Positions 1 to 64,000 of a stretch of 64,000 nt of DNA are shown here, one piece after another. A program made the translations under genes and the position numbers. Source of the stretch: Thermoplasmata archaeon. GTDB taxonomy: Archaea > Thermoplasmatota > Thermoplasmata > Lutacidiplasmatales > UBA184. Position 1 is the first letter of the stretch. Every line of letters starts with the position of its first letter. The stretch spans positions 36,927-100,926 of the forward strand of contig JAKIWI010000003.1 in NCBI GenBank assembly GCA_022750115.1, read 5' to 3'. A model generated the notes under the pieces. The model was not told where the DNA came from. It saw only the letters and a program-made list of their open reading frames with translations, and did no database searches.

Positions 1-1085
1 ACGAGGTAGCAGTAGCCGAATCGACGGTAGTCGGTGGTGACCTTCGCCGCGACCCCCAGCAGGATCAGGAGGGTGATTGCGACCGGCCACGCGAGCAGGA
101 CGACCGCCGGGGCGGTCAACCAGCCGGGAGATCGGTCGCGGACCACCGCGAACACCAGAGCGCCGGCGAGGGCCGCGAGGACGAGCAAGGCGACGACGAT
201 GGGGATCGGGAGGATCACCCCGGGGAGGAGCGGGGTGAGGACCCCCGTGAGGCTCGCAATCCCGAACCCCGCCGAGGCCGAGGCGAGGTACCCGGGGTGG
301 GGGACGCCGGCGAGGAAGGTACCCAAGTAATACCCCCCGATCAGCCCGACGAACAGCAGCAGCCCGGCCCGCCCGCCGCGCGAGTCGAGTAGGGCGTGGG
401 CGGCAAGGCGCGGAGATTCCAGCGTCCCGTCGCGAGCTCGGGTCAGAAGCGACCGCCAGGCGGGCAGGGGGACGAACCGACCGAGGGCGAGGGCGACCGC
501 GACCGTGCCGACCAGGACCGCGCCCGCCAGCGAGTGGGTGAGCACGGTCAGGCTGGCGAACACCCAGAACTGGGCGGCTCCCGAGGACGGGTGCCCTTGG
601 GAAGACCGGAGGAACCCGACCAGGGCGAGGTTCAGGAACGCGAACCCGAGAAGGTTCGGGTACGCCCCCCAGAAGAACATCGCGAGGAGGGCGGGGTTCG
701 CCAGCACGAAGGCGACGACCGCCAGCGCCACGACGCGGCTCCGCAGGACGGTCGCCGCCAACCCGGCGAGGGAAAGCCCGAACGCGACCATCACCCCGGC
801 GGCGTAGACGTCGACCCCCCCGATCGGCCCGGCCAGGACGACGGCGGCGCCGAGGAGGGGGAACGTCACGGGCGGGTAGCCGAGCGGCACGATCTGGGAC
901 GGGTAGGGCCGCCCGACGTAGGCGAGCGCCGTCGCGACCCAGTTCCCCGGGTCGCCCCCCGGCGGCACGGCCGCGCTGTGGAATGCCTCGACGAGCGCGA
1001 TGGCGGCGACGAGCGAGAGGAAGGAGGCGCCGACCCAGTACGTCACGCGCTCGACGTAGGGAGACTCCCACGTGCGCGCCGCCAC
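1..1085 (-). CDS. Multi-pass membrane protein, GT-C glycosyltransferase-like (C-terminus outside window)
   Basis: About 361 residues are visible and the frame stays open to the window edge. The start chosen is GTG at 1085, because the frame runs back to a TAA near 1370 without any ATG. After a short polar N-terminus come a first membrane helix (VGASFLSLVAAIALV) and a loop with GDPGNW and a YPP motif, then many hydrophobic helices including FFWGAYPNLLGFAF. An acidic residue in the first outer loop followed by stacked helices is the pattern of GT-C lipid-linked sugar transferases and of the archaeal PTPS-related membrane proteins. It lies divergent from a GT2 transferase and a hexosamine mutase, which supports a role in surface glycan assembly. 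The family call is inference; the membrane topology is clear. Confidence 0.6.
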   Translation of the reverse strand, partial: MAARTWESPYVERVTYWVGASFLSLVAAIALVEAFHSAAVPPGGDPGNWVATALAYVGRPYPSQIVPLGYPPVTFPLLGAAVVLAGPIGGVDVYAAGVMVAFGLSLAGLAATVLRSRVVALAVVAFVLANPALLAMFFWGAYPNLLGFAFLNLALVGFLRSSQGHPSSGAAQFWVFASLTVLTHSLAGAVLVGTVAVALALGRFVPLPAWRSLLTRARDGTLESPRLAAHALLDSRGGRAGLLLFVGLIGGYYLGTFLAGVPHPGYLASASAGFGIASLTGVLTPLLPGVILPIPIVVALLVLAALAGALVFAVVRDRSPGWLTAPAVVLLAWPVAITLLILLGVAAKVTTDYRRFGYCYL

Positions 1086-1407
1086 CGAATCGAACTCGGT
1101 CCCCCCCGCCGGCTCCCGTCGGAGACCGACCTGTCGCGACTCCGCCGACAGGTCGACCCCTCCTATCGGCCCAAGCCGGGCCGTGGGGGAAATTCGCTCG
1201 CTTTGGGCGAGGGCAGGGAGTGACCGTACGGTGACGTCGTTGCCGGAAGCCCCATCCGCGGAGCGGACCGAGAGAGGGGTCGGACGGGCGGAGCCGACCT
1301 GCCACCGTCGCGCGTTCCGGCGCTGCGAGGGGGTCCGTAACCGGTCGGTAGCGTGATTCTCATCGAATTAGCCGGCGACTTTATACCGAGTCATCGTCGT
1401 TTTCTCC
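1086..1407. other. Divergent intergenic region, no gene seen
   Basis: This 322-base stretch separates the leftward membrane protein from the rightward GT2 gene. Short frames here are GC-rich shadows with arginine- and proline-rich translations. The only element I can support is the TATA-like box near 1380 that serves the GT2 gene. Confidence 0.5.
1379..1387 (+). promoter_or_regulatory. TATA-like box of the GT2 gene
   Basis: The sequence ctttatacc is centred about 25 bases before the ATG at 1408. That spacing predicts a transcript that begins at or next to the start codon (leaderless), common in archaea. Confidence 0.5.
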
Positions 1408-2844
1408 ATGCCTCTCCCCTCCGCGCGCGAGGACGCGACGCCGCCCCTCGGCCCGAGCGATCGACCGGGGACGACCGCGTCGCCCGTCGGTCCCCCGCTG
1501 ATCGTCCTCCCCACCCTGAACGAAGAGGAAGGTCTCCGAGCCACCCTCAAGGAGCTCGCGGCGGTCGGGGGCTTCCCGGAGGCGACCCCGCCGGCCGTGT
1601 TGGTCGTCGATGGCCACTCCTCGGACTCGACCCCGGCGGTCGCCGTTCGGTTCGGATGCCGACTCCTCCCTCAGTCCGGACGCGGCAAGGGCGCCGCCGT
1701 CCGCGACGGTCTCGCGTGGGCGGTCGAGAACGGGTACGGCACGGTCGCGGTCCTCGACGCCGATGGCACCTACCCCTGCGACCAACTGCCCGCGATGCTC
1801 CGGTTGCTCGAGCGGGGGGCCGACGTCGTCGCGGGCGTCCGTCAGCCCACCGAGCGGTCCGGCTCCACCCCGCGCAACCTCGTCCACCGCGTCGGCAATG
1901 GGGCGCTGAACACCTGGGCCGCCTTCCTGAGCCGCGGACCGATCCTCGACGTGTGTACGGGATTCTGGGGTGTCCGCTCCTCGGTCGTCAGGCTCCTCGG
2001 GCTCGAATCGACCGGCTTCGAGGTCGAATCCGAGCTGTTCGTGAAGGCGATGCGCCACCGGCTCCGATTCGCCCAGATCCCGGTGGAGTACCGACCGCGG
2101 ATCGGGGACGCGAAGTTGCATGCCGTCCGCGACGGCGTCCGGATCTGGATCTCGATCGCGCGCCACTCCGTCCGCGCATTCCCCGCGCCGCCCGGCGCTC
2201 CGGGGGCGCTCGCGGACGTACCCCGCGATTCCCCCCTCGCGCGAGCGCTGCCGACCGTCCTCGCCGCATTCCCCGCGGCGCCGATCCTCATCGTCACCGG
2301 TCCGTCGCGCTACCCGGAGGCGGTCCAGGTCGTCCGTTCGGTCGGAGCGTGCCGGCCGAGCATTCCGGTCGCCGTGCGGCTCTCCTCACCGGAGTCGGAG
2401 TCCCGGAACCCCCCCTGGACTCTCGCGACTCCCGCGCCGTTTGGCGAGAACGCCCCCGTCGTCGTGACGCTCCCCGAACCCGACGGGGCTCACGCGGAAC
2501 CCGGGGCGGCGTTCGTCCACGTCCCCTCGGCCGGCCGGACCCTCCGGGTCGAAGGGGGTGAGGCGCCGAGCCCTCCGACGAGCGCCATGCGCGCCCGGCT
2601 CGAGGGCGACCGCGCGACCGTCCGTCGCCTCCGGGCCCCCGGGGCGCTCCGCATCCTCAGCGCGACCTTCGACACCAGCGGAGTCCAGAAGCAGCTCGTT
2701 CTCCTCGCCTCGAACTCCGCCCGGGCGCGGATCCGCGTCTCGGCGGTCGAGGAGGGCGACGTCGGACCGCCCGACGGTCCCGCCCCGGTCGACTCCTCAT
2801 TCCCGTCGATCCCCATTCCCCCGGGGGTCACAGGAAGCAGGTAG
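1408..2844 (+). CDS. GT2 glycosyltransferase, dolichyl-phosphate sugar synthase-like, with C-terminal extension
   Basis: The N-terminal ~270 residues are a family 2 glycosyltransferase that transfers a sugar from a nucleotide sugar, typically to dolichyl phosphate. The strand-loop LPTLNEEEGL, the RGKGAAVRDGL segment, the metal-binding DADGTYP motif and CTGFWGVR all match DPM1-type enzymes. The C-terminal ~190 residues (from about 285) have no membrane helices and resemble nothing I recognise; they contain a strand-rich ILIVTGPSRYPEAVQVV segment and a final RILSATFDTSGVQ segment. The stop is one base before the ATG of the mutase, so the two genes are probably one operon. A box at 1380 supports the start. 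Confidence 0.8.
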   Translation: MPLPSAREDATPPLGPSDRPGTTASPVGPPLIVLPTLNEEEGLRATLKELAAVGGFPEATPPAVLVVDGHSSDSTPAVAVRFGCRLLPQSGRGKGAAVRDGLAWAVENGYGTVAVLDADGTYPCDQLPAMLRLLERGADVVAGVRQPTERSGSTPRNLVHRVGNGALNTWAAFLSRGPILDVCTGFWGVRSSVVRLLGLESTGFEVESELFVKAMRHRLRFAQIPVEYRPRIGDAKLHAVRDGVRIWISIARHSVRAFPAPPGAPGALADVPRDSPLARALPTVLAAFPAAPILIVTGPSRYPEAVQVVRSVGACRPSIPVAVRLSSPESESRNPPWTLATPAPFGENAPVVVTLPEPDGAHAEPGAAFVHVPSAGRTLRVEGGEAPSPPTSAMRARLEGDRATVRRLRAPGALRILSATFDTSGVQKQLVLLASNSARARIRVSAVEEGDVGPPDGPAPVDSSFPSIPIPPGVTGSR

Positions 2845-2845
2845 A

Positions 2846-4285
2846 ATGTCCGCTGCCCAGATGCCTCGAACGGTCGAGGGACCTACTCCGAACGCGCCAC
2901 GACTCTTCGGCACCGACGGCATCCGCCAAGTCGTCGGACGGGAGATCACACCGGTGTTCGTCGCCGAGGTCGGCTCGGCGATCGCCACCTACCTGCGCGG
3001 TTCGGGCGACGTCCTGCTCGCCCGGGACTTCCGGACGTCCAGCGAGGCGATGGCGCGGGTGTTGACGGGAGCGTTGCTGATGGATGGCATCCACGTCCGG
3101 GAGATGGGCGTCATGCCGACGCCCTGCCTGCAGTTCAACGTCCGCGCGCTCGGCGCGGCGATGGGACTGACGGTCACGGCGTCCCACAACCCGACCGAGT
3201 TCAACGGGATCAAGTTCACCGACCCCGGGGGCACCGAGATTCCTCGGACCTCGGAGGAGATCCTCGAGCGGACAATTTTCCAACGCGAGTTCGTCCGCGG
3301 CACCTGGGACCACATCGGGGAGCTCCGCACCGACGCCGACGGGGTCGACCGATACACCCGGTCGATCCTCGGTCACTCCGACACCGCGGCGATCCGCGCC
3401 GCGGCCCCGGTCGTGGTGCTCGACCCCGGGAACGGAACGAGCGCCGTGACGAGCCCGAACCTGCTTCGCGAGCTGGGGTGCCGGGTCATCACCCTCAACG
3501 CGAACCCCGACGGGCACTTCCCCGGGCGTCCGTCCGAGCCGAACGAGGAGAACCTGTGGGCGCTGCGCAAGGCCGTGGTGGAGTTCGGCGCCGTGGTCGG
3601 CATCGCCCATGACGGCGACGCGGACCGCGCGTCGTTCGTCGACGAGCACGGCACCTACCTCGCCGGCGACGTGACCATGGCCCTGTTCGCGAAACACCGC
3701 CTCCGGGAGCGGGCCGCGGGAGTCGTCGTCACGAGCGTGACGTCGTCCACGCTGGTCGAGGACGTCGTGCGAAGCGAAGGGGGCGAGATCGAGATCACCC
3801 GCTCGGGTTCCCTCCCCGTCGCGCTACGGATGCTCGAGCGCCGGGCGATCTTCGGTGGCGAGGAGAACGGCGGCTACTACTGGCCCGAGCACCAGGTCGC
3901 CCGCGACGGCCCGATGAGCTCGGCGAAGATGGTCGAGTTGTTGGTCCACTCCGGTCGCCCGCTCTCCGAACTGGTCCAGGAGCTCCCCCGCTACCATCTC
4001 TCGAAGACGAAACTGCCGGTCGCCGATTCGCGGAAGGCCCCGCTCCTGGCGAGGGTCCACACCCAATTGGAGCGGGAGGCGGAGCGACTCGTCACGATCG
4101 ACGGCCAGAAGGCGTACTATTCGGACGGCTGGCTCCTCGTTCGCCCCTCCGGCACCGAGCCGATCTGCCGGGTGTATGCGGAGGGCCGAACCGCCGCCCG
4201 GGCGAAGGAACTCATGGACCACGGCGTGGAATTGGTGCGCCGGGAGGTGGATTGGCTCGAGGAAACTGCGGGCCGGACCCCCTGA
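2846..4285 (+). CDS. glmM: Phosphoglucosamine mutase / phosphomannomutase family protein
   Basis: Interconverts hexosamine (or hexose) 6- and 1-phosphates, supplying UDP-GlcNAc or GDP-mannose for surface glycans. All four family motifs are present in the 479 residues: the phosphoserine loop TASHNP (Ser113), metal-binding DGDADR (256-261), sugar-binding GEENGG (338-343) and phosphate-binding RPSGTEP (433-439). The frame extends upstream inside the GT2 gene, but ATG 2846 directly follows its stop and begins just before the conserved RLFGTDGIR. Length is near the usual 450-460. GlmM versus ManB specificity cannot be settled by eye. Confidence 0.85.
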   Translation: MSAAQMPRTVEGPTPNAPRLFGTDGIRQVVGREITPVFVAEVGSAIATYLRGSGDVLLARDFRTSSEAMARVLTGALLMDGIHVREMGVMPTPCLQFNVRALGAAMGLTVTASHNPTEFNGIKFTDPGGTEIPRTSEEILERTIFQREFVRGTWDHIGELRTDADGVDRYTRSILGHSDTAAIRAAAPVVVLDPGNGTSAVTSPNLLRELGCRVITLNANPDGHFPGRPSEPNEENLWALRKAVVEFGAVVGIAHDGDADRASFVDEHGTYLAGDVTMALFAKHRLRERAAGVVVTSVTSSTLVEDVVRSEGGEIEITRSGSLPVALRMLERRAIFGGEENGGYYWPEHQVARDGPMSSAKMVELLVHSGRPLSELVQELPRYHLSKTKLPVADSRKAPLLARVHTQLEREAERLVTIDGQKAYYSDGWLLVRPSGTEPICRVYAEGRTAARAKELMDHGVELVRREVDWLEETAGRTP

Positions 4286-4484
4286 CCGTCGGCGTTCTTC
4301 TCTCCGGGCCGGCCGACGGGCCTCCGATCTGCGGGCGATTCCCTCCGGGGGCAGGTTCCGTCGGAGGCCCCGACGAGCGCGCGTCGGGACCGGAGCGGTC
4401 CGACTGAGAGAATAAACCCCTCCGGGAGTTGGGCGCGAGCCGCGGGCGGTTCCCGGGGGGACCGTCCGACGCGGGATTCGGGCG

Positions 4485-5756
4485 ATGGGCCGAGGTTCGA
4501 TTGTCCCTGTCTCCCTCGACGCCGTCCGCCGTCTCGGCGTCCGCCAACAGCACCTCGGAGGACCGCCGCCACCGCGGTCCTCGCCGTCGACGATCCTCGC
4601 GCTGGTGCGGGACCTCGCCTACGTTCAGTGGGACCCGGTCAGCGTCGTCGCTCCGTCCCACCTGCTCTCGCTCTGGTGCCGGCTCCCCGATTTTCGGCCC
4701 GCGCAATTGGAGCGGTTGCTGTGGACGGAGAAGAAGCTCCTGCAGCATTGGACGCCGCTCGCGTCGATCGTCCTCACCGAGGACTTCCCCCTGTACGCCT
4801 CCCTGATGCGCCGGTATCCCGACTCGCTCTCGCGGTCGTGGGGGAGTCAGAGGACCCGGGCGAAGCGTTTCCTCGCCGACCATGCGGAGCTCCGCAGGAA
4901 CGTCCTGTCCGAACTCCGGAGCGGCCCGCTGCGCCTTGGGCAGTTCGCGGACCACGCGCGCACCAAGCGGAACGACGGCGAGTGGACGCCGGCGAGCGAC
5001 GTTTCTCAGCTGTTGTTCCACCTGCAGATGAGCGGACAGGTGATGGTCGTGGGCCACCAGGGGAACCAGAACCTCTGGGGCCTCCCCGACCAGTTCCTCC
5101 CCGGCTGGGTGGACCGGACCGAGCTGTCCTCGGAAGACGCCGAGCGGGAGGCCGCGCAACGGGCGATCCGTGCCCTCGGTACGGCTACGCCTCGCGAGGT
5201 CACCCTCTACTTCGTCCGCGGTCGCTACGACACGCTCCCCGAGACGCTGGCCGGCCTGGAGGAGGACTCCACGATCCACCGCGTCGTCGTGGAAGGCCAA
5301 CGCGAGCGCGAGCCGCGGTACGTCCACGCGCGGGACCTTTCGCTCTTGGAGACGGTGGCTCGGGTGTCTTGGAGGCCCCGTCTCTCCCTCCTCCCTCCGT
5401 TCGACAACCTGCTCTCCAACCTGGGCCGGACGAGCCGCTTGTTCGGCTTCGACTACGTCCGCGAGCAGTTTCTCCCCAAGGAGAAGCGGCGGTTCGGCAC
5501 CTACGTCCTCCCGATTCTCTGGGGGGACCGACTGATCGGTCGCATCGACCCGCGGCTCGACAAGTCGCGGGACGAGCTGGTGATCCAGGCCGTTCACGCG
5601 GAGCCCGGGGCCCCGGAGGACCGAGAGGTCGGTGCCCAGATCGCCGCGACGATCGCCCGTCTCGCGGCGTTCGTCGGGGCGCGTCGGGTCACCTACTCCT
5701 CGCGCGTCCCTCCGCCGTGGAAGCGTTCTCTGACCACGCAAGCCCCTGCGGAGTGA
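4485..5756 (+). CDS. AlkX/YcaQ-type DNA glycosylase (HTH_42 winged-helix family)
   Basis: This 423-residue protein belongs to the HTH_42 / COG3214 family, whose members AlkZ and AlkX (YcaQ) remove alkylated bases and unhook interstrand crosslinks. The family core is visible as LAYVQWDPVSVV followed by APSHL. The catalytic QxD version (Gln48, Asp50) is typical of AlkX-like members, whereas AlkZ carries QxQ. Near the C-terminus, LPPFDNLLSN and GRIDPRLDK are also family-like. A weak AT-rich box (gagaataaac) lies near 4409. It appears to be a single-gene unit before a GNAT gene. Confidence 0.8.
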   Translation: MGRGSIVPVSLDAVRRLGVRQQHLGGPPPPRSSPSTILALVRDLAYVQWDPVSVVAPSHLLSLWCRLPDFRPAQLERLLWTEKKLLQHWTPLASIVLTEDFPLYASLMRRYPDSLSRSWGSQRTRAKRFLADHAELRRNVLSELRSGPLRLGQFADHARTKRNDGEWTPASDVSQLLFHLQMSGQVMVVGHQGNQNLWGLPDQFLPGWVDRTELSSEDAEREAAQRAIRALGTATPREVTLYFVRGRYDTLPETLAGLEEDSTIHRVVVEGQREREPRYVHARDLSLLETVARVSWRPRLSLLPPFDNLLSNLGRTSRLFGFDYVREQFLPKEKRRFGTYVLPILWGDRLIGRIDPRLDKSRDELVIQAVHAEPGAPEDREVGAQIAATIARLAAFVGARRVTYSSRVPPPWKRSLTTQAPAE

Positions 5757-5802
5757 TGGCGGAAATTCGAGTCCATCCCCGCGGAAATCGATTCCAGGGC
5801 CC

Positions 5803-6426
5803 ATGACGCGATTCCGGATCCACGCCTTGGGGGTTCGCACCTGGCCGGACTTCGTTAGAGTCGCGGAGAAACACCACGGAGTCTGGGGAGGGTGTTGGTG
5901 CGTCTCCTTCCACCGCGCCCCCCGAGGCGGGGGCGTGTGGGGCGCGGGTACGTCGCCCAAGTCCCGTCGGCAGCTGAAGGAACGGCTCGTTCGGGCCCAC
6001 CGGTCCCACGCGGCGCTCGTCTACGACGGGGCCGATGTCGTCGGTTGGTGCCAGTTCGGCCCGCTGGCCGAGCTCCCGGCGCGCATGGGGGGGCCCACTC
6101 GGCTCGGGCTCGCGCCCCCGGATTGGCGGATCACGTGCTTCTTCGTCGACCGGGACCACCGGAAGGAGGGCGTCGCGTCGGCGGCGTTGGCCGGAGCCCT
6201 TCGGATGATCGCCATCCGCGGCGGCGGGACGGTCGACGCCTATCCGTCCGAGACGCGCGGGAAGCCGACCGCGGGCTCGTTCCTGTGGGGAGGTACGGTG
6301 TCGATGTTCGAGACCGCCGGATTCCGCACGATCGCCGCGCTGGGAACGAGCAAGGTCGTGATGCGGAAGTCCGTGAAATCCGGCGCCGAATCCCCGATGG
6401 GAAACGGGGGCCGACGTAGGCCCTAG
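5803..6426 (+). CDS. GNAT-family N-acetyltransferase
   Basis: A 207-residue acyl-CoA-dependent acetyltransferase of unknown substrate. Acetyl-CoA motif A is visible as ITCFFVDRDHRKEGVASAAL, a strand followed by a degenerate RxxGxG loop. An N-terminal GCWCVSFH segment with two close cysteines is typical of a soluble GNAT subgroup. It follows the glycosylase by 46 bases in the same direction. Its stop codon TAG overlaps the stop of the convergent PQQ-repeat gene in the palindrome CTAG (6423-6426). Confidence 0.7.
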   Translation: MTRFRIHALGVRTWPDFVRVAEKHHGVWGGCWCVSFHRAPRGGGVWGAGTSPKSRRQLKERLVRAHRSHAALVYDGADVVGWCQFGPLAELPARMGGPTRLGLAPPDWRITCFFVDRDHRKEGVASAALAGALRMIAIRGGGTVDAYPSETRGKPTAGSFLWGGTVSMFETAGFRTIAALGTSKVVMRKSVKSGAESPMGNGGRRRP

Positions 6427-7934
6427 TGCCGCGATGGATTCACCGCGATCAGCTCGGCGGGTCGGGTCATTCCGGCGGGACCGAAGGAGTGAGCGCACGA
6501 CGTAAGGCCGAAGGCGTACACCTCCCCCAGGCTGTTCCCGACGATGATCTCTCCGCGCGAGACGGATGGGTATCCCCAGAATTTCGGTTTCGACGGGATC
6601 ACGAAGGAGTACAGCTTGTGGCCGTTCGAGGCGTTGACGACCTCGAAGGCGGTCCCAGCCGCGAACGCCACGACCCCGTCGGCGTAGGTCGGCGCGCCTT
6701 TCACCGGACCCGACGTCAGCGCGTCGACCCAAAGGGTTCGGCCGTTCGTCGGCGAGACGGCGCGCACCGACCCGTTGGCGAGCGTGCCACTGACATTCGC
6801 GGTCGAGGTTCCCACGTAGAGTCGCCCGCCCCCGAACGACACCGGCCCAAGCTCGGGGCTGCCAGCCGGCGGGGAAGGGAGGGCGGTGGTCAGATTCCAG
6901 ACCGGTCCCCGCGACAGGTTGGACTGATTCCATGCGTAGAGGATCCCGTTCTTGTTCGAGGCAACGACGAGTGGGACATGCGTCGAAGTGGTGAGCAAGA
7001 GCGGGGTCGTGCCGAAGTCCCCGTCTACCGTCTGCTCGGACGGTGGGACGGCCCACGAACTCCTCACCGCGAGCGTGGAGGCGTTTAGCGCGAGAATCGA
7101 TTCCCCCAAACTCGCATTCGGGGGGGGAGGGTTCCCCGTCGTCACGAACACGGTGTTCGTGCCCGCGTTGACCGCCGGGGATGTCCAGATCGTCGCGCCG
7201 TTGCTTCGATTCGACGTGGTGTTGAGCACGTGGACGAGCCGGTGGCTCGCCACGGAGATCTGATCGAGCTGACCCGGGACCGACGCATCGTTCCCGCTGG
7301 AGATTCCGTAGTAGACGAATCCCCCATACACGAGCGGGCTGGACCACGGATAGTACCCCAGAGTGGTGTTGCCGACATTCACCTTCCATCGCACGTGTCC
7401 GTTGGTCGCATTCAGCACGTAGAAGAACGCGTTTCCGCCTCCGACGAATACGCTGCCCGCGGAGACGGTCGCGGAAGACGTCACCCCGAGGGGAAGGGTC
7501 GAGTTCGGGTCCGTGCCGAGCGGTGTCTTCCAGAGCACTCCGCCGGAGGACGCATTCAGCGCGTACTCGTCGCCATTCCAAGAGCCAATGTATACCACTC
7601 CATGGACGATGGCCGCCGACGCTCCGACGGGCGCGCCGGTCGAGAAGTTCCACAGCTCCGCCAACGACGGCGCGGACGTCGGGGAGAGGCTCCGCTCGCC
7701 GACCGCGGCCGAATCTCGGGCGAGCCCGTCGAGGTACGTGGGCCAGTCCGAGCCGAGGCAGAGCGGTGGCACGGTCATCGCCGATGTCGATTGCTGCGGG
7801 TAGATCGACGGGAACTCCACGCTGCCCAGCGATCCGACCGTTATGGTCAGTGCGGCGACGACCAGGGGGCCCAGAAAGATCGCCGTTCCATGGCCCTCGA
7901 CGAGGCGGCCGGGTGACCTCCTGCGGAACGGCAC
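6423..7934 (-). CDS. Secreted or membrane-anchored PQQ-like beta-propeller protein
   Basis: The 503 residues start with a basic stretch and one hydrophobic helix (FLGPLVVAALTITVGSLG), so the bulk is probably outside the cell. The rest is a set of propeller blades with recurring Y/V-A-L-N-A-x-x-G-x-x-x-W motifs, for example YALNASSGGVLWK and YVLNATNGHVRWK, the PQQ_2 outer-membrane-assembly-like repeat. Many such archaeal proteins bind no PQQ and act as extracellular scaffolds; I see no active-site evidence for an enzyme. Numerous NxS/T sequons fit an N-glycosylated surface protein. Confidence 0.75.
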   Translation of the reverse strand: MPFRRRSPGRLVEGHGTAIFLGPLVVAALTITVGSLGSVEFPSIYPQQSTSAMTVPPLCLGSDWPTYLDGLARDSAAVGERSLSPTSAPSLAELWNFSTGAPVGASAAIVHGVVYIGSWNGDEYALNASSGGVLWKTPLGTDPNSTLPLGVTSSATVSAGSVFVGGGNAFFYVLNATNGHVRWKVNVGNTTLGYYPWSSPLVYGGFVYYGISSGNDASVPGQLDQISVASHRLVHVLNTTSNRSNGATIWTSPAVNAGTNTVFVTTGNPPPPNASLGESILALNASTLAVRSSWAVPPSEQTVDGDFGTTPLLLTTSTHVPLVVASNKNGILYAWNQSNLSRGPVWNLTTALPSPPAGSPELGPVSFGGGRLYVGTSTANVSGTLANGSVRAVSPTNGRTLWVDALTSGPVKGAPTYADGVVAFAAGTAFEVVNASNGHKLYSFVIPSKPKFWGYPSVSRGEIIVGNSLGEVYAFGLTSCAHSFGPAGMTRPAELIAVNPSRH

Positions 7935-8058
7935 GAGAAGGGGACGCCGCGACGGTGAATATACGTTCGGCCGCCGCCCGTCCAGCGGCGCCCCCTCGGG
8001 GGTCGAACTCCGCCCCCGCTCCCGCGCGAATGGGGGCGTTGGTGGCGCCCGGACGAGG

Positions 8059-8068
8059 AGATATTAGG
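8059..8068 (+). promoter_or_regulatory. TATA-like box of the VOC gene
   Basis: The run agatattagg lies about 35 bases before ATG 8100, giving a predicted leader of roughly 10 bases. Confidence 0.45.
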
Positions 8069-8099
8069 GCGTCGGGGCTCACGTCGCTGAGGGCCGACG

Positions 8100-8489
8100 A
8101 TGAGCGGAGAAGTGGGACATTTCGAGATTCCGGCGGACAGTCCCGAACGCGCGCGCAAGTTCTATTCGGCCGCGTTCGGTTGGAAGATGAACGTCATGCC
8201 GGAAATGGACTACACGATGGTCAGCACCGGCAAGGTCGACAAGGACGGGATGCCGGCAGAGCCCGGTCACATCGGGGGCGGGATCGGCAAGCGCGGCGAC
8301 CACCTGATGCATCCGGTCGTCACCATCATGGTCGACGACATCAGCGCCTCCGAGAAGATCATCGAGCAGCACGGCGGCAAGATCCTTCAGAAGAAGCAGC
8401 CGATCGGTGACGGCACGATGGGCTGGACGGGCTATTTCAAGGATAGCGAAGGGAACACCATCGGACTCTACCAGTGGGGCAAGCGGTAG
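8100..8489 (+). CDS. VOC (glyoxalase/bleomycin resistance) family protein
   Basis: A 129-residue single VOC module, normally working as a dimer with a divalent metal. It begins with the typical GHFEIPADSPERARKFYSAAF and ends with KDSEGNTIGLYQW. The central segment (MHPVVTIMVDDISASEKII) marks the second beta-alpha-beta half. It is the common stress-protein type related to CgaI-like domains. The substrate is unknown. It is one of four VOC proteins in this window. Confidence 0.8.
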   Translation: MSGEVGHFEIPADSPERARKFYSAAFGWKMNVMPEMDYTMVSTGKVDKDGMPAEPGHIGGGIGKRGDHLMHPVVTIMVDDISASEKIIEQHGGKILQKKQPIGDGTMGWTGYFKDSEGNTIGLYQWGKR

Positions 8490-8584
8490 GCCCGACTCCC
8501 TGAGTTCTCCCCTACGCAGTCCCCGCAACGGTCCGGGGGTTCCCCCCCGGATCGATCCGACGGCGAGAGCCCCCGACTCGGGAA

Positions 8585-9670
8585 ATGAGCACTCGAGGCG
8601 GTCCCCCCGGTAGGTCCCCGGCGCGGCGTGGCGCCGCGATCTCGCCGGCGTCCGCTTCGGCGATTCAGAACATCGTGATCGTCCTCCAGGAGAATCACAC
8701 CTTCGACAACTACTTCGGGACGTATCCGGGCGCCGACGGCATTCTGGGCGCTTCCATCTGCCTCCCCGTCACGCCCGGCTCCTCCCAGTGCCTCGGCCCA
8801 TCCCACGCGCCCCATCGGACGCCCAACGACATGAGCCACAATCACCCGACCGCCGTTGCCGACTACGACGGGGGCAAGATGGACGGATTCGTCTACTCCG
8901 AGGGGGGTCCGACGACGATGGAGTACTTCGACCGCACCGACATCCCCCGCTACTGGGCGGCGGCCGACCAGTACGTGCTGTGCGACCGCCACTTCACGTC
9001 GGCGATGTCGGAGAGCGCGCCGAACCACCTGTTTCTCGTTGCAGGGACGTGCGGCGGGATCCTCGACGACAACGTTCCCGCCTCCCTCCCGTTCCCCCCA
9101 ATCTTCGAGCAGCTCGACGTCCGGGCCGTCGACTGGAAGGTCTACGGGTTCTCCAAGTGGTTCGAGAGCTTCGCCTACGTGCGGGGTCATGCGAGTGCGC
9201 GGGCCCGGTTCGTTTCCGGGGCGACGTTCGCGAAGGACGTGGCGGCGAACGCGCTCCCGACCGTCAGCTGGGTGGTCGGCGCGCCCGGCGGGAGCGAGCA
9301 CCCCCCGGCGGACATCCAGCTCGGCCAGAACTCCGTCATCGACGACATCGTGAACGCCGTGGGAGCGAGCCGGTACTGGCCCTCGTCGGCAATCTTCGTC
9401 ACCTGGGACGACTTCGGAGGATTCTACGACCACGTGCCTCCCCCGCAGGTCGACGCCTTCGGCTACGGCTTCCGGGTCCCCTGCCTGGTGATCTCGCCGT
9501 ACTCCCGGGTCGGCTTCGTCGACCACACGGTCCGGGACCACACATCGATCCTGCGGTTCGTCGAGTCACGGTTCGGCCTCGCCGCGCTCAGCACGCGGGA
9601 TGCGGCCGCCGACGACATGGGCGCCGCGTTCGATTTCGCCGCTTCGCCGCGACCGTTCGTTCCGCTCTAG
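8585..9670 (+). CDS. Phosphoesterase of the phospholipase C / acid phosphatase family
   Basis: A 361-residue member of the PF04185 family, which includes non-haemolytic phospholipase C and AcpA-type phosphatases. The N-terminal signature [20 protein letters not shown] supplies the metal-binding and nucleophile region (ENHTFDN). HNHP-like and [15 protein letters not shown] motifs follow, and [13 protein letters not shown] holds the late Asp/His ligands. No signal peptide is evident in the first 30 residues, unusual because most relatives are exported. With the Pst and PiT genes nearby it could help release phosphate from organic esters, which is inference. Confidence 0.85.
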
Positions 9671-9800
9671 CGCGTGGGCCGACTCGGAACGACCCCGTCA
9701 CCCGCCAGGGGACACGCGACGACCGACCCGCCGCCTCCCGACGGCGCCCCCCAACGACCGGCGCATCGCCGCCGCCGGGAACGCGACTCGGAGTGTCGGC

Positions 9801-10499
9801 TTATCCCTTGGCGAACGCGAAGAGCCCCGAGCCCGCACGCCCCGAAGTCGGCCGTCCCTCGTCCCGCGCCCACCGCGCGAGGGCCCGGCATTCCTCCCCC
9901 GGCGTCCCATGGTCGGAGATCGCCACCGCTCCGGTCGGCATGCGCGCTCCGATCCGGCGGAACTCCCCGCGCGCCGCACGGTCGTGGTGCGGGACGTCGT
10001 ACACGAACAGCCCGACTTCGTTCAGCTCCTCGGCGAGGAGGGGAAGGACGAGCGCCTTGTCGCCCACGCGAAGGTCCCACCGGGGGCGCAGCGAGGCGGG
10101 GACGGCCCAGCCCGGCCATCGACCCGCCGGCAACGACCACGACGATCGGGCACGATCATTCGACTTCGGTGCCACCGGACGTTTCGGGCGGTCGACGGAG
10201 TGGAGCGTTCCCTGCCGGTTTCGTTCGAGAGCCGCCAGCAGGTAGGCGGACGAGACGCCCGACGAGACTCCGACCTCGACGACGTGACGGGGACGCAACA
10301 GCCGCACGAGAGCGTACAGTTCGAGAGGGGCGGCGATCTCGCCGTACGATTCGCGTCCCTCCCGCGCGTGCTCGCGGGAGATGTGCCGGAACAGCCGCGC
10401 CTCCGCTCGAGCCTCGGCGACCGCCGCTTCCGACCTCACGGCCGGGGCGCCGGTGAGGGCCCGAACCCACGCACCGTCGGGGTCGGATTCGGCGTGCAT
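9801..10499 (-). CDS. Class I SAM-dependent methyltransferase (O-methyltransferase-like)
   Basis: The 232-residue protein has an N-terminal helical segment and then the SAM-binding strand-loop RHVVEVGVSSGVSSAYLLAAL around residue 75, as in Methyltransf_24/O-methyltransferase folds. A second acidic motif VGLFVYDVPHHD follows, where relatives have LIDGDHSY. The middle region (residues ~100-135) is arginine-rich and less conserved. It is 7 bases downstream of the phosphatase gene in the same direction, so probably co-transcribed. The substrate is unknown. Confidence 0.65.
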   Translation of the reverse strand: MHAESDPDGAWVRALTGAPAVRSEAAVAEARAEARLFRHISREHAREGRESYGEIAAPLELYALVRLLRPRHVVEVGVSSGVSSAYLLAALERNRQGTLHSVDRPKRPVAPKSNDRARSSWSLPAGRWPGWAVPASLRPRWDLRVGDKALVLPLLAEELNEVGLFVYDVPHHDRAARGEFRRIGARMPTGAVAISDHGTPGEECRALARWARDEGRPTSGRAGSGLFAFAKG

Positions 10500-10506
10500 C
10501 GGACGG

Positions 10507-10971
10507 TTACCGTCGAACCGGGGGCCGGTCGTCCGCGAGCCCGCTGACGTCGCCCGCCCACTCCTTCGCGGTCTCCACCTGGGGGCGGACGGCCCGGATG
10601 CGGTCGTAGGCGACTTCGAGGCTCACGCCCTCGTGACGGTGGAGGAACCAGGCGGCCGCGAGGGGACCGCGCCGAACCCCGTGCCCGCAGAAGAACAGGA
10701 CCGCTTCCTCCCGGCCCCGGGCGGTCTCCGCCAGGGTGGCGAGCCGGTCGAGGTTCGCCCGGATCGGTCGGTCGGCCACCGGATCGTAGATCGGGAGATG
10801 AGTCTCCGCCGGGATCGGTTCGTCGGGCGCCTCGTCGAGGACGCAGAATCGGGTTCCTGGGAAGTCGGTCGCGTCCTTCCAGCCGCCGACGAAGACGCCG
10901 GGGGCGACTTCGGAGGCGGTCTTCTTCGGCGGGCGTGAGCGGGATCGCGGGGGCGCGCGGTTCGTCGCCAT
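10507..10971 (-). CDS. Dual-specificity / tyrosine phosphatase-like protein
   Basis: A 154-residue protein with the CX5R phosphatase loop: Cys95-GHGVR-Arg101 in FFCGHGVRRG, followed by the helix LAAAWFLHRHEG. Upstream, VAPGVFVGGWKDA is the typical start of dual-specificity phosphatases. The usual His before the Cys is Phe here and the general-acid Asp is uncertain, so activity should not be taken for granted. The first 20 residues are basic and probably disordered. It forms a short operon with the methyltransferase. Confidence 0.7.
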   Translation of the reverse strand: MATNRAPPRSRSRPPKKTASEVAPGVFVGGWKDATDFPGTRFCVLDEAPDEPIPAETHLPIYDPVADRPIRANLDRLATLAETARGREEAVLFFCGHGVRRGPLAAAWFLHRHEGVSLEVAYDRIRAVRPQVETAKEWAGDVSGLADDRPPVRR

Positions 10972-11060
10972 GACCGGGGCAGCGGCCGGACCGTATTTCT
11001 AGGGTGGCGAGGCTGTACTATTTGGGACGCATCTTATCTTCGCGCCGCCGGGCGCGGAGC

Positions 11061-11068
11061 GATATAGG
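11061..11068 (+). promoter_or_regulatory. TATA-like box of the IS630-M29 fusion gene
   Basis: The run gatatagg is centred about 26 bases before the GTG at 11090, which supports that GTG as a leaderless start. Confidence 0.45.
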
Positions 11069-11089
11069 CGTCGGCGCCCTCGGCGTTCC

Positions 11090-13270
11090 GTGCGTCGCGC
11101 CCCGTCCGTGGTTCTCGGCCCCGAGGAGCGGGCCCGCCTGCGCCGCTGGAGCGCCGCGAGCGGGGGCGCCAGCGAACGGGCGTTCCGGGCGAGGATCGTG
11201 CTCCTCGCCGCCGAGGGGCGGCAGGATATCGAGATCGGCGTGGAGCTTCATCTCCATCGACTCACGGTCGCCCGCTGGCGGCAGCGGTTTCTCTCGCGAC
11301 GGATGCCGGGCCTCACGGAGAGGTCCCGCTCCCTGCGCCGCGGCGGGATCGCCCCGGAGCTCGTCGATCGGATCGTCCGGGCCGCGGGCGCTCCCCGCCC
11401 CGACGGCCGCCGCTGGACGACACGATCGCTCGCCCGCGCCCACGGCGTCAGCCACGCCACAGTCCATCGGCTCTGGAGTCTCCATGCGGTGCGACCGGCC
11501 GCCTTCGACACGTTCCCACGGCGCGCCGACCCGGCCCTGCCGGAGGCTCCGTGGGACGTCGTGGGAGTCTCGCTGAACGGCCGTTCGGCGGCGCTGGCGG
11601 TCACCCTGCTCCCGGTTCGCCCCGGGGAGACCTCCGTCGGTCGTTCGGTTGGACGTACCCCGCCCGCACGCCATGGGCCACCGTCGGAAATGGAACGGCC
11701 GCCCGGGGTGGAGGAGGCGGGCTCGGATCTCCTCGGTCCGTTCCTCGGCGTTCTCGCCTCCCGGGTCACTCCCCGCACCCGGGTGCAAGTCGTGGCCACC
11801 GCCCCTCTCGGCGAGACGGCGACCCTCGTCGCGCGCTGGCGGCTCCGTCACCCGAACATTATGGTCGAACTCGCACCGGACCCGGCGGGATGGCGTCGCC
11901 GTGCGGCCGAGCTGATCGGAGCGGTCGCTCGTCGCCCACGCGGGCAGGACCGGGGTCGCGGCCCGGCGGAAGCGGGCGGGGCGCTCGGCCGCATCCTCGC
12001 CGACTATCGGAGCGAGAGCGGGCCGTACGAATGGCTCGCGGGTCCCCGGGAGATCGCGGAGGGGGACGCCGTCTATCGGTTACGCTACGACCTTTCCGTG
12101 ACAGGTCACGCCGGGTTCAAACCCACCCCGCCGGTCCCCGATCCGGTGGCGCGCGCGGCGACCGGCGAGGAGTCGCTTCGGACCATGGCCCGGACCCTGG
12201 TGCGCCGCTACCTCCGGGTGAAGCCGGGCGAGCGGGTGACGATCGAGACGTGGACCGGAACACTCGGCGAGTCGAGCGCGATCGCCCTCGAGACCCTTCG
12301 GGCGGGCGGCCGCCCGATCGTCCTCTACCAAGACGAGCCCACCTACTGGGCCGCGACGACCGAAGTGCCCGCGCGCTTCCTCGCTCGCCTCGGCGAGCAC
12401 CAGAAGGCGGCGCTCGAACGGACCGATGTCTTCGTGAGCTTCTTCGGGCCCAGCGACCGCGAACGGTTCCACTCCCTGACGCCCGCGACGAGGTCCCGCC
12501 TCTCCGAGTACGGCGACGCCCTCTACCGGGCGGCGGCGCGATCCGGTGCGCGCGCGGTCCAGATGGCGATCGGCCGCGTGTCGCCCGCGTCCGCGAGGAT
12601 GTACGGCGTCGACACGGCCGAGTGGCGGGTGGAGCTCACCGAAGCGATGCGGGTCGACCCCCGGATCCTGGCCCGCCGTGCGAAGCGATTGACTCAGCGG
12701 CTCGCGAGCGGCGAGACCCTGACGATCCACCACGCGAACGGGACCCGCCTCGACCTCCGCCTGAACGGCCGTCGCCCCGCCGTCTCGGACGGCACGGTCC
12801 GCACGCCGGCGCGTGCGGGAGAATGGAACCTCGTCACCCTCCCCGCCGGGGTGGTGACGGTCGCGGTCGATGAGTCGGCCGGGGAGGGCGTGTTCCGCTC
12901 GAACCAACCGAGCTCGATCGGACTCTCGACGACGGTGGGACCGATGGCGGGGGGCCGGTGGACGTTTCGGAGCGGCCGGCTGGAACGGTTCGCCTTCGAC
13001 GTCGGGGACGAGCTGTTCCGGCAGAGCTACGAACGGGCCCCCGCCGGAAAAGACCGGCCCGCCGCGGTCTCGATCGGACTCAACGACCGGATCCGGATCT
13101 CGCCGCTCCTCGAGGATCAGGGCCTCGGCACCGTCTCCCTGAACATCGGGAGGAACGATTTCCTCGGAGGGAAGAACCGGGTCCCCTGGTGGGCCTGGCT
13201 GTTCCTGCGGGGCGCCGACCTGAGCGTGGACGGCGACGCCCTCCTGCGCCGCGGAGCTCTCGTCGAGTGA
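11090..13270 (+). CDS. IS630-like transposase body fused to M29 aminopeptidase-like domain, both lacking catalytic residues
   Basis: A 726-residue fusion in one uninterrupted frame. Residues 1-325 match IS630 transposases from end to end: two helix-turn-helix units (to ~135), the WDVVGVSLNGRSAALAV strand, the RVQVVATAP strand with the RWRLRHPNIMVEL helix-strand, and the C-terminal GPYEWLAGPREI. The DDE positions read Thr172, Thr237 and Ala273. Residues ~363-726 resemble M29 (aminopeptidase T/AmpS) proteins, beginning RTMARTLVRRYLRVKPGERV and ending LGTVSLNIGRNDFLGGKN. The family's metal-binding positions appear replaced: LPxGE reads LPAGV, GTxHxA reads GTVSLN, and HxD reads WAW. It therefore looks like a DNA-binding protein with a ligand- or peptide-binding domain rather than an enzyme; function is unknown. 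The PiT gene follows by 28 bases. Confidence 0.7.
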   Translation: MRRAPSVVLGPEERARLRRWSAASGGASERAFRARIVLLAAEGRQDIEIGVELHLHRLTVARWRQRFLSRRMPGLTERSRSLRRGGIAPELVDRIVRAAGAPRPDGRRWTTRSLARAHGVSHATVHRLWSLHAVRPAAFDTFPRRADPALPEAPWDVVGVSLNGRSAALAVTLLPVRPGETSVGRSVGRTPPARHGPPSEMERPPGVEEAGSDLLGPFLGVLASRVTPRTRVQVVATAPLGETATLVARWRLRHPNIMVELAPDPAGWRRRAAELIGAVARRPRGQDRGRGPAEAGGALGRILADYRSESGPYEWLAGPREIAEGDAVYRLRYDLSVTGHAGFKPTPPVPDPVARAATGEESLRTMARTLVRRYLRVKPGERVTIETWTGTLGESSAIALETLRAGGRPIVLYQDEPTYWAATTEVPARFLARLGEHQKAALERTDVFVSFFGPSDRERFHSLTPATRSRLSEYGDALYRAAARSGARAVQMAIGRVSPASARMYGVDTAEWRVELTEAMRVDPRILARRAKRLTQRLASGETLTIHHANGTRLDLRLNGRRPAVSDGTVRTPARAGEWNLVTLPAGVVTVAVDESAGEGVFRSNQPSSIGLSTTVGPMAGGRWTFRSGRLERFAFDVGDELFRQSYERAPAGKDRPAAVSIGLNDRIRISPLLEDQGLGTVSLNIGRNDFLGGKNRVPWWAWLFLRGADLSVDGDALLRRGALVE

Positions 13271-13298
13271 CGGGTCCGCGCGCTGCCCCGGGGCGGGG

Positions 13299-14267
13299 AT
13301 GATCGCGCTCGCCGTCGGGCTCCTCGTCGCCGCGGCGTTCGCGTTCGCCTACAGCATCGGGGCCCACTACACCGGCGCCTGCATGGGCATGCCCTACGCC
13401 GCTGGGGCGATCCGGGCGCGGAACGCGCTGCTCGTGATGGCGCCCCTGACGGTCGCGGGCGCGGTCCTCGCGAGCGAGGGCGTCGAGCAGACGGTCGGGC
13501 ACGGGCTGCTCGGGGCCGGGAACGTCAGCCTCGGGCTCGCCCTGGCCATCGTGACGAGCGCCCTCGTCCTGACGAGCGCGTTCAACTTCCTCACGATCCC
13601 GACCTCTACGATCCAGATCCTGGTGTTCTCGACGGTCGGCGCGGGGCTCGCCGACGGCGCCGCGGTCCATTGGACGACGGTGGACGGTTTGCTCGTGCTC
13701 TGGGCAGTGGCCCCCGTCGCGGCGTTCGCGCTCGGCTTCCTGTTCGTCCGGGCCTCGGACCGGCTCCGGCCCCGCGCCGCGACCCCCGGGCCGCTCGTGC
13801 GGAGCGCGGTCCTCGGACTGGTGTCGGTCGGGGCCGCGGCTTCGTTCGCGATGGGCGCCAATGACGTCGCGAACGCTTCCGGCGCCCTCGTGATGACCGG
13901 CCTCTTTACCCTCCCGATCGCGGCGCTGGTCGGAGGCATCGGACTCGCCCTGGGCGTACTGACCTGGGGGCGGCCCCTGCTCGAGCGGGTCGCCTACGGC
14001 GTCGTCGCCCTCGACCCTCGGATGGCAATCGGCGCCCAGCTCGCTCAGTCCTCGGTCATCCTGGTGGCGGTCGCGTTCGGAGCGTTCACGTCGATGAACC
14101 AGGCGCTGGTCGGGGCGATGATCGGCACCGGATTTGCGCGGGGCCGCTCGACCGTGCCGTGGAAGTCGATCCGGGACATCCTCGCCGGGTGGGCTGTCGG
14201 CCCGATCTCGGGGGCCGCGGTCGGCTTCGCCCTCACCGCGGGCCTCCGCTCCGTCGGAGCGATCTGA
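13299..14267 (+). CDS. pit: PiT-family inorganic phosphate transporter
   Basis: A 322-residue, roughly ten-helix permease that imports phosphate with a cation. The duplicated family signature is visible: near the N-terminus AYSIGAHYTGACMGMPYAAGAI (a variant of GANDVANA) and in the second half MGAMGANDVANASGALV-like sequence around residues 185-200. Length is short, as is usual for archaeal PiT. It lies 28 bases after the IS630-M29 fusion gene and may share its transcript. It gives the cell a low-affinity phosphate route besides Pst. Confidence 0.85.
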   Translation: MIALAVGLLVAAAFAFAYSIGAHYTGACMGMPYAAGAIRARNALLVMAPLTVAGAVLASEGVEQTVGHGLLGAGNVSLGLALAIVTSALVLTSAFNFLTIPTSTIQILVFSTVGAGLADGAAVHWTTVDGLLVLWAVAPVAAFALGFLFVRASDRLRPRAATPGPLVRSAVLGLVSVGAAASFAMGANDVANASGALVMTGLFTLPIAALVGGIGLALGVLTWGRPLLERVAYGVVALDPRMAIGAQLAQSSVILVAVAFGAFTSMNQALVGAMIGTGFARGRSTVPWKSIRDILAGWAVGPISGAAVGFALTAGLRSVGAI

Positions 14268-14300
14268 ACCCCCCGGGACTCCATCGAGGGCCCCGCCCTG

Positions 14301-14310
14301 CCCCATTATC
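14301..14310 (+). promoter_or_regulatory. TATA-like box of the DUF1905 gene
   Basis: ccccattatc is centred about 29 bases before ATG 14336 and supports that internal start over the longer upstream frame. Confidence 0.35.
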
Positions 14311-14335
14311 TGGCCCCGCCGGGCTCCCGTGCCGG

Positions 14336-14836
14336 ATGGCCGAACTGCGGGCCTCGGGGACCCTCCGGTGGAACGGTCCCGGGACTTGGACGACTCTCGC
14401 TCTCGACCGAACGACGAGCGCTCTGCTGGGCCGCCGCGGCAAGGTTCCCGTGCGGGGAACCCTGAACGGAGCGCCGTTCGAGTCGACCGCGATCCCGAAC
14501 GGAGACGGGACGCATTCCCTGTTGGTGACGCGACCAATCCAGCTCGCTGCCGCGGTCCGTCCGGGAGACCGGGTGGAGGCACGGTTCGCGCCGGTCGCGA
14601 AACGCGCCTTCCCGCGCGTGCCTACGCCGCTCGCCGCCGCGTTGCGTCACGATCCGGTCGCCCGGAAGCAGTTCGATGCACGGGCCCCCTCTCCTCCGAG
14701 CGCCTGGATCGAGTACGTGTCCGCCGCAAAGCAGCCGGTGACCCAGGGGCGGCGCGCCCAACGGACCGTGGCGCTCCTGGCCGAGGGGACCCGGCGCCCG
14801 GGAGAGCGGGCCCGGGCCTCCGGAGGAAAGCCGTGA
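14336..14836 (+). CDS. DUF1905 / YdeI-like (OmpD-associated) protein
   Basis: A 166-residue protein. The first ~90 residues are a DUF1905 beta-barrel (GRRGKVPVRGTLNGAPF, then DGTHSLLV), and the rest is a short YdeI/OmpD-associated tail (LAAALRHDPVARKQFDA, SAWIEYVSAAKQ). The family is widespread and has no firm biochemical role. The frame extends upstream, but that part overlaps the PiT gene and is arginine-rich, so ATG 14336 is preferred. It overlaps the next gene by 4 bases (GTGA). Confidence 0.75.
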   Translation: MAELRASGTLRWNGPGTWTTLALDRTTSALLGRRGKVPVRGTLNGAPFESTAIPNGDGTHSLLVTRPIQLAAAVRPGDRVEARFAPVAKRAFPRVPTPLAAALRHDPVARKQFDARAPSPPSAWIEYVSAAKQPVTQGRRAQRTVALLAEGTRRPGERARASGGKP

Positions 14837-15411
14837 CGCCCGTTCCGCGGACCGTTCGTTCCGCAGGAGGTGCGGGACGCCCCTGCTGGGTCGTTCTCCT
14901 GCGGGCGGTGAACGTCGGGGGCAGCGGAACGCTGCGAACCAAGGATCTGCCGGCGAAATTGCCCCAGTTCCAGGTCGAGAACATCGGCGCGGCAGGTACC
15001 TTCGTCGTCCGGGGCACCACCGATCCCGCCCTCCTCCGGAAAGCGTTCCGGGTCGCGATCGGCTTCGACACCGACATCATCGTCCGCTCCGCGGAGGAAC
15101 TCTCGAAGATGCGGACGCTCGCAGCATCGACCTGGGCGGAGCCCGAGCCGGGGGAGAAGCGGTTCGTGACGTTTCTCGCGGCGAAGCCGGCCCGCCCGGT
15201 CTCGGTCCCGCACGCCGTCCCCGATGCCCGGGCGTGGGAGGTTCGACTCGACGCCCAGGCCGGAATCGATGTGCTCAGCTCCTCCCACGTTCGGGGCGAC
15301 CGGCGCCGATTCTACGCGAACGAGGTCGTCGAGCGACTCGTGGGCGTGCCGTCCACCACGCGGGGCTGGGAGACGCTCGAGCGCGTCTGGCAGCGGATCG
15401 AAGGGCCCTGA
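14833..15411 (+). CDS. DUF1697 family protein
   Basis: A 192-residue member of DUF1697, recognised by CWVVLLRAVNVGG at its start, LRTKDLPAKLPQFQVENIGAAG and the late RRFYANEVVERLVGVPSTTRGWETL. Function is unknown in the family. GTG 14833 overlaps the previous stop, and a Shine-Dalgarno-like ggagg sits 6 bases before it (14822-14826), one of the clearer ribosome sites in this window. Translational coupling with the DUF1905 gene is likely. Confidence 0.8.
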   Translation: MTPVPRTVRSAGGAGRPCWVVLLRAVNVGGSGTLRTKDLPAKLPQFQVENIGAAGTFVVRGTTDPALLRKAFRVAIGFDTDIIVRSAEELSKMRTLAASTWAEPEPGEKRFVTFLAAKPARPVSVPHAVPDARAWEVRLDAQAGIDVLSSSHVRGDRRRFYANEVVERLVGVPSTTRGWETLERVWQRIEGP

Positions 15412-15457
15412 GATCGACTGCCGGTTTCCGAGAGCGTAGTCCGGCGACCCAGCGCCG

Positions 15458-16582
15458 TCAGAACGCGCCGGGACCGTGGAACGAGGGGCCGACCATCCCC
15501 GTGTCGACTTCCGCCGCGACGGGAGCGGCGCTCGGAAGCGCCCAGGCGCGGCCGACGCCGCAGAGGAGGCACCACGTGTGCCCGAACTCGACGATCGCAC
15601 GCGCGCGGCAGCTGTGGCAGACGGGAACGCCGCATTCCGGGCAGGCGCCGCCGCCCGCATCTTCCGGGATAGTCTGGGTGCAGGAGCCGCACGTCTCCTC
15701 GATCACGATGTCGGTCGAGAGACTCGTCGCCTCCGCCCGGGCTGCGCAGGTCGCTTCGGCCGTGGAGCGGAGATAGGGGGGAAGCGGGTGGAGCGCCTCC
15801 AGGACCAACCAGTCGAGCGAGGGGTCGAACGGTCCGAGGCCGAGCTCGGCGAACCGGGCGAGGTCGAGGAACGTGGTATCGAGCTCGGGAGAGTGCGCGG
15901 GCATGCTCGGGACCGGTGCGGGGAGCGCGTCGGCGGGAGAAGCGGGATTGGGCGTGGACGGGTTCGGCACGTCGCCGGACACCGCTGAAACGATGGGAGT
16001 GAGCGCCCCATTCACGACGATGAGGCTGGGCTCCTTGTGGGGGAAGGGGACGTGGGCCCCCGGGGGCGGTTGGATCCAGGCCGTCTCGGGGACCGGGCCT
16101 ACCAGCGGAACGGGGAGGCCGGCGGTCGATTGGGGGCCCCAGGTGTCCCAAATCTGCTGTCCGGGGGTCGGAGAGGAATATCCCGCCGCCATGCTTCCGT
16201 GAGGGGGGCCGGCGATGGGGGTGTGCCAAGCCCGGCGGACGATCTCGCTCCACTCGTGGCGCGCGTCAGACTCGGCGCATCGGGGGCAGGGTGCCGTCGG
16301 CACGGCGGCCGGAACACGGACCGGGACAGCACGCGCGGCGGCTGCATGACCGCGCCATCGGAGATAGACCAGCGAGCTCCCGAGGGCCCCGCCGCCGACG
16401 ACGACGAGCGCGAGGGGGGCGTACGCCTCGAGGGCCCGGGGGGCGCCGAGCGCGAGCGCGCCCCCGAGGGAAAGCCCCGCGGCGGCCGCGGCGGGAAGCA
16501 GGAATTGATGCGTCGCGTGCGTCAGGCGCTCCCACCGTCGGACGAGTCCGCCCGCGGTTACGGCCGGCGAAGGCTCCGTCAC
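15458..16582 (-). CDS. Membrane protein with C-terminal zinc ribbon
   Basis: A 374-residue hypothetical protein. Two adjacent hydrophobic helices lie near the N-terminus (FLLPAAAAAGLSLGGALALG and YAPLALVVVGGGALGSSLVYL). A long proline-rich, low-complexity middle follows. The C-terminal ~75 residues carry a cysteine-rich segment with four CxxC pairs: CGSC, CPEC, CHSC and CLLC, a likely double zinc ribbon facing the cytosol. An extra CPRC sits after the second helix. It is monocistronic and convergent with the DUF1697 gene. I do not recognise the family. Confidence 0.6.
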   Translation of the reverse strand: MTEPSPAVTAGGLVRRWERLTHATHQFLLPAAAAAGLSLGGALALGAPRALEAYAPLALVVVGGGALGSSLVYLRWRGHAAAARAVPVRVPAAVPTAPCPRCAESDARHEWSEIVRRAWHTPIAGPPHGSMAAGYSSPTPGQQIWDTWGPQSTAGLPVPLVGPVPETAWIQPPPGAHVPFPHKEPSLIVVNGALTPIVSAVSGDVPNPSTPNPASPADALPAPVPSMPAHSPELDTTFLDLARFAELGLGPFDPSLDWLVLEALHPLPPYLRSTAEATCAARAEATSLSTDIVIEETCGSCTQTIPEDAGGGACPECGVPVCHSCRARAIVEFGHTWCLLCGVGRAWALPSAAPVAAEVDTGMVGPSFHGPGAF

Positions 16583-16650
16583 GCCAACTCCGGCGTTCGA
16601 GTGCCGGGGAGTCGGAAATGAAGCTATCGTCGAACCGGAACGTTCGTTCC

Positions 16651-16670
16651 TCGGGTCGCGCGAGACCCGA
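16651..16670. terminator. Perfect stem-loop in intergenic DNA, possible terminator
   Basis: tcgggtc and gacccga form a 7-base-pair stem around a 6-base loop, flanked by attttc. It lies about 90 bases beyond the end of the leftward gene at 16754. Archaeal termination relies mainly on T-tracts, so the assignment is weak. Confidence 0.25.
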
Positions 16671-16753
16671 ATTTTCGTCGAGAAAACGCCGCTCGGCGCA
16701 GGGCTCGGATGAACCGTGCGTGACGGATAACCGGCGAACGGAGGCCGAGGGCT

Positions 16754-17143
16754 CTACAAGCCGTGGCAGCGGAAGTGCGCGCCGAGCCGTCGAAGGACGG
16801 CCGGGCTCTCGTAATCCGGGCCGAACTGCTCGACGCGGGTCATCCCGGCCCGGGTCGACCAGTAGAGGGTGTCCTGGCAATGGACGCCGATGGTGATCGC
16901 GTTGACCTCCTCGCGCTCGAGGCGCCCGGCGGCCGCGAGTTGGTCGGCGGCGAGCTGCGTCACCATCAGCATGTGCTCACGGTCCGTGATCACGTCGGGC
17001 TCGGAGAGCTCCTCGTGGAGACGGTGGACACACCAGGGCTCGTACGGCTTCTCATTCACCGCCGCTTCGATTCGCTCGCGCATAGTGGCGGTCGTGTCCG
17101 AGTCGGCGGTCGTCGCCCTGGCCGCATGCGTGGCCATACGCAT
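16754..17143 (-). CDS. Small hypothetical protein, possible winged-helix
   Basis: About 129 residues from ATG 17143; the frame extends further upstream, but that stretch overlaps the divergent promoter. The body (IEAAVNEKPYEPWCVHRLHEEL, MVTQLAADQLAAAGRLERE, VNAITIGVHCQDTLYW) reads as three helices and a beta hairpin, like a small winged helix-turn-helix, but I recognise no family. A TATA-like attatta lies about 25 bases upstream (near 17167), shared by a short divergent region with the VOC gene. A regulatory role is a guess from shape only. Confidence 0.5.
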   Translation of the reverse strand: MRMATHAARATTADSDTTATMRERIEAAVNEKPYEPWCVHRLHEELSEPDVITDREHMLMVTQLAADQLAAAGRLEREEVNAITIGVHCQDTLYWSTRAGMTRVEQFGPDYESPAVLRRLGAHFRCHGL

Positions 17144-17228
17144 TGTACTGTCGCGTCGGGTGTAATAATGCCATCGTCGGGGCACCCCCCGAGGGGACGC
17201 TCGTCGACCCCCCGGGTCGGCGGCCTTC

Positions 17229-17672
17229 ATGTACCGCCACCGGGTCGGACGCTCGATGCCCGTCGAAACGAGGTTCCTCTACTCGGGGATCCGGGTCCGC
17301 CATCTGGCGAAATCGCTCGCGTTCTACCGAAAGCTCGGGTTCCGGATCAAATCCCGCGGGGTGATGGAACACGGGGGCGAGTGGCTCCAGCTGGTGTTCC
17401 CCCATTCGTACCACCGGCTCGAGCTCAACTACTACCCGAAGGGGAACCGCTTCTACGAGCCGTTCCGGGTCGGCACCGAGTTCGACCATTTCGGCTTCTA
17501 CTCCTCCGACCCCGCGGCGTGGAAACGGAAGGCGGTCGCCGCGGGCGCGACGACCGCGACGGAGTTCGTCGAAGGGACGCAGCGGATCGTCTACCTAAGG
17601 GACCCTGACGGAAACTGGCTCGAGGCGTTCGGCCCGGCCCACCCGCGCCGCCGGAAGGCCCCAAAGAAGTAG
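17229..17672 (+). CDS. VOC family protein (glyoxalase-like)
   Basis: A 147-residue single VOC module. Typical elements are FLYSGIRVRHLAKSLAFYRKLGF, the RLELNYYPKGN turn, FDHFGFYSSD and IVYLRDPDGNWLEAF. The ELNYYP turn is shared with the VOC gene at 36.75 kb, so these two are closer to each other than to the other two VOC proteins here. A second in-frame ATG at 17256 starts nearer the conserved region and may be the true start. It heads a three-gene run with a YciI-like and an ATP-grasp gene. Confidence 0.8.
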   Translation: MYRHRVGRSMPVETRFLYSGIRVRHLAKSLAFYRKLGFRIKSRGVMEHGGEWLQLVFPHSYHRLELNYYPKGNRFYEPFRVGTEFDHFGFYSSDPAAWKRKAVAAGATTATEFVEGTQRIVYLRDPDGNWLEAFGPAHPRRRKAPKK

Positions 17673-17681
17673 GAGTCCCGG

Positions 17682-18038
17682 GTGACGGGAGCCCCAACCC
17701 CCGAGGCGGAGGAGATCCCGCCCGGGATGGTCCGCTACCTGCTCGGATTCCTCACCAAGGGCCCCCATTGGGGCGAGGGCAGCGAGGCGGAGCGGGAGGC
17801 CGTGCAGCGGGAGCACGTCGCGAACAACCGACGGCTCCAGGCCAACGGCGCCCAGGCCGTCTCCGGTCCGCTGCTCGACCACTCCGACCTGCGCGGCATC
17901 CTGATCTCCCGCGACGCGCCCGAGGCGCGGATCCGCGAGCTGGTCGCCGCCGACCCGGCCATCGCGAGCGGCCCGCTCCGACCCGAGCTGCGCCCCTTCC
18001 TCGCCTTCGACGGACTCCGAACGAACGCTCCGCCCTGA
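17682..18038 (+). CDS. YciI-like (YCII-related) protein
   Basis: A 118-residue protein with the YCII ferredoxin-like fold: YLLGFLTKGPHW, then EREAVQREHVANNRRLQANGAQAVSGPL, and the later RELVAADPAIASG. The conserved His (QREHV) and the Asp of the VAADPA motif, proposed catalytic residues in the family, are present. GTG 17682 has an aggag sequence 6 bases upstream. It is 9 bases from the VOC gene and 9 bases from the ATP-grasp gene, so one operon is likely. The reaction is unknown. Confidence 0.75.
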   Translation: MTGAPTPEAEEIPPGMVRYLLGFLTKGPHWGEGSEAEREAVQREHVANNRRLQANGAQAVSGPLLDHSDLRGILISRDAPEARIRELVAADPAIASGPLRPELRPFLAFDGLRTNAPP

Positions 18039-18047
18039 GCCCCTCGC

Positions 18048-18935
18048 GTGTCACCTCGAAGCGCCTCCCGTCGGTCCTCCCCGGCCGACGTCGCCCTCGT
18101 CACCTGCGGTGGGCCGAAGGGTCACCCCGCGGAGGACGAGCCCCTCGCCGCGGCCCTTCGACGGCGGGGCCGGACCGTGGCCCAACCGGTGTGGGACGAC
18201 CCGTCGGTGGACTGGTCGTCCTACCGGATGGCCGTCGTACGGTCCACCTGGGATTACTTCCATCGGCGGGACAAGTTCCTCCGGTGGGTCCAGCGAGCCA
18301 GCTCACGCGTCGATCTGTGGAACCCCCCCCGGACTCTGCGGTGGAACACCGACAAGGCCTACCTTCGGGACCTCGAGAAAGCCGACGTGCCGACCGTGGC
18401 AACACTCTGGATACCTCGGGGCGGCAAGCTCGACCCGGACCAGTTGAGCCGAACCGAGCGCGCGTCCGCGATCGTCGTCAAGCGCACCATCTCCGCCGCG
18501 GGAGAGGAGACGTACCGGTTCGCCGACGCCACGTCGGCCCCCGCGCGCCGAACGGTGGCACGCCTTGCCTCGAGCGGGCCGGTGATGGTGCAAAGCTACC
18601 TGGAGAGCGTCGAGACGATCGGGGAACGATCCCTCATGTTTCTCGGCGGCAGGTACACCCATGCGGTGCGCCGGACCCCCCTCTTCCCCCGACGGAAGCG
18701 CCGGCGCCGCGAGGCTGTCGTCTCCGTCTCGTCGGAACTCCGCGATCTCGCGACCCAGACGATCCGGGCGTGCCCCGAGGAACTCCTGTACGCCCGCGTC
18801 GACCTGGTACGCGACCGAGACCGGACCTGGAGGCTCCTCGAGCTCGAGGTGACGGAGCCTTCGCTGTTCTTCGTACCCTACCCCCGTGGCGCCGACATCC
18901 TCGCGCGCGCCATCGGCCGACGGCTCGCGAACTAG
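18048..18935 (+). CDS. ATP-grasp protein (RimK / glutathione synthetase-like ligase)
   Basis: A 295-residue putative carboxylate-amine or thiol ligase. The order of elements matches the small ATP-grasp group close to prokaryotic glutathione synthetase: VRSTWDYFHRRDKFL, NTDKAYLRDLEKADVPTV, the ATP-binding AIVVKRTISAAGEETY, GPVMVQSYLESVETIGERSLMF, and the metal-binding LLELEVTEPSLFF. Start is GTG 18048. The substrate cannot be read from sequence. It closes the VOC-YciI-ATP-grasp operon. Confidence 0.75.
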   Translation: MSPRSASRRSSPADVALVTCGGPKGHPAEDEPLAAALRRRGRTVAQPVWDDPSVDWSSYRMAVVRSTWDYFHRRDKFLRWVQRASSRVDLWNPPRTLRWNTDKAYLRDLEKADVPTVATLWIPRGGKLDPDQLSRTERASAIVVKRTISAAGEETYRFADATSAPARRTVARLASSGPVMVQSYLESVETIGERSLMFLGGRYTHAVRRTPLFPRRKRRRREAVVSVSSELRDLATQTIRACPEELLYARVDLVRDRDRTWRLLELEVTEPSLFFVPYPRGADILARAIGRRLAN

Positions 18936-18991
18936 GGGCGCGCCCCCCCCCCGTGCGCCGGGGTTAACAGCGCGCCGCCGTTTCCGCCGGT

Positions 18992-19792
18992 ATGAGCGCC
19001 ACCTCCAGCTCCCTCCCCGTGCTCGAACGCGGAACCGGACCCACCCTCGTGTTCCTCCATGGATACCCGCTGCACCGGGCGATGTGGGCCCCCCAGTTGG
19101 ACGGCTTCTCCGACGCCTTTCGCGTCGTGCTCCCGGACCTCCCCGGATTCGGGACGGCCACCGATTATCCCGTACCCGATACGCTCGCCGGGTACGGCGA
19201 GGCCGTCGCGAAGACCATCGAATCTCACGTCGGGGGACGAGCGACGGTGGTGGCCCACTCCTTCGGGGGGTACATCGCCCTCCAGATGTACCGGGACCGG
19301 CCCGACCTGTTCGAGGGGCTCGTGCTGGTCAGCACCCGGTCGGAGGCGGACGCCCCCGAAGTGCGCCAGAAGCGACTCGCGACGGCCGAGCGCCTCGGGA
19401 ACCCCTCGGAACGGCTCGACGTCGACGCCACGGCTCGACCGCTGGTCTCGGAGACGAGCCGGAGCGATCGACCTCGGGTCGTTGCGGCCGTTCGCGCCAT
19501 CGTCGCGGCGGCTCCCAATCCCGCGATCGTCGGAGCGCTCCGAGCGATCGCCAACCGACCCGACCTCACGCCCGTCCTATCGGGCATTCGAGTGCCCACG
19601 CTCGTGGTGTGGGGCGCGCAGGACGAGCTGATTCCCCCCGCGCGGACGCAGGCGCTCCGCGATGCGGTCGTGGGGTCCGAGGGGATCGAGGTCGCCGGCG
19701 CCGGACATCTGAGCCCACTCGAGGACCCTTCGATGTTCGACCGGGGGGTCCGCGGATTCCTCGCGGGGGCCGCCGCTCGCCGAACGCGTTAG
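18992..19792 (+). CDS. Alpha/beta hydrolase
   Basis: A 266-residue alpha/beta-fold hydrolase with an oxyanion HGYPLHRAMW loop, a nucleophile elbow AHSFGG (Ser about residue 91), an acid in VVWGAQDELIPP and a late His in GAGHLSPLEDP. This is the esterase / proline iminopeptidase-like group with a helical cap (about 120-190). A TATA-like ggttaaca lies 27 bases before ATG. Its TAG stop overlaps the TAA stop of the convergent small membrane protein in TTAG (19789-19792), the second such stop overlap in the window. Confidence 0.8.
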   Translation: MSATSSSLPVLERGTGPTLVFLHGYPLHRAMWAPQLDGFSDAFRVVLPDLPGFGTATDYPVPDTLAGYGEAVAKTIESHVGGRATVVAHSFGGYIALQMYRDRPDLFEGLVLVSTRSEADAPEVRQKRLATAERLGNPSERLDVDATARPLVSETSRSDRPRVVAAVRAIVAAAPNPAIVGALRAIANRPDLTPVLSGIRVPTLVVWGAQDELIPPARTQALRDAVVGSEGIEVAGAGHLSPLEDPSMFDRGVRGFLAGAAARRTR

Positions 19793-20085
19793 AGGAGCAG
19801 AGCGCGGGGCAGCCGATAGGCTCGGATCGCGAGGAACACCGTCGCCACCAGCACCGGCAGGAGCGCAAACGTGCCCACCCAGGCGAGGGCGAGCTGACCG
19901 GAGGTCCCGAACGCCTTCCCGATCTGGGCGTACTCGCCTTGCAGGCGGATCCAGGAGACGCAAAAGAACCAGAGCGAGGCCGAGGTGATGACCGAGAATC
20001 CGGCGAGCCCCGTGATCAGGTCCGCCAGGACAAAGGCACCGAGGCCCCGGACGAGGCGTCGGGGGAAGACCGTGGCGAACGACAT
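19789..20085 (-). CDS. Small two-helix membrane protein
   Basis: A 98-residue hypothetical protein with two clear membrane helices, GLGAFVLADLITGLAGFSVI and LALAWVGTFALLPVLVATVF, and an amphipathic connection. A strong TATA element stands upstream and the gene is convergent with the hydrolase. It lies downstream of pstA on the same strand, but the box at 20131 suggests its own transcription. No family recognised. Confidence 0.6.
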   Translation of the reverse strand: MSFATVFPRRLVRGLGAFVLADLITGLAGFSVITSASLWFFCVSWIRLQGEYAQIGKAFGTSGQLALAWVGTFALLPVLVATVFLAIRAYRLPRALLL

Positions 20086-20130
20086 CCAACCCTACGGTGA
20101 AACCGTTGGAGTCTAGTGGCTCTGTACTCC

Positions 20131-20138
20131 TATATAGA
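20131..20138 (-). promoter_or_regulatory. TATA box of the small membrane protein
   Basis: Perfect tatata in a poor-AT context (tatataga), about 50 bases before the start at 20085, giving a predicted leader near 20 bases. Confidence 0.5.
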
Positions 20139-20240
20139 CCATGACACACCGTGGCACGCAGACCGCGGAGTCTGGACTCGGGCGCGCGGGAACCGCGTGC
20201 CGGCGCGGCCGCGGCGGCCCTGTTCACCGTCGGCGCGGCG

Positions 20241-21143
20241 TCAGCGCGTCGAGGTCCGCGCGCGGGTCCTCGCGAGCACGTAGCGCGCGGCGAGGCTCAT
20301 CGCGAGCATCGCGAGGACCAGGAGGAGCGCGCTCCCCCAGGCGATCGACTCGTAGCGGGGGATCCCGCTGATCCCGTAATAGTAGATCACGAGAGGAAGG
20401 GCTGCGACGGGCCGGTTCAACCCCGCGAAGTCGAAGGTGTTGCCAAAGGCGGTCATCAGGAGTGGCGCCGTCTCACCGGCGGCCCGTGCGGTGGCGAGGA
20501 GCGCTCCCGTGAGGACGCCAGAGCCGGCGGCCGGCAGCACGACCCGCAAGATCGTGCGGAAGCGAGGAAGGCCGAGGGCGAGGGCCGCCTCGCGCGTCGA
20601 AGTCGGCACCAGCCGCAGCGCTTCGTCGGTGGTCCGCGCGACGACGGGCACCATGATGAGGCCGAGGGCCAGCGAGCCCGAAGCGGCGCTGAAGATGTAG
20701 CGCGATTCGATGACGTTCGCCTCCGAGAGATACACCAGGAGCGAGAACACGACGATCCCGATGACGATCGACGGGACGCCCGACATCACGTTCACAAAGA
20801 ACCGAACCCCCCGACCGAGTCGGTTGTCGCCGTATTCGGAGAGGAAGACGCCGGTCAATACGCCCACGGGGAATGCCACGAGGGCGGCAAGACCGACAAG
20901 GAGGACCGTTCCGAGGATCGCGTTGTTGATCCCTCCGCTCGAGCACACCGCTCCTGCCGGGCAGATCACCGCCGGCGGGCCGGAGGTCGTGAGGAGCGAG
21001 AGGTTCAGCGCCGGGAGGCCCTGGGAGAACGCCGCGAACAGGATGCTGCCGAGCGGGATGAGGGCGAGCCCGACGCAGAGGATGCAGAGCGCGGATATCA
21101 CGCGGTTCGCCCATCGTCGACGGCCGCGGCGGGTCGGCCTCAT
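20241..21143 (-). CDS. pstA: Phosphate ABC transporter permease PstA
   Basis: A 300-residue inner-membrane permease. Six helices are visible, and the cytoplasmic coupling loop EAALALGLPRFRTILRVVLPAA is the EAA motif that meets the ATPase. AAGETAPLLMTAFG is a hallmark of PstA. The ATG at 21143 overlaps the end of pstC by 4 bases (ATGA), which fixes the start against the much longer open frame upstream. No pstB ATPase gene follows, contrary to the usual pstSCAB order. Confidence 0.9.
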   Translation of the reverse strand: MRPTRRGRRRWANRVISALCILCVGLALIPLGSILFAAFSQGLPALNLSLLTTSGPPAVICPAGAVCSSGGINNAILGTVLLVGLAALVAFPVGVLTGVFLSEYGDNRLGRGVRFFVNVMSGVPSIVIGIVVFSLLVYLSEANVIESRYIFSAASGSLALGLIMVPVVARTTDEALRLVPTSTREAALALGLPRFRTILRVVLPAAGSGVLTGALLATARAAGETAPLLMTAFGNTFDFAGLNRPVAALPLVIYYYGISGIPRYESIAWGSALLLVLAMLAMSLAARYVLARTRARTSTR

Positions 21144-22138
21144 TCGCGCGCCTCTTCCGGGCGGAAGAATCGACCGAGCAGCAGCACGGCGACGACGTTC
21201 ACCACGACCGTGATCGCGAGCAGGACGAGCCCGAGCTCGAGGAGGGCGCTCTGCTCGAGCGGGGAAGTCGCGGCCGTCAGGAAGTCGTTCGCGATCCAGC
21301 TCGCGATCGTCTGTCCCTGGCTCAGGAGGGAGGTCGAGAGCGTGTTGTTGTTGCCGATGGTCATCGTCACCGCCATCGTTTCTCCGATGGCCCGGCCGAG
21401 GCCGAGGATGATCGCCGCGACGATCCCGCTGCGTGCGAATTGGAGGACCCCGACGCGGGTCGTCTCCCACTGGGTCGCGCCGAGGCTCAGCGCTGCTTCC
21501 CGCTGGGTCGTCGGGACGGCGACCATCGCCTCCCGCGAGACCGCAGAAATCGTCGGGATGACCATGACGGCGAGGATAATCCCCGCCGTCAGCTTGTCCG
21601 CGCCGAAGATCTGACCGGTGAACAGCCCGGTCCAACCGAGCTGGGCCCGCAGGTGCGGTTCCACGGTGACCCGCATGAACGGGACGAGGACGAACAGACC
21701 CCAGAGGCCGTAGATGACCGACGGGATCGCGGCGAGCATCTCGACGAGGCTCGCCATCGGATCGCGGAGCCACGGCGGGGCGAGCTCCGACATGAAGATC
21801 GCAATCCCGAGGCTGATCGGTACACCGAGGGCGATCCCGATCGCCGACGTGACGACCGTTCCTTCGATGAACGGGAGCGCCCCATAGAGCGGCGGGCGGG
21901 CGTTGGCGTTCCAGGTCGAATGGGTGAGGAACCCCGGACCAAACGCGGTGAACGCGAGCTCCGAGCGAAGGGTCAGCAGAACGGTCAGGACGGCCAGAGC
22001 GGCGAGTACTGCGAGCGCGATGCCGGTGCTCAACCATTGGAAGAGCGGGTCGCCCCACCGACGGAGCCACCCTCCGGCCCGGACGACGCGAACTGCCTCC
22101 GCGGCGGGCCCTGGCGCGAGCTCGAGGCCGGCAGCCAC
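21140..22138 (-). CDS. pstC: Phosphate ABC transporter permease PstC
   Basis: A 332-residue permease, partner of PstA. The family motif GIALGVPISLGIAIFMSELAP, the EAA loop REAALSLGATQWETTRVGVL and the PstC-typical RAIGETMAVTMTIGNN are present. It begins 17 bases after pstS and overlaps pstA, giving a tight pstS-pstC-pstA transcript. The N-terminus has about 25 extra polar residues before the first helix. Confidence 0.9.
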   Translation of the reverse strand: MAAGLELAPGPAAEAVRVVRAGGWLRRWGDPLFQWLSTGIALAVLAALAVLTVLLTLRSELAFTAFGPGFLTHSTWNANARPPLYGALPFIEGTVVTSAIGIALGVPISLGIAIFMSELAPPWLRDPMASLVEMLAAIPSVIYGLWGLFVLVPFMRVTVEPHLRAQLGWTGLFTGQIFGADKLTAGIILAVMVIPTISAVSREAMVAVPTTQREAALSLGATQWETTRVGVLQFARSGIVAAIILGLGRAIGETMAVTMTIGNNNTLSTSLLSQGQTIASWIANDFLTAATSPLEQSALLELGLVLLAITVVVNVVAVLLLGRFFRPEEARE

Positions 22139-22155
22139 CCGAACCAGTCCTCGGA

Positions 22156-23364
22156 TCAGTGCGTCGAGACGGCCGCCCCGTTGTAGGTGACTAGACCGAG
22201 CGTCTGCTCGTCAAGGGTCACGACGTTCGCGGGCAGAGGAACGTAGAACACGCCCGGAGCGAACGACTGACCCGCGGTCAACACCCAGTAGATGAAGTGA
22301 CCCAGCGAATCGGCGTCGGCCGACGTGATCGACGACCCGAACACTGTTGTGAGGTCCGAGTAGACCATCACGTAGGAGAACGTCACGATCGGGTACGTCT
22401 GGGCCCCGGGCTGGTTCAGGAGGCTGACGTTGTACCAATCCCCGCTACCCGGCGGAAGGCTGGCGCCTCCCTCGGACACGGCCGTCTGGACATTCGATTG
22501 ATTCGCGAGGATGAAGCTCCCAGCGACATTCTGGACAGCGGCGAACGTGAGGTGGTTCAGGTCGGCGTACGCGAGCTCGTCGTAGCCAATGGCCCCGGGA
22601 GTCGTGGTCACCACACCTGCGACGCCAGTGCTGCCCTTGGCGGCTTGACCGACGGGCCAATTGACCGAGAGTCCGCGCCCAACCGTGTCCGCCCAGGTCG
22701 TGTTCACCTGGCTGAGGTAGCTCGTGAAGCAGAACGAAGTCCCGCTTCCGTCAAGGCGGTGGACGACGGTGATGGGCATGGCGGGAATCGTCACTCCCGA
22801 GTTCAACGCGGTAATCTGGGGGTCGCTCCAGTTCGTGATCGTACCGAGGAAGATGCCGGAGATGACCGCGCTCGAGAGGTCGATCGTAGCGACGATCCCA
22901 GGAAGGTTGTAGAGCAGCACGACGCCGCCCGAGGTCTCGGGAATGCTCAAGGTCGGGCCGGGGAGCGCGGCGCGCTGGGCTGGACTCAGGGGGGCGTCCG
23001 ACGCACCGAAGTCAACGGCCTTGTCTTCGAGGGAGGTAATCCCGGACGAACTTCCCACGGGTTGGTAGTTCACCTGCACATTGCAGAGTTGAGCGTACTG
23101 AGCCGTCCATGTGTTCATCAACGGGTAGACGAACGTCGACCCCGCTCCGGTGAGGCTCTGCGGATTCGACGGGCAATGCGCTCCTCCAGAGGCGGCCGGT
23201 TTCAGCCACCCCCCCGCCGTAACTCCCCACGCAACAACGGCAACCACGATCACCACGACGACAACGACTCCCAGAAGCACACCCCTGCGGCGACGCTGAG
23301 GAACCTTCGACAGGTCCGAGGTTGTCGCCGTCGGGTCTGCGAACGACGGAGAGGGGGTACTCAT
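22156..23364 (-). CDS. pstS: Phosphate-binding protein PstS, N-terminally membrane-anchored
   Basis: A 402-residue binding protein that captures phosphate for PstCA. A single helix (GVLLGVVVVVVIVVAVVAWG, about residues 28-48) anchors it; there is no lipobox. The phosphate pocket motifs are all visible: GAGSTFVYP, VGSSSGITSL, VDFGASDAPL and the RLDGSGTSF loop, equal to R-x-D-G-S-G-T of E. coli PstS. The frame runs upstream to 23541, but a TATA-like box at 23466 lies inside that stretch, so ATG 23364 with a leader of roughly 75 bases is preferred. Confidence 0.9.
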   Translation of the reverse strand: MSTPSPSFADPTATTSDLSKVPQRRRRGVLLGVVVVVVIVVAVVAWGVTAGGWLKPAASGGAHCPSNPQSLTGAGSTFVYPLMNTWTAQYAQLCNVQVNYQPVGSSSGITSLEDKAVDFGASDAPLSPAQRAALPGPTLSIPETSGGVVLLYNLPGIVATIDLSSAVISGIFLGTITNWSDPQITALNSGVTIPAMPITVVHRLDGSGTSFCFTSYLSQVNTTWADTVGRGLSVNWPVGQAAKGSTGVAGVVTTTPGAIGYDELAYADLNHLTFAAVQNVAGSFILANQSNVQTAVSEGGASLPPGSGDWYNVSLLNQPGAQTYPIVTFSYVMVYSDLTTVFGSSITSADADSLGHFIYWVLTAGQSFAPGVFYVPLPANVVTLDEQTLGLVTYNGAAVSTH

Positions 23365-23465
23365 CGGGAACCCCGGTCGGCCGAACGGCCTCGACGAAGG
23401 TGAGCAGAGATCGGGCCCGGTCCCGGGTCGGCTCGCAACGACATCAGCGTTGGACCTCGGTAGTC

Positions 23466-23475
23466 GGATATAGAC
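23466..23475 (-). promoter_or_regulatory. TATA-like box of pstSCA
   Basis: ggatatagac, read leftward as gtctatatcc, is the best TATA match between the pilin-PstS gene and pstS. It implies a separate pstSCA transcript with a leader of about 75 bases, long for this genome and a place for regulation. Confidence 0.4.
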
Positions 23476-23627
23476 GATTCTTAGCGAGACTCCGTAACCC
23501 TCGGAAGTTACCGTAGAAATGCGGTTCCGGTCGCACGCCAACCGTAGCCCAGGGGCGGCCGCTCTTCGGAGGGAAAGAGGACGAAGGCGAGGGGAGGAAG
23601 GGGTTGGTCTTCGCCGCTCCGCTCGAC

Positions 23628-25019
23628 CTAGATCGAGTAGATGCTGACCTCAGCAGACTCCGTGGCGAAGTTCTGGTTGTTTGCAGGGTCCAAGACGAAC
23701 TGCATGAACCGCTGAACCTCACCCGTGGGGGCTCCGATCGTCACGAACTCGAACGGGCGCCAGCCAACGTACTGGGTGGCCGCCGTGCCCGCGCCCAGAA
23801 TCCCGTTGGCGATAGTGCCGCCCGCTCCCGTCGTGGGAAGGACCGCGTTGGTCTGCCCGACGCCCGAGAATCCGACGATCGCGACGCCCGAGCCGGTGGC
23901 TCGCGCGAGGCCGTCAGAGCCGTAGCCGATCGCGTCCGGGTGCCCGCCAACGCCCGCGATGACCGCGGGGTTGCCGTTGCCCTGCTGGGCCGCCGGGATG
24001 ACGAGGCCGCAGCTCGTGGGCTGTCCGTCCGGCGAGCAGCCGCCGAAGCCAAGTCCAGCCTGGGTGCCGGCGCTGTCCCCAACTCCGAGGAGACGCGCGG
24101 TGAAGGACTGGCTCGTTCCGCTGTTGTCGGATCGGATCCACGGTTGGACTGCGTCCGTCGCGGTTCCGGTGATCGTCGCTGCCGTGCCCGCGAAGGGTCC
24201 GGCGCACACCAGGAAGCCGCACGGGGTAGTCGTGCCCGTGATGTCGTTGCCGCTCACGGTCGCCGCCATGCCGGTACCGGTGTTGGCACCCGCCGGGACG
24301 CCCGCCGCCGCCTGGACGAGGCCGCCGCAGGTCTGGCCGACAAGGCACGCCGGGATCTGGTCCCAAACGATGCCCGTCGTGACAGTCCCGGCGTAGCTAA
24401 CGCCCTGGGTCTGCGGGAAGGTGTACCCGCCGGTCGCCGAGCCGGTGTAGCCGGCGTGGCCGCCGCCGTTGGCCTGGTAGATGGTCATCAGGGTGTCCGC
24501 CTGCATGCTGACCAGTCCGTGAGTGTTGGCGGACGGGACCAGGATGTCCACCGCGTCGTACGCGACCGTCGTGATGACGGGCGCGGGGCTCTGGCCGCAG
24601 CCGTAGCCACCGGACGAGATCGGCTGCTCGAGCTGCGTGAGCGTCTCGAGAGACGATGCCGTGCCGATGTCAACGTTGTGCGCACACACCGAGAGCATTC
24701 CAGCCCCGGAGCCGCCCTGATTGTTGCTCAGGACGACATCCGAGTTGTTCTGCTGGAATTGTGTGACGGCGAGGGCCGTGAACGGGAACACCGAGGTGCT
24801 TCCGCCAATGCTCACCGTCGACTGCGCTCCGGGGTTGCCAACGCCCGACGTGACGCCGCCCTGCCACGCGACCAACCAAAGGTACAGCGCTGCCGCGGCC
24901 GCAACCGCGATCAGGATCAGGATGAGCGTCGCCACGACTGGCGACACTGCCTTCCGCTCCTGCTGGAAGCGCCGGTACCCTCGCCGGTTCCTCATTCGTC
25001 GAGTTCCTTTCTCTCCCAT
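23628..25019 (-). CDS. PstS-like phosphate-binding protein with type IV pilin signal (pilin-PBP fusion)
   Basis: About 463 residues from ATG 25019, which has aaggagagg just upstream; ATG 24995 is possible. The N-terminus is an archaeal class III (prepilin) signal: basic residues, RK at 22-23, then AVSPVVATLILILIAVAAA, cut by a prepilin peptidase before Ala24 so that the helix can pack into a filament. The rest is a PstS-type binding fold: VSIGGSTSVFPFTALAV, NQGGSGAGMLSV, NVDIGTASS, the phosphate loop RSDNSGTS (296-303, R-x-D-x-S-G-T) and a closing GEVQRFMQFVLDPANNQNF. Several cysteines suggest disulfides. It is upstream of pstSCA on the same strand and divergent from a pilus assembly operon, which fits a surface phosphate-capture fibre or bindosome. 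Confidence 0.85.
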   Translation of the reverse strand: MGEKGTRRMRNRRGYRRFQQERKAVSPVVATLILILIAVAAAAALYLWLVAWQGGVTSGVGNPGAQSTVSIGGSTSVFPFTALAVTQFQQNNSDVVLSNNQGGSGAGMLSVCAHNVDIGTASSLETLTQLEQPISSGGYGCGQSPAPVITTVAYDAVDILVPSANTHGLVSMQADTLMTIYQANGGGHAGYTGSATGGYTFPQTQGVSYAGTVTTGIVWDQIPACLVGQTCGGLVQAAAGVPAGANTGTGMAATVSGNDITGTTTPCGFLVCAGPFAGTAATITGTATDAVQPWIRSDNSGTSQSFTARLLGVGDSAGTQAGLGFGGCSPDGQPTSCGLVIPAAQQGNGNPAVIAGVGGHPDAIGYGSDGLARATGSGVAIVGFSGVGQTNAVLPTTGAGGTIANGILGAGTAATQYVGWRPFEFVTIGAPTGEVQRFMQFVLDPANNQNFATESAEVSIYSI

Positions 25020-25261
25020 TCGTTGTTTCCTCTCCTTTCGGTTCTTCGTGCAGTTGCGGTTCTCGGTTCCGAGCCTCGCCGCTGCGGCCGTTCCATCGGG
25101 CTCCGGGTTCTTAGCCGTCCTCGAATGAAATGCCGTAGCACCTCGAGGACGTCGGTTTCCACCGTGTGTGAGGTCGTCACCCACGGTGAGAAGGGGGGGC
25201 CACGGAGACTACGGAATCTCCGGACGCATCGTTCATTCCCGAAGTCCCGTTCAGTCCATCG
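25020..25261. promoter_or_regulatory. Divergent region between pilin-PBP and pilus assembly operon
   Basis: About 240 bases between two outward-facing genes of the proposed phosphate pilus. Apart from the Shine-Dalgarno-like aaggagagg before 25019, I see no convincing TATA box. The leftward frame continues open through most of it, so a longer form of the pilin protein cannot be excluded, though that would bury the signal peptide. Confidence 0.3.
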
Positions 25262-27061
25262 ATGGAGCAGTCCGCAGACGGTCCTACCGCCCTTTCGGGC
25301 ATGCGTGACCAGCTGCCGGCGGTCCTCCGGAGGGGAATTCCCGCCGGCGCCAAACCGAAGGACCGCGCGACCCTCCAGAAGCAGGCGCTCCAGCTCGAGA
25401 AGACCCTACTCAAGCGCCGGACGACGCCGGAGAAGGTCTTCATCCAGGCGGAGCTGGGCTACATGCGCCACCAGCTCCAAGGTGACCGCCGACTCGTCAA
25501 CGTGACCTATGCCGTAAACCCGCCGTACGCCTTCGTTCACATTTCGTTCAACGAGGGGATGGGGGAGTTCGACTACACGGTCCTCGAGCCGAGGCGCTCG
25601 CCAGCCGAGCTGAAGCAGACCGTCGAAATTCGCGCGCGGATGGAGGCGCAGATGGGTCAGGAAGAGATTCCGGTCTCGGCCGGGATCTCGCTCGCCGAGT
25701 CGGCGGAACTGAAGGAGTATCTTCGGAAGAAGTTCCTCTCCGTCCTCGACCTGTACAATATCGATGTCTTGCCGAAGCGTCAGCCAGTTCTTCTCTACTA
25801 TCTCGTCCGAGAATTTCTCGGGTTGGGCCAAACCGACCCGATCCTCCGCGACCCGTTCCTGGAGGACATCAGTTGCCTTGGCCCGCACCTCCCGATGTAC
25901 GTCTTTCACCGGGTGTTCGGCTCCTTGCGCACGAATGTCCAATACGACAACGACATCGAACTGAACAAGTACGTTTTTCGGCTTGCCCAGATCGCGGGAA
26001 AGCACATCTCGATCTACCAGCCGATCCTCGACGCGACGCTCCAGGACGGAAGCCGGATCAACCTCACGCTCGGTACCGAAGTTACCCGAAAGGGTTCGAC
26101 GTTCAGCATCCGGAAGTTCTCCGTCGATCCGGTCTCGCCTATCGACCTGCTTCGATTCGGCTCCGTATCGGCGCAGGAACTCGCGTACTTCTGGACCCTC
26201 GTGGACAATCACCGTTCGTTGCTCATCTCGGGCGGTACCGCCGCCGGCAAGACCACGTTCCTGAACGCGATCTCGATGTTCATCCGTCCGGAGGACAAGA
26301 TTGTCTCGATCGAGGACACGCCGGAAATCCAGATCGACCACGAGAACTGGATCCAGTCCGTGGCCCGTACGGGCTACGGCACCGCCTCGGGGATTGGCGG
26401 GGCCTCCGGCATTTCGGGCCATCCGTCTCAAGTCGTGAAATCCGCGGGTACCGTCACCCTGTTCGACCTGCTCGTCGCGGCGCTTCGCCAGCGGCCCGAG
26501 TACGTCATCGTCGGCGAGGTCCGGGGCGCGGAATCGTTCACCTTGTTCCAGGCGATCTCCGTCGGACACGCGTCGATGTCCACCATTCACGCGGGCTCGA
26601 TCGGGGAGCTAATCCACCGCGTCGAGAACGAGCCGATGAACATCCCGCGCGTCCTCTTTCAGGCACTCGATTGCGTGGCGTTCCCCGCCCAGGTCGTCGT
26701 CAACAACAGTCGGGTTCGCCGCATTACCGGCGTCACCGAGATCCTGGACGTCGATGCCGCGACGAACGAGCTCCTGACGAACGATGTCTTCCGATGGGAA
26801 CCGGCGAAAGACCACTTCACGTTCCTCGGGCGGAGCTTCGTCCTCGAGGAGATCTCCGAGCGCAGCGGCAAGACGATCGAAGCGATCCAGGGGGAGATGC
26901 GGCGCAAGGAGCAGTATCTCGACCTGATGGCGAGGCTTGGGATGACCTACTACAAGGATGTCAGTCGGGCGATCGCGTCCTACTACGTCGCCCCCGACGA
27001 CGCGTTCAAATCCCTCGATTCCAAGGTTGCTCAATCGCTTTCCGCCCCGGTCGGACGCTAG
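25262..27061 (+). CDS. Type IV pilus / type II secretion assembly ATPase (archaeal GspE/TadA family)
   Basis: A 599-residue hexameric motor that powers filament assembly at the cytoplasmic membrane. Visible are an N-terminal regulatory part (to ~290), Walker A GGTAAGKT (324-331), Asp box SIEDTPE (349-355), Walker B VIVGEVRG (415-422) and His box STIHAG (440-445). A glycine-rich insert (GYGTASGIGGASGISG, 371-386) between Asp box and Walker B is seen in archaeal pilus ATPases. The next gene starts 6 bases on, so it heads an operon with two platform proteins. Divergence from the pilin-PBP gene suggests that protein is a client. Related motors include archaellum FlaI, PilB-like and BasE. Confidence 0.9.
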   Translation: MEQSADGPTALSGMRDQLPAVLRRGIPAGAKPKDRATLQKQALQLEKTLLKRRTTPEKVFIQAELGYMRHQLQGDRRLVNVTYAVNPPYAFVHISFNEGMGEFDYTVLEPRRSPAELKQTVEIRARMEAQMGQEEIPVSAGISLAESAELKEYLRKKFLSVLDLYNIDVLPKRQPVLLYYLVREFLGLGQTDPILRDPFLEDISCLGPHLPMYVFHRVFGSLRTNVQYDNDIELNKYVFRLAQIAGKHISIYQPILDATLQDGSRINLTLGTEVTRKGSTFSIRKFSVDPVSPIDLLRFGSVSAQELAYFWTLVDNHRSLLISGGTAAGKTTFLNAISMFIRPEDKIVSIEDTPEIQIDHENWIQSVARTGYGTASGIGGASGISGHPSQVVKSAGTVTLFDLLVAALRQRPEYVIVGEVRGAESFTLFQAISVGHASMSTIHAGSIGELIHRVENEPMNIPRVLFQALDCVAFPAQVVVNNSRVRRITGVTEILDVDAATNELLTNDVFRWEPAKDHFTFLGRSFVLEEISERSGKTIEAIQGEMRRKEQYLDLMARLGMTYYKDVSRAIASYYVAPDDAFKSLDSKVAQSLSAPVGR

Positions 27062-27067
27062 GCGTCG

Positions 27068-28042
27068 ATGTTCGAGAGCGTCGAGGGTCCCACCGAATCG
27101 CGAGACGCCCCGCCCGTCATCGAGAGCCTGCCGAAGCTCAAGGCCAAGAAGTCGAGGACCGAGCCCGCACTCTCCCCCGCCTACCGATCGTTCTGTTACC
27201 GCCTCCTTGGCGAGCGGTTTGATCGCGGCGAGGTCGACATCGTCGCCGCGGAGCGACTCAAGCAAGCCGGCCTGAATATCTCGCCGGGAATGCACCAGGC
27301 GGTCGTCGTGGTCACGACGATCCTCGCCGCGGTCGCCGCGTTGGTGTTCGGCCTCTTGCTGTTCCTCCTCGTGCTCCACTCCCCTTTGTGGTACGGCTAC
27401 GTCGCACTGACCGTCGGGGTCACCGTGATGGCCGTCCAGGCCGGATTCCGGTCCGTCGTCAGCACGCGGATTTCGAATCGCCAGGACCAACTCGACCGAG
27501 AACTGCCGTTCACCCTCAGTGAGCTCTCGGTCCTCGCCAGCACGGGGACGTCCCCGATCGGGCTCATCCGGAGGATGGCGATCCGGGATCATGACCCTGG
27601 GATGACGATGGAATTCAAGCGCGTCATCTACAAGGTCGACATCCAGGGGGAGGACCTGATCACCGCCCTCGCCGAGACGGCGAAAGAGTCGCCCTCGACT
27701 TCGGTCCGCGAGGCGTTCTGGGACCTCGCCAACATGATTCACCAGGGCGGGGACCTTGACGAGTACCTTCGAAACAAGTCGGACGACGTGCTGAAACTGA
27801 AGCGGCTCGTCCAAAAGGCGTTCATCGAGCGCTTGTCGACGTTCCTCGACATGTACGTCTCGCTCGTCCTCGTCGGAGTCCTGATGATCGCCGTCGGGGC
27901 CTTCCTCCTGAACTCGCTCGGCCAGACGGCTGCCGGGCTGGACTCGAACGAGCTTCTGCTGGTACTGACGTTCGGGCTCGTCCCGCTGGCCGTCATCATG
28001 ACGGTGATCATGATCTCGATCGCGTACGCGAGGGCGGAGTGA
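27068..28042 (+). CDS. T2SSF/TadC-type pilus platform membrane protein
   Basis: A 324-residue platform component that couples the ATPase to pilin extraction. A basic cytoplasmic N-terminus (to ~75) is followed by two helices (VVVVTTILAAVAALVFGLLL and YGYVALTVGVTVMAV), a cytoplasmic T2SSF helical bundle (LPFTLSELSVLASTGTSPIGLI, VREAFWDLANMIHQGGDL) and two C-terminal helices. Archaeal systems often have one platform protein; here a second follows with a 4-base overlap, as in Tad systems where TadB and TadC form a pair. Confidence 0.85.
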   Translation: MFESVEGPTESRDAPPVIESLPKLKAKKSRTEPALSPAYRSFCYRLLGERFDRGEVDIVAAERLKQAGLNISPGMHQAVVVVTTILAAVAALVFGLLLFLLVLHSPLWYGYVALTVGVTVMAVQAGFRSVVSTRISNRQDQLDRELPFTLSELSVLASTGTSPIGLIRRMAIRDHDPGMTMEFKRVIYKVDIQGEDLITALAETAKESPSTSVREAFWDLANMIHQGGDLDEYLRNKSDDVLKLKRLVQKAFIERLSTFLDMYVSLVLVGVLMIAVGAFLLNSLGQTAAGLDSNELLLVLTFGLVPLAVIMTVIMISIAYARAE

Positions 28043-29469
28043 GCGCACGCGGCGCGGCCGCGACGATTCTCCTCGTTCTCACGGTCGTCCTCCTTCCGAC
28101 GCTCCTGGCGAGTCACGCCGGGGCCGCTGCGAGCACCGGCGGCAGCCCGATCACGATCACTCCGCTGAGTCCGTCCCCCGGGAGTCAGGAGCCCTCGAAG
28201 ACACCCACGATCCAGGCATCGTTCATCGATTCCGCCGGTACCCCGATCCCCTCGACGGTCACGGTCACCGTGGGTTTCTACAATCTGACCGATAGCGAAG
28301 GCTGGAAAGCGACCCCGGAGGGGGTGACCGTTCCGGTCCCGACGATCCTCCCCCTCAAGAATGGAGTCTGGAACGTCACGGTAGGGGTCGCCGACACCGC
28401 CGGCCACTTCACGAACCTTACCTGGAATTTCACGGTCAATCCCAACGCGACCGTCGCGCCCGCGCCGGTGTTCTCCGTGAAGGCCCAGACGGTGCTCGTC
28501 GACATCGGCATCGGCGCGGTCGTCGCCGTGGTGGCGTTTTTCGCCTACATCTGGTACCTGCGGCAAACGACCCGATTCGCCTTTCGAAAGTATTTCGCCA
28601 CGCACCCGATTCAGAAGGAGTACCTCGTTCTGTACATTCCACTCGTCGTTGCGTTCGTCTTCGTCCTGCTCGGTCTCGATTACGTCACCTCGACTCCGGG
28701 CCTCCCGTCGTACTCGACCGACCTCGTGATAATCATCGGCGTGTTCATCGGACTCACGGCCTACGGAATCGATGCCCGTCGCCAGCTGTCCCGCCTTCGT
28801 GTGTTCGAGCGGGCGTTCGCGCAGCTCCTCTTCGAGCTCGCGGACGCGATGCGCGGCGGCCTTGATCCCGCCAAGGCGATGATTGAGCTCTCCAAGACGC
28901 ACACCAACGTCCTCCGGAAGCCGCTCAAGATCGCGGCCGACGGCCTCCTCCTCGGGCGACGATTCGACGCCGTCCTCCACGACATGGTCGAGCCGATGAA
29001 GAGCCCCCTGATCCGACGCTACGCCGCGCTCATCGCAGAAGCGACGGATGTCGGCGGCGAGACCGCGATCGTGATCTACCGGGCGGCGAAGGATATGGAC
29101 GATTTCGTCAAGATCGAGGAAGAGCGGGCGAATCAGCTCACCCTTCCCATCGCCGTCATTTACATCGCGTTCGCCGTCTTGATGGCCGTCCTGTTCGCCC
29201 TGCTATACATCGCGCCCGAACTCGGCTCGCTCAACATCGGCCTGATCAACGGCGGGGGGAGCGCGCTCAAGGGGACGACGGCGAGCACGGTCCCTCGGCT
29301 CGACGTAGACACCCTCCACGAGCGGTTCTTCGAGCTGTGCATCATCAACTCGCTCGGAACCGGCGCCATCATCGGCGCCTTCAGTGAAGGCCGCGCCCGC
29401 TACGGGATCGTCCACGCGCTCGCGCTGGTGGCGGCGACGACGATCGCCTTCCTGTTCATCTTCCCCTAG
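28039..29469 (+). CDS. Pilus platform protein with N-terminal secreted Ig-like domain (T2SSF fusion)
   Basis: 476 residues with an unusual layout. A signal-like helix (AATILLVLTVVLLPTLLA) leads to an extracellular domain of about 110 residues (35-145) with Ig/fibronectin-like beta strands (TVTVGFYNLTDSEGW, GVWNVTVGVADTAGHF) and N-glycosylation sequons. A helix (~152-175), two more helices and a cytoplasmic T2SSF bundle follow (AFAQLLFELADAMRGGLDPAKAM, IAEATDVGGETAIVIY), then three late helices. Standard platform proteins lack an outer domain, so this could guide or grip the fibre outside. It overlaps the preceding platform gene by 4 bases (GTGA). Confidence 0.85.
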   Translation: MSARGAAATILLVLTVVLLPTLLASHAGAAASTGGSPITITPLSPSPGSQEPSKTPTIQASFIDSAGTPIPSTVTVTVGFYNLTDSEGWKATPEGVTVPVPTILPLKNGVWNVTVGVADTAGHFTNLTWNFTVNPNATVAPAPVFSVKAQTVLVDIGIGAVVAVVAFFAYIWYLRQTTRFAFRKYFATHPIQKEYLVLYIPLVVAFVFVLLGLDYVTSTPGLPSYSTDLVIIIGVFIGLTAYGIDARRQLSRLRVFERAFAQLLFELADAMRGGLDPAKAMIELSKTHTNVLRKPLKIAADGLLLGRRFDAVLHDMVEPMKSPLIRRYAALIAEATDVGGETAIVIYRAAKDMDDFVKIEEERANQLTLPIAVIYIAFAVLMAVLFALLYIAPELGSLNIGLINGGGSALKGTTASTVPRLDVDTLHERFFELCIINSLGTGAIIGAFSEGRARYGIVHALALVAATTIAFLFIFP

Positions 29470-29494
29470 CCCGGCCCGCGGCGGGACCCCGGGG

Positions 29495-30361
29495 TCACGT
29501 CTGGTAGGTGTAATTGATCGTCGAGCTGCCGATGAGCCCGTTCGAGTTCTGCACCATCAGCGCGATCGTGAAGGTGAACGTCTGCCCGATTTGCGTCGAG
29601 ACGAACGGCGCGATTAGCTTCTCTCCCGCGTAGGTCTGGGGAGGGGGACTGAGGCCGCCAGTCGTGTTGACGACGGACCAGGTCCACGACACGATCGTGC
29701 CGTTCCCCTGCTGGAACGACGTCGACCCATCGAGAACGGGCACGTTGCGGAACTGCATGCCGACGAATTCCGATACCGTCCCGATCAGGGGGATGGCGGT
29801 GGGCGGAAGGAACACCGAGGTGAATGTGTTCTGCAAGATGGTGAACAGGTCGATCTGCAGGTAGGAGTTCACCAGCAGCGTCGTCGTCGGCGAGAAGAAT
29901 CCGTTCGGGCAGGTGCCCGTCGACAGGAGGTTCACGGTCACCTCCACTTGCTGGAACGACGGCAGGATGAATTGGGTCGAATCGTCGTAGCAAAACGGAG
30001 CTCCGCCGGACGGCGAAACGTTCTGGACGAGGAAATGGGCGAGAGGGTTCCCGTTCACGGCGATCGAGGCGACGGTCGAGGGATTCACGAACTCGCTCGC
30101 GAGAACGAACGAGAAGCTCCCCAGCATCAACTGGTTCGGCACCGGTCGCGGCGTGACCCCCGTCACGTCCAGCACCTTCAGCGATTCGAGGCTCCGTTGG
30201 TGCGCCTCGGCCTGCTGCGCCTGCAATTGCTTCTGGTACGAGGCGACGAAGGCCGCGAGCGCGATCGAGGCTGCTACTACGATCAGTACCAGCATCAGCG
30301 TGCCGACAACCTCCGCGATTCCTCGGTTTCCCATCGGGAAACGGCGTACCGCCCGTCGCAC
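29495..30361 (-). CDS. Type IV pilin-like protein
   Basis: About 288 residues from a GTG at 30361; ATG 30334 (MGNRGIAEVV) is an alternative start. The class III signal is clear: a basic N-terminus, NRG, then IAEVVGTLMLVLIVVAASIALAAF, followed by a polar coiled extension (YQKQLQAQQAEAHQRSLESL) and a beta-rich C-terminal domain with FCYDDSTQF and a CPNG cysteine. It is convergent with the platform operon and is the likely structural or minor pilin of the system. A cctaaagg box about 25 bases before the GTG supports the longer form. Confidence 0.8.
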   Translation of the reverse strand: MRRAVRRFPMGNRGIAEVVGTLMLVLIVVAASIALAAFVASYQKQLQAQQAEAHQRSLESLKVLDVTGVTPRPVPNQLMLGSFSFVLASEFVNPSTVASIAVNGNPLAHFLVQNVSPSGGAPFCYDDSTQFILPSFQQVEVTVNLLSTGTCPNGFFSPTTTLLVNSYLQIDLFTILQNTFTSVFLPPTAIPLIGTVSEFVGMQFRNVPVLDGSTSFQQGNGTIVSWTWSVVNTTGGLSPPPQTYAGEKLIAPFVSTQIGQTFTFTIALMVQNSNGLIGSSTINYTYQT

Positions 30362-30382
30362 GACCCCGAACTCGGGACCCGG

Positions 30383-30397
30383 CCTTTAGGCATATCC
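30383..30397. promoter_or_regulatory. Bidirectional promoter region of pilin and RecA-like ATPase
   Basis: The AT-richer run ctttaggcatatcc lies about 25 bases from the leftward GTG 30361. Its catatcc part could also serve the rightward gene, but the distance to 30478 (about 85 bases) is long. Confidence 0.3.
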
Positions 30398-30477
30398 TAC
30401 GAAGATTGTGTAGTTGGACCGTAATCTTCGTACACTCCCTATGGCATCGTTATGCGAGTGGAGCGGTAGTTGGCTGC

Positions 30478-31107
30478 ATGGGGCTCCCGGTCGAGGTGCC
30501 GGGCCTCGGCACCATCGTCCACGAGCTCTCCGAAGGGACGATCGTCATCGTCGAGAGTGGCGCCGACGGTGCGAAAAGTTTCCTGGTTCGCACGCTGGCC
30601 CGGACGGCTCTGAATCGGGGTTGGCCGGTCACCTATCTCACCTCCCGTGACGGTCCGGACGTACGGACGGCGCTCCTCAACGGCGGCGTCGCTGCCCCTC
30701 CACCGGCGGGACTTCTCAGCGTGGTCGAGCTCGACTCGCTGAAGGACTGGCTCCCCGTCGGGCTTGAGCGCGGCCTCCTCGCCATCGACTCGTTTTCGTT
30801 CCTGACCCTCGACCTGACCCCGACCCAGCTCGCCACCACTTTGCGGGAGCTTCGGGAGCGGTGCCACCGGTCCGGTCTCGCCGTCGTGCTGGCGACCGAC
30901 CGCGGGATGTTCGAGCCGCGGGGCGAGGCGATTGCGATCCATCTCGCCGACGGTCTGATCCAGTTCCATACCAAGGAAGGGCCCGAGGGACTGATCCGAT
31001 ATCTCCGGGTACCGAAGTGGTCGGCAGGTACGTTAACCGACCGAAATATCTACTACGATTTCGACGGCAAGCACATGGCGATCGACCTGCGACGACGGGT
31101 GCTGTAG
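30478..31107 (+). CDS. RecA/KaiC-like ATPase with degenerate Walker A (FlaH-like role possible)
   Basis: A 209-residue RecA-fold protein. The P-loop reads ESGADGAKSF, i.e. GxxxxAKS with the second glycine replaced by alanine; Walker B is LLAIDSFSFL. The strand order (VPGLGTIVHEL, IVIVES, WPVTYLTSRDG) matches KaiC/RAD55/FlaH proteins, which partner pilus motors in archaellum systems. ATG 30478 begins directly before the core; the frame upstream is not conserved-looking. It sits 9 bases before an AAA+ gene, in the pilus neighbourhood. A role as an accessory regulator of the motor is inference. Confidence 0.65.
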   Translation: MGLPVEVPGLGTIVHELSEGTIVIVESGADGAKSFLVRTLARTALNRGWPVTYLTSRDGPDVRTALLNGGVAAPPPAGLLSVVELDSLKDWLPVGLERGLLAIDSFSFLTLDLTPTQLATTLRELRERCHRSGLAVVLATDRGMFEPRGEAIAIHLADGLIQFHTKEGPEGLIRYLRVPKWSAGTLTDRNIYYDFDGKHMAIDLRRRVL

Positions 31108-31116
31108 GGGGATTCG

Positions 31117-32247
31117 GTGCCCGCGCCGTCCTACGAACGCTACGGACTCGTCAGCAACCCGTTCCGGGACCTGGCAAGTGAGAGTCTCGAGGATGTCGAG
31201 CTCTTCCACGTCAACCTCGAGCTCGACCGGCTCCTCGAGACGATGCGCGAAGAGGTGTTCGCGAAGGAGAACCGAGCGGTCGTGGCGCTGGTCGGCCTCC
31301 ACGGGGCCGGCAAGACCGAACGATTGCTACTCACAGCGGCGGAAGCGAAGGCCCGGACGGCGTTCTCCGTCTACTTCGACGTCACGACCAAGACGACCTG
31401 GGTGACGAAGGGCGTCGCGTCCGCCGTCGTCGCCGCGGCCCACTTCGGTGGATTCAAGCAGTTGTTCAGCGCCCCCAAATGGTTCCGCGACATTGTCGCG
31501 GTCCAGAAGGCCAAGGAGACCGCGTACGACCCCGTGCGCACCGGTCGAGCGATCGCGAGCGCGCTGAACGCGAACGCCCCCGCGTTCCTTCTGCTGAACG
31601 ATCTCCACAATCTCGCCGCCACCAAGGAGCGGGTGCTGTTCGTCAAGACCCTCCAGGAGATCATCGACGGAATCAAGCCGGGGGTCATGATCATGTTCGG
31701 CGCGTTCCCGAGCTTCATGCTCCAGCTCGCGCGCGAGCAGACTCCGCTGACGAGCCGCATCAACCGGACGGTCGTCCTCCCGCGACTCTCGGCCGACGAG
31801 GCTACCTTACTCATCGCCAAGAAGCTCCTTGCGAAGCGTCTCGTCGAGGGGCTAGACCCGCTCTACCCGTTCGACAAGGACGTCGTCACCAAACTGAACC
31901 TCATCGCCTTCGGGAATCCCCGCCGCCTGCTCGAGCTCACGGATGCGGCCCTTGAGTTCGGCGCTGCCCATCGGTCGTACCGTGTCGATGAAGAGATCCT
32001 ACGGACCGCCCTCGTCGAGCGCAAGGTGAAGGAGATCGACCGCATCATGGACGAATCGTTCTCCTGGTCGGAAGACACGATCTTCGATGACCCCGCCCAT
32101 GCCCAGTCCGTCCCACCGAGCGCTACCCCCGCGTCCCCCACCAAAGCGGCCGTCGCCAGCGCCTCGGTAGCTTCGCCGACCTCCGCCGCGGGGTCGCTGC
32201 CTGTGTCGCGCTCCGGGCCCGGCGAGCGCGGAGTACCCCCGTCGTGA
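31117..32247 (+). CDS. AAA+ ATPase (ExeA / Cdc6-like) with low-complexity tail
   Basis: 376 residues. The opening YGLVSNPFRDLASES is the typical start of ExeA/GspA-like and ORC-like AAA+ proteins. Walker A is GLHGAGKT (60-67), Walker B AFLLLNDLHNL, sensor 1 is near MIMFGAFPSF, and a late IAFGNPRRLLELTDAA is sensor 2-like. The last ~60 residues are Ala/Ser/Pro-rich. GspA/ExeA relatives help insert secretion machines in bacteria. Here it is co-transcribed with the RecA-like gene next to a pilus locus, so an assembly or positioning role is plausible but unproven. Start is GTG 31117. Confidence 0.7.
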   Translation: MPAPSYERYGLVSNPFRDLASESLEDVELFHVNLELDRLLETMREEVFAKENRAVVALVGLHGAGKTERLLLTAAEAKARTAFSVYFDVTTKTTWVTKGVASAVVAAAHFGGFKQLFSAPKWFRDIVAVQKAKETAYDPVRTGRAIASALNANAPAFLLLNDLHNLAATKERVLFVKTLQEIIDGIKPGVMIMFGAFPSFMLQLAREQTPLTSRINRTVVLPRLSADEATLLIAKKLLAKRLVEGLDPLYPFDKDVVTKLNLIAFGNPRRLLELTDAALEFGAAHRSYRVDEEILRTALVERKVKEIDRIMDESFSWSEDTIFDDPAHAQSVPPSATPASPTKAAVASASVASPTSAAGSLPVSRSGPGERGVPPS

Positions 32248-32347
32248 GGGCGGCACCTCCGGAGATTCCGTAATCCGCGGAGTCGCGTTCGCGTGGCGCC
32301 GAATTTTCGGGAATGTTGATTACCCTCCCCTCGTCTCGCGCCTCCCG

Positions 32348-32854
32348 ATGGATTCCGACACCGCCGGAATGAAGGCTTGGAACGGTCCGGGGGACGCACC
32401 CAAGGCAGGGGCGCGCTCGAAGCGTTCGGCGGTCTACCTGGCGCTCATTGTGGTCGCCGTGGTCGTCGTGGTAGCGGTCTTTGTGACCGTCTTCGTTCTC
32501 CCGGGCCGAGCCCACACCCCGGCCCCCTCGGGGACCGTCCTGGTGCCCTCGGGACACTCGTACGACGTCTTTGGAGGGCAGTGGTCGGCGGTCTCATTCT
32601 CCCTCGCCTCGACCCAGACGCTCCGGGGGGCGTTCTCGACCACCTTCGGGATCACGGCGTATGTGATGACCAACATCCAGTACCAGCAGTTCGTCCACAG
32701 CGTGAACGTGACGGGATACCAGTGGGCGTCCGGCGAGGTCCACGCGGGGACGCTCGATGACAGCCTTCCACCGGGATCGTGGGATCTCGCGTTCATCGAC
32801 CTCAACGCGCAGTCGACGTCCGTGCTCATCACCACCCCCGTCACGATCGGGTAG
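32348..32854 (+). CDS. Membrane-anchored extracellular protein, unknown
   Basis: A 168-residue protein with a short cytoplasmic lead, one membrane helix (AVYLALIVVAVVVVVAVFVTVFV) and an outer beta-rich domain of ~110 residues. The domain (VLVPSGHSYDVFGGQWSAVSF, LRGAFSTTFGITAYVM, LPPGSWDLAFIDLN) resembles the small pre-peptidase-like beta-sandwich seen after anchors in Thermoplasmata surface proteins. The anchor style matches PstS at 22.2 kb. It is convergent with the PhoU-like gene. Confidence 0.6.
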   Translation: MDSDTAGMKAWNGPGDAPKAGARSKRSAVYLALIVVAVVVVVAVFVTVFVLPGRAHTPAPSGTVLVPSGHSYDVFGGQWSAVSFSLASTQTLRGAFSTTFGITAYVMTNIQYQQFVHSVNVTGYQWASGEVHAGTLDDSLPPGSWDLAFIDLNAQSTSVLITTPVTIG

Positions 32855-32896
32855 TCGGCATCGCCGCGGGGGCGGCGCTCGAGCTGGGCGAACCCG

Positions 32897-33940
32897 TCAG
32901 GCCGTCACGGCGACGCGCTTCGGGCGGTCCGTCTCGGAAATGACGGCCATGTTGATCGCCTGCTCCGCGATGTCGGCGGCGTAGCGGACGGTCCTCCCGA
33001 GGCTGTCGACGACCGTTCCGAGGGCGAGGAGCTCCTCTCCCTTCCGGGTCGCGACATGGTGCGTGAGTTGGTCAATCAGTTTCTGGTGGTCCGTCTGCCG
33101 GTCGATCGCCTCGTTCGCGGCCTCGACGTCGCGGGCGATCAGGGCACCGAACGACTTGTCGAGGATGGAGACGGCTGAGTTGGTCGCCTCCTCGAGCTCC
33201 TTCATCAATTTCCCATCGATCGCTTTGCCCGGGCCGAGGGTCCCGAGGGTGCCCGCGATCCGCTCCGCATGGTCCCCGACGCGCTCGAGGAGCTTCGCGA
33301 CGAGGCAATGACTCTGGATTTCCGCGGCCTGGCCCCGACCGTCGGCGTCGCCGGGGAACGGACGGAGCATGTGGTACTGCTTCGCGACCATCCAGTAGAG
33401 GCGGTCGACATCCTGGTCCCGCTGCGCAACGTCGTGGGCGAGCGAAGTGCCGCCCGACTTCAGGGCGAGGATGGCATCCTCCAGCATCGCCCGGACGATG
33501 AGGTGCATCCGGCGGAGGCACTTCTCCGAGTTGAGCTCCGACGTATCCGAGAGGTCCTGGATGACGAGGGCCGTGCGGGTCTCCTCGATCACTTCCGGGC
33601 CGATGACGAGGTGGCAGAACTCGCGGGCGACGCGGCGGACGAACGGTCCCCGCGGCGGGTGGAAGCGCACCTCGATGAGTCCGAAGCCGGAGATGTACGC
33701 GCCGATCAACTTGCGGAGCAAATGATCGCGGGTGTCCTCCCCGCGCTCGTCGAACACCTTGCGGAGCACCGCGGGCTTCTCGTGCGGCTGACGGCGCACG
33801 GAGACGGAGCCGTCCACCTCGGTCTCGACGAAGATCGTGTCGCCCGCCTTGAGTCCCGAGCTGTGAACCCAGCGTTTCGGGAGAGAAACGAGGTACGTCG
33901 AGCCTCCGGCGAGCTGTAGCTTGCGGCCCTCCAATGGCAT
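32897..33940 (-). CDS. AbrB-PhoU phosphate uptake regulator
   Basis: A 347-residue archaeal PhoU. An N-terminal AbrB/SpoVT swapped-hairpin DNA-binding domain is visible (1-45: LQLAGGSTYLVSLPKRWV, GDTIFVETEVDGSV), followed by PhoU helical bundles (~115-340) with metal-cluster-type acidic repeats such as KLLERVGDHAERIAGTLG and DSLGRTVRYAADIAEQAINM. Members of this family couple phosphate status to transcription and Pst activity. It is not adjacent to pstSCA (about 9.5 kb away) but flanks the pilus and phosphate region. A TATA-like cttaaag lies about 37 bases upstream. Confidence 0.85.
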   Translation of the reverse strand: MPLEGRKLQLAGGSTYLVSLPKRWVHSSGLKAGDTIFVETEVDGSVSVRRQPHEKPAVLRKVFDERGEDTRDHLLRKLIGAYISGFGLIEVRFHPPRGPFVRRVAREFCHLVIGPEVIEETRTALVIQDLSDTSELNSEKCLRRMHLIVRAMLEDAILALKSGGTSLAHDVAQRDQDVDRLYWMVAKQYHMLRPFPGDADGRGQAAEIQSHCLVAKLLERVGDHAERIAGTLGTLGPGKAIDGKLMKELEEATNSAVSILDKSFGALIARDVEAANEAIDRQTDHQKLIDQLTHHVATRKGEELLALGTVVDSLGRTVRYAADIAEQAINMAVISETDRPKRVAVTA

Positions 33941-33974
33941 GGAGATTCCCTCACATCACGTAGTTTCGGGGGGG

Positions 33975-33981
33975 CTTAAAG
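33975..33981 (-). promoter_or_regulatory. TATA-like box of the PhoU-like gene
   Basis: cttaaag about 37 bases before the start at 33940, followed further upstream by a second AT run (gaatatatagg, 33994-34004). The latter could serve either this gene or the divergent molybdoenzyme. Confidence 0.4.
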
Positions 33982-34091
33982 ATTCTTTCCGGTGAATATA
34001 TAGGAATCGTATTTCGCAGAATTTCCTCCCTTCGCACGCGCTTGGGGGGCCACCGGAACTCACCGCCGGGCCGATGCCCTAATCCGCATGG

Positions 34092-35333
34092 ATGTGCGAT
34101 TTGGGAGCGTTCCGCCCGATTGGCCGGCGGCTTCGGACAGACGTGAACGACGCGACCGCGGAACGAAAACGGGCGGACAACGGCGCCGCTCCCGACCCAG
34201 CTCCGCGGTCCCGTCCGTTTCCGGGTCTCCACGTGGTCACGCGCGACCCGCTCTGCGCCGAGACGCCCCTGTCCCACCTGGACGAGTGGATCACGCCGAC
34301 CGAGCGGTTCTTCGTCCGGAGTCACCTTCCGATCCCGACGATCGACCCGAACTCCTGGCGGCTCGTCGTCGACGGCGAGGTCGACCGACGCCTCGAGATC
34401 GGCTTCGACGAACTCCGCCGCGAACGGACTCGCACCGTCGTGACGACGATGGAGTGCGCCGGCAACGGACGCAGCTCCGTCTACCCACCTGCCGAGGGCG
34501 TTCGGTGGACCCAGGGTGCCCTCGGCACCGCCCGCTGGACCGGCGTCTCGCTCGGGGACGTGCTCGCGAGGTCGGGGATCCGTCCGGGCGCGATCGAAGC
34601 GGTGTTCGAGGGAGCCGACCACGGCCGGGAACCCGAGGTCCCCGAGGAGCTGACCTACGCGATGAGCGTCCCGATCGTCAAGGCGGAGCACCCCGATACG
34701 ATCCTCGCCTTCGAGATGAACGGCGAACCGCTCACGGTGGCCCACGGATTTCCGGTGCGCGCCATCGTGCCGGGGTGGTACGGCATGGCGTCCGTGAAGT
34801 GGATCACGCGCGTCTCGCTAATCGACCACTCGTTCAAGGGATACTACCGAACGCGACCTTACACGTTCATCCATGAGGGCGACGACCCGAACGTCCTCCG
34901 CAAGCTCGTTACCACCCTCCAGGTCAAGTCGGTCATCACCGCCCCAGAACAAGGGGCCTCGGTCCCGACCGGCACCGTCGTGGTGCGAGGCGCGGCGTGG
35001 TCGGGAAACGCCGCGATCGCCCAGGTCGAGGTCGCCGTCGGAATTCCGGAAGACGCCGGGGGAACCGGGAGCTGGCAGACCGCGACCCTTGTCGGGCCCC
35101 GGACCCCGCATGCGTGGGTCCGATGGGAGCTCCCGCTCGAGTTCCCTCGTCCCGGGTACTTCGTGCTTCGGTCTCGGGCGACGGACGAACGGGAGGATAC
35201 CCAGCCCTTGCGCGCCGAATGGAACTTCCGCGGCGTCGCGAACAACTCGATGCACGCTGTGCCCCTGATCGTTCGCCTCCCCCCTGACGGCCCTCCGAAC
35301 GGGGGCCGGTTTCCCCGAGAAGCCAACCCCTAA
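34092..35333 (+). CDS. Sulfite oxidase-family molybdopterin enzyme
   Basis: A 413-residue oxidoreductase with the sulfite oxidase fold. The molybdenum-ligating cysteine is Cys122 in TTMECAGNGRS; GVRWTQGALGTARWTGVSL and the pterin-binding HGFPVRAIVPGWYGMASVKW follow. The C-terminal ~130 residues are the Mo-co dimerisation (Ig-like) domain (VRGAAWSGNAAIAQVEV). There is no signal peptide and no haem domain, so it is probably a cytosolic sulfite dehydrogenase or a related sulfoxide-type enzyme. The TSUP permease at 42.4 kb could export sulfite or sulfonates for the same metabolism. Start could also be GTG 34143. Confidence 0.85.
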   Translation: MCDLGAFRPIGRRLRTDVNDATAERKRADNGAAPDPAPRSRPFPGLHVVTRDPLCAETPLSHLDEWITPTERFFVRSHLPIPTIDPNSWRLVVDGEVDRRLEIGFDELRRERTRTVVTTMECAGNGRSSVYPPAEGVRWTQGALGTARWTGVSLGDVLARSGIRPGAIEAVFEGADHGREPEVPEELTYAMSVPIVKAEHPDTILAFEMNGEPLTVAHGFPVRAIVPGWYGMASVKWITRVSLIDHSFKGYYRTRPYTFIHEGDDPNVLRKLVTTLQVKSVITAPEQGASVPTGTVVVRGAAWSGNAAIAQVEVAVGIPEDAGGTGSWQTATLVGPRTPHAWVRWELPLEFPRPGYFVLRSRATDEREDTQPLRAEWNFRGVANNSMHAVPLIVRLPPDGPPNGGRFPREANP

Positions 35334-35338
35334 ATACC
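35330..35338 (+). promoter_or_regulatory. TATA-like box of the ammonium transporter
   Basis: ctaaatacc about 78 bases before GTG 35412, overlapping the end of the preceding gene; predicts a leader near 50 bases. Confidence 0.35.
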
Positions 35339-35411
35339 CTCAAACTCGGAATTCACCGTCGGCGAGTCGGTCCCTGATGGCATTCGATTCCGGCGCACCA
35401 CCGAGGGGTCC

Positions 35412-36710
35412 GTGCTAGGCGAGCTGGTCAACAATCTCTGGGTGATCATCGCCGCGCTGCTCGTCTTCACGATGACGATCGCCGTCGGCCTCCTCGAGGT
35501 CGGCGAGCTCGGCGAGGCGCTCTACGCGAGCCTGATGAAGACCGTCCTGATGACGTCGGTCGGCCTGTTCGTCATGGCCATCGTCGGGTTCAACACCGCG
35601 TTCGCGCCGACGATCGGCGGTGGCGTGATCGGGAACCCGTTCTACCGACCCGGCCTCTTCCTGGGAAGCTTCGCGGCCAGCCCTGCGACCGCACCCGGCA
35701 GCGTCTGGTGGTCGATGGGACCGAGCTGGTTCAATACCGGGCTCGACACCGGCACCTACTTCCTCTTCGAGACGGCGTTCGCCGCCGTCACGCTCGCCCT
35801 GGTGGGGGTCGTTGTCCTCCGCAAGATGAAGCCGATGGCGCTCGTCGGCTACTCGGCCGTCTACTTCGTCCTCATCTGGAACCTGCCCGCCGCCTGGATC
35901 TGGAATCCGTCGGGCTGGCTCGCGAAGCTCGGGATGGTCGACTTCGCCGGAGGACTCGTCGTCCACGGCGCGGCCGGCGCGGCGGGTCTCGGCTTACTCT
36001 ACCAATTCTGGAGAGAGGAGCGCGCGAAGGGATACAAGGAAAGCCCGCAGGTCCCGATCCACATCTCCCCCGGCTGGCTTACGCTCGCGATCCTCTTGCT
36101 GTGGGTCGGCTGGTTCGGGTTCAACCCCGGGAGCGTCCTCGCCTTCAACGACCAAACGACGGTCGTGGTGCTGACGACGTTCCTCGCCGCCGCCTCGGCG
36201 ATGATCTCGGTCCTCCTGTTCCGCCACCTGTTCCACAGCCAGGCGCCGTCGCTCCTCGACGCTGTCAATGGGGTCCTGATGGGACTCATCGTGATCACGC
36301 CGATCGCCGGGTTCGTGAGCCCGGCGAGCGCGATGCTGCTAGGATTCCTCGGAGGGCCGCTGTTCCTCGCGGGGGAACAGTACTTCGCGAAGTGGAAGTG
36401 GGTCTCCGACCCGGTCGGCCTGTTGCCGGGACACCTCCTCGGCGGCCTCTTCGGTGTCGCGATGATCGCCTTCTTCGCGCAGCCCGAGTACTCGGGCGCT
36501 CTTCCGGGGGTCGCGAGCCTTCCGACTCTCCCGGCCGGGCTCCTCTTCGGCGGCGGGGGCGCGGCGGTCCGCCAACTCGGCATCGAGATGTTCGGCGTCG
36601 TCGTGGTGATGGTGGTCGTGTTCGTCCTGTCGTTCCTGACGGCGTGGGTCCTCGCCGGGACGATGGGCGGGATCACCACCGACTACCAGAAGGAAGGCAT
36701 CGTCCCGTAG
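35412..36710 (+). CDS. amt: Ammonium transporter (Amt/MEP/Rh family)
   Basis: A 432-residue, eleven-helix ammonium channel. The twin histidines of the pore are present, His185 in GGLVVHGAAGAAGL and His341 in LLPGHLLGGLFG. Also visible are the periplasmic vestibule Trp/Phe residues (FLFETAFAAVTLAL) and the helix WVGWFGFNPGS with its conserved Asn. The C-terminal cytosolic segment is short (TTDYQKEGIVP), and no glnK gene follows, although amt-glnK pairs are usual. Start is GTG 35412 with no in-frame ATG upstream nearby. Confidence 0.9.
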   Translation: MLGELVNNLWVIIAALLVFTMTIAVGLLEVGELGEALYASLMKTVLMTSVGLFVMAIVGFNTAFAPTIGGGVIGNPFYRPGLFLGSFAASPATAPGSVWWSMGPSWFNTGLDTGTYFLFETAFAAVTLALVGVVVLRKMKPMALVGYSAVYFVLIWNLPAAWIWNPSGWLAKLGMVDFAGGLVVHGAAGAAGLGLLYQFWREERAKGYKESPQVPIHISPGWLTLAILLLWVGWFGFNPGSVLAFNDQTTVVVLTTFLAAASAMISVLLFRHLFHSQAPSLLDAVNGVLMGLIVITPIAGFVSPASAMLLGFLGGPLFLAGEQYFAKWKWVSDPVGLLPGHLLGGLFGVAMIAFFAQPEYSGALPGVASLPTLPAGLLFGGGGAAVRQLGIEMFGVVVVMVVVFVLSFLTAWVLAGTMGGITTDYQKEGIVP

Positions 36711-36722
36711 GCCCGTTCGCTC

Positions 36723-36731
36723 CCCATATAC
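36723..36731 (+). promoter_or_regulatory. TATA box of the VOC gene at 36754
   Basis: cccatatac is centred about 27 bases before ATG 36754, a leaderless arrangement. Confidence 0.5.
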
Positions 36732-36753
36732 GGGCGAACTCCATCCGGGCTCC

Positions 36754-37194
36754 ATGTACCTGAGCTACGTCGGATTTCGAGTCCGCGACCTGCAACGCTC
36801 GCTCCGATTCTACACCGAGGCGTTCGGCCTCGTTCCGGTCGACCCGAGCGAACCGGCACGGATCGACCCGAAGGTCCCCTGGGCGATCCTCTTGCGCGAC
36901 CCGCGGTCCGGCCAGCGGATCGAGCTGAACTACTACCCGCCGACGAGCCCGTACGCCGTCCCGTACGCGCCCGGGGAAGAGCTCGACCACGTGGCGTTCC
37001 GGGTCGACAACCTGGCGGAAACCCTCGCGCGCCTCGAGAAGCTCGGGTACCATTCGGAGAACATGTCCCATTACGAGGGCCCGTTCCTGACGACGCCGAA
37101 CTATCGGATGGCGTACGTCCGGGACCCCGACGGGATCCAGTTGGAGCTGTTCGATGCGCCCGGCGACGCCACCTACCGCCCGGACAAGTACTAG
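36754..37194 (+). CDS. VOC family protein (lactoylglutathione lyase-like)
   Basis: A 146-residue VOC protein. YVGFRVRDLQRSLRFYTEAFGL, RIELNYYPPTSPY, LDHVAFRVDNLAETLARLEKLGY and MAYVRDPDGIQLELFDAP give both beta-alpha-beta halves and the usual metal ligands (an acid in RIELN, His in LDHVAF, Glu in QLELF). It is closer to glyoxalase I than the other VOC genes here and shares the ELNYYP turn with the gene at 17.2 kb. Its own promoter and leaderless start indicate separate regulation. Confidence 0.85.
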   Translation: MYLSYVGFRVRDLQRSLRFYTEAFGLVPVDPSEPARIDPKVPWAILLRDPRSGQRIELNYYPPTSPYAVPYAPGEELDHVAFRVDNLAETLARLEKLGYHSENMSHYEGPFLTTPNYRMAYVRDPDGIQLELFDAPGDATYRPDKY

Positions 37195-37271
37195 GCGGCG
37201 TATGGACGACGCCCTCCCCGCCCACGGTTCCGAAGCGCCGTGCCTTCGCACGGGCGACACGGGGGGGCCTC

Positions 37272-38174
37272 ATGGGAGTTGAGTTCGAGTCGGTCTCGAA
37301 GCGATTCTGGCCGAACCGGACGCGGGCGCTCCGCGACCTCTCGTTCTCGCTCGAACCCGGTGAGGTGCTCGGGCTCGTGGGCCGGAACGGGGCGGGGAAG
37401 ACCACGGCGATCCGCATCGGGGTCGGAGTGGCGCTCCCCGACTCCGGCGTCGTTCGGGTCGACGGCCACCCGCTCGACCGCGAGAAGGTCGCCGCGTCGC
37501 GGCTCCTCGGCTGGGTCCCCGAAGAATCCGTCCATGACCCGTCCGCCCGCGTCGAACCGCTGCTGCGCTACTACGCGAAACTCGCCGGGGGAGTCCTCCC
37601 CGCCCGCCTGGACGAGCTGCTCGCGGTCTGGGGACTCGCGAAGTACCGGCGCCGGCGCGTCCGCTCGCTGTCGCTCGGCATGCGCCGTCGTCTGTCGATC
37701 ATCACGTCGGAGCTGACGAACCCGCGCTACCTCCTGCTCGACGAGGTGTTCAACGGCCTCGACCCGGAAGCCGTCGTCGCCGTCCGGGACTGGGTCCGGG
37801 CCCGGCGGGGCGCGGGTTGCGGCCTCCTCCTCTCCTCCCACAACCTGCGGGAGCTCGCGACCTTCGCGGACCGGGTCGCGGTCGTCCACGAGGGCCGGCT
37901 GCTGCGGATCCTCGACCGGGCCGACCTGCTCGAGCGGCCCTGTCGCGTTGTCCGGGTCCGCATTCCGAACCTGGACGCGGGCGGGGCGGAATTGCTCGCC
38001 CGCTTCGGGGCGGTCGAGCTGGTTCCCGGCGGAGCCGTGGTCCGGGGCGAGAGCATCGACGTGCCGAGCATCGCCGTGGCGATCGTGCAGGCGGGGATCC
38101 CGCTCCATGGCCTCACCCGAGAGGACGACGGGCTCGAACAGCTGTTCCTCGAGCTCGTCCGGGGAGCCTCGTGA
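37272..38174 (+). CDS. ABC transporter ATP-binding protein
   Basis: A 300-residue ATPase of the ABC-2 exporter (CcmA/NatA) type. Walker A is GRNGAGKTT (~38-46), the Q-loop is replaced by a LLGWVPEES segment, the signature is LSLGMRRRL and Walker B LLLDEVFNGLDP, with the H-loop in SSHNLREL. A C-terminal ~80-residue domain (VVRVRIPNLDAGGAELLARFGAVELVPGG) is typical of this exporter group. It overlaps the permease gene by 4 bases (GTGA), so the two form one transporter. The substrate is unknown. Confidence 0.85.
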   Translation: MGVEFESVSKRFWPNRTRALRDLSFSLEPGEVLGLVGRNGAGKTTAIRIGVGVALPDSGVVRVDGHPLDREKVAASRLLGWVPEESVHDPSARVEPLLRYYAKLAGGVLPARLDELLAVWGLAKYRRRRVRSLSLGMRRRLSIITSELTNPRYLLLDEVFNGLDPEAVVAVRDWVRARRGAGCGLLLSSHNLRELATFADRVAVVHEGRLLRILDRADLLERPCRVVRVRIPNLDAGGAELLARFGAVELVPGGAVVRGESIDVPSIAVAIVQAGIPLHGLTREDDGLEQLFLELVRGAS

Positions 38175-39625
38175 GGGCGTTCCTCGCCGACCTCCGGCGG
38201 ACCGTGCTGGCGCCCGCCTCGATCGCGACCCTTCTGCTCACGGTCGGTCTCGTCGCGCTGTTGACGGCACCGACCGGTCCGGCCGGCGGGCCGTTCGGGG
38301 GCAGCCAATTCGCCCTCTCCTACGAGTACGACCACGGTTTCGTGTTCCATTTCTACGTGTTCAACGCCACCGGGCAACCGGTTCCCGGCGCGAACGCTCA
38401 GGTCGAGCTCTCCTCGGGGAACCAGAGCACCACGCCCGCGGTGGGCGGCTCGGCCACCGCGGGTCCGGACGGCGTGGCGACCGTCACGGTGCCGGTGAAC
38501 GACAGCAACTGGTCGGCCACGGTCGTCCTGATGAGCGAGTACGCGACATCGACGTTCCAGGGACTTTCCGTCTCCATGGTGCCCCCGGGGACGGTCGTCC
38601 ACGGCCCGGGCACGTTCTCGCCGATCTTCGGCGGGCGCTACGGCCTGACGCCCGAGATCCTGCTGTACGACCCCGGCCCGGGCGGGTCCGCGCCCACGGG
38701 CTCGACCGTCGTCGTTCGGGCCAACTTCACGGGGCCACCGGCACGGGATTCCGTGCTCAGCTCGACTCCCGTCTCCTCCCCGGTCTCGCACTACTCCCTG
38801 TCGGGCTCGGCGCTTCCGCTCACCGCCAGCGAGATCGAGTTCGACCTCATCGGCCCCGACGGATCGACCATTTCCACGTGGGTCGCGCCCCCCAGCGATC
38901 TCGCGGTGCTGCCCTACACCGCGGCGTCCTGGGGCCAAGCCCTGAGCGAGCGCGTGACCTTCTGGGGCTTCCTGGCTCCGTTGCTCGCGGTCGGATTCGG
39001 CTACGCGGCGTACGCCCGGCCCAGGGGAGTTCGTGCGTTGGAGCCGATCCTCGCGCTTCCCACCACGCGCCTCGCGGTGCTCGGGCGGCGCTACCTCTCC
39101 GCGCTGCTTCCGCTGACGGCGGCGACCGGGCTCGCGACCGTCATCGAGTTCCAGGTCGACGGCCCCGACCCAAATGGGCTCGGCGCGGTGCTCGTCGCCG
39201 CGATCTGGGGGAGCCTCGCGCTCGAGGGAGCCGCGTTCCTTGGGATTGTTTTCTTGCTCGCCCACGTGATCCGGTCGGCCGCGGCGGTCGCCGCCCTCAC
39301 GATCGCCCTCGACGCGTTTCTCGCCTACTTCGTGACCGCCGGGATCTGGCTCGTCGCCAGCCTCTCCGGCCACTATCCCAGCGCGGCCGCCATCAATGCC
39401 GCGGTGCTCGACAATCCGACCCAGCTCACGGCGGCGACGGTCGCGGCGTACTTCGCCGGGCTCGGTTCCCCCGGAATCCCCGCGCGCCCCATCTACGTCG
39501 TCGGCGCCGCACCGCCGAGCCTGCCGTCGCCCGGGGCGACCTTCGAGATCGTCGTGGCGATGGTCGGAATCCTGGCCATCGGAACGATGTTGCTCGCGGC
39601 GGGGCTCGCGCGATACCGGGACTGA
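38171..39625 (+). CDS. ABC-2-type permease with large extracellular domain
   Basis: A 484-residue membrane partner of the ATPase just upstream. The first helix (IATLLLTVGLVALLT) is followed by a ~235-residue outer region rich in beta strands (FNATGQPVPGANAQVELSSGNQ, GVATVTVPVNDSNWSATVVL), an Ig/carboxypeptidase-regulatory-like fold. Five or more helices and a cytoplasmic TTRLAVLGRRYLSALLPL coupling segment complete it. The layout resembles ABC-2 permeases with an outer insert. GTG 38171 overlaps the ATPase stop. It may export or act on surface-associated substrates. Confidence 0.8.
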   Translation: MRAFLADLRRTVLAPASIATLLLTVGLVALLTAPTGPAGGPFGGSQFALSYEYDHGFVFHFYVFNATGQPVPGANAQVELSSGNQSTTPAVGGSATAGPDGVATVTVPVNDSNWSATVVLMSEYATSTFQGLSVSMVPPGTVVHGPGTFSPIFGGRYGLTPEILLYDPGPGGSAPTGSTVVVRANFTGPPARDSVLSSTPVSSPVSHYSLSGSALPLTASEIEFDLIGPDGSTISTWVAPPSDLAVLPYTAASWGQALSERVTFWGFLAPLLAVGFGYAAYARPRGVRALEPILALPTTRLAVLGRRYLSALLPLTAATGLATVIEFQVDGPDPNGLGAVLVAAIWGSLALEGAAFLGIVFLLAHVIRSAAAVAALTIALDAFLAYFVTAGIWLVASLSGHYPSAAAINAAVLDNPTQLTAATVAAYFAGLGSPGIPARPIYVVGAAPPSLPSPGATFEIVVAMVGILAIGTMLLAAGLARYRD

Positions 39626-39719
39626 GCGACCCCGGGAGGAGGGGCCCCGGCGCCCATCGTCGGGGCGTCCCCGGTCCGACGCGGGAAAGGCTATTCGGGC
39701 CATCGCCGCTCCGAAGGGC

Positions 39720-40106
39720 ATGGCGGCGCTTATCGAGGGACTCCAGGCCGTGACGTTGCACGTGACCGACATTCCGAGAGCGCGCGAGTTCTACGCGAAC
39801 GTGCTCGGGCTCGAGGAGGAGACCCCGCAGCCCCACGTTCCGAGGGCCGTGTTCAAGATCCCCGGAACCTCCACCAAACTGCTGATCCACGTGCAGGGCG
39901 GCACCGAGGGCGGCCGCGAGCCCGGCACGGTGAGCGGCATCTTCTTCCACTGCCCCGACCCGCTTGCCGCCTGCGTCCAGATCCAGCGGCATGGCGGGAG
40001 GATCGTCGGCGAGCCGTGGACGATGAAGCGCGGCGAGTCGAAGGTCGTCCGAGCGGTCATCGCCGACCCCGATGGCAACGAGATGATCCTCTCCTCCGAG
40101 CTGTAG
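39720..40106 (+). CDS. VOC family protein
   Basis: A 128-residue VOC module: LQAVTLHVTDIPRAREFYANVLGL, then GTSTKLLIHVQGG, GIFFHCPDPLAACVQI and VIADPDGNEMILSSEL. It is the fourth VOC gene of the window and closer to the dioxygenase-like C-terminal type. ATG 39720 follows a weak box (aggctatt, about 28 bases upstream). The longer upstream frame overlaps the permease and is not conserved-looking. The substrate is unknown. Confidence 0.8.
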   Translation: MAALIEGLQAVTLHVTDIPRAREFYANVLGLEEETPQPHVPRAVFKIPGTSTKLLIHVQGGTEGGREPGTVSGIFFHCPDPLAACVQIQRHGGRIVGEPWTMKRGESKVVRAVIADPDGNEMILSSEL

Positions 40107-40194
40107 TCGCCGACGTCACCCCGACCCGGTCGGCGGGCCTTCGCGCGAGGGCCGGTCCCCGGTCCCTTATCGGCCCTCGGCGCCTCCGCGCCAC

Positions 40195-40407
40195 ATGGCG
40201 CCGAGCCCTTCGAGCGAGTTCCAATGCCCGGTGTGCGGAGTCGTCCTGGCGGACGCGCGCGAACTCGAGGAACACCGCGAGGTCCACTTCGAGCAACGGG
40301 CTGTGGGAGAGAGCGTGCACCCGCTGCACGCCTGCGCGTTCTGCGGGGCGAAGTTCCGCACCCCCGAGGAACTCCGGGACCACAACCGGACGGCCCATCA
40401 AAAGTAG
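40195..40407 (+). CDS. Tiny protein with two C2H2 zinc fingers
   Basis: A 70-residue protein made almost entirely of two C2H2 fingers: CPVCGVVLADARELEEHREVH (residues 11-31) and CAFCGAKFRTPEELRDHNRTAH (47-68). Each has C-x2-C and H-x3/4-H spacing and a hydrophobic core (V/F-x5-L). Archaeal C2H2 micro-proteins are found mainly in Euryarchaeota and Thaumarchaeota and may bind nucleic acids or partners. A weak ccttat box lies about 27 bases upstream. It is convergent with the LURP-one gene. Confidence 0.8.
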   Translation: MAPSPSSEFQCPVCGVVLADARELEEHREVHFEQRAVGESVHPLHACAFCGAKFRTPEELRDHNRTAHQK

Positions 40408-40456
40408 GCGAGCGCGTCCGCCGGAGGACGAGAAGTAGGGCCCCCGGAGGGGCCCG

Positions 40457-41077
40457 TTACATCTTCTTCTCGAAATCGAGGACCGTCGCGAAGATCGCCG
40501 AGTAGAGGTGGTTCGCGCCCGACTCGAACTCGAGCTGCCAGACGTCGCGGATCGCGAGGATCTTGTGGCGCACCCGGCCGACCTCCCGGCCGTCCGGCCC
40601 GACGATGCTGTACTTCCTTCGGATGATGTTGCCTTTCGTCGACATCATCGGGGCGCCGTTCGGCGCCAACCACGTCGCCTTCAGCCCCCCGATCAGGCTC
40701 CGCTTCATGTCGATCACACCGAAGCTCCCGCCGGTCGCCGCGTCGACCACATTGAACTGGGTCTTGTTCCCGCCGGAGCCCTTCTTGATCAACATCGCGA
40801 CCTGCTGGGATTGATCTTTCACCGTGTACGTGTACTGCTGGCTCCGCTGGACGTAGCGGCCGACGTAGTCGCCCGCCAGCGACGAGACGGCCGACCCGAG
40901 GAGCGCCCCCGAGACGTTCTGAGCCGCATCGAGGCCGATGTAGCAGAGCGGCTTCTGTTCCTTGTCCATCACCCAGTAGTTCTTCCCGAGCGACAGGATC
41001 TGCATTTTCATCAGGAGCATCGGCTGGCCCTGGAGGGAGTTCACGATGTTTTGCGCCGCAGGGTTCATCCCGGCCAT
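40457..41077 (-). CDS. LURP-one / scramblase-like (tubby-fold) protein
   Basis: A 206-residue LURP-one-related protein of the tubby C-terminal fold, whose members bind membranes or phosphoinositides. Its start PMLLMKMQILSLGKNYWVMD and end GREVGRVRHKILAIRDVWQLEF are hallmarks (LLMKQKILSLGDxYWI, then VGxVxxKxxxxxDxYxLE). An insertion with a helix (NVSGALLGSAVSSLAGDYVGRYV) separates two beta sheets and may contact membrane. It has no close neighbour and its cellular role is unknown. Confidence 0.75.
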   Translation of the reverse strand: MAGMNPAAQNIVNSLQGQPMLLMKMQILSLGKNYWVMDKEQKPLCYIGLDAAQNVSGALLGSAVSSLAGDYVGRYVQRSQQYTYTVKDQSQQVAMLIKKGSGGNKTQFNVVDAATGGSFGVIDMKRSLIGGLKATWLAPNGAPMMSTKGNIIRRKYSIVGPDGREVGRVRHKILAIRDVWQLEFESGANHLYSAIFATVLDFEKKM

Positions 41078-41253
41078 GCGGGGCAGTATGCCGAGGGGGG
41101 GATTCTCGTTTCGGTCGGGCGGGAGAGCCGCCCCTCCGTCCCGATGAGGACCGGCTCAGGGAATCGCCCGAAGGTGCGGGCGCGGCGGGACCGCTGGACT
41201 GGGGATCCGGAGCGACACGGCATGAGGCGGCGGAGCCGCCTTGTCCCATAAAT

Positions 41254-42225
41254 TCATATCTCATCCCCGCGGCGTCCGTGCGCCCCCCGGATCTCCCCGG
41301 ACGTGGCGGTCCACACGAACGTGGCGAGCGGGTCGCGATTGCGACGAATGTGCTCGCGAAGGGCGTACTTGAGACGGTGGGCGCTCGCCGACGCCCCGGG
41401 CCGGTCCTTCCGTCGGGAGAATCCGTCGATCAGACGGTCCATCAAGGTCAGCCCCACGCGATCTCGCGGCAGGGGATGGAGGTGGAAGCGGGGGTGACGA
41501 CTGAGCCAGTGGTCCACCTCGGGCGGAACGGGCGACATCCGGCTGTCGACGAGAAGATGGACCTCGAGGACCGACGGGGTCTCGCGGTCCATCATCTGGA
41601 GGAACGCGCGGAACTCCCGGCCTTGGTCAGCGGGGGGACGGATTCCCGAGGTGAGGAAACCGAGGGTGGGAGGGACGATCGAGCGCATCCGCTCATCCGT
41701 CGAGAACGCGACGGCCCGACCTGGAGGGTTGACGTAGAGGCCCACGAGGTCGGTCACCGTCTCCAGGAAGCCCATCCCCCGGTCCGAGCCCCGGGGCGGC
41801 CGACGCCTCGCACTGAGGAGCCCGTGAGTGTGGCAGATTCTCTGTACCGACGACTTGCTCATTCCGACACGCTGGGCGATGCCCCGGACCGAGGTCCGGC
41901 CGTCGGCCGAGCCTCGGACCTCCGAGACGGCGCTGAGCACCTCTTGGATCCGATCGGCGGCGATCGCCGGGGGGCGGCCCGACCGGGGGGCGTCGCGGGT
42001 GACGCCGGCGACCCCGTGGGCCAGAAATCTGTGGCGCCAGAGGGCGACCGTCACGGGATTCGTACCGAGCTCGCGTGCGATGACCGTATTCGGTGCCCCG
42101 TCCGAGGCCCGCAGGGCGATCCGAGCCCGCCGGGCCACCCGAGGGGGCGTGGACGGGGATTCGGCGAGGGAGAGCAGTTGGTGGCGTTGCTCCCAATGCA
42201 GCCTCACGGCGGCCGACTTCCGCAT
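41254..42225 (-). CDS. IS630-like transposase with shortened catalytic core (probably domesticated)
   Basis: A 323-residue protein homologous to IS630 transposases. Two helix-turn-helix units (ARELGTNPVTVALWRHRF; GIAQRVGMSKSSVQRICHTHG) precede an RNase H-like core with Asp177 (FSTDER), Asp227 (LLVDSR) and Asp263 in the place of the usual Glu (LTLMDRLIDGF). The stretch between the first two strands, which in IS630 holds ~45 residues ending in the FAALDVATG strand, is reduced to ~15. The same contraction is in the protein at 11.1 kb. No terminal inverted repeats are visible around it. ATG 42225 with a TATA box fits an expressed host gene. Function unknown, perhaps DNA binding. Confidence 0.75.
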   Translation of the reverse strand: MRKSAAVRLHWEQRHQLLSLAESPSTPPRVARRARIALRASDGAPNTVIARELGTNPVTVALWRHRFLAHGVAGVTRDAPRSGRPPAIAADRIQEVLSAVSEVRGSADGRTSVRGIAQRVGMSKSSVQRICHTHGLLSARRRPPRGSDRGMGFLETVTDLVGLYVNPPGRAVAFSTDERMRSIVPPTLGFLTSGIRPPADQGREFRAFLQMMDRETPSVLEVHLLVDSRMSPVPPEVDHWLSRHPRFHLHPLPRDRVGLTLMDRLIDGFSRRKDRPGASASAHRLKYALREHIRRNRDPLATFVWTATSGEIRGAHGRRGDEI

Positions 42226-42246
42226 GATCGACCGGATGTCGCAATC

Positions 42247-42260
42247 CCATAAAATATGTA
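42247..42260 (-). promoter_or_regulatory. TATA box of the IS630-like gene
   Basis: cccataaaatatgt is the most AT-rich promoter seen here. It is centred about 28 bases before ATG 42225, supporting a leaderless start and rejecting the longer upstream frame to 42447. Confidence 0.55.
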
Positions 42261-42428
42261 ACTTTTGGGTCACCGGGGCGGCTTCATAAGGCGAGGACGC
42301 CCACGATGACCCATGGGACGTGCTGGACCCGCAGGCCGACCTCGTCGGCCAGCGCCTAAGCCCGCGCCGAGCGCCGTCGCCGCTCGGGGCGGACACCGCC
42401 AGACTCGTCCTCAGGAGAAGTAGGTCGT

Positions 42429-43364
42429 ATGGATCCGCTCGCGTCACTCGGTCTCGGACTGCTCGCCTTGGTCGCCGCGCTCATCAACGGCGCGGTCGGC
42501 TACGGCTTTTCGTCGATCGTCACGCCGATCGCCATCCTATGGTACTCGAACAAGGTCCTCAACCCGGCCCTCGTCATCGTCGAGGTCGCGGTCAACAGCA
42601 CGCTACTGTTCCGGGAGCGCCGGTACATCCGCCAGACGTGGGCGCGCGCCCGGCCGCTCGTCTCGACCCTCTTCCCGGGAGTGCTCCTCGGCACCATCGG
42701 CCTCGCCTACCTCGCTGTGAACGACGTGAAGGTGATCGTCTACGCGACGCTCCTCCCGCTCGTCCTGTTTCAGCTGGTCGGATTCTACCGCCCCCTCAAG
42801 AACGAACGCCGGGGCGGGATGGCCATCGGGCCCGGCATCGGGTTCCTGTATGCGCTCACGACGATCTCGGGGCCTCCGCTCGCCTTGTTCCTCCGGAACC
42901 AGGGGATGTCGAAGAACGAGTTCCGGTGCACCATCGCCCAGATCCGGGTCGCCGAGTCGTCCTTGACCCTCGCCACCTACTTCGTCTTCAGCACCCTGTT
43001 CGGGTCGAACCTGATCACACTCCCCTCCCTGAGCCTTCTTCCGATCCTCGTGATCCCGGTGCTCATCGGGATCCCGGTCGGGACGCTGCTCCTGCGGGCG
43101 GTCAGCCCCGAGTTCTTCCGGCGGTTCGTGATGTCCGTCGACGCGATCCTCGTCTCGTACGGCCTCTCGAGGGTCCTCGTGTCCCTCAAGTGGGTCTCCA
43201 ACGAGGTCGCCTACCTCGCGTTCGCGGCGGCGTTCGCGGTCATCGCGGGCCTCAGCTGGTTCTCCCTCCGGGCCGTCAATCAAACGACGGAGCCGCCGGG
43301 GGAGCTCGAGCCTCCCGAGCCGCCGGCGCGGTGGACGCCCGGGGAGCCGGCGGGGCCGTCCTGA
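42429..43364 (+). CDS. TSUP-family permease (TauE/SafE sulfite exporter-like)
   Basis: A 311-residue permease of about eight helices. LALVAALINGAVGYGFSSIVTPI near the N-terminus is the TSUP signature. A second repeat (FLYALTTISGPPLALFLRNQGMSKNEFRCTI) begins around 138. Family members export sulfite or sulfoacetate, or take up organic sulfur. The last ~25 residues are Pro/Glu-rich and cytosolic. Together with the sulfite-oxidase-type enzyme at 34 kb it hints at oxidised sulfur handling. It follows the divergent IS630-like gene by 200 bases. Confidence 0.8.
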   Translation: MDPLASLGLGLLALVAALINGAVGYGFSSIVTPIAILWYSNKVLNPALVIVEVAVNSTLLFRERRYIRQTWARARPLVSTLFPGVLLGTIGLAYLAVNDVKVIVYATLLPLVLFQLVGFYRPLKNERRGGMAIGPGIGFLYALTTISGPPLALFLRNQGMSKNEFRCTIAQIRVAESSLTLATYFVFSTLFGSNLITLPSLSLLPILVIPVLIGIPVGTLLLRAVSPEFFRRFVMSVDAILVSYGLSRVLVSLKWVSNEVAYLAFAAAFAVIAGLSWFSLRAVNQTTEPPGELEPPEPPARWTPGEPAGPS

Positions 43365-43376
43365 GCCTCGCCGGCC

Positions 43377-44156
43377 CTAGGCCTCCCGGACGACCCCGAC
43401 CTTCCGGGCCGAGAACACGAGGTGGAGGGGAACCTCGTGGATCCACCCGCTCTGGGGGCTCGCGGTCCGGAACTCCGCCGTGCCGTCCGGCTCTTCCATC
43501 GCCGTGACGGCGAACCCCGCGTTCGCTAGCTCGCGCACGTACCACGACAGCGGCCGATGGTAGGCCCGCGTGAGGAACTCCGCGCGGTCGACCGGTCGCC
43601 AGAGGACGAGGTCGTCGAACGGCTCTCGGTACCGTCCGACGCGGCGGCTCACCATCGTCGTGTACTCCTTTCGTTCCGACAGCCAGGAGGAGGCGTTCGG
43701 GGTGTCGAAGCACGGGTGGCTGATGCTCGCGACGAGTCGACCGCCCGGCCGCAGCACGCGCGCCGACTCGCGGATCGGACCGGCGGCGTCCGGCATGTCC
43801 ATGAGCGACATGTTCGCGTAGACCGTGTCGAAGCTCTCGTCCGGGAGCATGGGGAGCCCGGCCGCGTCGTGCACGTGGTAGCGGATCCCGAGGGGCTGAG
43901 CGCTCTCCCGACGTTCGGCGAGCGCGATGACGGGACCCGAGGCGTCGACCCCGACGACGATGGCGCCGGCGCGGGCGAACCGACGCGCGAGGTAGCCATT
44001 CCCACACCCGAGGTCGAGGAGCTGCTTGCCTCGGACCGCTCCGACGAGGGCGATCAGGGGTGGGTCGATCAGTTCCCGGTGCCACATGTCCCCCAGGTCG
44101 CCGATCTTGGCGTCGTACCACTCCGCGAGCTCCGGCCAGTCCGCGAACTCGGCCAT
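43377..44156 (-). CDS. Class I SAM-dependent methyltransferase
   Basis: A 259-residue methyltransferase of the Methyltransf_25/11 type. Motif I is LLDLGCGNGYLARRFA (~45-60), motif II acid VVGVDAS, motif IV DESFDTVYANMSLMDM and post-motif SARVLRPGGRLVASISHPCFD. The C-terminal part has a substrate region with YREPFDDLVLWRPVDR. No substrate can be read. It is convergent with the TSUP gene and has no operon partner. Confidence 0.8.
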   Translation of the reverse strand: MAEFADWPELAEWYDAKIGDLGDMWHRELIDPPLIALVGAVRGKQLLDLGCGNGYLARRFARAGAIVVGVDASGPVIALAERRESAQPLGIRYHVHDAAGLPMLPDESFDTVYANMSLMDMPDAAGPIRESARVLRPGGRLVASISHPCFDTPNASSWLSERKEYTTMVSRRVGRYREPFDDLVLWRPVDRAEFLTRAYHRPLSWYVRELANAGFAVTAMEEPDGTAEFRTASPQSGWIHEVPLHLVFSARKVGVVREA

Positions 44157-44278
44157 TCACGCTCCGCCGGCCGACCGCGTCGGGTCCTTTCAGGCTGGCG
44201 ACCGGGGGCCCCGGATTGGCCTCGGACCGGCCGGCCGCGCCGCCTCGGTTCTCGAGGAGAATTTGCGAGGGCCCGGGC

Positions 44279-44288
44279 TCAAATACCC
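44279..44288 (+). promoter_or_regulatory. TATA-like box of the ferredoxin gene
   Basis: tcaaataccc about 35 bases before ATG 44318, supporting that start against the longer upstream frame. Confidence 0.45.
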
Positions 44289-44317
44289 AAGGTTTGTCGC
44301 GCTCCGCGGTCGCAGCG

Positions 44318-44596
44318 ATGGTCTCCGTAGTCGTCGCCCACGAGAAGTGCACCGGCTGCACCCATTGCCGCGACGTCTGCCCGGTGACCGTCTTCGAGAT
44401 GCAGCCGCGCGAGAAGTTCCCCGACGTCGTCGACGACCCCTCCGTGGCCGCGAAGTTCCAGTTCCGCACCGAGAAGTCCGCCGTGATCGCGGGCCCGGAC
44501 TGCATCATGTGCGAAGCGTGCCTGTTCGAGTGCGAGGGTGAGTGCATCACCATCGTCGACGACGAAGGCACCGTCCACCAGTCGACCTACAAGTAG
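44318..44596 (+). CDS. Ferredoxin with two cysteine clusters
   Basis: A 92-residue ferredoxin with two [4Fe-4S]-type sets: CTGCTHCRDVCP (CxxCxxCxxxCP) and CIMCEACLFECEGEC (CxxCxxCxxxC, plus one extra Cys). A ~40-residue insert between them (FEMQPREKFPDVVDDPSVAAKF) makes it longer than the ~60-residue minimal type and resembles the polyferredoxin or FdxA-like proteins of aerobic archaea. It probably supplies electrons to oxidoreductases of 2-oxoacid or amino-acid metabolism. A methyltransferase gene follows by 30 bases. Confidence 0.85.
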   Translation: MVSVVVAHEKCTGCTHCRDVCPVTVFEMQPREKFPDVVDDPSVAAKFQFRTEKSAVIAGPDCIMCEACLFECEGECITIVDDEGTVHQSTYK

Positions 44597-44626
44597 GCGG
44601 CCCGGCGTCGGTGCTTCCGACCGACG

Positions 44627-45418
44627 ATGACGTTCGCCGAGCTCGAGCGGGCCGCTTGGAATGACCCCAAGGTCGCCGTAGCCTACGCCGCGCTCTGGCG
44701 CGATTTCGTGGCGCCGTCGATTCCGCAGCTGCTCGACGCGGCGCTCGTGGGTCCCGGAGACTCGGTCCTCGATGTCGCGGCCGGTCCCGGGCCGGTCAGT
44801 GCGGCCGCCGCGGCTCGCGGCGCCCGCCCGGTGGCGCTCGACTTCTCGATGGCGATGCTTCGCCTCGGGGACCCGGCCATCCCGAAGATTCGAGCCGGAG
44901 CGGCGCGAATCCCCGCCCGCGACGCGACGTTCGACCGCGTGGTCTCGAACCTCGGCCTCCTCCACCTGCCCGAACCCGACGCCGCGATCCGCGAGGCCGC
45001 CCGCGTCGTGAGGCCGGGGGGGGTGGTGGCGTTCTCCGTCTGGGGACCGGACGCCCTGGCGCTCACGATCGTCCCCAGGGCCCTCGCAGACCTTGGTCTC
45101 GTCCGCCCGGGACCCGCCGGACCAGGCTTCTTTCGGTTCGGTGAGCCCGGTGCGTTCGAGGCGGCGATGCGCGACGCCGGCCTCGTGCCCATGGAGAGCT
45201 CGCGCGTCGCGTGGAACGGCCCGCTCGCCTCCTCGGACGCGCTCTGGCGGATGTTCCACGAGGGGAGCGCCCGAACCCGCGCGGCGATCCTCGCCCTCTC
45301 CGAAGCGGACCAGGCGCGGTTGAAGGACGAAGTCGTTCGCCGCGTCGAGTCGTTCCGCGAAGGCGACCGCTACGCGGTCCCCACCACGGTCGTCATCGGC
45401 CGCGGCCGCCGCCCGTGA
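44627..45418 (+). CDS. Class I SAM-dependent methyltransferase (UbiE/Coq5-like)
   Basis: A 263-residue methyltransferase. Motif I is VLDVAAGPGPVSAAAAARGA, followed by VALDFSMAMLRL, the motif IV FDRVVSNLGLLHLPEPDAAI and VVRPGGVVAFSVWGP. The C-terminal cap (GFFRFGEPGAFEAAMRDAGL) is of the UbiE/MenG type acting on hydrophobic rings. Quinone methylation is possible, though other substrates are equally likely. It lies just behind the ferredoxin and convergent with the MTHFR-like gene, 7 bases apart. Confidence 0.75.
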   Translation: MTFAELERAAWNDPKVAVAYAALWRDFVAPSIPQLLDAALVGPGDSVLDVAAGPGPVSAAAAARGARPVALDFSMAMLRLGDPAIPKIRAGAARIPARDATFDRVVSNLGLLHLPEPDAAIREAARVVRPGGVVAFSVWGPDALALTIVPRALADLGLVRPGPAGPGFFRFGEPGAFEAAMRDAGLVPMESSRVAWNGPLASSDALWRMFHEGSARTRAAILALSEADQARLKDEVVRRVESFREGDRYAVPTTVVIGRGRRP

Positions 45419-45425
45419 TTGGGTG

Positions 45426-46346
45426 CTAGTTCTCTCCGTCGATCGCGGTGGCGAACGCGCGCAACATCTCGGCGGCGGAGGCGAGGTGACGCTGCGAGAG
45501 CTGCTCGACGTTCACGCCGAGCGGGACCTCGACGAACGCCTCGCGAGAGGTGCGGACGACCTCGCGCCAAAGCGCGAGGGCCCCTGCGACGGAGCGCCCG
45601 GCCGCCCCCCCGTCCTCGCCGTTCAGAATCGCACGTTCGGTCGCTTCGGGCAGGTCCGCGCCGAGCCAGCGAACGAACTCGGCGTCGGCCTCGTCGGCGA
45701 GAGGGGCGACGGACACGAGCACGGTCGCGGGGGCGACCCCCGACTGGCGGCAGAGCGCGTCGTATTCGCGGACCAGCCGGGCGCTGGTCGTCGGGTCGAA
45801 CGCGATCTGGGTCGTGAAGAATCGCGCGCCCGCGCGCGTCTTCGCGAGCATCCGGTGCGCTTCGCCGGTTCGCTGGGGGATCGCGATGTTGCCGACGGCG
45901 CCGCCCGCGGCCTCGATCGCCTCGCGGCACAGGCGGTTCGCCTCGAACACCGGTGGGCCGGGATACGGAATGTAGCGGCTCGAGCCTCCGACGAGGACAA
46001 CGGCGCGCACGCCTCGCGCCACGGTCTCCTCGGTCCACGTCCGCATCGCTTCGGTGTTCGGGAGGTGCGCGACGACCTTGTTGACGACCGCTTCGCAACC
46101 CGCCGCCTCGGCGACGCGCCGAGCGAAGCCGCGGACGTCCCCCGACCGGTAGTACGGGCGGCCGTCGTGGTTCTCGTCGACGAGCTCGGGGACGTTGACC
46201 GCGTCGACGCGGCCGACCGAGCGGAGAAGCTCGACGGTCGCCGCGGACTGGGTCTCGACCCGGGCCGGCGGGGCGCGGGCGCCCGGGGGCACCGGCTCGA
46301 ACAAGAGCGGACGCGCGCGGAGCGCGTCGGCGAACGGACGACCCAT
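45426..46346 (-). CDS. Methylenetetrahydrofolate reductase-like (MetF family) TIM barrel
   Basis: About 306 residues from ATG 46346. The frame starts at 46439, but the first 31 residues are not conserved-looking. The barrel shows ARPLLFEPVPP at strand 1, AVNVPELVDENHDGRPYY, VLVGGSSRY, the hallmark GNIAIPQRTGEAHRMLAKTRAGARFF and TQIAFDP. It lacks the FAD-binding residues I would look for with certainty, so it may act with a folate or methanopterin analogue, or be a paralogue. Weak AT box near 46395. Confidence 0.7.
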   Translation of the reverse strand: MGRPFADALRARPLLFEPVPPGARAPPARVETQSAATVELLRSVGRVDAVNVPELVDENHDGRPYYRSGDVRGFARRVAEAAGCEAVVNKVVAHLPNTEAMRTWTEETVARGVRAVVLVGGSSRYIPYPGPPVFEANRLCREAIEAAGGAVGNIAIPQRTGEAHRMLAKTRAGARFFTTQIAFDPTTSARLVREYDALCRQSGVAPATVLVSVAPLADEADAEFVRWLGADLPEATERAILNGEDGGAAGRSVAGALALWREVVRTSREAFVEVPLGVNVEQLSQRHLASAAEMLRAFATAIDGEN

Positions 46347-46467
46347 CGGAATCCCAACCCCCGGCCGGTTGGGGCGCGCGAGGCCGGCCGGCGTATCAAC
46401 GTTGGGCCACGTCGACGGAGTTACGGTCGGTGCAACCACCCGTCGCCGGGGGAAACCGCGCTCGGAT

Positions 46468-47310
46468 TCAGTCGAGCCGGAACAGTCGGCGCGCGTTTCC
46501 GCCGAGGATCTTTTCTCGTTCCTCTTCCGGGATCGGCAGCGTTTCGACGAGGTTCACCGCCATCGCGATCGACTCGAGGGGCCAGTCGGAGCCGTACAGG
46601 ACCCGGTCCGCATCGCCGACGGTGGCGACGACGGAGGTGAGGAGGGAACGCGCCTGCTCGAACGTCTCGCGAAAGTATCGGACCGTCGGATTCGGGAGGA
46701 GTCCCGAGCAATCCGTCCAGACGTTGAGGTTCTTGTACACCAGTTCCGCCGTCTCGTCGACCCACGGATTGCCGAGGTGGCAGAGGACGAATTGCACCCT
46801 CGGCCACCGGACCGCGACCTCATCGACCTCGATCGGCCGCGCGAACTTCAGCAACCCATTTCGTTCCAGCGTGTCGCCCTGGTGAATCATCACCGGGAGC
46901 CGGTGCTGTTCCGCGAACTCGTACACCGGGTCCAGCCGCCGGTCGTGCGGGTAGAACGGGAGGTAGCCCGGGAACAGCTTGATCGCGGTGAGCTCCGGCG
47001 ACTTCGCCCACAGCGCGAGCGCCTCCGCGATCTTCTCCTCCCCGCTCGTCGGGTCGACGGTCGAGACGAGGCGGAGTCGGCCGCCGCTCTCGGCGAGCAG
47101 GGACCGGCCCTCCTCCAACGTCGCCGCGACATTGGGCGCATGCTGGATCGCGATGGCGAGGGCGGTACCGACGCCCGCCCGGTCGAGCTCGGCGAGCAGC
47201 CCCTTCGGAGTGTACGCGAGGTCGGGTCGGTACGCCGTCCCGGCGAGATCGCGCCAGTAACGGGTCAGGTGGACGTGCACGTCGACGCGGGTCTTCGGCG
47301 GGTTCGCCAC
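46468..47310 (-). CDS. Amidohydrolase (PF04909-type TIM-barrel hydrolase/decarboxylase)
   Basis: A 280-residue metal-dependent barrel. The metal-binding DVHVHL motif is at residues 9-14, then TAIKLFPGYLPFYPHD, His in VMIHQGD, His in CHLGNPW and the final Asp in YGSDWPLES. These are the ligands of the amidohydrolase_2 family, which includes ACMSD-type decarboxylases and lactone hydrolases. The substrate is unknown. A TATA-like ggttatcg (about 22 bases upstream) lies in the 105-base region shared with the divergent aminotransferase gene. Confidence 0.8.
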   Translation of the reverse strand: MANPPKTRVDVHVHLTRYWRDLAGTAYRPDLAYTPKGLLAELDRAGVGTALAIAIQHAPNVAATLEEGRSLLAESGGRLRLVSTVDPTSGEEKIAEALALWAKSPELTAIKLFPGYLPFYPHDRRLDPVYEFAEQHRLPVMIHQGDTLERNGLLKFARPIEVDEVAVRWPRVQFVLCHLGNPWVDETAELVYKNLNVWTDCSGLLPNPTVRYFRETFEQARSLLTSVVATVGDADRVLYGSDWPLESIAMAVNLVETLPIPEEEREKILGGNARRLFRLD

Positions 47311-47367
47311 GACGACTCACACTCCGGTGGGGCGATAACCGTCGCCCGCGGGACCACGAACTCCGCC

Positions 47368-47380
47368 GGGTTGATAACCC
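47368..47380. promoter_or_regulatory. Perfect palindrome upstream of aminotransferase gene
   Basis: gggttgataaccc, a perfect inverted repeat of 5 bases around gat, overlaps the TATA-like ttgataac about 40 bases before ATG 47416. A similar ggcgataaccg lies near 47331 on the other side. Two related boxes in a divergent region suggest a common regulator site. Confidence 0.35.
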
Positions 47381-47415
47381 GCCGCGCGCTCGCAGCTGCT
47401 CGGGGGAACGAGCGC

Positions 47416-48912
47416 ATGACCGCCCCCGAGGACTGGCTCAGCTACCCCGATGCGCCCCTCCTCCGGACGCCGCCGCCGGGACCTCGTTCGGCCGCCCTGC
47501 TCGCCGAGCAGGCCCGCTTAGAGACCGACGCGGTCGTCTACGCGAAGTACTTCCCCATCGCGATCGCGAACGCGCGGGGCTCGACGGTCGAGGACGCGGA
47601 CGGGAACCGGTTCATCGACTGGGTGGCGGGGATCTCCGTCCTCAACCTCGGGCACCGCCACCCGGCGATGATGCGCGCCCTCGCCGAGCAGTCGGAGAAG
47701 GTCTGGCACGCCCTCGAGCTGCCCACCGAGGCGCGCGTCGCCTTCCTGCGCGCCTTCACGGCGGCGCTCCCCGGCAAGCTCCGCGACCACGCCCGCGTCC
47801 TGTTCACCGTGACGGGCGGCGACGCCGTCGAGACCGCGGTCAACCTCGCCGACCACGCGAAGGGTCGCCACGGGACAATCGCGTTCACGGGAGCGTATCA
47901 CGGGGTCCACGGCGGGGCTGTGAACCTGACGAGCGGTCGCCGCTACCACTCGACGTCGTCGTTCCTCGGTGGGCGCGTGGTGCGGGTCCCCTACCCCGAC
48001 CCGTACCGGCCACTTCTGTCGTCGACCGAGGACCTCACCAACGCGACGATCCGCTACCTCGAACATCTGGTGCGCGACCCGCACTCGGGCGTCGACGAGC
48101 TGTCGAGCGTCCTCGTCGAGCCGATCCAGGGGGAGGGCGGCTACGTCGTCCCGCCCGACGACTTTCTCCCCGCGCTCCGGGAGTTCTGCGACGCCAACGA
48201 CCTCGCGCTGATCGCGGACGAGGTACAGACCGGGCTCGGCCGGACCGGGAAGATGTGGGCGGTCGACCATGCCCGCGTCTCGCCCGACATCATCTGCGTC
48301 GCGAAGTCGATCGGGGGCGGACTCCCGGTCTCGATGGTCGCCTACCGGGACGACCTCGTCCCTTCCCTTCCGCCCGGCTTCCATCTCGGGACGTATCGGG
48401 GGAATCCGCTCGGCCTCGCCGTCGGGACGGCGGTCCTCAACGTCCTCACGACCACCGACGTCATCGCCCGGGCGGAGCGCCGCGGCCGCGGCGTTCTCGA
48501 CCGGCTGCGGAGTGTGCAGGCCATGGACCCGTCGATCGGCGACGTCCGGGGGCGGGGGTTCATGATCGGCGTCGAGTTCGTCCGCTCCCCGTCGGACCGG
48601 GAACCGTGGACCGAGCGCGCGAAGGCGATGCGGCACGAGCTGTTCCAGCGCGGCGTGCTGATGCACACCTGCGGGAGCTTCGACCACGTGCTGCGGTTCA
48701 TGGCCCCGCTGACGATCGAGGACGAGCTCCTCGACCGCGGCCTCGCGGCGTTCGGCGAGTCGTCCCAGGCACTCTCGGCCACGCCTCCCCCGAAGTCGCA
48801 CATGACCGCGCCGCTGTCCGGTCCGCGGCCGGTCGCTCCGCCGTCGATCGCTCGTCCCCCGGCGGCGCCCATGCCCGTCGGGCCCCCACCGCCGGGCCGC
48901 ACGCTGCCGTGA
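47416..48912 (+). CDS. Class III PLP aminotransferase (GABA / ornithine / lysine type)
   Basis: A 498-residue fold-type I enzyme. PLP features are Asp268 in IADEVQTGLGRTG and Lys297 in CVAKSIGGGLPVS. The substrate strand starts FIDWVAGISVLNLGHRHPAM, with TVTGGDAVETAVNLA and FTGAYHGVHGG. It belongs with 4-aminobutyrate, ornithine or lysine aminotransferases and with archaeal broad-specificity amino acid racemases. The last ~55 residues are Pro/Ala-rich and probably disordered. GTG of the CARF gene overlaps its stop. The aldehyde dehydrogenases at 58-60 kb could handle the semialdehyde product. Confidence 0.85.
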   Translation: MTAPEDWLSYPDAPLLRTPPPGPRSAALLAEQARLETDAVVYAKYFPIAIANARGSTVEDADGNRFIDWVAGISVLNLGHRHPAMMRALAEQSEKVWHALELPTEARVAFLRAFTAALPGKLRDHARVLFTVTGGDAVETAVNLADHAKGRHGTIAFTGAYHGVHGGAVNLTSGRRYHSTSSFLGGRVVRVPYPDPYRPLLSSTEDLTNATIRYLEHLVRDPHSGVDELSSVLVEPIQGEGGYVVPPDDFLPALREFCDANDLALIADEVQTGLGRTGKMWAVDHARVSPDIICVAKSIGGGLPVSMVAYRDDLVPSLPPGFHLGTYRGNPLGLAVGTAVLNVLTTTDVIARAERRGRGVLDRLRSVQAMDPSIGDVRGRGFMIGVEFVRSPSDREPWTERAKAMRHELFQRGVLMHTCGSFDHVLRFMAPLTIEDELLDRGLAAFGESSQALSATPPPKSHMTAPLSGPRPVAPPSIARPPAAPMPVGPPPPGRTLP

Positions 48913-49742
48913 CGGGCAGACCACGACGGGCGCCGCGCGCGGCGGCGAACGCGCCGCGGGCGGGCGACCCGCACGCGCGCATCCACCTCGCGCCGGTCGG
49001 CTTCGAGGTCGAGCGCGTCGTCGAGCCGATCGTGAACGACCGGGCGGATCGTGTCTACCTCGTCACGCGGGACGGGGACGACGCCGCCGCCCCGTTCGTC
49101 GCGGAGGTCCAGCGTCGCCTCGCCCGGGCTCGCTGGCCGGTCGACGTCCGGGTCATTCCGACGCCGATCTGGGACGTGTTCGGAGCCCTCGGGGCGTACC
49201 GCCGCATCTTCGAGCTGGAGGGACGATCGGACCGGAACGCGAGCGGGGTCGTCCCGATCCGGGTCAATGTTTCCACGGGTACCAAGATCACCGCCATCGC
49301 CGGCACGCTCGCCTGCATGCTCTGGCGCGGCGAGCCGTACTACGTCCAGGTCTCCCGGTCGTGGTACTCCGGACGAACCCCCCGGGTGCAGGCCGTCAAC
49401 GATGTCGTCCGCTCGGTCGACCCGGTCGCCGTCTACGAGCTGCGGGCTCCGTCGCGCGAACTCGTCGACGTTCTCGACGCGCTCGATCGGGCCGGTGGGA
49501 CGCTGCGCAAGCGGGACCTGATCCGTTCGCTCGGGCTCGACCGCCCTACCGACGGAGGACGCCCGCCGAGCCCGCAGGCGCAGCACAGCCGGCTCCGGCT
49601 GCGGCTGACGCCCTTGGAGAGCAAATGGGGGTTCCTCGCGGCCGACCCGACCGGGAGCCGCGGTCGCGTTCGGCTGACCCCGCAGGGCCGTCTGGCACTC
49701 ACACTGTTCGGCCGATCGCGCGGCGACGATTCACCTACTTAA
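48909..49742 (+). CDS. HFX_2341-type CARF-domain transcriptional regulator (DUF6293)
   Basis: A 277-residue predicted regulator. Residues ~25-170 form a CARF-like Rossmann domain: RIHLAPVGFEVERVVEPIV, RVYLVT, and the ligand-loop VNVSTGTKITAIAGTLACM. The C-terminal ~100 residues look like a winged helix-turn-helix (VDVLDALDRAGGTLRKRDLIRSLGL, then RLRLTPLESKWGFL). In CRISPR systems CARF domains sense cyclic oligonucleotides, but HFX_2341 proteins are stand-alone archaeal regulators. Here it is translationally coupled to a PLP aminotransferase, and no CRISPR genes are visible. The ligand may be a nucleotide or an amino-acid metabolite. Confidence 0.75.
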   Translation: MTGRPRRAPRAAANAPRAGDPHARIHLAPVGFEVERVVEPIVNDRADRVYLVTRDGDDAAAPFVAEVQRRLARARWPVDVRVIPTPIWDVFGALGAYRRIFELEGRSDRNASGVVPIRVNVSTGTKITAIAGTLACMLWRGEPYYVQVSRSWYSGRTPRVQAVNDVVRSVDPVAVYELRAPSRELVDVLDALDRAGGTLRKRDLIRSLGLDRPTDGGRPPSPQAQHSRLRLRLTPLESKWGFLAADPTGSRGRVRLTPQGRLALTLFGRSRGDDSPT

Positions 49743-50195
49743 CTCAATTAACCAGAAAGCAGGGAAATACCCTGGCTCCCGTGAGGGATTCGTGGACTCG
49801 GACGGAGCGGCGTCGGGGATGGTCGAAGCCTTCCGGTCGAGTCCGGACCAATCGTCGCAGGTGCACTGGGCGGCCTTCGGGTCGCGGCCAAAGCGACGAG
49901 CGCCGGTCCGACCGGGGCCTCCAAACCCCGGCCCGCGCCCCGGGACGTTGCCCCCGGGGCCGGGGGCGCATCCTGCGCCGCGCTTCCCGTAATTCTTGTC
50001 TCCGGTCGGCTCCGGCCGACCTGCGCACCACGCGGCGGACATCGCCGGGTCGTTGGTTCGGGGCTCCACCCCCGATCCCCGGTTGGGTCCGCACCGGCCA
50101 TCTCGTCCGGCGCATGAGACGCAGAATCGGGCGCCCCGTCGCGTGGCCCTTTATGACGGCGAACCGTGTCGGGGGAGCCCCCGCGGTAGGAATCC
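49743..50195. other. Long intergenic region with hairpin and AT-rich box; no convincing gene
   Basis: About 450 bases between the CARF and glycine-rich genes. At its start, ttaactcaattaa (49738-49750) and the stem-loop cagggaaataccctg (49760-49774) could be a terminator or an operator. The middle is a run of G/C tracts. Short open frames exist on both strands, including one leftward ~112-residue frame with Cys-rich pieces (CTCDDW), but the translations are proline- and arginine-rich and I do not accept them as genes. A structured RNA is possible but I recognise none. Confidence 0.4.
50149..50156 (+). promoter_or_regulatory. TATA-like box of the glycine-rich surface protein
   Basis: ctttatga about 44 bases before ATG 50196, giving a predicted leader near 20 bases. 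Confidence 0.4.
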
Positions 50196-53111
50196 ATGAA
50201 TCCAACCACCCACCGCGCCACTCTGGCCGTCCTTGTCGCGGCGACCGTGGCCGTGGTCGCGTTTTCGAGCGTCGTCGCCTTGGCCGGCGGCCCTCACTCG
50301 ACGACCACTGCCAGTAGCGGTATCCGGCCGAGCGGAACCACGACCATCACGTCCTGTACCGAGGCCGCGCTCGCCGCAGCCGTCGCCAGCGGTGGGAACG
50401 CGACGTTCGGCCTCAGTTGCAGGCCCCTCACGATGAAATCGCCGATCAACATCACGGCGGGCCTCACGATCAACATCAGTTCCGGGGGCAACACGGTCGA
50501 ACTGAGCGGAGCCGGTACGAGCCAGCTGTTCGTCGTGAAGGGTGGCCATCTCAACATCACGGGACTCTACCTCGAGTTCGGTCACGCGAAGGGCGCCGCC
50601 GGGAAGGCGGGATCGTTCGGCAGCAACGGGATCGGGGGCAGCAACGGAATGGCCGGAGCCCCTGGTACCAGCGGGACGGGCCAGTCCGGCACCGCCGCAA
50701 CCCACGCCTCCAAGGGACACAACGGCACCGCGGGAGGGGCGGGAACCGCGGGCGGTAGCGCCCGCGGCGGCGCGATCTGGATCCAAAGCGGAGTCGTGGT
50801 GCTCAGCTCGGACACCTTCAACGTCAACACCGTGCTCGGCGGCAACGGCGGCGCGGGGAGCGCCGGCGGGTCCGGTGGCACCGGAGGGGACGGCGGCCCG
50901 GGAGGCAACGGCGGCAGCGGCACGTACGGCTCCGCGGGCGGCAATGGCGGCAGCGGCGGTGCCGGCACCAACGGAGCCGCCGGTGGCCACGGCGGAAAGG
51001 GTGGGAACGGCGGCGTCGGGGGAATCGGGGAAGGCGGAGCGATCTACAACGCCGGAACCCTGACGCTCATCTCGGACTCTTTCAGCTCCAATTACGCGGC
51101 CGGTGGCAACGGCGGGACCGGCGGTACGGCCGGCTCGGGCGGTAACGGCGGACTCGGAGGGAACGGCGGCATCGCTGGCAACGGCGGCACCGCCATCAAC
51201 ACGAGCGGCGGGCACGGCGGAACCGGCGGCCACAACGGCGGCGGGGGAGCCGCGGGCTTCGGCGGAGCCGGAGGTAACGGCGGCGCCGGCGGGGCCGCGG
51301 AGGGCGGGGCGATCTTCAACGCCGGTCAGTTGACCGTCTCGAGCTCGACGTTCACGGCCGACGCGTTGTACGCTGGCAGCGGCGGCAATGCGGGCAACGG
51401 GGGTCACGGCGGAATGGGCGGCAGCGGCGACACCGGCGGTGGCTCGGGGGCCGGTGGGGGCCAGGGCGGTCAGCCCCAGGCCGGAGGAACGGGCGGATCC
51501 GGGGGCTCCGGAGGTCCGGGCCAGCCGGGCGGCGCGGGCGCGGCCGGGGCGAATGGCGGCGCCGCGGGTCTCGGAGGCGCGGGAGGCGCTGCGAAGGGCG
51601 GGTCGATCTTCACGTCGCGGGCGGCGACGATCACGGGCACGACGTTCACGAGCGACCAGGTCAACGGCGGGACCGGCGCCAACGGCGGCACGGGCGGCTC
51701 CGGGGGCGACGCCGGCAACGGCGGTGCGGCCGGAGGCGGCGGCGGGGGCGGCGCGGCCGGGCCGGGGGATGTGTTCATGGGAACGGGCGGCGGCCTCGGC
51801 GGGACCGGCGGCGCCACGAGCCCGGGCGCGACCTCCGGCGTCGCGGGCGTGGGGGGTTCGGGCGCTCCGGGCGGGGCCGGAGGCGCGGGTGGGCTTACCG
51901 CCGGCGGATCGGTCTACTCGAACCTGACAGCCGGGAAGCTCACGCTCGCGAACTCCCAGGTCTCCTTCTCGGGACTGCTCGGGGGAAACGGAGGTTCGGG
52001 CGGCGCGGGCGGTTCCGGGGAATACGGGGGCTTCGGTGGGCCGGGCGGGTACGGCGGGTCCGGCGGGAGCGGCGGGTTCGGGGTCAGCAACAACACGTTG
52101 TCCGGGTATGACGGGGGATCCGGCGCCCCGGGGAACGCGGGGTCCATCGGCTCCGTCGGCGGCGCCGGCGGCGGCAGCGCGGCGGCGGGTGCCGGCGGGG
52201 TCGGAGGCGCGGCGTTCGGCGGCGGTGTGTTTGTCGCGGGCAACGCGAACCTCTCCAACGACCTGATCGAATCTTCGACGGCCGACGCGGGATCCGGTGG
52301 ACCCGGTGGCGCGGGCGGCGCTGGCGGATCCGGCGGCTCCGGCGAACTGGGCGGCAACGGTGGCTCGGGCGGCGGCGGCGGATCGGGCAGCGTGAGCGCC
52401 GGGAACGGCGGCGGTGGCGGCGCCGCGGGGAGCGCCGGACCGGGCGGCGCGGGTGGCCCGGGCGCCGGCGGGTACGCGGGCGCGCTCGGCGGCGCCGGCG
52501 GCTCATCCTGGGGCGGCGGAGTTTACGCCTCGGGGAGCCTTTCGCTCACGATGACCAACTTCACCTCGGACGCGGCGACCGGAGGGGTCGGCGGACCCGG
52601 CGGGAACGGCGGGCCGGGCGGCGCGGGCGGTGCGGGTGGTGTCGGCGGGTACGGGGGGAATGGGGGCGCGGGTGGCTCCGGCATGAGCGGAGGCCACGGA
52701 GGGATTGGAGGGAACGGCGGGTCCGGTGGCCACGGCGGCGACTCGGGCGGCGGCGGGAACGGCGCGAACGGCGGCGCCGGCGGCAGCGCCTCCGGTGGCG
52801 GCCTCTACAACACCACGACGCTCGTCAAGAACACCGGCAATACCTACACGTCCAACTCGGTGACCGCGGCGTCGGGCGGCTCGGACAGCTGCTCGGGCGG
52901 CATCGGGACCGGCTGCGCCGGATTGAGCGTGGCGGGCGGAACCGGTGGTCACGGCGGCACGCGGGGCGTCGGAGGGGCGAACGGGAACGGCACGGGCCAC
53001 GGAGCCAACGGCACGACGGGAACGACCGGCGGGGCCGGTGGGAATTTCCCGAACGGATCGGCGGGCGTGAACGGACCGACCGGGGTCGCTCGGTACCCGG
53101 ACCACAACTAG
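50196..53111 (+). CDS. Secreted glycine-rich PGRS-like surface protein with beta-helix repeats
   Basis: A 971-residue protein with a signal peptide (ATLAVLVAATVAVVAFSSVVALAG). Residues ~55-125 start like a right-handed beta-helix (TEAALAAAVASGG, ITAGLTINISSGGNTVEL). Eight non-glycine segments then recur roughly every 90-105 residues, each like GGAIYNAGTLTLISDSFSSN. Long tracts of GGxGGxGG with G, N, A, S and T separate them. The pattern resembles PE_PGRS proteins and pectate-lyase-like or polymorphic-outer-membrane repeats. The glycine tracts could form polyglycine-II sheets. The role is presumably cell surface or adhesion; no catalytic motif is seen. Confidence 0.7.
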   Translation: MNPTTHRATLAVLVAATVAVVAFSSVVALAGGPHSTTTASSGIRPSGTTTITSCTEAALAAAVASGGNATFGLSCRPLTMKSPINITAGLTINISSGGNTVELSGAGTSQLFVVKGGHLNITGLYLEFGHAKGAAGKAGSFGSNGIGGSNGMAGAPGTSGTGQSGTAATHASKGHNGTAGGAGTAGGSARGGAIWIQSGVVVLSSDTFNVNTVLGGNGGAGSAGGSGGTGGDGGPGGNGGSGTYGSAGGNGGSGGAGTNGAAGGHGGKGGNGGVGGIGEGGAIYNAGTLTLISDSFSSNYAAGGNGGTGGTAGSGGNGGLGGNGGIAGNGGTAINTSGGHGGTGGHNGGGGAAGFGGAGGNGGAGGAAEGGAIFNAGQLTVSSSTFTADALYAGSGGNAGNGGHGGMGGSGDTGGGSGAGGGQGGQPQAGGTGGSGGSGGPGQPGGAGAAGANGGAAGLGGAGGAAKGGSIFTSRAATITGTTFTSDQVNGGTGANGGTGGSGGDAGNGGAAGGGGGGGAAGPGDVFMGTGGGLGGTGGATSPGATSGVAGVGGSGAPGGAGGAGGLTAGGSVYSNLTAGKLTLANSQVSFSGLLGGNGGSGGAGGSGEYGGFGGPGGYGGSGGSGGFGVSNNTLSGYDGGSGAPGNAGSIGSVGGAGGGSAAAGAGGVGGAAFGGGVFVAGNANLSNDLIESSTADAGSGGPGGAGGAGGSGGSGELGGNGGSGGGGGSGSVSAGNGGGGGAAGSAGPGGAGGPGAGGYAGALGGAGGSSWGGGVYASGSLSLTMTNFTSDAATGGVGGPGGNGGPGGAGGAGGVGGYGGNGGAGGSGMSGGHGGIGGNGGSGGHGGDSGGGGNGANGGAGGSASGGGLYNTTTLVKNTGNTYTSNSVTAASGGSDSCSGGIGTGCAGLSVAGGTGGHGGTRGVGGANGNGTGHGANGTTGTTGGAGGNFPNGSAGVNGPTGVARYPDHN
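50196..53111 (+). repeat. Coding repeats: eight beta-strand segments alternating with Gly-rich tracts
   Basis: Conserved GG(A/S/G)(I/V/L)(W/Y/F) segments begin near nucleotides 50762, 51034, 51304, 51600, 51904, 52218, 52515 and 52797, so the period is about 270-315 bases. Between them the DNA is nearly simple-sequence (ggcggn units), which makes recombination and copy-number change likely. The reverse strand carries long shadow frames because of the biased composition. Confidence 0.7.
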
Positions 53112-53234
53112 CGGGGCTCCCTCCGAACTCCCCCACGGGGGTGAGGAGTCCCCGCGGGTGCGGGATCCGTTTCCCGGTTCGAGCCGCGTTCTACCGAATG
53201 GTTTGAATCCGAGAGCGCTCTCCACCGGCCCCAG

Positions 53235-54890
53235 ATGTCTCTCGACCGCCGGGGTCGGCAACGCCGGCGGCTGCTCCTGGGTGCAAGCCTGGCAATGATC
53301 GGTGGACTCCTGGTCGTGCCGGGCGTCCTGGTCGCTCCCGCGCGGGCCGATTCCGCCGCGGTGACCCCCGGGCAGTGGTTCGCGTTCGACTACGACATCT
53401 ACCTCGACAACGGGGTCGGCAACTACTCGGGGTACACCGAGCAGACCCTCGAGCACTACCGGTACCACGTCGTCAGCGTTGTCGGCTCGAACGTCACGCT
53501 GTTCGGGAGCGGCAACTGGCAGTTCTCGAACAACTCGGGGGGGAGCGGGAGCGGCAGCTGGTCGGAGACGTTCTCGTACTCCTCCGCCACCCGACTCTAT
53601 CTCTGGGGGTTCGACGTCTTCGGAAACTACTCGAAGCCCGCGATCTGGTTCTGGGTCCCGACGCCGCTCGCGAACGGACAGGTGCTCCCGATCCTGGACG
53701 ACAACTTCACCGTCCGTGCCCAGAGCACCGACGTCTGGGGCGGTCTCCCGCCCATCCCCCGGCAGGGGATCCAGCTCGAGACGACGGGCTCCTTCGTGCG
53801 GACCGACAGCTACGGGAACTTCAACGCCAACTGGGACGACACCTACTGGTTCGCGCCGAGCTCCGGCTTCGTCCTGGCGGAGACGTACGTCGAGCAGGAC
53901 TCGAACTCCGCCGGCGACGGGTTCCGATGGCGCGAACTCGCCACGGTCACCTCGGCGAGCTACCTGATCCCGTACGACTGGGCGGCGCTGCTCGCCGTCT
54001 ACGCGGGGATCCCGGCGACGGTGGCGGGAGCCCTCGTGTCGATCCGGTGGTACCATCGCGGGCCGCGCCACGTCCGCCCGACGCCGCCGCGGACCGGCCC
54101 CTCCGTGACCGTGCGGCGGGTTCGGAACGTGACCAAGTACCTCGCGTTGCCGACGGCCACGGCCTCGCCGTACGGCCCGTTCCTGCCGTTGATCGTCCGA
54201 CGCGCGCGGCAGCGGAAGTGCCCGGTCTGGGTGGCGACGGACGGGACCCGGCTCGTCGGGGTCATGGTCCGCGAGCGGGAGGCGCGGGTCTCCGCCCTCT
54301 TCACATCGGATCCCGCCATCGCAAAGCTGTTCCGCTCGATGAACCGCTCGCGCGGGTTCTTCGCCGAGCTCCCGCCCAGCGCCTGGGTCCCGCCAGCGCA
54401 ATCGGTCGACCGGTTCTCGGTCCTGACACTCTCGCCGGTCCCCGCTCCGACGAGCGCGGACCCGAGCGTCCGCCCGATGCGGCCGGAGGACCTCGCGGCG
54501 GTCCTCGTGCTCGCCAAGGCGGTCTACACGATCCCCGAGCCGAAGTGGCTCCGGCAGGCGTTCGACGACGGCGACCTCGGGTTCACGGCCTGGGACGGCT
54601 CGGAGCTCGTCGGCTTCGCCTTCGCCACGGTCGCGGGGGACGACGCCATCCTCCACACGCTGACGGTGGACCGGCGCTACCGCGGGCAGGGGTACGGCCA
54701 CGCCCTGATGGCCGCCCGGCTGAGCGCGCTCGCTGCCCTCGGCGTGCAGCGCGCGCTCGTCGAGATCTCGGTCCGCAACGTGGCGTCGCTGGCGGTCGCC
54801 CGGGCGTTCGGCTTCGCGAAAATCGGCGAGACGACGTACTACTCCCGGAAACCGAAGCGGGCGGTCCCCGTCGACCGGAGGCCGTTCTGA
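53235..54890 (+). CDS. Secreted sensor-like domain fused through a membrane helix to a GNAT acetyltransferase domain
   Basis: 551 residues. A twin-arginine-like basic start (RRRLLLGASLAMIGGLLVVPG) leads to an outer beta-rich domain (~40-240) with Tyr/Trp-rich strands (WFAFDYDIYLDN, WGFDVFGNYSKPAIWFWVP). A membrane helix follows (WAALLAVYAGIPATVAGALVSI, ~250-272). The cytoplasmic part (~300-551) contains two GNAT-like halves; the second is canonical (RPMRPEDLAAVLVLAKAVY, acetyl-CoA loop DRRYRGQGYGHALM, SVRNVASLAVARAFGF). One-helix membrane proteins pairing an outer domain with a GNAT are unusual and suggest signal-triggered acetylation. It heads an operon with two unknown genes. Confidence 0.7.
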   Translation: MSLDRRGRQRRRLLLGASLAMIGGLLVVPGVLVAPARADSAAVTPGQWFAFDYDIYLDNGVGNYSGYTEQTLEHYRYHVVSVVGSNVTLFGSGNWQFSNNSGGSGSGSWSETFSYSSATRLYLWGFDVFGNYSKPAIWFWVPTPLANGQVLPILDDNFTVRAQSTDVWGGLPPIPRQGIQLETTGSFVRTDSYGNFNANWDDTYWFAPSSGFVLAETYVEQDSNSAGDGFRWRELATVTSASYLIPYDWAALLAVYAGIPATVAGALVSIRWYHRGPRHVRPTPPRTGPSVTVRRVRNVTKYLALPTATASPYGPFLPLIVRRARQRKCPVWVATDGTRLVGVMVREREARVSALFTSDPAIAKLFRSMNRSRGFFAELPPSAWVPPAQSVDRFSVLTLSPVPAPTSADPSVRPMRPEDLAAVLVLAKAVYTIPEPKWLRQAFDDGDLGFTAWDGSELVGFAFATVAGDDAILHTLTVDRRYRGQGYGHALMAARLSALAALGVQRALVEISVRNVASLAVARAFGFAKIGETTYYSRKPKRAVPVDRRPF

Positions 54891-54892
54891 CG

Positions 54893-56116
54893 ATGGTGCC
54901 CGCCGTCTGGGTGGCGAACGAACCGCTCGAGCTCGTCCGGCTCACCGAGGGTCTGGTCACGGTCGGGAATCCAGCCTTCCGGCAGCTCTGGCAGGACGGT
55001 CTCGCCGGGGGATTCGTCCCCCGGCTGCTCTGGGAACTCGCGGGTCGCCCGCCGGGCACTCCTGCGGAGGGGATCCGGGACGACAACCGGAGCGCGCTGC
55101 TCCCGGCGCACCGGACCGTCGTCGGGTCGCAGGAGTACGTCGTTTCCGTCAAGGGGTGCGGCGCGAAGTACGACGCCTTCCAACCTCGCCGACTCTCGCA
55201 CGGGATCCTTCGCGAGATCTGCCACGACCCGGAGCTCCGCCGGTCGTTGGAGGGTCGCGAGGGCGAGATCCCGAACTTCCTCCTCGGGGAGCGCTGGTGG
55301 GGCTACGCCCCGTACGGGGGCCAGGCCGCCGACAACGCGCTCGTGAGCCTGCTCGCGAGCCTGCGTGCCGACGTCGACCAGATCGCGGGGTTCCACATCT
55401 GCCCGGTCGTCGCCGCCGTGCAGCTCCCGCCCGCCATCGCGGCCGTCGCCTCCCAGTTCTACTGGATGCGCCGGTACGACGGGGCCTACTGGCAGGAGGT
55501 CCGATTGATGCCGTCGAACGTTCGGCTGTACTTCCACAGCCCGCTCACCCTCGGCGTCGACCCCGCCCGGGTCCTCGCGCTCTACCAGCTCGATTCGCTG
55601 GAGCGGTGCGCCGACTTCCTGGAGCATCTGCTGGCGTCGGCGATCGCGGCCACGACCCTGCTCGCGCGCACGCTGCGCTACGACAGCGACCGGTCGCTCT
55701 ACACGGGCCTCGATTTCTTCGAGGTGTACCTCGACAAGGACTCGGTCGTCGCCGGGGACGGGACGCTTCACTTCGCGGACCTCGAGGGGGTCGAGCCGTT
55801 CCAGGCGGAGAATCCGCACGCGGTCAAGGAGCGGATCTTTGGGCAGTTCTACCAGAACATCTACGAGGCGTCCTACGCGGTCGAGATGGTCGCCCGCACC
55901 GTGTGGAGCACGCTCGGGATCACCGCGTCGGAGTCGGACCGCCGGGCGTGGACCCTGGAACGCCTCGAGCACGCGGTGCAATCGGACCCGTACGTCCGGG
56001 TCCATCGCTCGGGCGAGCGCCTCACGTTGACGGTCGAACCGGCGGTGGATCCGGAGAAGACCTCGCTCGAGCTCATCTGGACCAGCGGGACGGAGGGGGC
56101 GGCCGTTGGACACTGA
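54893..56116 (+). CDS. Unknown soluble protein of a three-gene cassette (possible kinase-like fold)
   Basis: A 407-residue protein that I do not recognise. It begins 2 bases after the membrane-GNAT stop and overlaps the next gene by 11 bases, so the three are one operon. Landmarks are a Cys-Gly-rich VVSVKGCGAKYDAFQPRRLSHG, FLLGERWWGYAPYGGQAADN and an acidic DKDSVVAGDGTLHFADLEGVEP. The last is vaguely like the metal-binding loop of protein-kinase-like folds, too weak to call. No signal peptide or membrane helix is clear. The frame extends upstream inside the previous gene; ATG 54893 is chosen from gene spacing. Confidence 0.6.
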   Translation: MVPAVWVANEPLELVRLTEGLVTVGNPAFRQLWQDGLAGGFVPRLLWELAGRPPGTPAEGIRDDNRSALLPAHRTVVGSQEYVVSVKGCGAKYDAFQPRRLSHGILREICHDPELRRSLEGREGEIPNFLLGERWWGYAPYGGQAADNALVSLLASLRADVDQIAGFHICPVVAAVQLPPAIAAVASQFYWMRRYDGAYWQEVRLMPSNVRLYFHSPLTLGVDPARVLALYQLDSLERCADFLEHLLASAIAATTLLARTLRYDSDRSLYTGLDFFEVYLDKDSVVAGDGTLHFADLEGVEPFQAENPHAVKERIFGQFYQNIYEASYAVEMVARTVWSTLGITASESDRRAWTLERLEHAVQSDPYVRVHRSGERLTLTVEPAVDPEKTSLELIWTSGTEGAAVGH

Positions 56117-57671
56117 CCGGGCGCTCCAGCTGCTCACCGCGCTGGCGAACGGACGCGACCCTGCGGCGACCCCGGGCGAGCTCGCCGACCTGGTCGAGCT
56201 CGGGGGGATCGACGAGGTCTCCCCCGACGCGCGGGCCGGACTGGCCGCGAACGCCACGGGCCTCGATGCGGCCCGGTCGGCGGTGCGGGACCAGCGGCGG
56301 GCCTTGGACCTCGCGTGGGGTCCGCGGACGGGCCCTCTCTCCGGGGCCAACAAGGGCGCGCTCGCGGCCGCGCAGGCGACGCTCCGCGCGGCCGTCGCCC
56401 AACTGGAGGCCGGCAGCCTCGCGCAGGCGACCGTCGCCGCGCTCGTCCCGAACTCCCCGACGGGATCGTTCGTGTCGCTGACGCTGTCCGGTCGCCAGAC
56501 GCTCGTCGACCTCACCGCCTGGCGGACGCGATTCGGCCGCGTGGAACTGCGGGAATTCGACGAACGCGTCGACAGCCTCGGGCGGTTGTTGGGCTCCTGG
56601 GTCGGTTCGGCGATCCCGATCGCGGACGGGCTGGACGACGTCGACCAGAACTCCCGATTCCACTGGGGACACCCCGCCGTCCGGGCGAGCGCCCTCATGC
56701 TCCTCGCCCAGGGCGGCGCGACCTTCTCGCAAGAGTACCTCGCTTCGCGGGTCACCTACTTCTTCCGCCAGATCGGCCACCACGGAAAATCCCCGTCGGA
56801 CGGCCTGATGGTCGCCTCCGTGCTCGCCGCCGTCAACGGCGACTCCGAGCCGGTCAAGACGGCGTTCCTCTGGATCCGCGCCGGCCTCGCGAACGGCCCC
56901 CCGTTCGCCGGCGCACCGTCGCTCCCGATCGACCTCGCGGCGGCCTGCCTCGCCGACCTCCCGATGGCGAGGACCCCCGAAGGGTTCGCCGGCATGGCCG
57001 AGATGTCGCAGGCCCTGGGCACCAACGACCCCCTGGCGGTCGCGATGCTGGTGCGATCCGGCTACTCCCTCGTCGACGCCGCGACGCGGTTCCGCGCGGC
57101 GACCGAGGCGCTGCAGGGACTCGGGTACACGGACGGGTCGATCCCGACCTCCGCGGCGATGCTCGCGAGCTCCCTCGTCGCCGCCCCGTCGTTCGCGGCG
57201 CGGCTCTCGGAGCTCGACCCGTGGGCGCGCGCCTCGTTCCCATCGCCCGCCGTCGCCGCGGCGCTGCTCGGCTCCCTCCTTCTCGCTCCCTCGGAGGCGC
57301 TCCTGCTCCAGAAGTACGCGGTCGGCCGGGTCGCCGCCGGGTCGTTCTTCGACGAGACCCCCGAGATCGACTACCTCGCTCTGCTCGTCGTCTCGGGGAT
57401 CGTGCGCAGCGGCACCGCGGCCGAACAGCTCGGTCTCGCCCCGCCCTCCGATCGTCCCGAGCTCACGCCGCTCGGCGGCACGGGCCAGGGGTGGACCGTC
57501 CCCGACTCGGCCCCGCTCCCCTCGAGCGCCCCGGCCCTGGCCGTCGGGGCCACGGGGGCCGTCCTCCTCCCGGCGCTGTTCGCCGGCCAGGCGTACTGGC
57601 TGTACCAGGCGTACTTCGAGTACACCCGCCAGCACCCGGTCCACTCCAACCTGGTCCCGATCTACGGCTAA
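56106..57671 (+). CDS. Unknown helical protein, third gene of the cassette
   Basis: A 521-residue, mostly helical, alanine-rich protein from TTG 56106, overlapping the preceding gene. Recurrent helix-turn-helix-hairpin units (SGRQTLVDLTAWRTRFG; MLVRSGYSLVDAATRFRAATEAL) suggest an alpha-solenoid-like body. A hydrophobic segment near the C-terminus (AVGATGAVLLPALFAGQAYWLYQA) could be a membrane helix. I recognise no family or catalytic motif. Co-transcription with a membrane acetyltransferase suggests it is a partner or target. Confidence 0.55.
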   Translation: MDTDRALQLLTALANGRDPAATPGELADLVELGGIDEVSPDARAGLAANATGLDAARSAVRDQRRALDLAWGPRTGPLSGANKGALAAAQATLRAAVAQLEAGSLAQATVAALVPNSPTGSFVSLTLSGRQTLVDLTAWRTRFGRVELREFDERVDSLGRLLGSWVGSAIPIADGLDDVDQNSRFHWGHPAVRASALMLLAQGGATFSQEYLASRVTYFFRQIGHHGKSPSDGLMVASVLAAVNGDSEPVKTAFLWIRAGLANGPPFAGAPSLPIDLAAACLADLPMARTPEGFAGMAEMSQALGTNDPLAVAMLVRSGYSLVDAATRFRAATEALQGLGYTDGSIPTSAAMLASSLVAAPSFAARLSELDPWARASFPSPAVAAALLGSLLLAPSEALLLQKYAVGRVAAGSFFDETPEIDYLALLVVSGIVRSGTAAEQLGLAPPSDRPELTPLGGTGQGWTVPDSAPLPSSAPALAVGATGAVLLPALFAGQAYWLYQAYFEYTRQHPVHSNLVPIYG

Positions 57672-57771
57672 GATTTCGGGATCCACGCACGCCGCCCCGA
57701 GGTCTCCGGGAAGCGGAACCGCGGCCGCCGGCTTGGAATCGGTCGGGGAGAGCCCGCAGTTCCCTGCGGTC

Positions 57772-59253
57772 TCAGCCGTAATTCACGGAGATGAGCTTCA
57801 CGTCCGTCATCTCCTCCATCGCGTAGCGGAGCCCCTCGCGGCCGATGCCGCTCTCCTTCACGCCGCCGAACGGCAGCGCGTCCCAGCGGAGGTTCGTCGG
57901 GTCGTTCAGATGGACCCCGCCGGCGCGGATCCGCCGGGCGAGGCCGAACGCGCGCTTGAGGTCGTTCGTGTAGACGGCGGCCTGGAGCCCGTACGGGGTC
58001 CCGTTCGCGATTCGGACCGCTTCCTCGTCGTCCTTGAAGCGGAGGATGGGCACAACGGGTCCGAACGGCTCCTCGCGCGCCACGCGGGCAGACTCGGGAA
58101 CGTGATCGAGGACGGTCGGAGGGTAGTAGAACCCCGGCGACGCCGCGGGCCGGGCCCCGCCCGTCAGGACCATCGCCGACCGCTCGCGGGCGTCGGCGAC
58201 GAGGGCTTCCATCCGGTCGACCGCGGCGGCGTCGATCACCGGGCCGACCTGGGTCGACTCCTCGAGCGCCGGGCCGACCTTGAGGCGGCGGGCGGCCTCG
58301 GCGAACTGCTGGGCGAAGGCGTCGGCGATCGACTCGTGGACGAGCAGCCGCTTCGACGCCGTGCACACCTGGCCCGAGTAGGCGAACGCGCCGCGAATCG
58401 CCGCCGGCACGACGACACCGAGCGGTGCGTCCTCGAGGACGACGAACGGGTCGCTGCCCCCGAGCTCGAGGAGGACGCGCTTCGCGTGGCGTCCGGCCTT
58501 TTCGGCGATCCCTTTCCCCACTTCGGTGGAGCCGGTGAACGTGATGAACCGCGTCGCCGGATGCTCGACCAACGCGTCGCCCACGGCGCCGCCGGGTCCG
58601 AGGACGACGTTCAGCACCCCCGCCGGGACCCCCGCGGCGGCGGCGTGCGAGGCGAGGCGGAGCGCGGTGAACGGCGCCGCGCTCGTCGGCTTCGCGACGA
58701 CCGGGTTGCCGGCCGCGAGCGCGGGAGCGATCTTGTGGCTCAGGAGGTTGAGGGGGAAGTTGAACGGGCCAATCGCGACCACCACACCGACCGGCTCGCG
58801 GACGGTGAAGAGGAGTCGCGTCTCATTCCCGGGCGGGTGCGTGTAGGCGTCGGCGGGGAACGTTTCGCCGGTGAGGTGGCGGATCGTGTCCGCCGCGAAC
58901 TCGAACACCCAGGCGGCGCGCGTCGCCTCGACGCGCGCGTCGGCGAGCGGCTTTCCGACCTCGCGGGAGATGAGGCGGGCCATCGTCTCACGGTCGTCCC
59001 GAAGGCGGGTCGCGAGCGTGTAGAGGATCGCGGCGCGGCGATGCCCGGGGGTCCCGCCCCACGACTCGCGCACGGCCTCGGCCGCCTCCACCGCGGCCCG
59101 AGCATCGTCCGCCGAGCCGACTGCAACGTCCCCGAGGGAGAGGCCGGTCGACGGGTCGATCACCGGGCGATACGTTCCGGTCGAAGGAGCGCGTCGGGCG
59201 CCACCGACCCACAGGTCGGCGCGCCGGTCGGCGGGGATCCCGTCGTCGATCAC
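57772..59253 (-). CDS. NAD(P)-dependent aldehyde dehydrogenase
   Basis: A 493-residue aldehyde dehydrogenase that oxidises aldehydes to acids. The catalytic Cys297 is in AYSGQVCTASKR and Glu263 in LLELGGSDPF. The cofactor loop is GPFNFPLNL with FTGSTEVGKGI (GSTxVG). The close GSDPF variant and the region near 135-147 (YTHPPGNETR) resemble lactaldehyde or glyceraldehyde-type dehydrogenases (GapN-like). It follows the second aldehyde dehydrogenase gene by 13 bases, so the pair shares a transcript. Substrate specificity cannot be read. Confidence 0.85.
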   Translation of the reverse strand: MIDDGIPADRRADLWVGGARRAPSTGTYRPVIDPSTGLSLGDVAVGSADDARAAVEAAEAVRESWGGTPGHRRAAILYTLATRLRDDRETMARLISREVGKPLADARVEATRAAWVFEFAADTIRHLTGETFPADAYTHPPGNETRLLFTVREPVGVVVAIGPFNFPLNLLSHKIAPALAAGNPVVAKPTSAAPFTALRLASHAAAAGVPAGVLNVVLGPGGAVGDALVEHPATRFITFTGSTEVGKGIAEKAGRHAKRVLLELGGSDPFVVLEDAPLGVVVPAAIRGAFAYSGQVCTASKRLLVHESIADAFAQQFAEAARRLKVGPALEESTQVGPVIDAAAVDRMEALVADARERSAMVLTGGARPAASPGFYYPPTVLDHVPESARVAREEPFGPVVPILRFKDDEEAVRIANGTPYGLQAAVYTNDLKRAFGLARRIRAGGVHLNDPTNLRWDALPFGGVKESGIGREGLRYAMEEMTDVKLISVNYG

Positions 59254-59266
59254 TCGGGACTCTCCG

Positions 59267-60760
59267 CTACGCCGGGTCGCCGTAGACCGTGTAGTGCCAA
59301 CCCTTCCGGGCCTGTCCCGTCAGGTCGACGTAGATGTTCTTGGTGACCGTGAAATCGAGGAGCGAGTCCGCGCCGAGGTCCTTGCCGAACCCGGACTGCT
59401 TGAACCCGCCGTGCGGGGTCTCGGAGCCGAGCGGCAGGTGGTCGTTCACCCAGACGTCCCCGAAGCGGAGCGCGTTCGCGGCGCGCAGCGCCGTGCGGAC
59501 GTCGTTCGTCCAGACGCTCCCGGCGAGTCCATAGACGACCGAGTTCGCGATCTCGATCGCCTGGTCGAACGTCGAGAACTCGAGCACATCGACCACCGGC
59601 CCGAACACCTCCTTCTGGGCGATCGCCATATCGGCGTGCACATCGTCGAACACCGTCGGCAAGACGAACGCTCCCTCGGGCGGCATCCCGCTGGGGGCTG
59701 AGCCGCCGAGGACGAGTTTGGCCCCGTCAGATTTCGCGCCCTCCACGAAGCTGAGGACGCGGTCGCGGTGGGACTTGTGGACCAGCGGCCCGAGGTCGGT
59801 GGAGCGCGAGAGCGGGTCGCCGACGCGGAACGTCCGCAGGCGCTCGGCGAGCTTCTCGACGAACCCCTTGCGGATCGACTCGTGGACGATGAGGCGCGTC
59901 GCGGCCGTGCAGTCCTGGCCTCCGTTGACGAACCCGCCGATGACGGCACCCTCGACGGCGGCAGCCAGATCGGCGTCGGCGAATACGACGAACGGCGCTT
60001 TCCCGCCGAGCTCGAGTTGGAGGCGCTTCACTGTGCCACTCGCCGCCTCCATGATCTTCTTCCCGGTCGCCGTGTCCCCGGTAAGCGACACCATGTCGAC
60101 GGACGGGTGGCGAGAGAGCTCGTCGCCGACCTCGCCCCCGGGGCCGGTCACGACGTTGAGCGCCCCGTTCGGGAGGCCCGCGTCCTGGAACACGCGGCCG
60201 AGCTCGAGGCTCGTGAGCGGCGTCCAACTCGCCGGTTTCAGAACGACGGTGTTGCCCGTGACGAGCGACGGTCCGAGCTTCCACACCGCCATCATGATCG
60301 GGTAGTTCCACGGCGTGATCGACGCCACGACGCCGACCGGTTCGCGGCGGAAGATCGTCGTGCCGTCGCCGGTGTATTCGCCCGCGCTCTTCGAGTCGAG
60401 AACGCGGCATGCGCCCGCATAGAATACGAGATTGTCGACCGAGAACGGCAGGTCGGCGTCGGCCGCCTGCTTGATCGTTTTCCCCTGATTGGAGCTCTCG
60501 AGCTCGGCGAGGGCGGGGAGCCGCTCTCCGAGCAGCTTCGCCGCCTTCAGGAACACTTCCGCGCGGGCACGGGGAGGAAGGCGCGGCCACGGACCTTTGT
60601 CGAACGCTTCGCGCGCGGCGTCGATCGCCCGCCGGGCGTCCTCCCGGGTGCCCTGCGGCACGTCGGCGAGCTTGTGGCCGTCGAAGGGGCTCACGACGGG
60701 GACCGTCGCCCCGTTGGAGGCCGAGACCCACTCGCCGGCGATGAGCATTTTCGCTGCCAT
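59267..60760 (-). CDS. Aldehyde dehydrogenase, betaine / aminobutyraldehyde type
   Basis: A 497-residue enzyme from ATG 60760; the frame opens at 60835, but that point sits within the promoter box. The catalytic Cys284 (GGQDCTAATR) and Glu250 (LQLELGGKAPF) are present, together with the ITPWNYPIMMAVWKLGP cofactor segment and LTGDTATGKKI. The GGQDCTA motif and end (HGGFKQSGFGKDLG) match aminobutyraldehyde/betaine aldehyde dehydrogenases. Those oxidise products of polyamine or amino-acid breakdown, consistent with the class III aminotransferase at 47 kb. It is the first gene of the leftward pair. Confidence 0.85.
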   Translation of the reverse strand: MAAKMLIAGEWVSASNGATVPVVSPFDGHKLADVPQGTREDARRAIDAAREAFDKGPWPRLPPRARAEVFLKAAKLLGERLPALAELESSNQGKTIKQAADADLPFSVDNLVFYAGACRVLDSKSAGEYTGDGTTIFRREPVGVVASITPWNYPIMMAVWKLGPSLVTGNTVVLKPASWTPLTSLELGRVFQDAGLPNGALNVVTGPGGEVGDELSRHPSVDMVSLTGDTATGKKIMEAASGTVKRLQLELGGKAPFVVFADADLAAAVEGAVIGGFVNGGQDCTAATRLIVHESIRKGFVEKLAERLRTFRVGDPLSRSTDLGPLVHKSHRDRVLSFVEGAKSDGAKLVLGGSAPSGMPPEGAFVLPTVFDDVHADMAIAQKEVFGPVVDVLEFSTFDQAIEIANSVVYGLAGSVWTNDVRTALRAANALRFGDVWVNDHLPLGSETPHGGFKQSGFGKDLGADSLLDFTVTKNIYVDLTGQARKGWHYTVYGDPA

Positions 60761-60836
60761 TCCGGACCTCGGCGGGCGAGCCGGACGAACCTCAAGACGG
60801 TGCCGCGCGGGAGGTCTACTGAATCCCCGTGGCATA

Positions 60837-60847
60837 CCTTAACAAGG
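60837..60847. promoter_or_regulatory. Near-palindromic promoter box in divergent region
   Basis: ccttaacaagg is a near-perfect inverted repeat holding TTAA. It lies about 80 bases before the leftward ATG 60760 and about 45 before GTG 60891. As the only AT-rich element there, it may serve both directions or be an operator. Confidence 0.35.
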
Positions 60848-60858
60848 GGGTACGCGCT

Positions 60859-60890
60859 CCCCGCGCCCGGCCCGTCGGGGGGTCTTTTTT
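60859..60890 (+). terminator. Terminator-like hairpin and T6 tract at the start codon of the peptide-binding protein
   Basis: ccccg (60859-60863) can pair with cggggg (near 60876-60881), and a run of six T ends just before GTG 60891. T-tracts stop archaeal RNA polymerase, so placement between the promoter box and the start codon is unusual and could act as an attenuator. Confidence 0.3.
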
Positions 60891-62801
60891 GTGATTCCGC
60901 GAACGCGAAACATCCTCGTGGTCGTCATCGTCGTCATCCTCGTCGTCGCCGGGATCGGGGCCTACTTCATCCTGAAGAAAACCTCGGCCTCCACCTGCGG
61001 TCCGAACGAGCGGAACTTCATCTGCGTCGACCAGGCCGAGATCCCCGACTCGCTCGACCCCGCCGTCACGTTCTCGACCCCCGGCTGGGCCGCGGTCCAG
61101 CAGGTCTACCAGGGCCTGGTGAACTACGATGGCGCGAGCGTGACGAGCTTCTCCGGCGTCCTCGCCCAGAACTGGACGCCGTCGGCGAACCCCGCGGAGT
61201 CGAACATCACGAGCTACTCGTTCACGCTGCGCAGTGGCGTCGTGTTCTCGAACGGGGACCCGTACAACGCCTACACGCAGTGGTACAGCCTCTACCGCAG
61301 CCTCCTGCTCGCCCAGGGGCCGCAGTTCATCCTCGAGCAGAACTTCTACTCGACGAACTTCAACCCGGCGAACCCGCTGAGCTACTACTCGAACATCACG
61401 AACGACACCGCGGCGAACACGACGCTCGCGAACGACCTCAACACGTGGGACTTCGCCAGCCCGAGCTCGAGCGAAGTCGCGATGATGTCGAGTCCGAACC
61501 AGTCGTTCCAAGTCGTCAGCCCGTCGGTGATTCGGCTCAATCTGGGCTACGGCTACCTCGCGACGAACTACACCTACTTCCTCGCCTCGCTGTCGGCCCC
61601 CAACTCCTACGCGGTCGATCCGGCGTGGATCGACGCGAACGGCGCGGTCCAGATCGCGACCCCGAACAGCTACGCCAGCGGCCACACGCTCGGCACCGGC
61701 CCGTTCGTCCTCAACGGCTACAACGGGATCGGCGGCGGCGGCTACACGCTCACGCCGAACTCGAAGTACTGGGGCGCCGCGGCGGCCGCCACCGAGTCCG
61801 GGAACAACAACCTGCCCGCTGCGAACACCTCGGTCGAGGTGATCTTCCAGGACGCGATCGACATCACGACGAACGACCTCACCTCGGGGAAGGTGCAGGA
61901 GGCGTCGTTCGCCTACGCCGGTCCGTCAACCATCCAGCAGCTCCAGGGGCACTCGAACGTCGTTGTCCAGCCGCTCTCCACGATCTACGGGGCGACGAGC
62001 GGCTCGTGGTGGATCTACCTCAACTCGTCGGTTGCTCCGTTCAACAACCTCTCCGTCCGGGAGGCGATCAGCCACGCGATCAACTACGAGCAGATCATCC
62101 AGAACGCGTTCGGGGGCTACGCGAGCCAATGGGTCGGCCCCGTCCCGCCGTCCTACCCGTACGACAACAACCACACGGCGAACGAGCCGTACTACGCGTT
62201 CAACCCCACGCTCGCGCAGCAGGAGATCCAGAACTCGCCGTGCGCGAACTCGGCCTGCGTCGGCAACTCGATCAATTACATGTATCTCAACACGGGCGCC
62301 GACTGGGCGGAGACGGCCCAGTTCCTCCAGCAGGACCTGAAGGCGATCGGCATCACGATCAACCCGGTCGGAGTGAGCCTCGCCTCCATCCTCCAAGAGC
62401 AGGGGGTCGACACGAACGGCCAGTGCGTCACGAACACGACGGCGAACGGCGGGCCGTTCTACATGGGCCAGGAGTTCTACACGTCCGACTACATCTCGCC
62501 CGACGACTGGACGCAGAACGACGCGCTCCACGCGGGGAGCGCGAACAAGTGCATGTCCGGTTACAACAACGCGACGGTCAACAACGACACGTACCTCGCG
62601 GCGGCAGAATCGAACCCGGCCACGCTCACGGCCTACTACACCAACATGACGACCCTGATGTACAACAACTACACCGACATCTGGCTCGTCGTGCCGACGG
62701 CGTTCGCCGTCTACTCGACGAACCTGCAGGGGTTCGTCCAGAACCCGATGGCGAGCGGCGAGCCGTTCGCGATCGGCTTCAATACCCAGTGGCTCAAGTA
62801 G
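60891..62801 (+). CDS. Peptide ABC transporter substrate-binding protein (family 5)
   Basis: A 636-residue extracellular binding protein anchored by one N-terminal helix (ILVVVIVVILVVAGIGAYFIL), without lipobox. Family 5 (DppA/OppA-like) features are the DSLDPAVTFSTPGWAAVQQVYQGL start, FTLRSGVVFSNGDPYNA, GTGPFVLNGYN, and VREAISHAINYEQIIQNAFGG. Many NxS/T sequons point to N-glycosylation, and several Cys pairs may form disulfides. It is about 100 residues longer than bacterial homologues. Its stop overlaps that of the convergent ABC ATPase gene by 8 bases. Permease genes are outside the window. Confidence 0.9.
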   Translation: MIPRTRNILVVVIVVILVVAGIGAYFILKKTSASTCGPNERNFICVDQAEIPDSLDPAVTFSTPGWAAVQQVYQGLVNYDGASVTSFSGVLAQNWTPSANPAESNITSYSFTLRSGVVFSNGDPYNAYTQWYSLYRSLLLAQGPQFILEQNFYSTNFNPANPLSYYSNITNDTAANTTLANDLNTWDFASPSSSEVAMMSSPNQSFQVVSPSVIRLNLGYGYLATNYTYFLASLSAPNSYAVDPAWIDANGAVQIATPNSYASGHTLGTGPFVLNGYNGIGGGGYTLTPNSKYWGAAAAATESGNNNLPAANTSVEVIFQDAIDITTNDLTSGKVQEASFAYAGPSTIQQLQGHSNVVVQPLSTIYGATSGSWWIYLNSSVAPFNNLSVREAISHAINYEQIIQNAFGGYASQWVGPVPPSYPYDNNHTANEPYYAFNPTLAQQEIQNSPCANSACVGNSINYMYLNTGADWAETAQFLQQDLKAIGITINPVGVSLASILQEQGVDTNGQCVTNTTANGGPFYMGQEFYTSDYISPDDWTQNDALHAGSANKCMSGYNNATVNNDTYLAAAESNPATLTAYYTNMTTLMYNNYTDIWLVVPTAFAVYSTNLQGFVQNPMASGEPFAIGFNTQWLK

Positions 62802-63861
62802 CGGCGCCGGCCGGCGCCGCGACGGCCGGGGCCACCTCGAGGAGCGACTCGGGCGGGATGTCCCCGACCTCCTCGGCGCGGTGGCAGGCGACGAGCCGGT
62901 TCGGGATGCCGGGGACGGCGCGGAACTCAGGGTCCTCGACCCGGCAGCGCTCGATGACGAACGGGCAGCGCGGCGCGAACCGGCAACCCGGCTTCGGGTC
63001 GACGAGGCTCGGGATGTCGCCCTCGATCCGGTAGCGCATCCGCCGGCGGTTGGGGTCGGGCACCGGCACCGCCGCCAGGAGCGCCTTCGTGTACGGGTGA
63101 ACCGGGTGCTCGAGCACCTCGTGGACCCCTCCGATCTCAACGAGTTGGCCGAGGTAGAGGACCGCGACGCGGTCGGCCACGAACCGGACCGCCGCGACGT
63201 TGTGGGTGATCAGCAGGTACGCGATCTTCCGCTCGCGCTGGAGCGCTACGAGACGGTTCAGGATCTGCGCCTGGACGGCAACATCGAGCGCGCTCGTCGG
63301 CTCGTCGAGCACGATGAGGCGCGGGTCGACCGAGAGCGCGCGCGCGACGGAGAGGCGCTGGCGCCCGCCCCCCGAGAACTCGTGGGGGTACTGGTCGAGG
63401 CAATCGGTCGGCAATCCGACGCTGGGGAGGAGCGCTTCGACCCGCTTTCGCGTGGTGGCGCGCGACAGCCCGAGTTGGGCGCGCATCGGCTCCCCGACGA
63501 TCTGCCACACCCGAAGCCGAGGGTCGAGCGAGCCGACCGGGTCCTGGAAGACGACCTGGACATTCCGTCGCCACGCGCGGAGCTTGCCCCTCGGGAGGCG
63601 AGTGACGTCGTGACCGGAGAACAGGATCCGGCCACCGGTCGGCTCATGGAGCCGGGCGACGAGCCAACCGAGCGTCGTTTTCCCGGAGCCGGATTCGCCG
63701 ATCAGGCCGAGCGTCTCCCCCTCGTTGAGCGAGAACGAGACGTGGTCCACGGCATGGACCGCGCGTCGACTGCCCCCCGTGATGACGCTGGTGAGGCTTC
63801 GCGTGAGCGGGAAGTACTTCACCACGTCCTGGACCTCGAGGAGGGCGGGCGCGTCGTTCAC
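62794..63861 (-). CDS. Dipeptide/oligopeptide ABC transporter ATPase (DppF/OppF-like)
   Basis: A 355-residue ATPase. Walker A is GESGSGKTT, the Q-loop VVFQDPVGSLDPRL, the signature FSGGGRQRLSVARAL (LSGGQ variant) and Walker B LIVLDEPTSALD. After the fold comes the oligopeptide C-terminal domain with cysteines (PGCRFAPRCPFVIERCRVEDPEF), which binds a [4Fe-4S] cluster in some homologues. GTG 63861 overlaps the stop of the upstream DppD-like gene (GTGA), fixing the start. The ATPases are convergent with the binding-protein gene. Confidence 0.9.
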   Translation of the reverse strand: MNDAPALLEVQDVVKYFPLTRSLTSVITGGSRRAVHAVDHVSFSLNEGETLGLIGESGSGKTTLGWLVARLHEPTGGRILFSGHDVTRLPRGKLRAWRRNVQVVFQDPVGSLDPRLRVWQIVGEPMRAQLGLSRATTRKRVEALLPSVGLPTDCLDQYPHEFSGGGRQRLSVARALSVDPRLIVLDEPTSALDVAVQAQILNRLVALQRERKIAYLLITHNVAAVRFVADRVAVLYLGQLVEIGGVHEVLEHPVHPYTKALLAAVPVPDPNRRRMRYRIEGDIPSLVDPKPGCRFAPRCPFVIERCRVEDPEFRAVPGIPNRLVACHRAEEVGDIPPESLLEVAPAVAAPAGAAT

Positions 63862-64000
63862 GGGAGGTTCGGGACCTCCTCGGGGAAGAAGCAGGCGCTC
63901 CGGTGCGAGGCGACGATCTCGACCTTCGACTCCGCCCCGACGATCGCGAGCGGCGGGCTCGACGCCTTGCAGGCATCGCGGGCGAGCGGGCAACGCGGGT
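63858..64000 (-). CDS. Dipeptide ABC transporter ATPase DppD-like, C-terminal end only
   Basis: The last 46 codons of the preceding gene lie in the window. The visible end (RCPLARDACKASSPPLAIVG, then HRSACFFPEEVPNLP) carries the Cys pattern of oligopeptide-ABC C-terminal domains, RCP-x5-C and a later AC. Its stop overlaps the GTG of the DppF-like gene, as expected of a dppD-dppF pair. The ATPase core is beyond the window edge. Confidence 0.8.
   Translation of the reverse strand, partial: PRCPLARDACKASSPPLAIVGAESKVEIVASHRSACFFPEEVPNLP

Follow-up and report, generated by a model that had tools for sequence, protein, structure and literature searches.

Glycine-rich regions built of GGX triplets are usually dismissed as disordered or as repeat noise, and the polyglycine II (PGII) sandwich proposed for PGRS proteins rests, to our knowledge, on models alone. 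In Mycobacterium, the PE_PGRS proteins form a multigene surface family with long (GGX)n tracts, for which pure PGII sandwiches of 3-5-triplet helices have been modeled and in which large indels are tolerated (PMC9436101, PMC10216338). Independent PGII bundles are described in phage S16 gp38, ALK, Obg, and acetophenone carboxylase (PMC13243192, PMC8409303). The snow flea and springtail antifreeze proteins (AFPs; 2PNE, 3BOG, 7JJV) are small, free-standing animal proteins in which short helices make a two-layer Gly-rich PPII/PGII bundle. We found no protein in the open-access literature that combines PGII with a beta-helix, and none with PGII in archaea.

The window analyzed here, a 64,000-nucleotide stretch of DNA from a Thermoplasmata archaeon, contains an open reading frame (50196-53111, + strand) whose 971-aa translation is 39% Gly (375 G). 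The protein runs from a hydrophobic signal through an N-domain and a Gxx tract into eight non-Gly segments (rungs) of ~26 aa each, starting at residues 188, 279, 369, 467, 569, 675, 772, and 866. These alternate with seven GGX tracts of 64-80 aa and are followed by a Cys loop and a tail. Intervals from rung to rung are 91, 90, 98, 102, 106, 97, and 94 aa (overall 90-106), matching the period of ~90-105 residues given in an earlier note on this DNA. The alternation of eight segments with (GGX)n tracts that it described is likewise real, as 21 full-length homologues, non-redundant and drawn from three genera, share the segments and the spacing. A non-repetitive N-domain (residues ~46-133, with Cys54 and Cys75) and collagen-like Gxx sequence at both ends were absent from that description. 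The features are as follows.

50196..50288, + strand: predicted N-terminal signal, either a Sec-type signal peptide or a signal anchor, residues 1-31, MNPTTHRATLAVLVAATVAVVAFSSVVALAG, a hydrophobic stretch
50331..50594, + strand: N-terminal non-repetitive domain, residues 46-133, predicted short helix and first beta-helix coils (N-cap)
50595..50756, + strand: N-terminal tract of collagen-like sequence (Gxx, with Gly confined to one position in three), from the phase of Gly residues across 21 members
50757..50834, + strand: rung 1, residues 188-213, from AF2, 21-member spacing, and Gly phase
50835..51029, + strand: GGX tract 1, 65 aa, with out-arm, tip (~residues 240-248), and back-arm, from AF2, Gly phase, and indels
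51030..51107, + strand: rung 2, residues 279-304, EGGAIYNAGTLTLISDSFSSNYAAGG, the best conserved, from AF2 and rung comparison
51108..51299, + strand: GGX tract 2, 64 aa, tip ~331-339 (GTAINTSGG), interval 90 aa in 15/21 members
51300..51377, + strand: rung 3, residues 369-394, from AF2 and 21-member spacing
51378..51593, + strand: GGX tract 3, 72 aa, with two break sites (Gly phase, indels) close to residues 416 and 427, interval 98 aa in 15/21
51594..51671, + strand: rung 4, residues 467-492, from AF2 and 21-member spacing
51672..51899, + strand: GGX tract 4, 76 aa, tip ~525-533 (DVFMGTGGG), from spacing, Gly phase, and indels
51900..51977, + strand: rung 5, residues 569-594, the least conserved, from AF2 and rung comparison
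51978..52217, + strand: GGX tract 5, 80 aa, the longest, tip ~631-639 (SNNTLSGYD), from spacing, Gly phase, and indels
52218..52295, + strand: rung 6, residues 675-700, from AF2 and 21-member spacing
52296..52508, + strand: GGX tract 6, 71 aa, tip ~729-737, from spacing, Gly phase, and indels
52509..52586, + strand: rung 7, residues 772-797, from AF2 and 21-member spacing
52587..52790, + strand: GGX tract 7, 68 aa, tip ~828-836, from spacing, Gly phase, and indels
52791..52871, + strand: rung 8, residues 866-892, from AF2 and 21-member spacing
52872..52928, + strand: Cys loop, Cys899 and Cys907, each in 20/21 members, consensus GGVDNCxxxxxCPGxGG
52929..53108, + strand: Gly-rich tail at the C-terminus, GGX followed by Gxx, with ARYPDHN as its last residues, from Gly phase; pLDDT under 50

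Hydrophobic N-termini comparable to this one are present in 11/11 aligned homologues. The N-domain has a mean identity of 42%, with Cys54 in 21/21 members and Cys75 in 19/21, and the conservation of the Cys pairs suggests that each end is probably capped by a disulfide, 54/75 at one and 899/907 at the other. In rung 2, GGAI, N285, and G287 are invariant in the homologue alignment. The triplet register is held along each arm, the X positions are rich in A, S, T, and N with few charges, and residues 188-865 contain 2.7% D+E and 0.7% K+R. Pfam and NCBIfam recognize no family in the 971-aa protein, nor does Pfam in 11 members; Chlam_PMP has no match at E 0.1 (971-aa protein) or 0.01 (11 members), while by eye the rungs resemble GGAI...F. 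No C-terminal hydrophobic anchor is seen in the 971-aa protein. This anatomy points to a protein that is probably secreted and located at the cell surface, where it may serve in adhesion or as a coat or barrier.

Relatives of the protein place it in a real multigene family of Ca. Lutacidiplasmatales. The host genome (a 2.1-Mb MAG) has one copy; a profile search, along with a protein search of 101 genomes, finds the family in 20 of 78 same-genus genomes, some with several copies. Many copies sit at contig ends, so these counts are lower bounds. Among 300 sampled genomes of the class, strong matches are limited to three genera of the same taxonomic family, and a wider phylum sample gave only weak profile matches (E 1e-6 to 1e-8). 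A scan of genome contigs with the single protein returned no match, nor did a six-genome trial in bacteria. A DNA pattern with the Cys loop as bait recovered records of Thermoplasmata archaeon MAGs, including AcS1-3, AcS4-93, AcS11-62, and AcS13-54. PMC9287336 assigns the AcS MAGs, which come from forest soils in Scotland, to Ca. Lutacidiplasmatales, a group reported to be acidophilic and without archaellum genes, and the earlier note's placement of the protein in an archaeon is thereby borne out. The paralogues are old, with tree tip branches of ~0.9 changes per column and subgroups that cross genera. A phage or plasmid origin was rejected, as tblastn found no match in phages or plasmids and a pattern scan of viral contigs was empty.

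What sets this family apart is the constancy of its lengths. Among the 21 full-length members, which share ~47% identity, all eight rungs are kept in 21/21, and the mean intervals are 90.2±1.4, 90.3±0.8, 98.1±0.8, 102.5±1.8, 104.0±2.2, 96.5±1.3, and 94.7±1.5 aa, with SDs of only 0.8-2.2 aa. The 11-member alignment, at 43-50% identity to the 971-aa protein, shows the same nearly constant intervals. These are shortest N-terminally, longest mid-protein, and then shorter again, as expected of a rounded blade edge. Indels relative to the 971-aa protein fall mostly in the tips (88 events over 120 residues, compared to 26 over 189 in rungs and 2 over 369 in arms), or 36.7, 6.9, and 0.27 per 1000 residues per homologue, respectively, for tip windows defined post hoc, after indel positions were known. 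Gap placement in repeats is ambiguous, but interval lengths are independent of it. Single-residue events make up 80 of the 116 indels, the largest among the 20 homologues is 7 aa, and each tract has one or two indel sites, tract 3 having two break sites. The tip windows coincide with mid-tract dips in pLDDT and with loss of Gly phase.

Within the tracts, identity to the 971-aa protein is 75% at Gly-consensus positions, whereas X positions show 18% identity, with 11.8% expected by composition. These comparisons indicate that selection acts on geometry, namely, arm length and Gly register, with side chains nearly free. Rungs of the same index are more alike in different proteins than rungs of different index within one protein (identity, 0.378 versus 0.221), and 126 of 168 match best to their own number in other proteins, where chance gives 21, which marks rung number as an inherited identity. 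Hairpin lengths kept almost to the residue in some twenty distant relatives argue for a precise fold and not a floppy repeat sequence. The description of the tracts as "almost simple sequence" suits the protein but fails for the DNA, in which Tandem Repeats Finder reports only short arrays with 63-88% matches; a simple-repeat or slippage origin was rejected on the length lock and these weak DNA repeats.

An AF2 model of residues 46-971, built with 15 sequences, has a mean pLDDT of 80.7 and a pTM of 0.74. Outside the mid-tract dips, most blocks of the first four tracts score 88-97; later tracts reach about 77-93, N-domain strands 83-96, and the tail (model residues 848-926, residues 893-971) stays below 50. 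VIA-align places mostly 254-283 residues of the model on right-handed beta-helices (Z 20-25, rmsd mostly 2.2-3.5 Å), as with 8ja4 (Z 24.8, rmsd 2.4) and AlgE4 2pyg (Z 24.0, rmsd 2.7). About 270 residues, N-domain included, match mannuronan epimerases (Z 24, 2.3-2.8 Å), and the alignment is spread over model residues ~1-866. As the N-domain (~88 residues) and eight rungs (~23 each) add up to ~272 residues, close to the aligned length, the spine would be built from all rungs, with the tracts as insertions. The N-domain and rungs are thus predicted to form one continuous right-handed parallel beta-helix.

Fragment 213-466, with three tracts and two rungs but without the N-cap, reaches a pLDDT of only 48 when predicted alone, so the arms reach confident prediction only when the full spine is modeled with them. 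All solved structures that Foldseek lists for this fragment are springtail AFPs, with low TM-scores that are probably due to sequential alignment. VIA-align of this low-confidence model to snow flea AFP 2pne gives Z 10.9 and an rmsd of 1.4 Å over 78 of 81 residues, although the training set of AF2 may have included springtail AFPs. Because the match spans range 1-254, all three tracts, each of the six arms could correspond to one of six PGII helices, a natural if only suggestive reading. Gxx at the terminal tracts with GGX inside would suit the edges and the interior, respectively, of a PGII sandwich. No sequence relatives were found among solved structures by phmmer, springtail AFPs included; the family profile yields mainly collagen-like Gxx composition matches there, at terminal tracts, and Foldseek against viral models returns only generic beta-helix and collagen-like matches. 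The suggestion of polyglycine-II sheets around a beta-helix spine is supported by the full-length model and, through a low-confidence model, by the PGII-bundle match of the tracts. Structure prediction gave more than disorder, and the periodic strands are conserved in homologues.

The proposal that this is the PE_PGRS architecture without the PE domain is not supported. A PE domain is indeed absent, with no Pfam family in the 971-aa protein or 11 members and an N-terminus made of a hydrophobic signal and Cys-containing domain, and a GGX-rich domain is present, for which the PGII bundle match comes from the fragment model of pLDDT 48. However, the archaeal family has a 23-26-aa beta-helix coil in every repeat, its arms have ~9-12 triplets compared to 3-5 in PGRS, and its lengths are fixed where PGRS proteins have large indels (PMC9436101, PMC10216338), none of that in-frame type being seen at species level among 20 homologues (maximum, 7 aa; interval SD, ≤2.2 aa). 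The GRPLI motif is also absent from the 971-aa translation. Closer in plan are beta-helix proteins of Planctomycetota, whose Gly-rich loops are short and which look like short-armed variants of this design. Two of these (L095 and L096, choice-of-anchor Q), matched at E 1e-6 to 1e-7 only, repeat a GGAIY-type rung and then a GGX tract about 6-11 times. They differ in their variable intervals (44-63 aa in L096, mostly 49-61 in L095) and in a C-terminal choice-of-anchor Q domain (NF041518), for which the 971-aa protein has no NCBIfam match. Right-handed beta-helix proteins such as AlgE4 (2PYG), PL6 lyases, PfbA, NosD, and Rhombotarget A superpose on the N-domain and eight-coil spine but lack the 64-80-aa Gly tract after each coil. 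Springtail AFPs have no beta-helix spine, and the other PGII bundles are set apart, by their descriptions, by short helices and the lack of repeat-wise solenoid coupling.

We consider it fairly probable that the protein is a secreted composite solenoid, with a beta-helix spine and a two-layer PGII blade of ~10-triplet hairpins, acting as a surface structural or adhesive protein. The N-domain would nucleate a right-handed parallel beta-helix, and each ~97-residue repeat would contribute one spine coil and then one long PGII hairpin, out and back, whose arms of about 9-12 GGX triplets would measure roughly 90-100 Å if, as we infer, they are straight. Since the rise of a beta-helix and the spacing of PGII are both about 4.8 Å, successive hairpins would stack side by side, the beta-helix mast templating their register. 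Seven stacked hairpins may then form a flat two-layer PGII blade hung on that mast, with PGII packing predicted at low confidence. Its faces would carry small, nearly uncharged residues and its tips the variable ones; the whole would be an extracellular blade, thin, neutral, and rigid. Such a blade should be insensitive to low pH, because backbone hydrogen bonds and not charges would hold it, and this should fit archaea of acid soils. The family would be a length-locked variant of a composite architecture that is itself apparently undescribed so far. The fuller claim, of a coil and a ~10-triplet PGII hairpin in every repeat on a shared 4.8-Å pitch, with PGII helices longer than in known bundles and the first in archaea, and with lengths selected while side chains drift, is one that we put forward tentatively, at slightly less than an even chance.

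A sandwich of the PGRS type, in which each tract would hold several short helices of 3-5 triplets and the rungs would be only hydrophobic turns, draws on the GGX composition, the published PGRS models (PMC9436101, PMC10216338), and the fragment's match to springtail AFPs, which have short helices. We regard it as unlikely, as each tract usually shows a single phase break, a single dip in pLDDT, and a single site of indels, lengths do not vary by triplets, the AFP match covers all three tracts and not one, and in the AF2 model the N-domain and rungs form a stacked beta-helix (Z 24). Disordered or elastic Gly-rich linkers between beta-strand patches, grown by replication slippage, would account for the low complexity, the GC-richness, and the low pLDDT of the fragment alone. 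This is quite improbable given that lengths are locked despite randomized X positions, arms are almost free of indels, DNA repeats are short and imperfect, and pLDDT is high in the full model.

The springtail AFPs, as the only solved-structure matches of the fragment, and the composition of the X positions might also suggest an ice-binding protein with a flat PGII face on ice. Yet X positions are not conserved, no fixed Ala/Thr face is visible, neither the large size nor the eight-coil spine is needed for such a role, and a shared fold shows no function, making this reading very improbable. A carbohydrate-active beta-helix enzyme, a lyase or epimerase with decorated loops, has still less probability: the best solved spine matches are alginate epimerases and lyases, but the right-handed beta-helix is a generic fold, the repeat region is almost uncharged, and no enzyme family is recognized.

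The family is a natural experiment, in which divergence is deep and side chains are nearly free while arm length and Gly register stay fixed, as a backbone-only PGII lattice would demand. It also shows that GGX domains do not tolerate indels as a rule. As a probably disulfide-capped protein of a non-pathogen, it is a candidate for solving a long PGII sheet. Organisms living at low pH may have in it a surface material, and for protein design it suggests using a beta-helix as the template that sets the register of PGII strands.

The surroundings of the gene show no conserved operon or partner, flanking proteins having no match near other members within 1.5-8-kb flanks. Directly upstream (window 48912-49742, +) is a putative ligand-sensing archaeal regulator with matches to HFX_2341_N and DUF6293_C (winged helix). 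Downstream (53235-54890, +) is an apparent fusion of signal peptide, extracellular region, transmembrane helix, and GNAT acetyltransferase domain, followed by two putative open reading frames (54890-56116 and 56106-57671, +) of ~408 and ~521 aa with no Pfam family. Elsewhere, one family copy (L012/L044; G038:C11, ~18034-18755) is interrupted by a TGA stop and by shifts of frame and may be a pseudogene or an assembly error. At another locus (L084/L085; G010:C28, 270000-305000), a 21-kb stretch holds three paralogues, with secreted Fn3-like and Kelch-like proteins next to them; with these neighbors judged by eye, it appears to be a surface-protein region.
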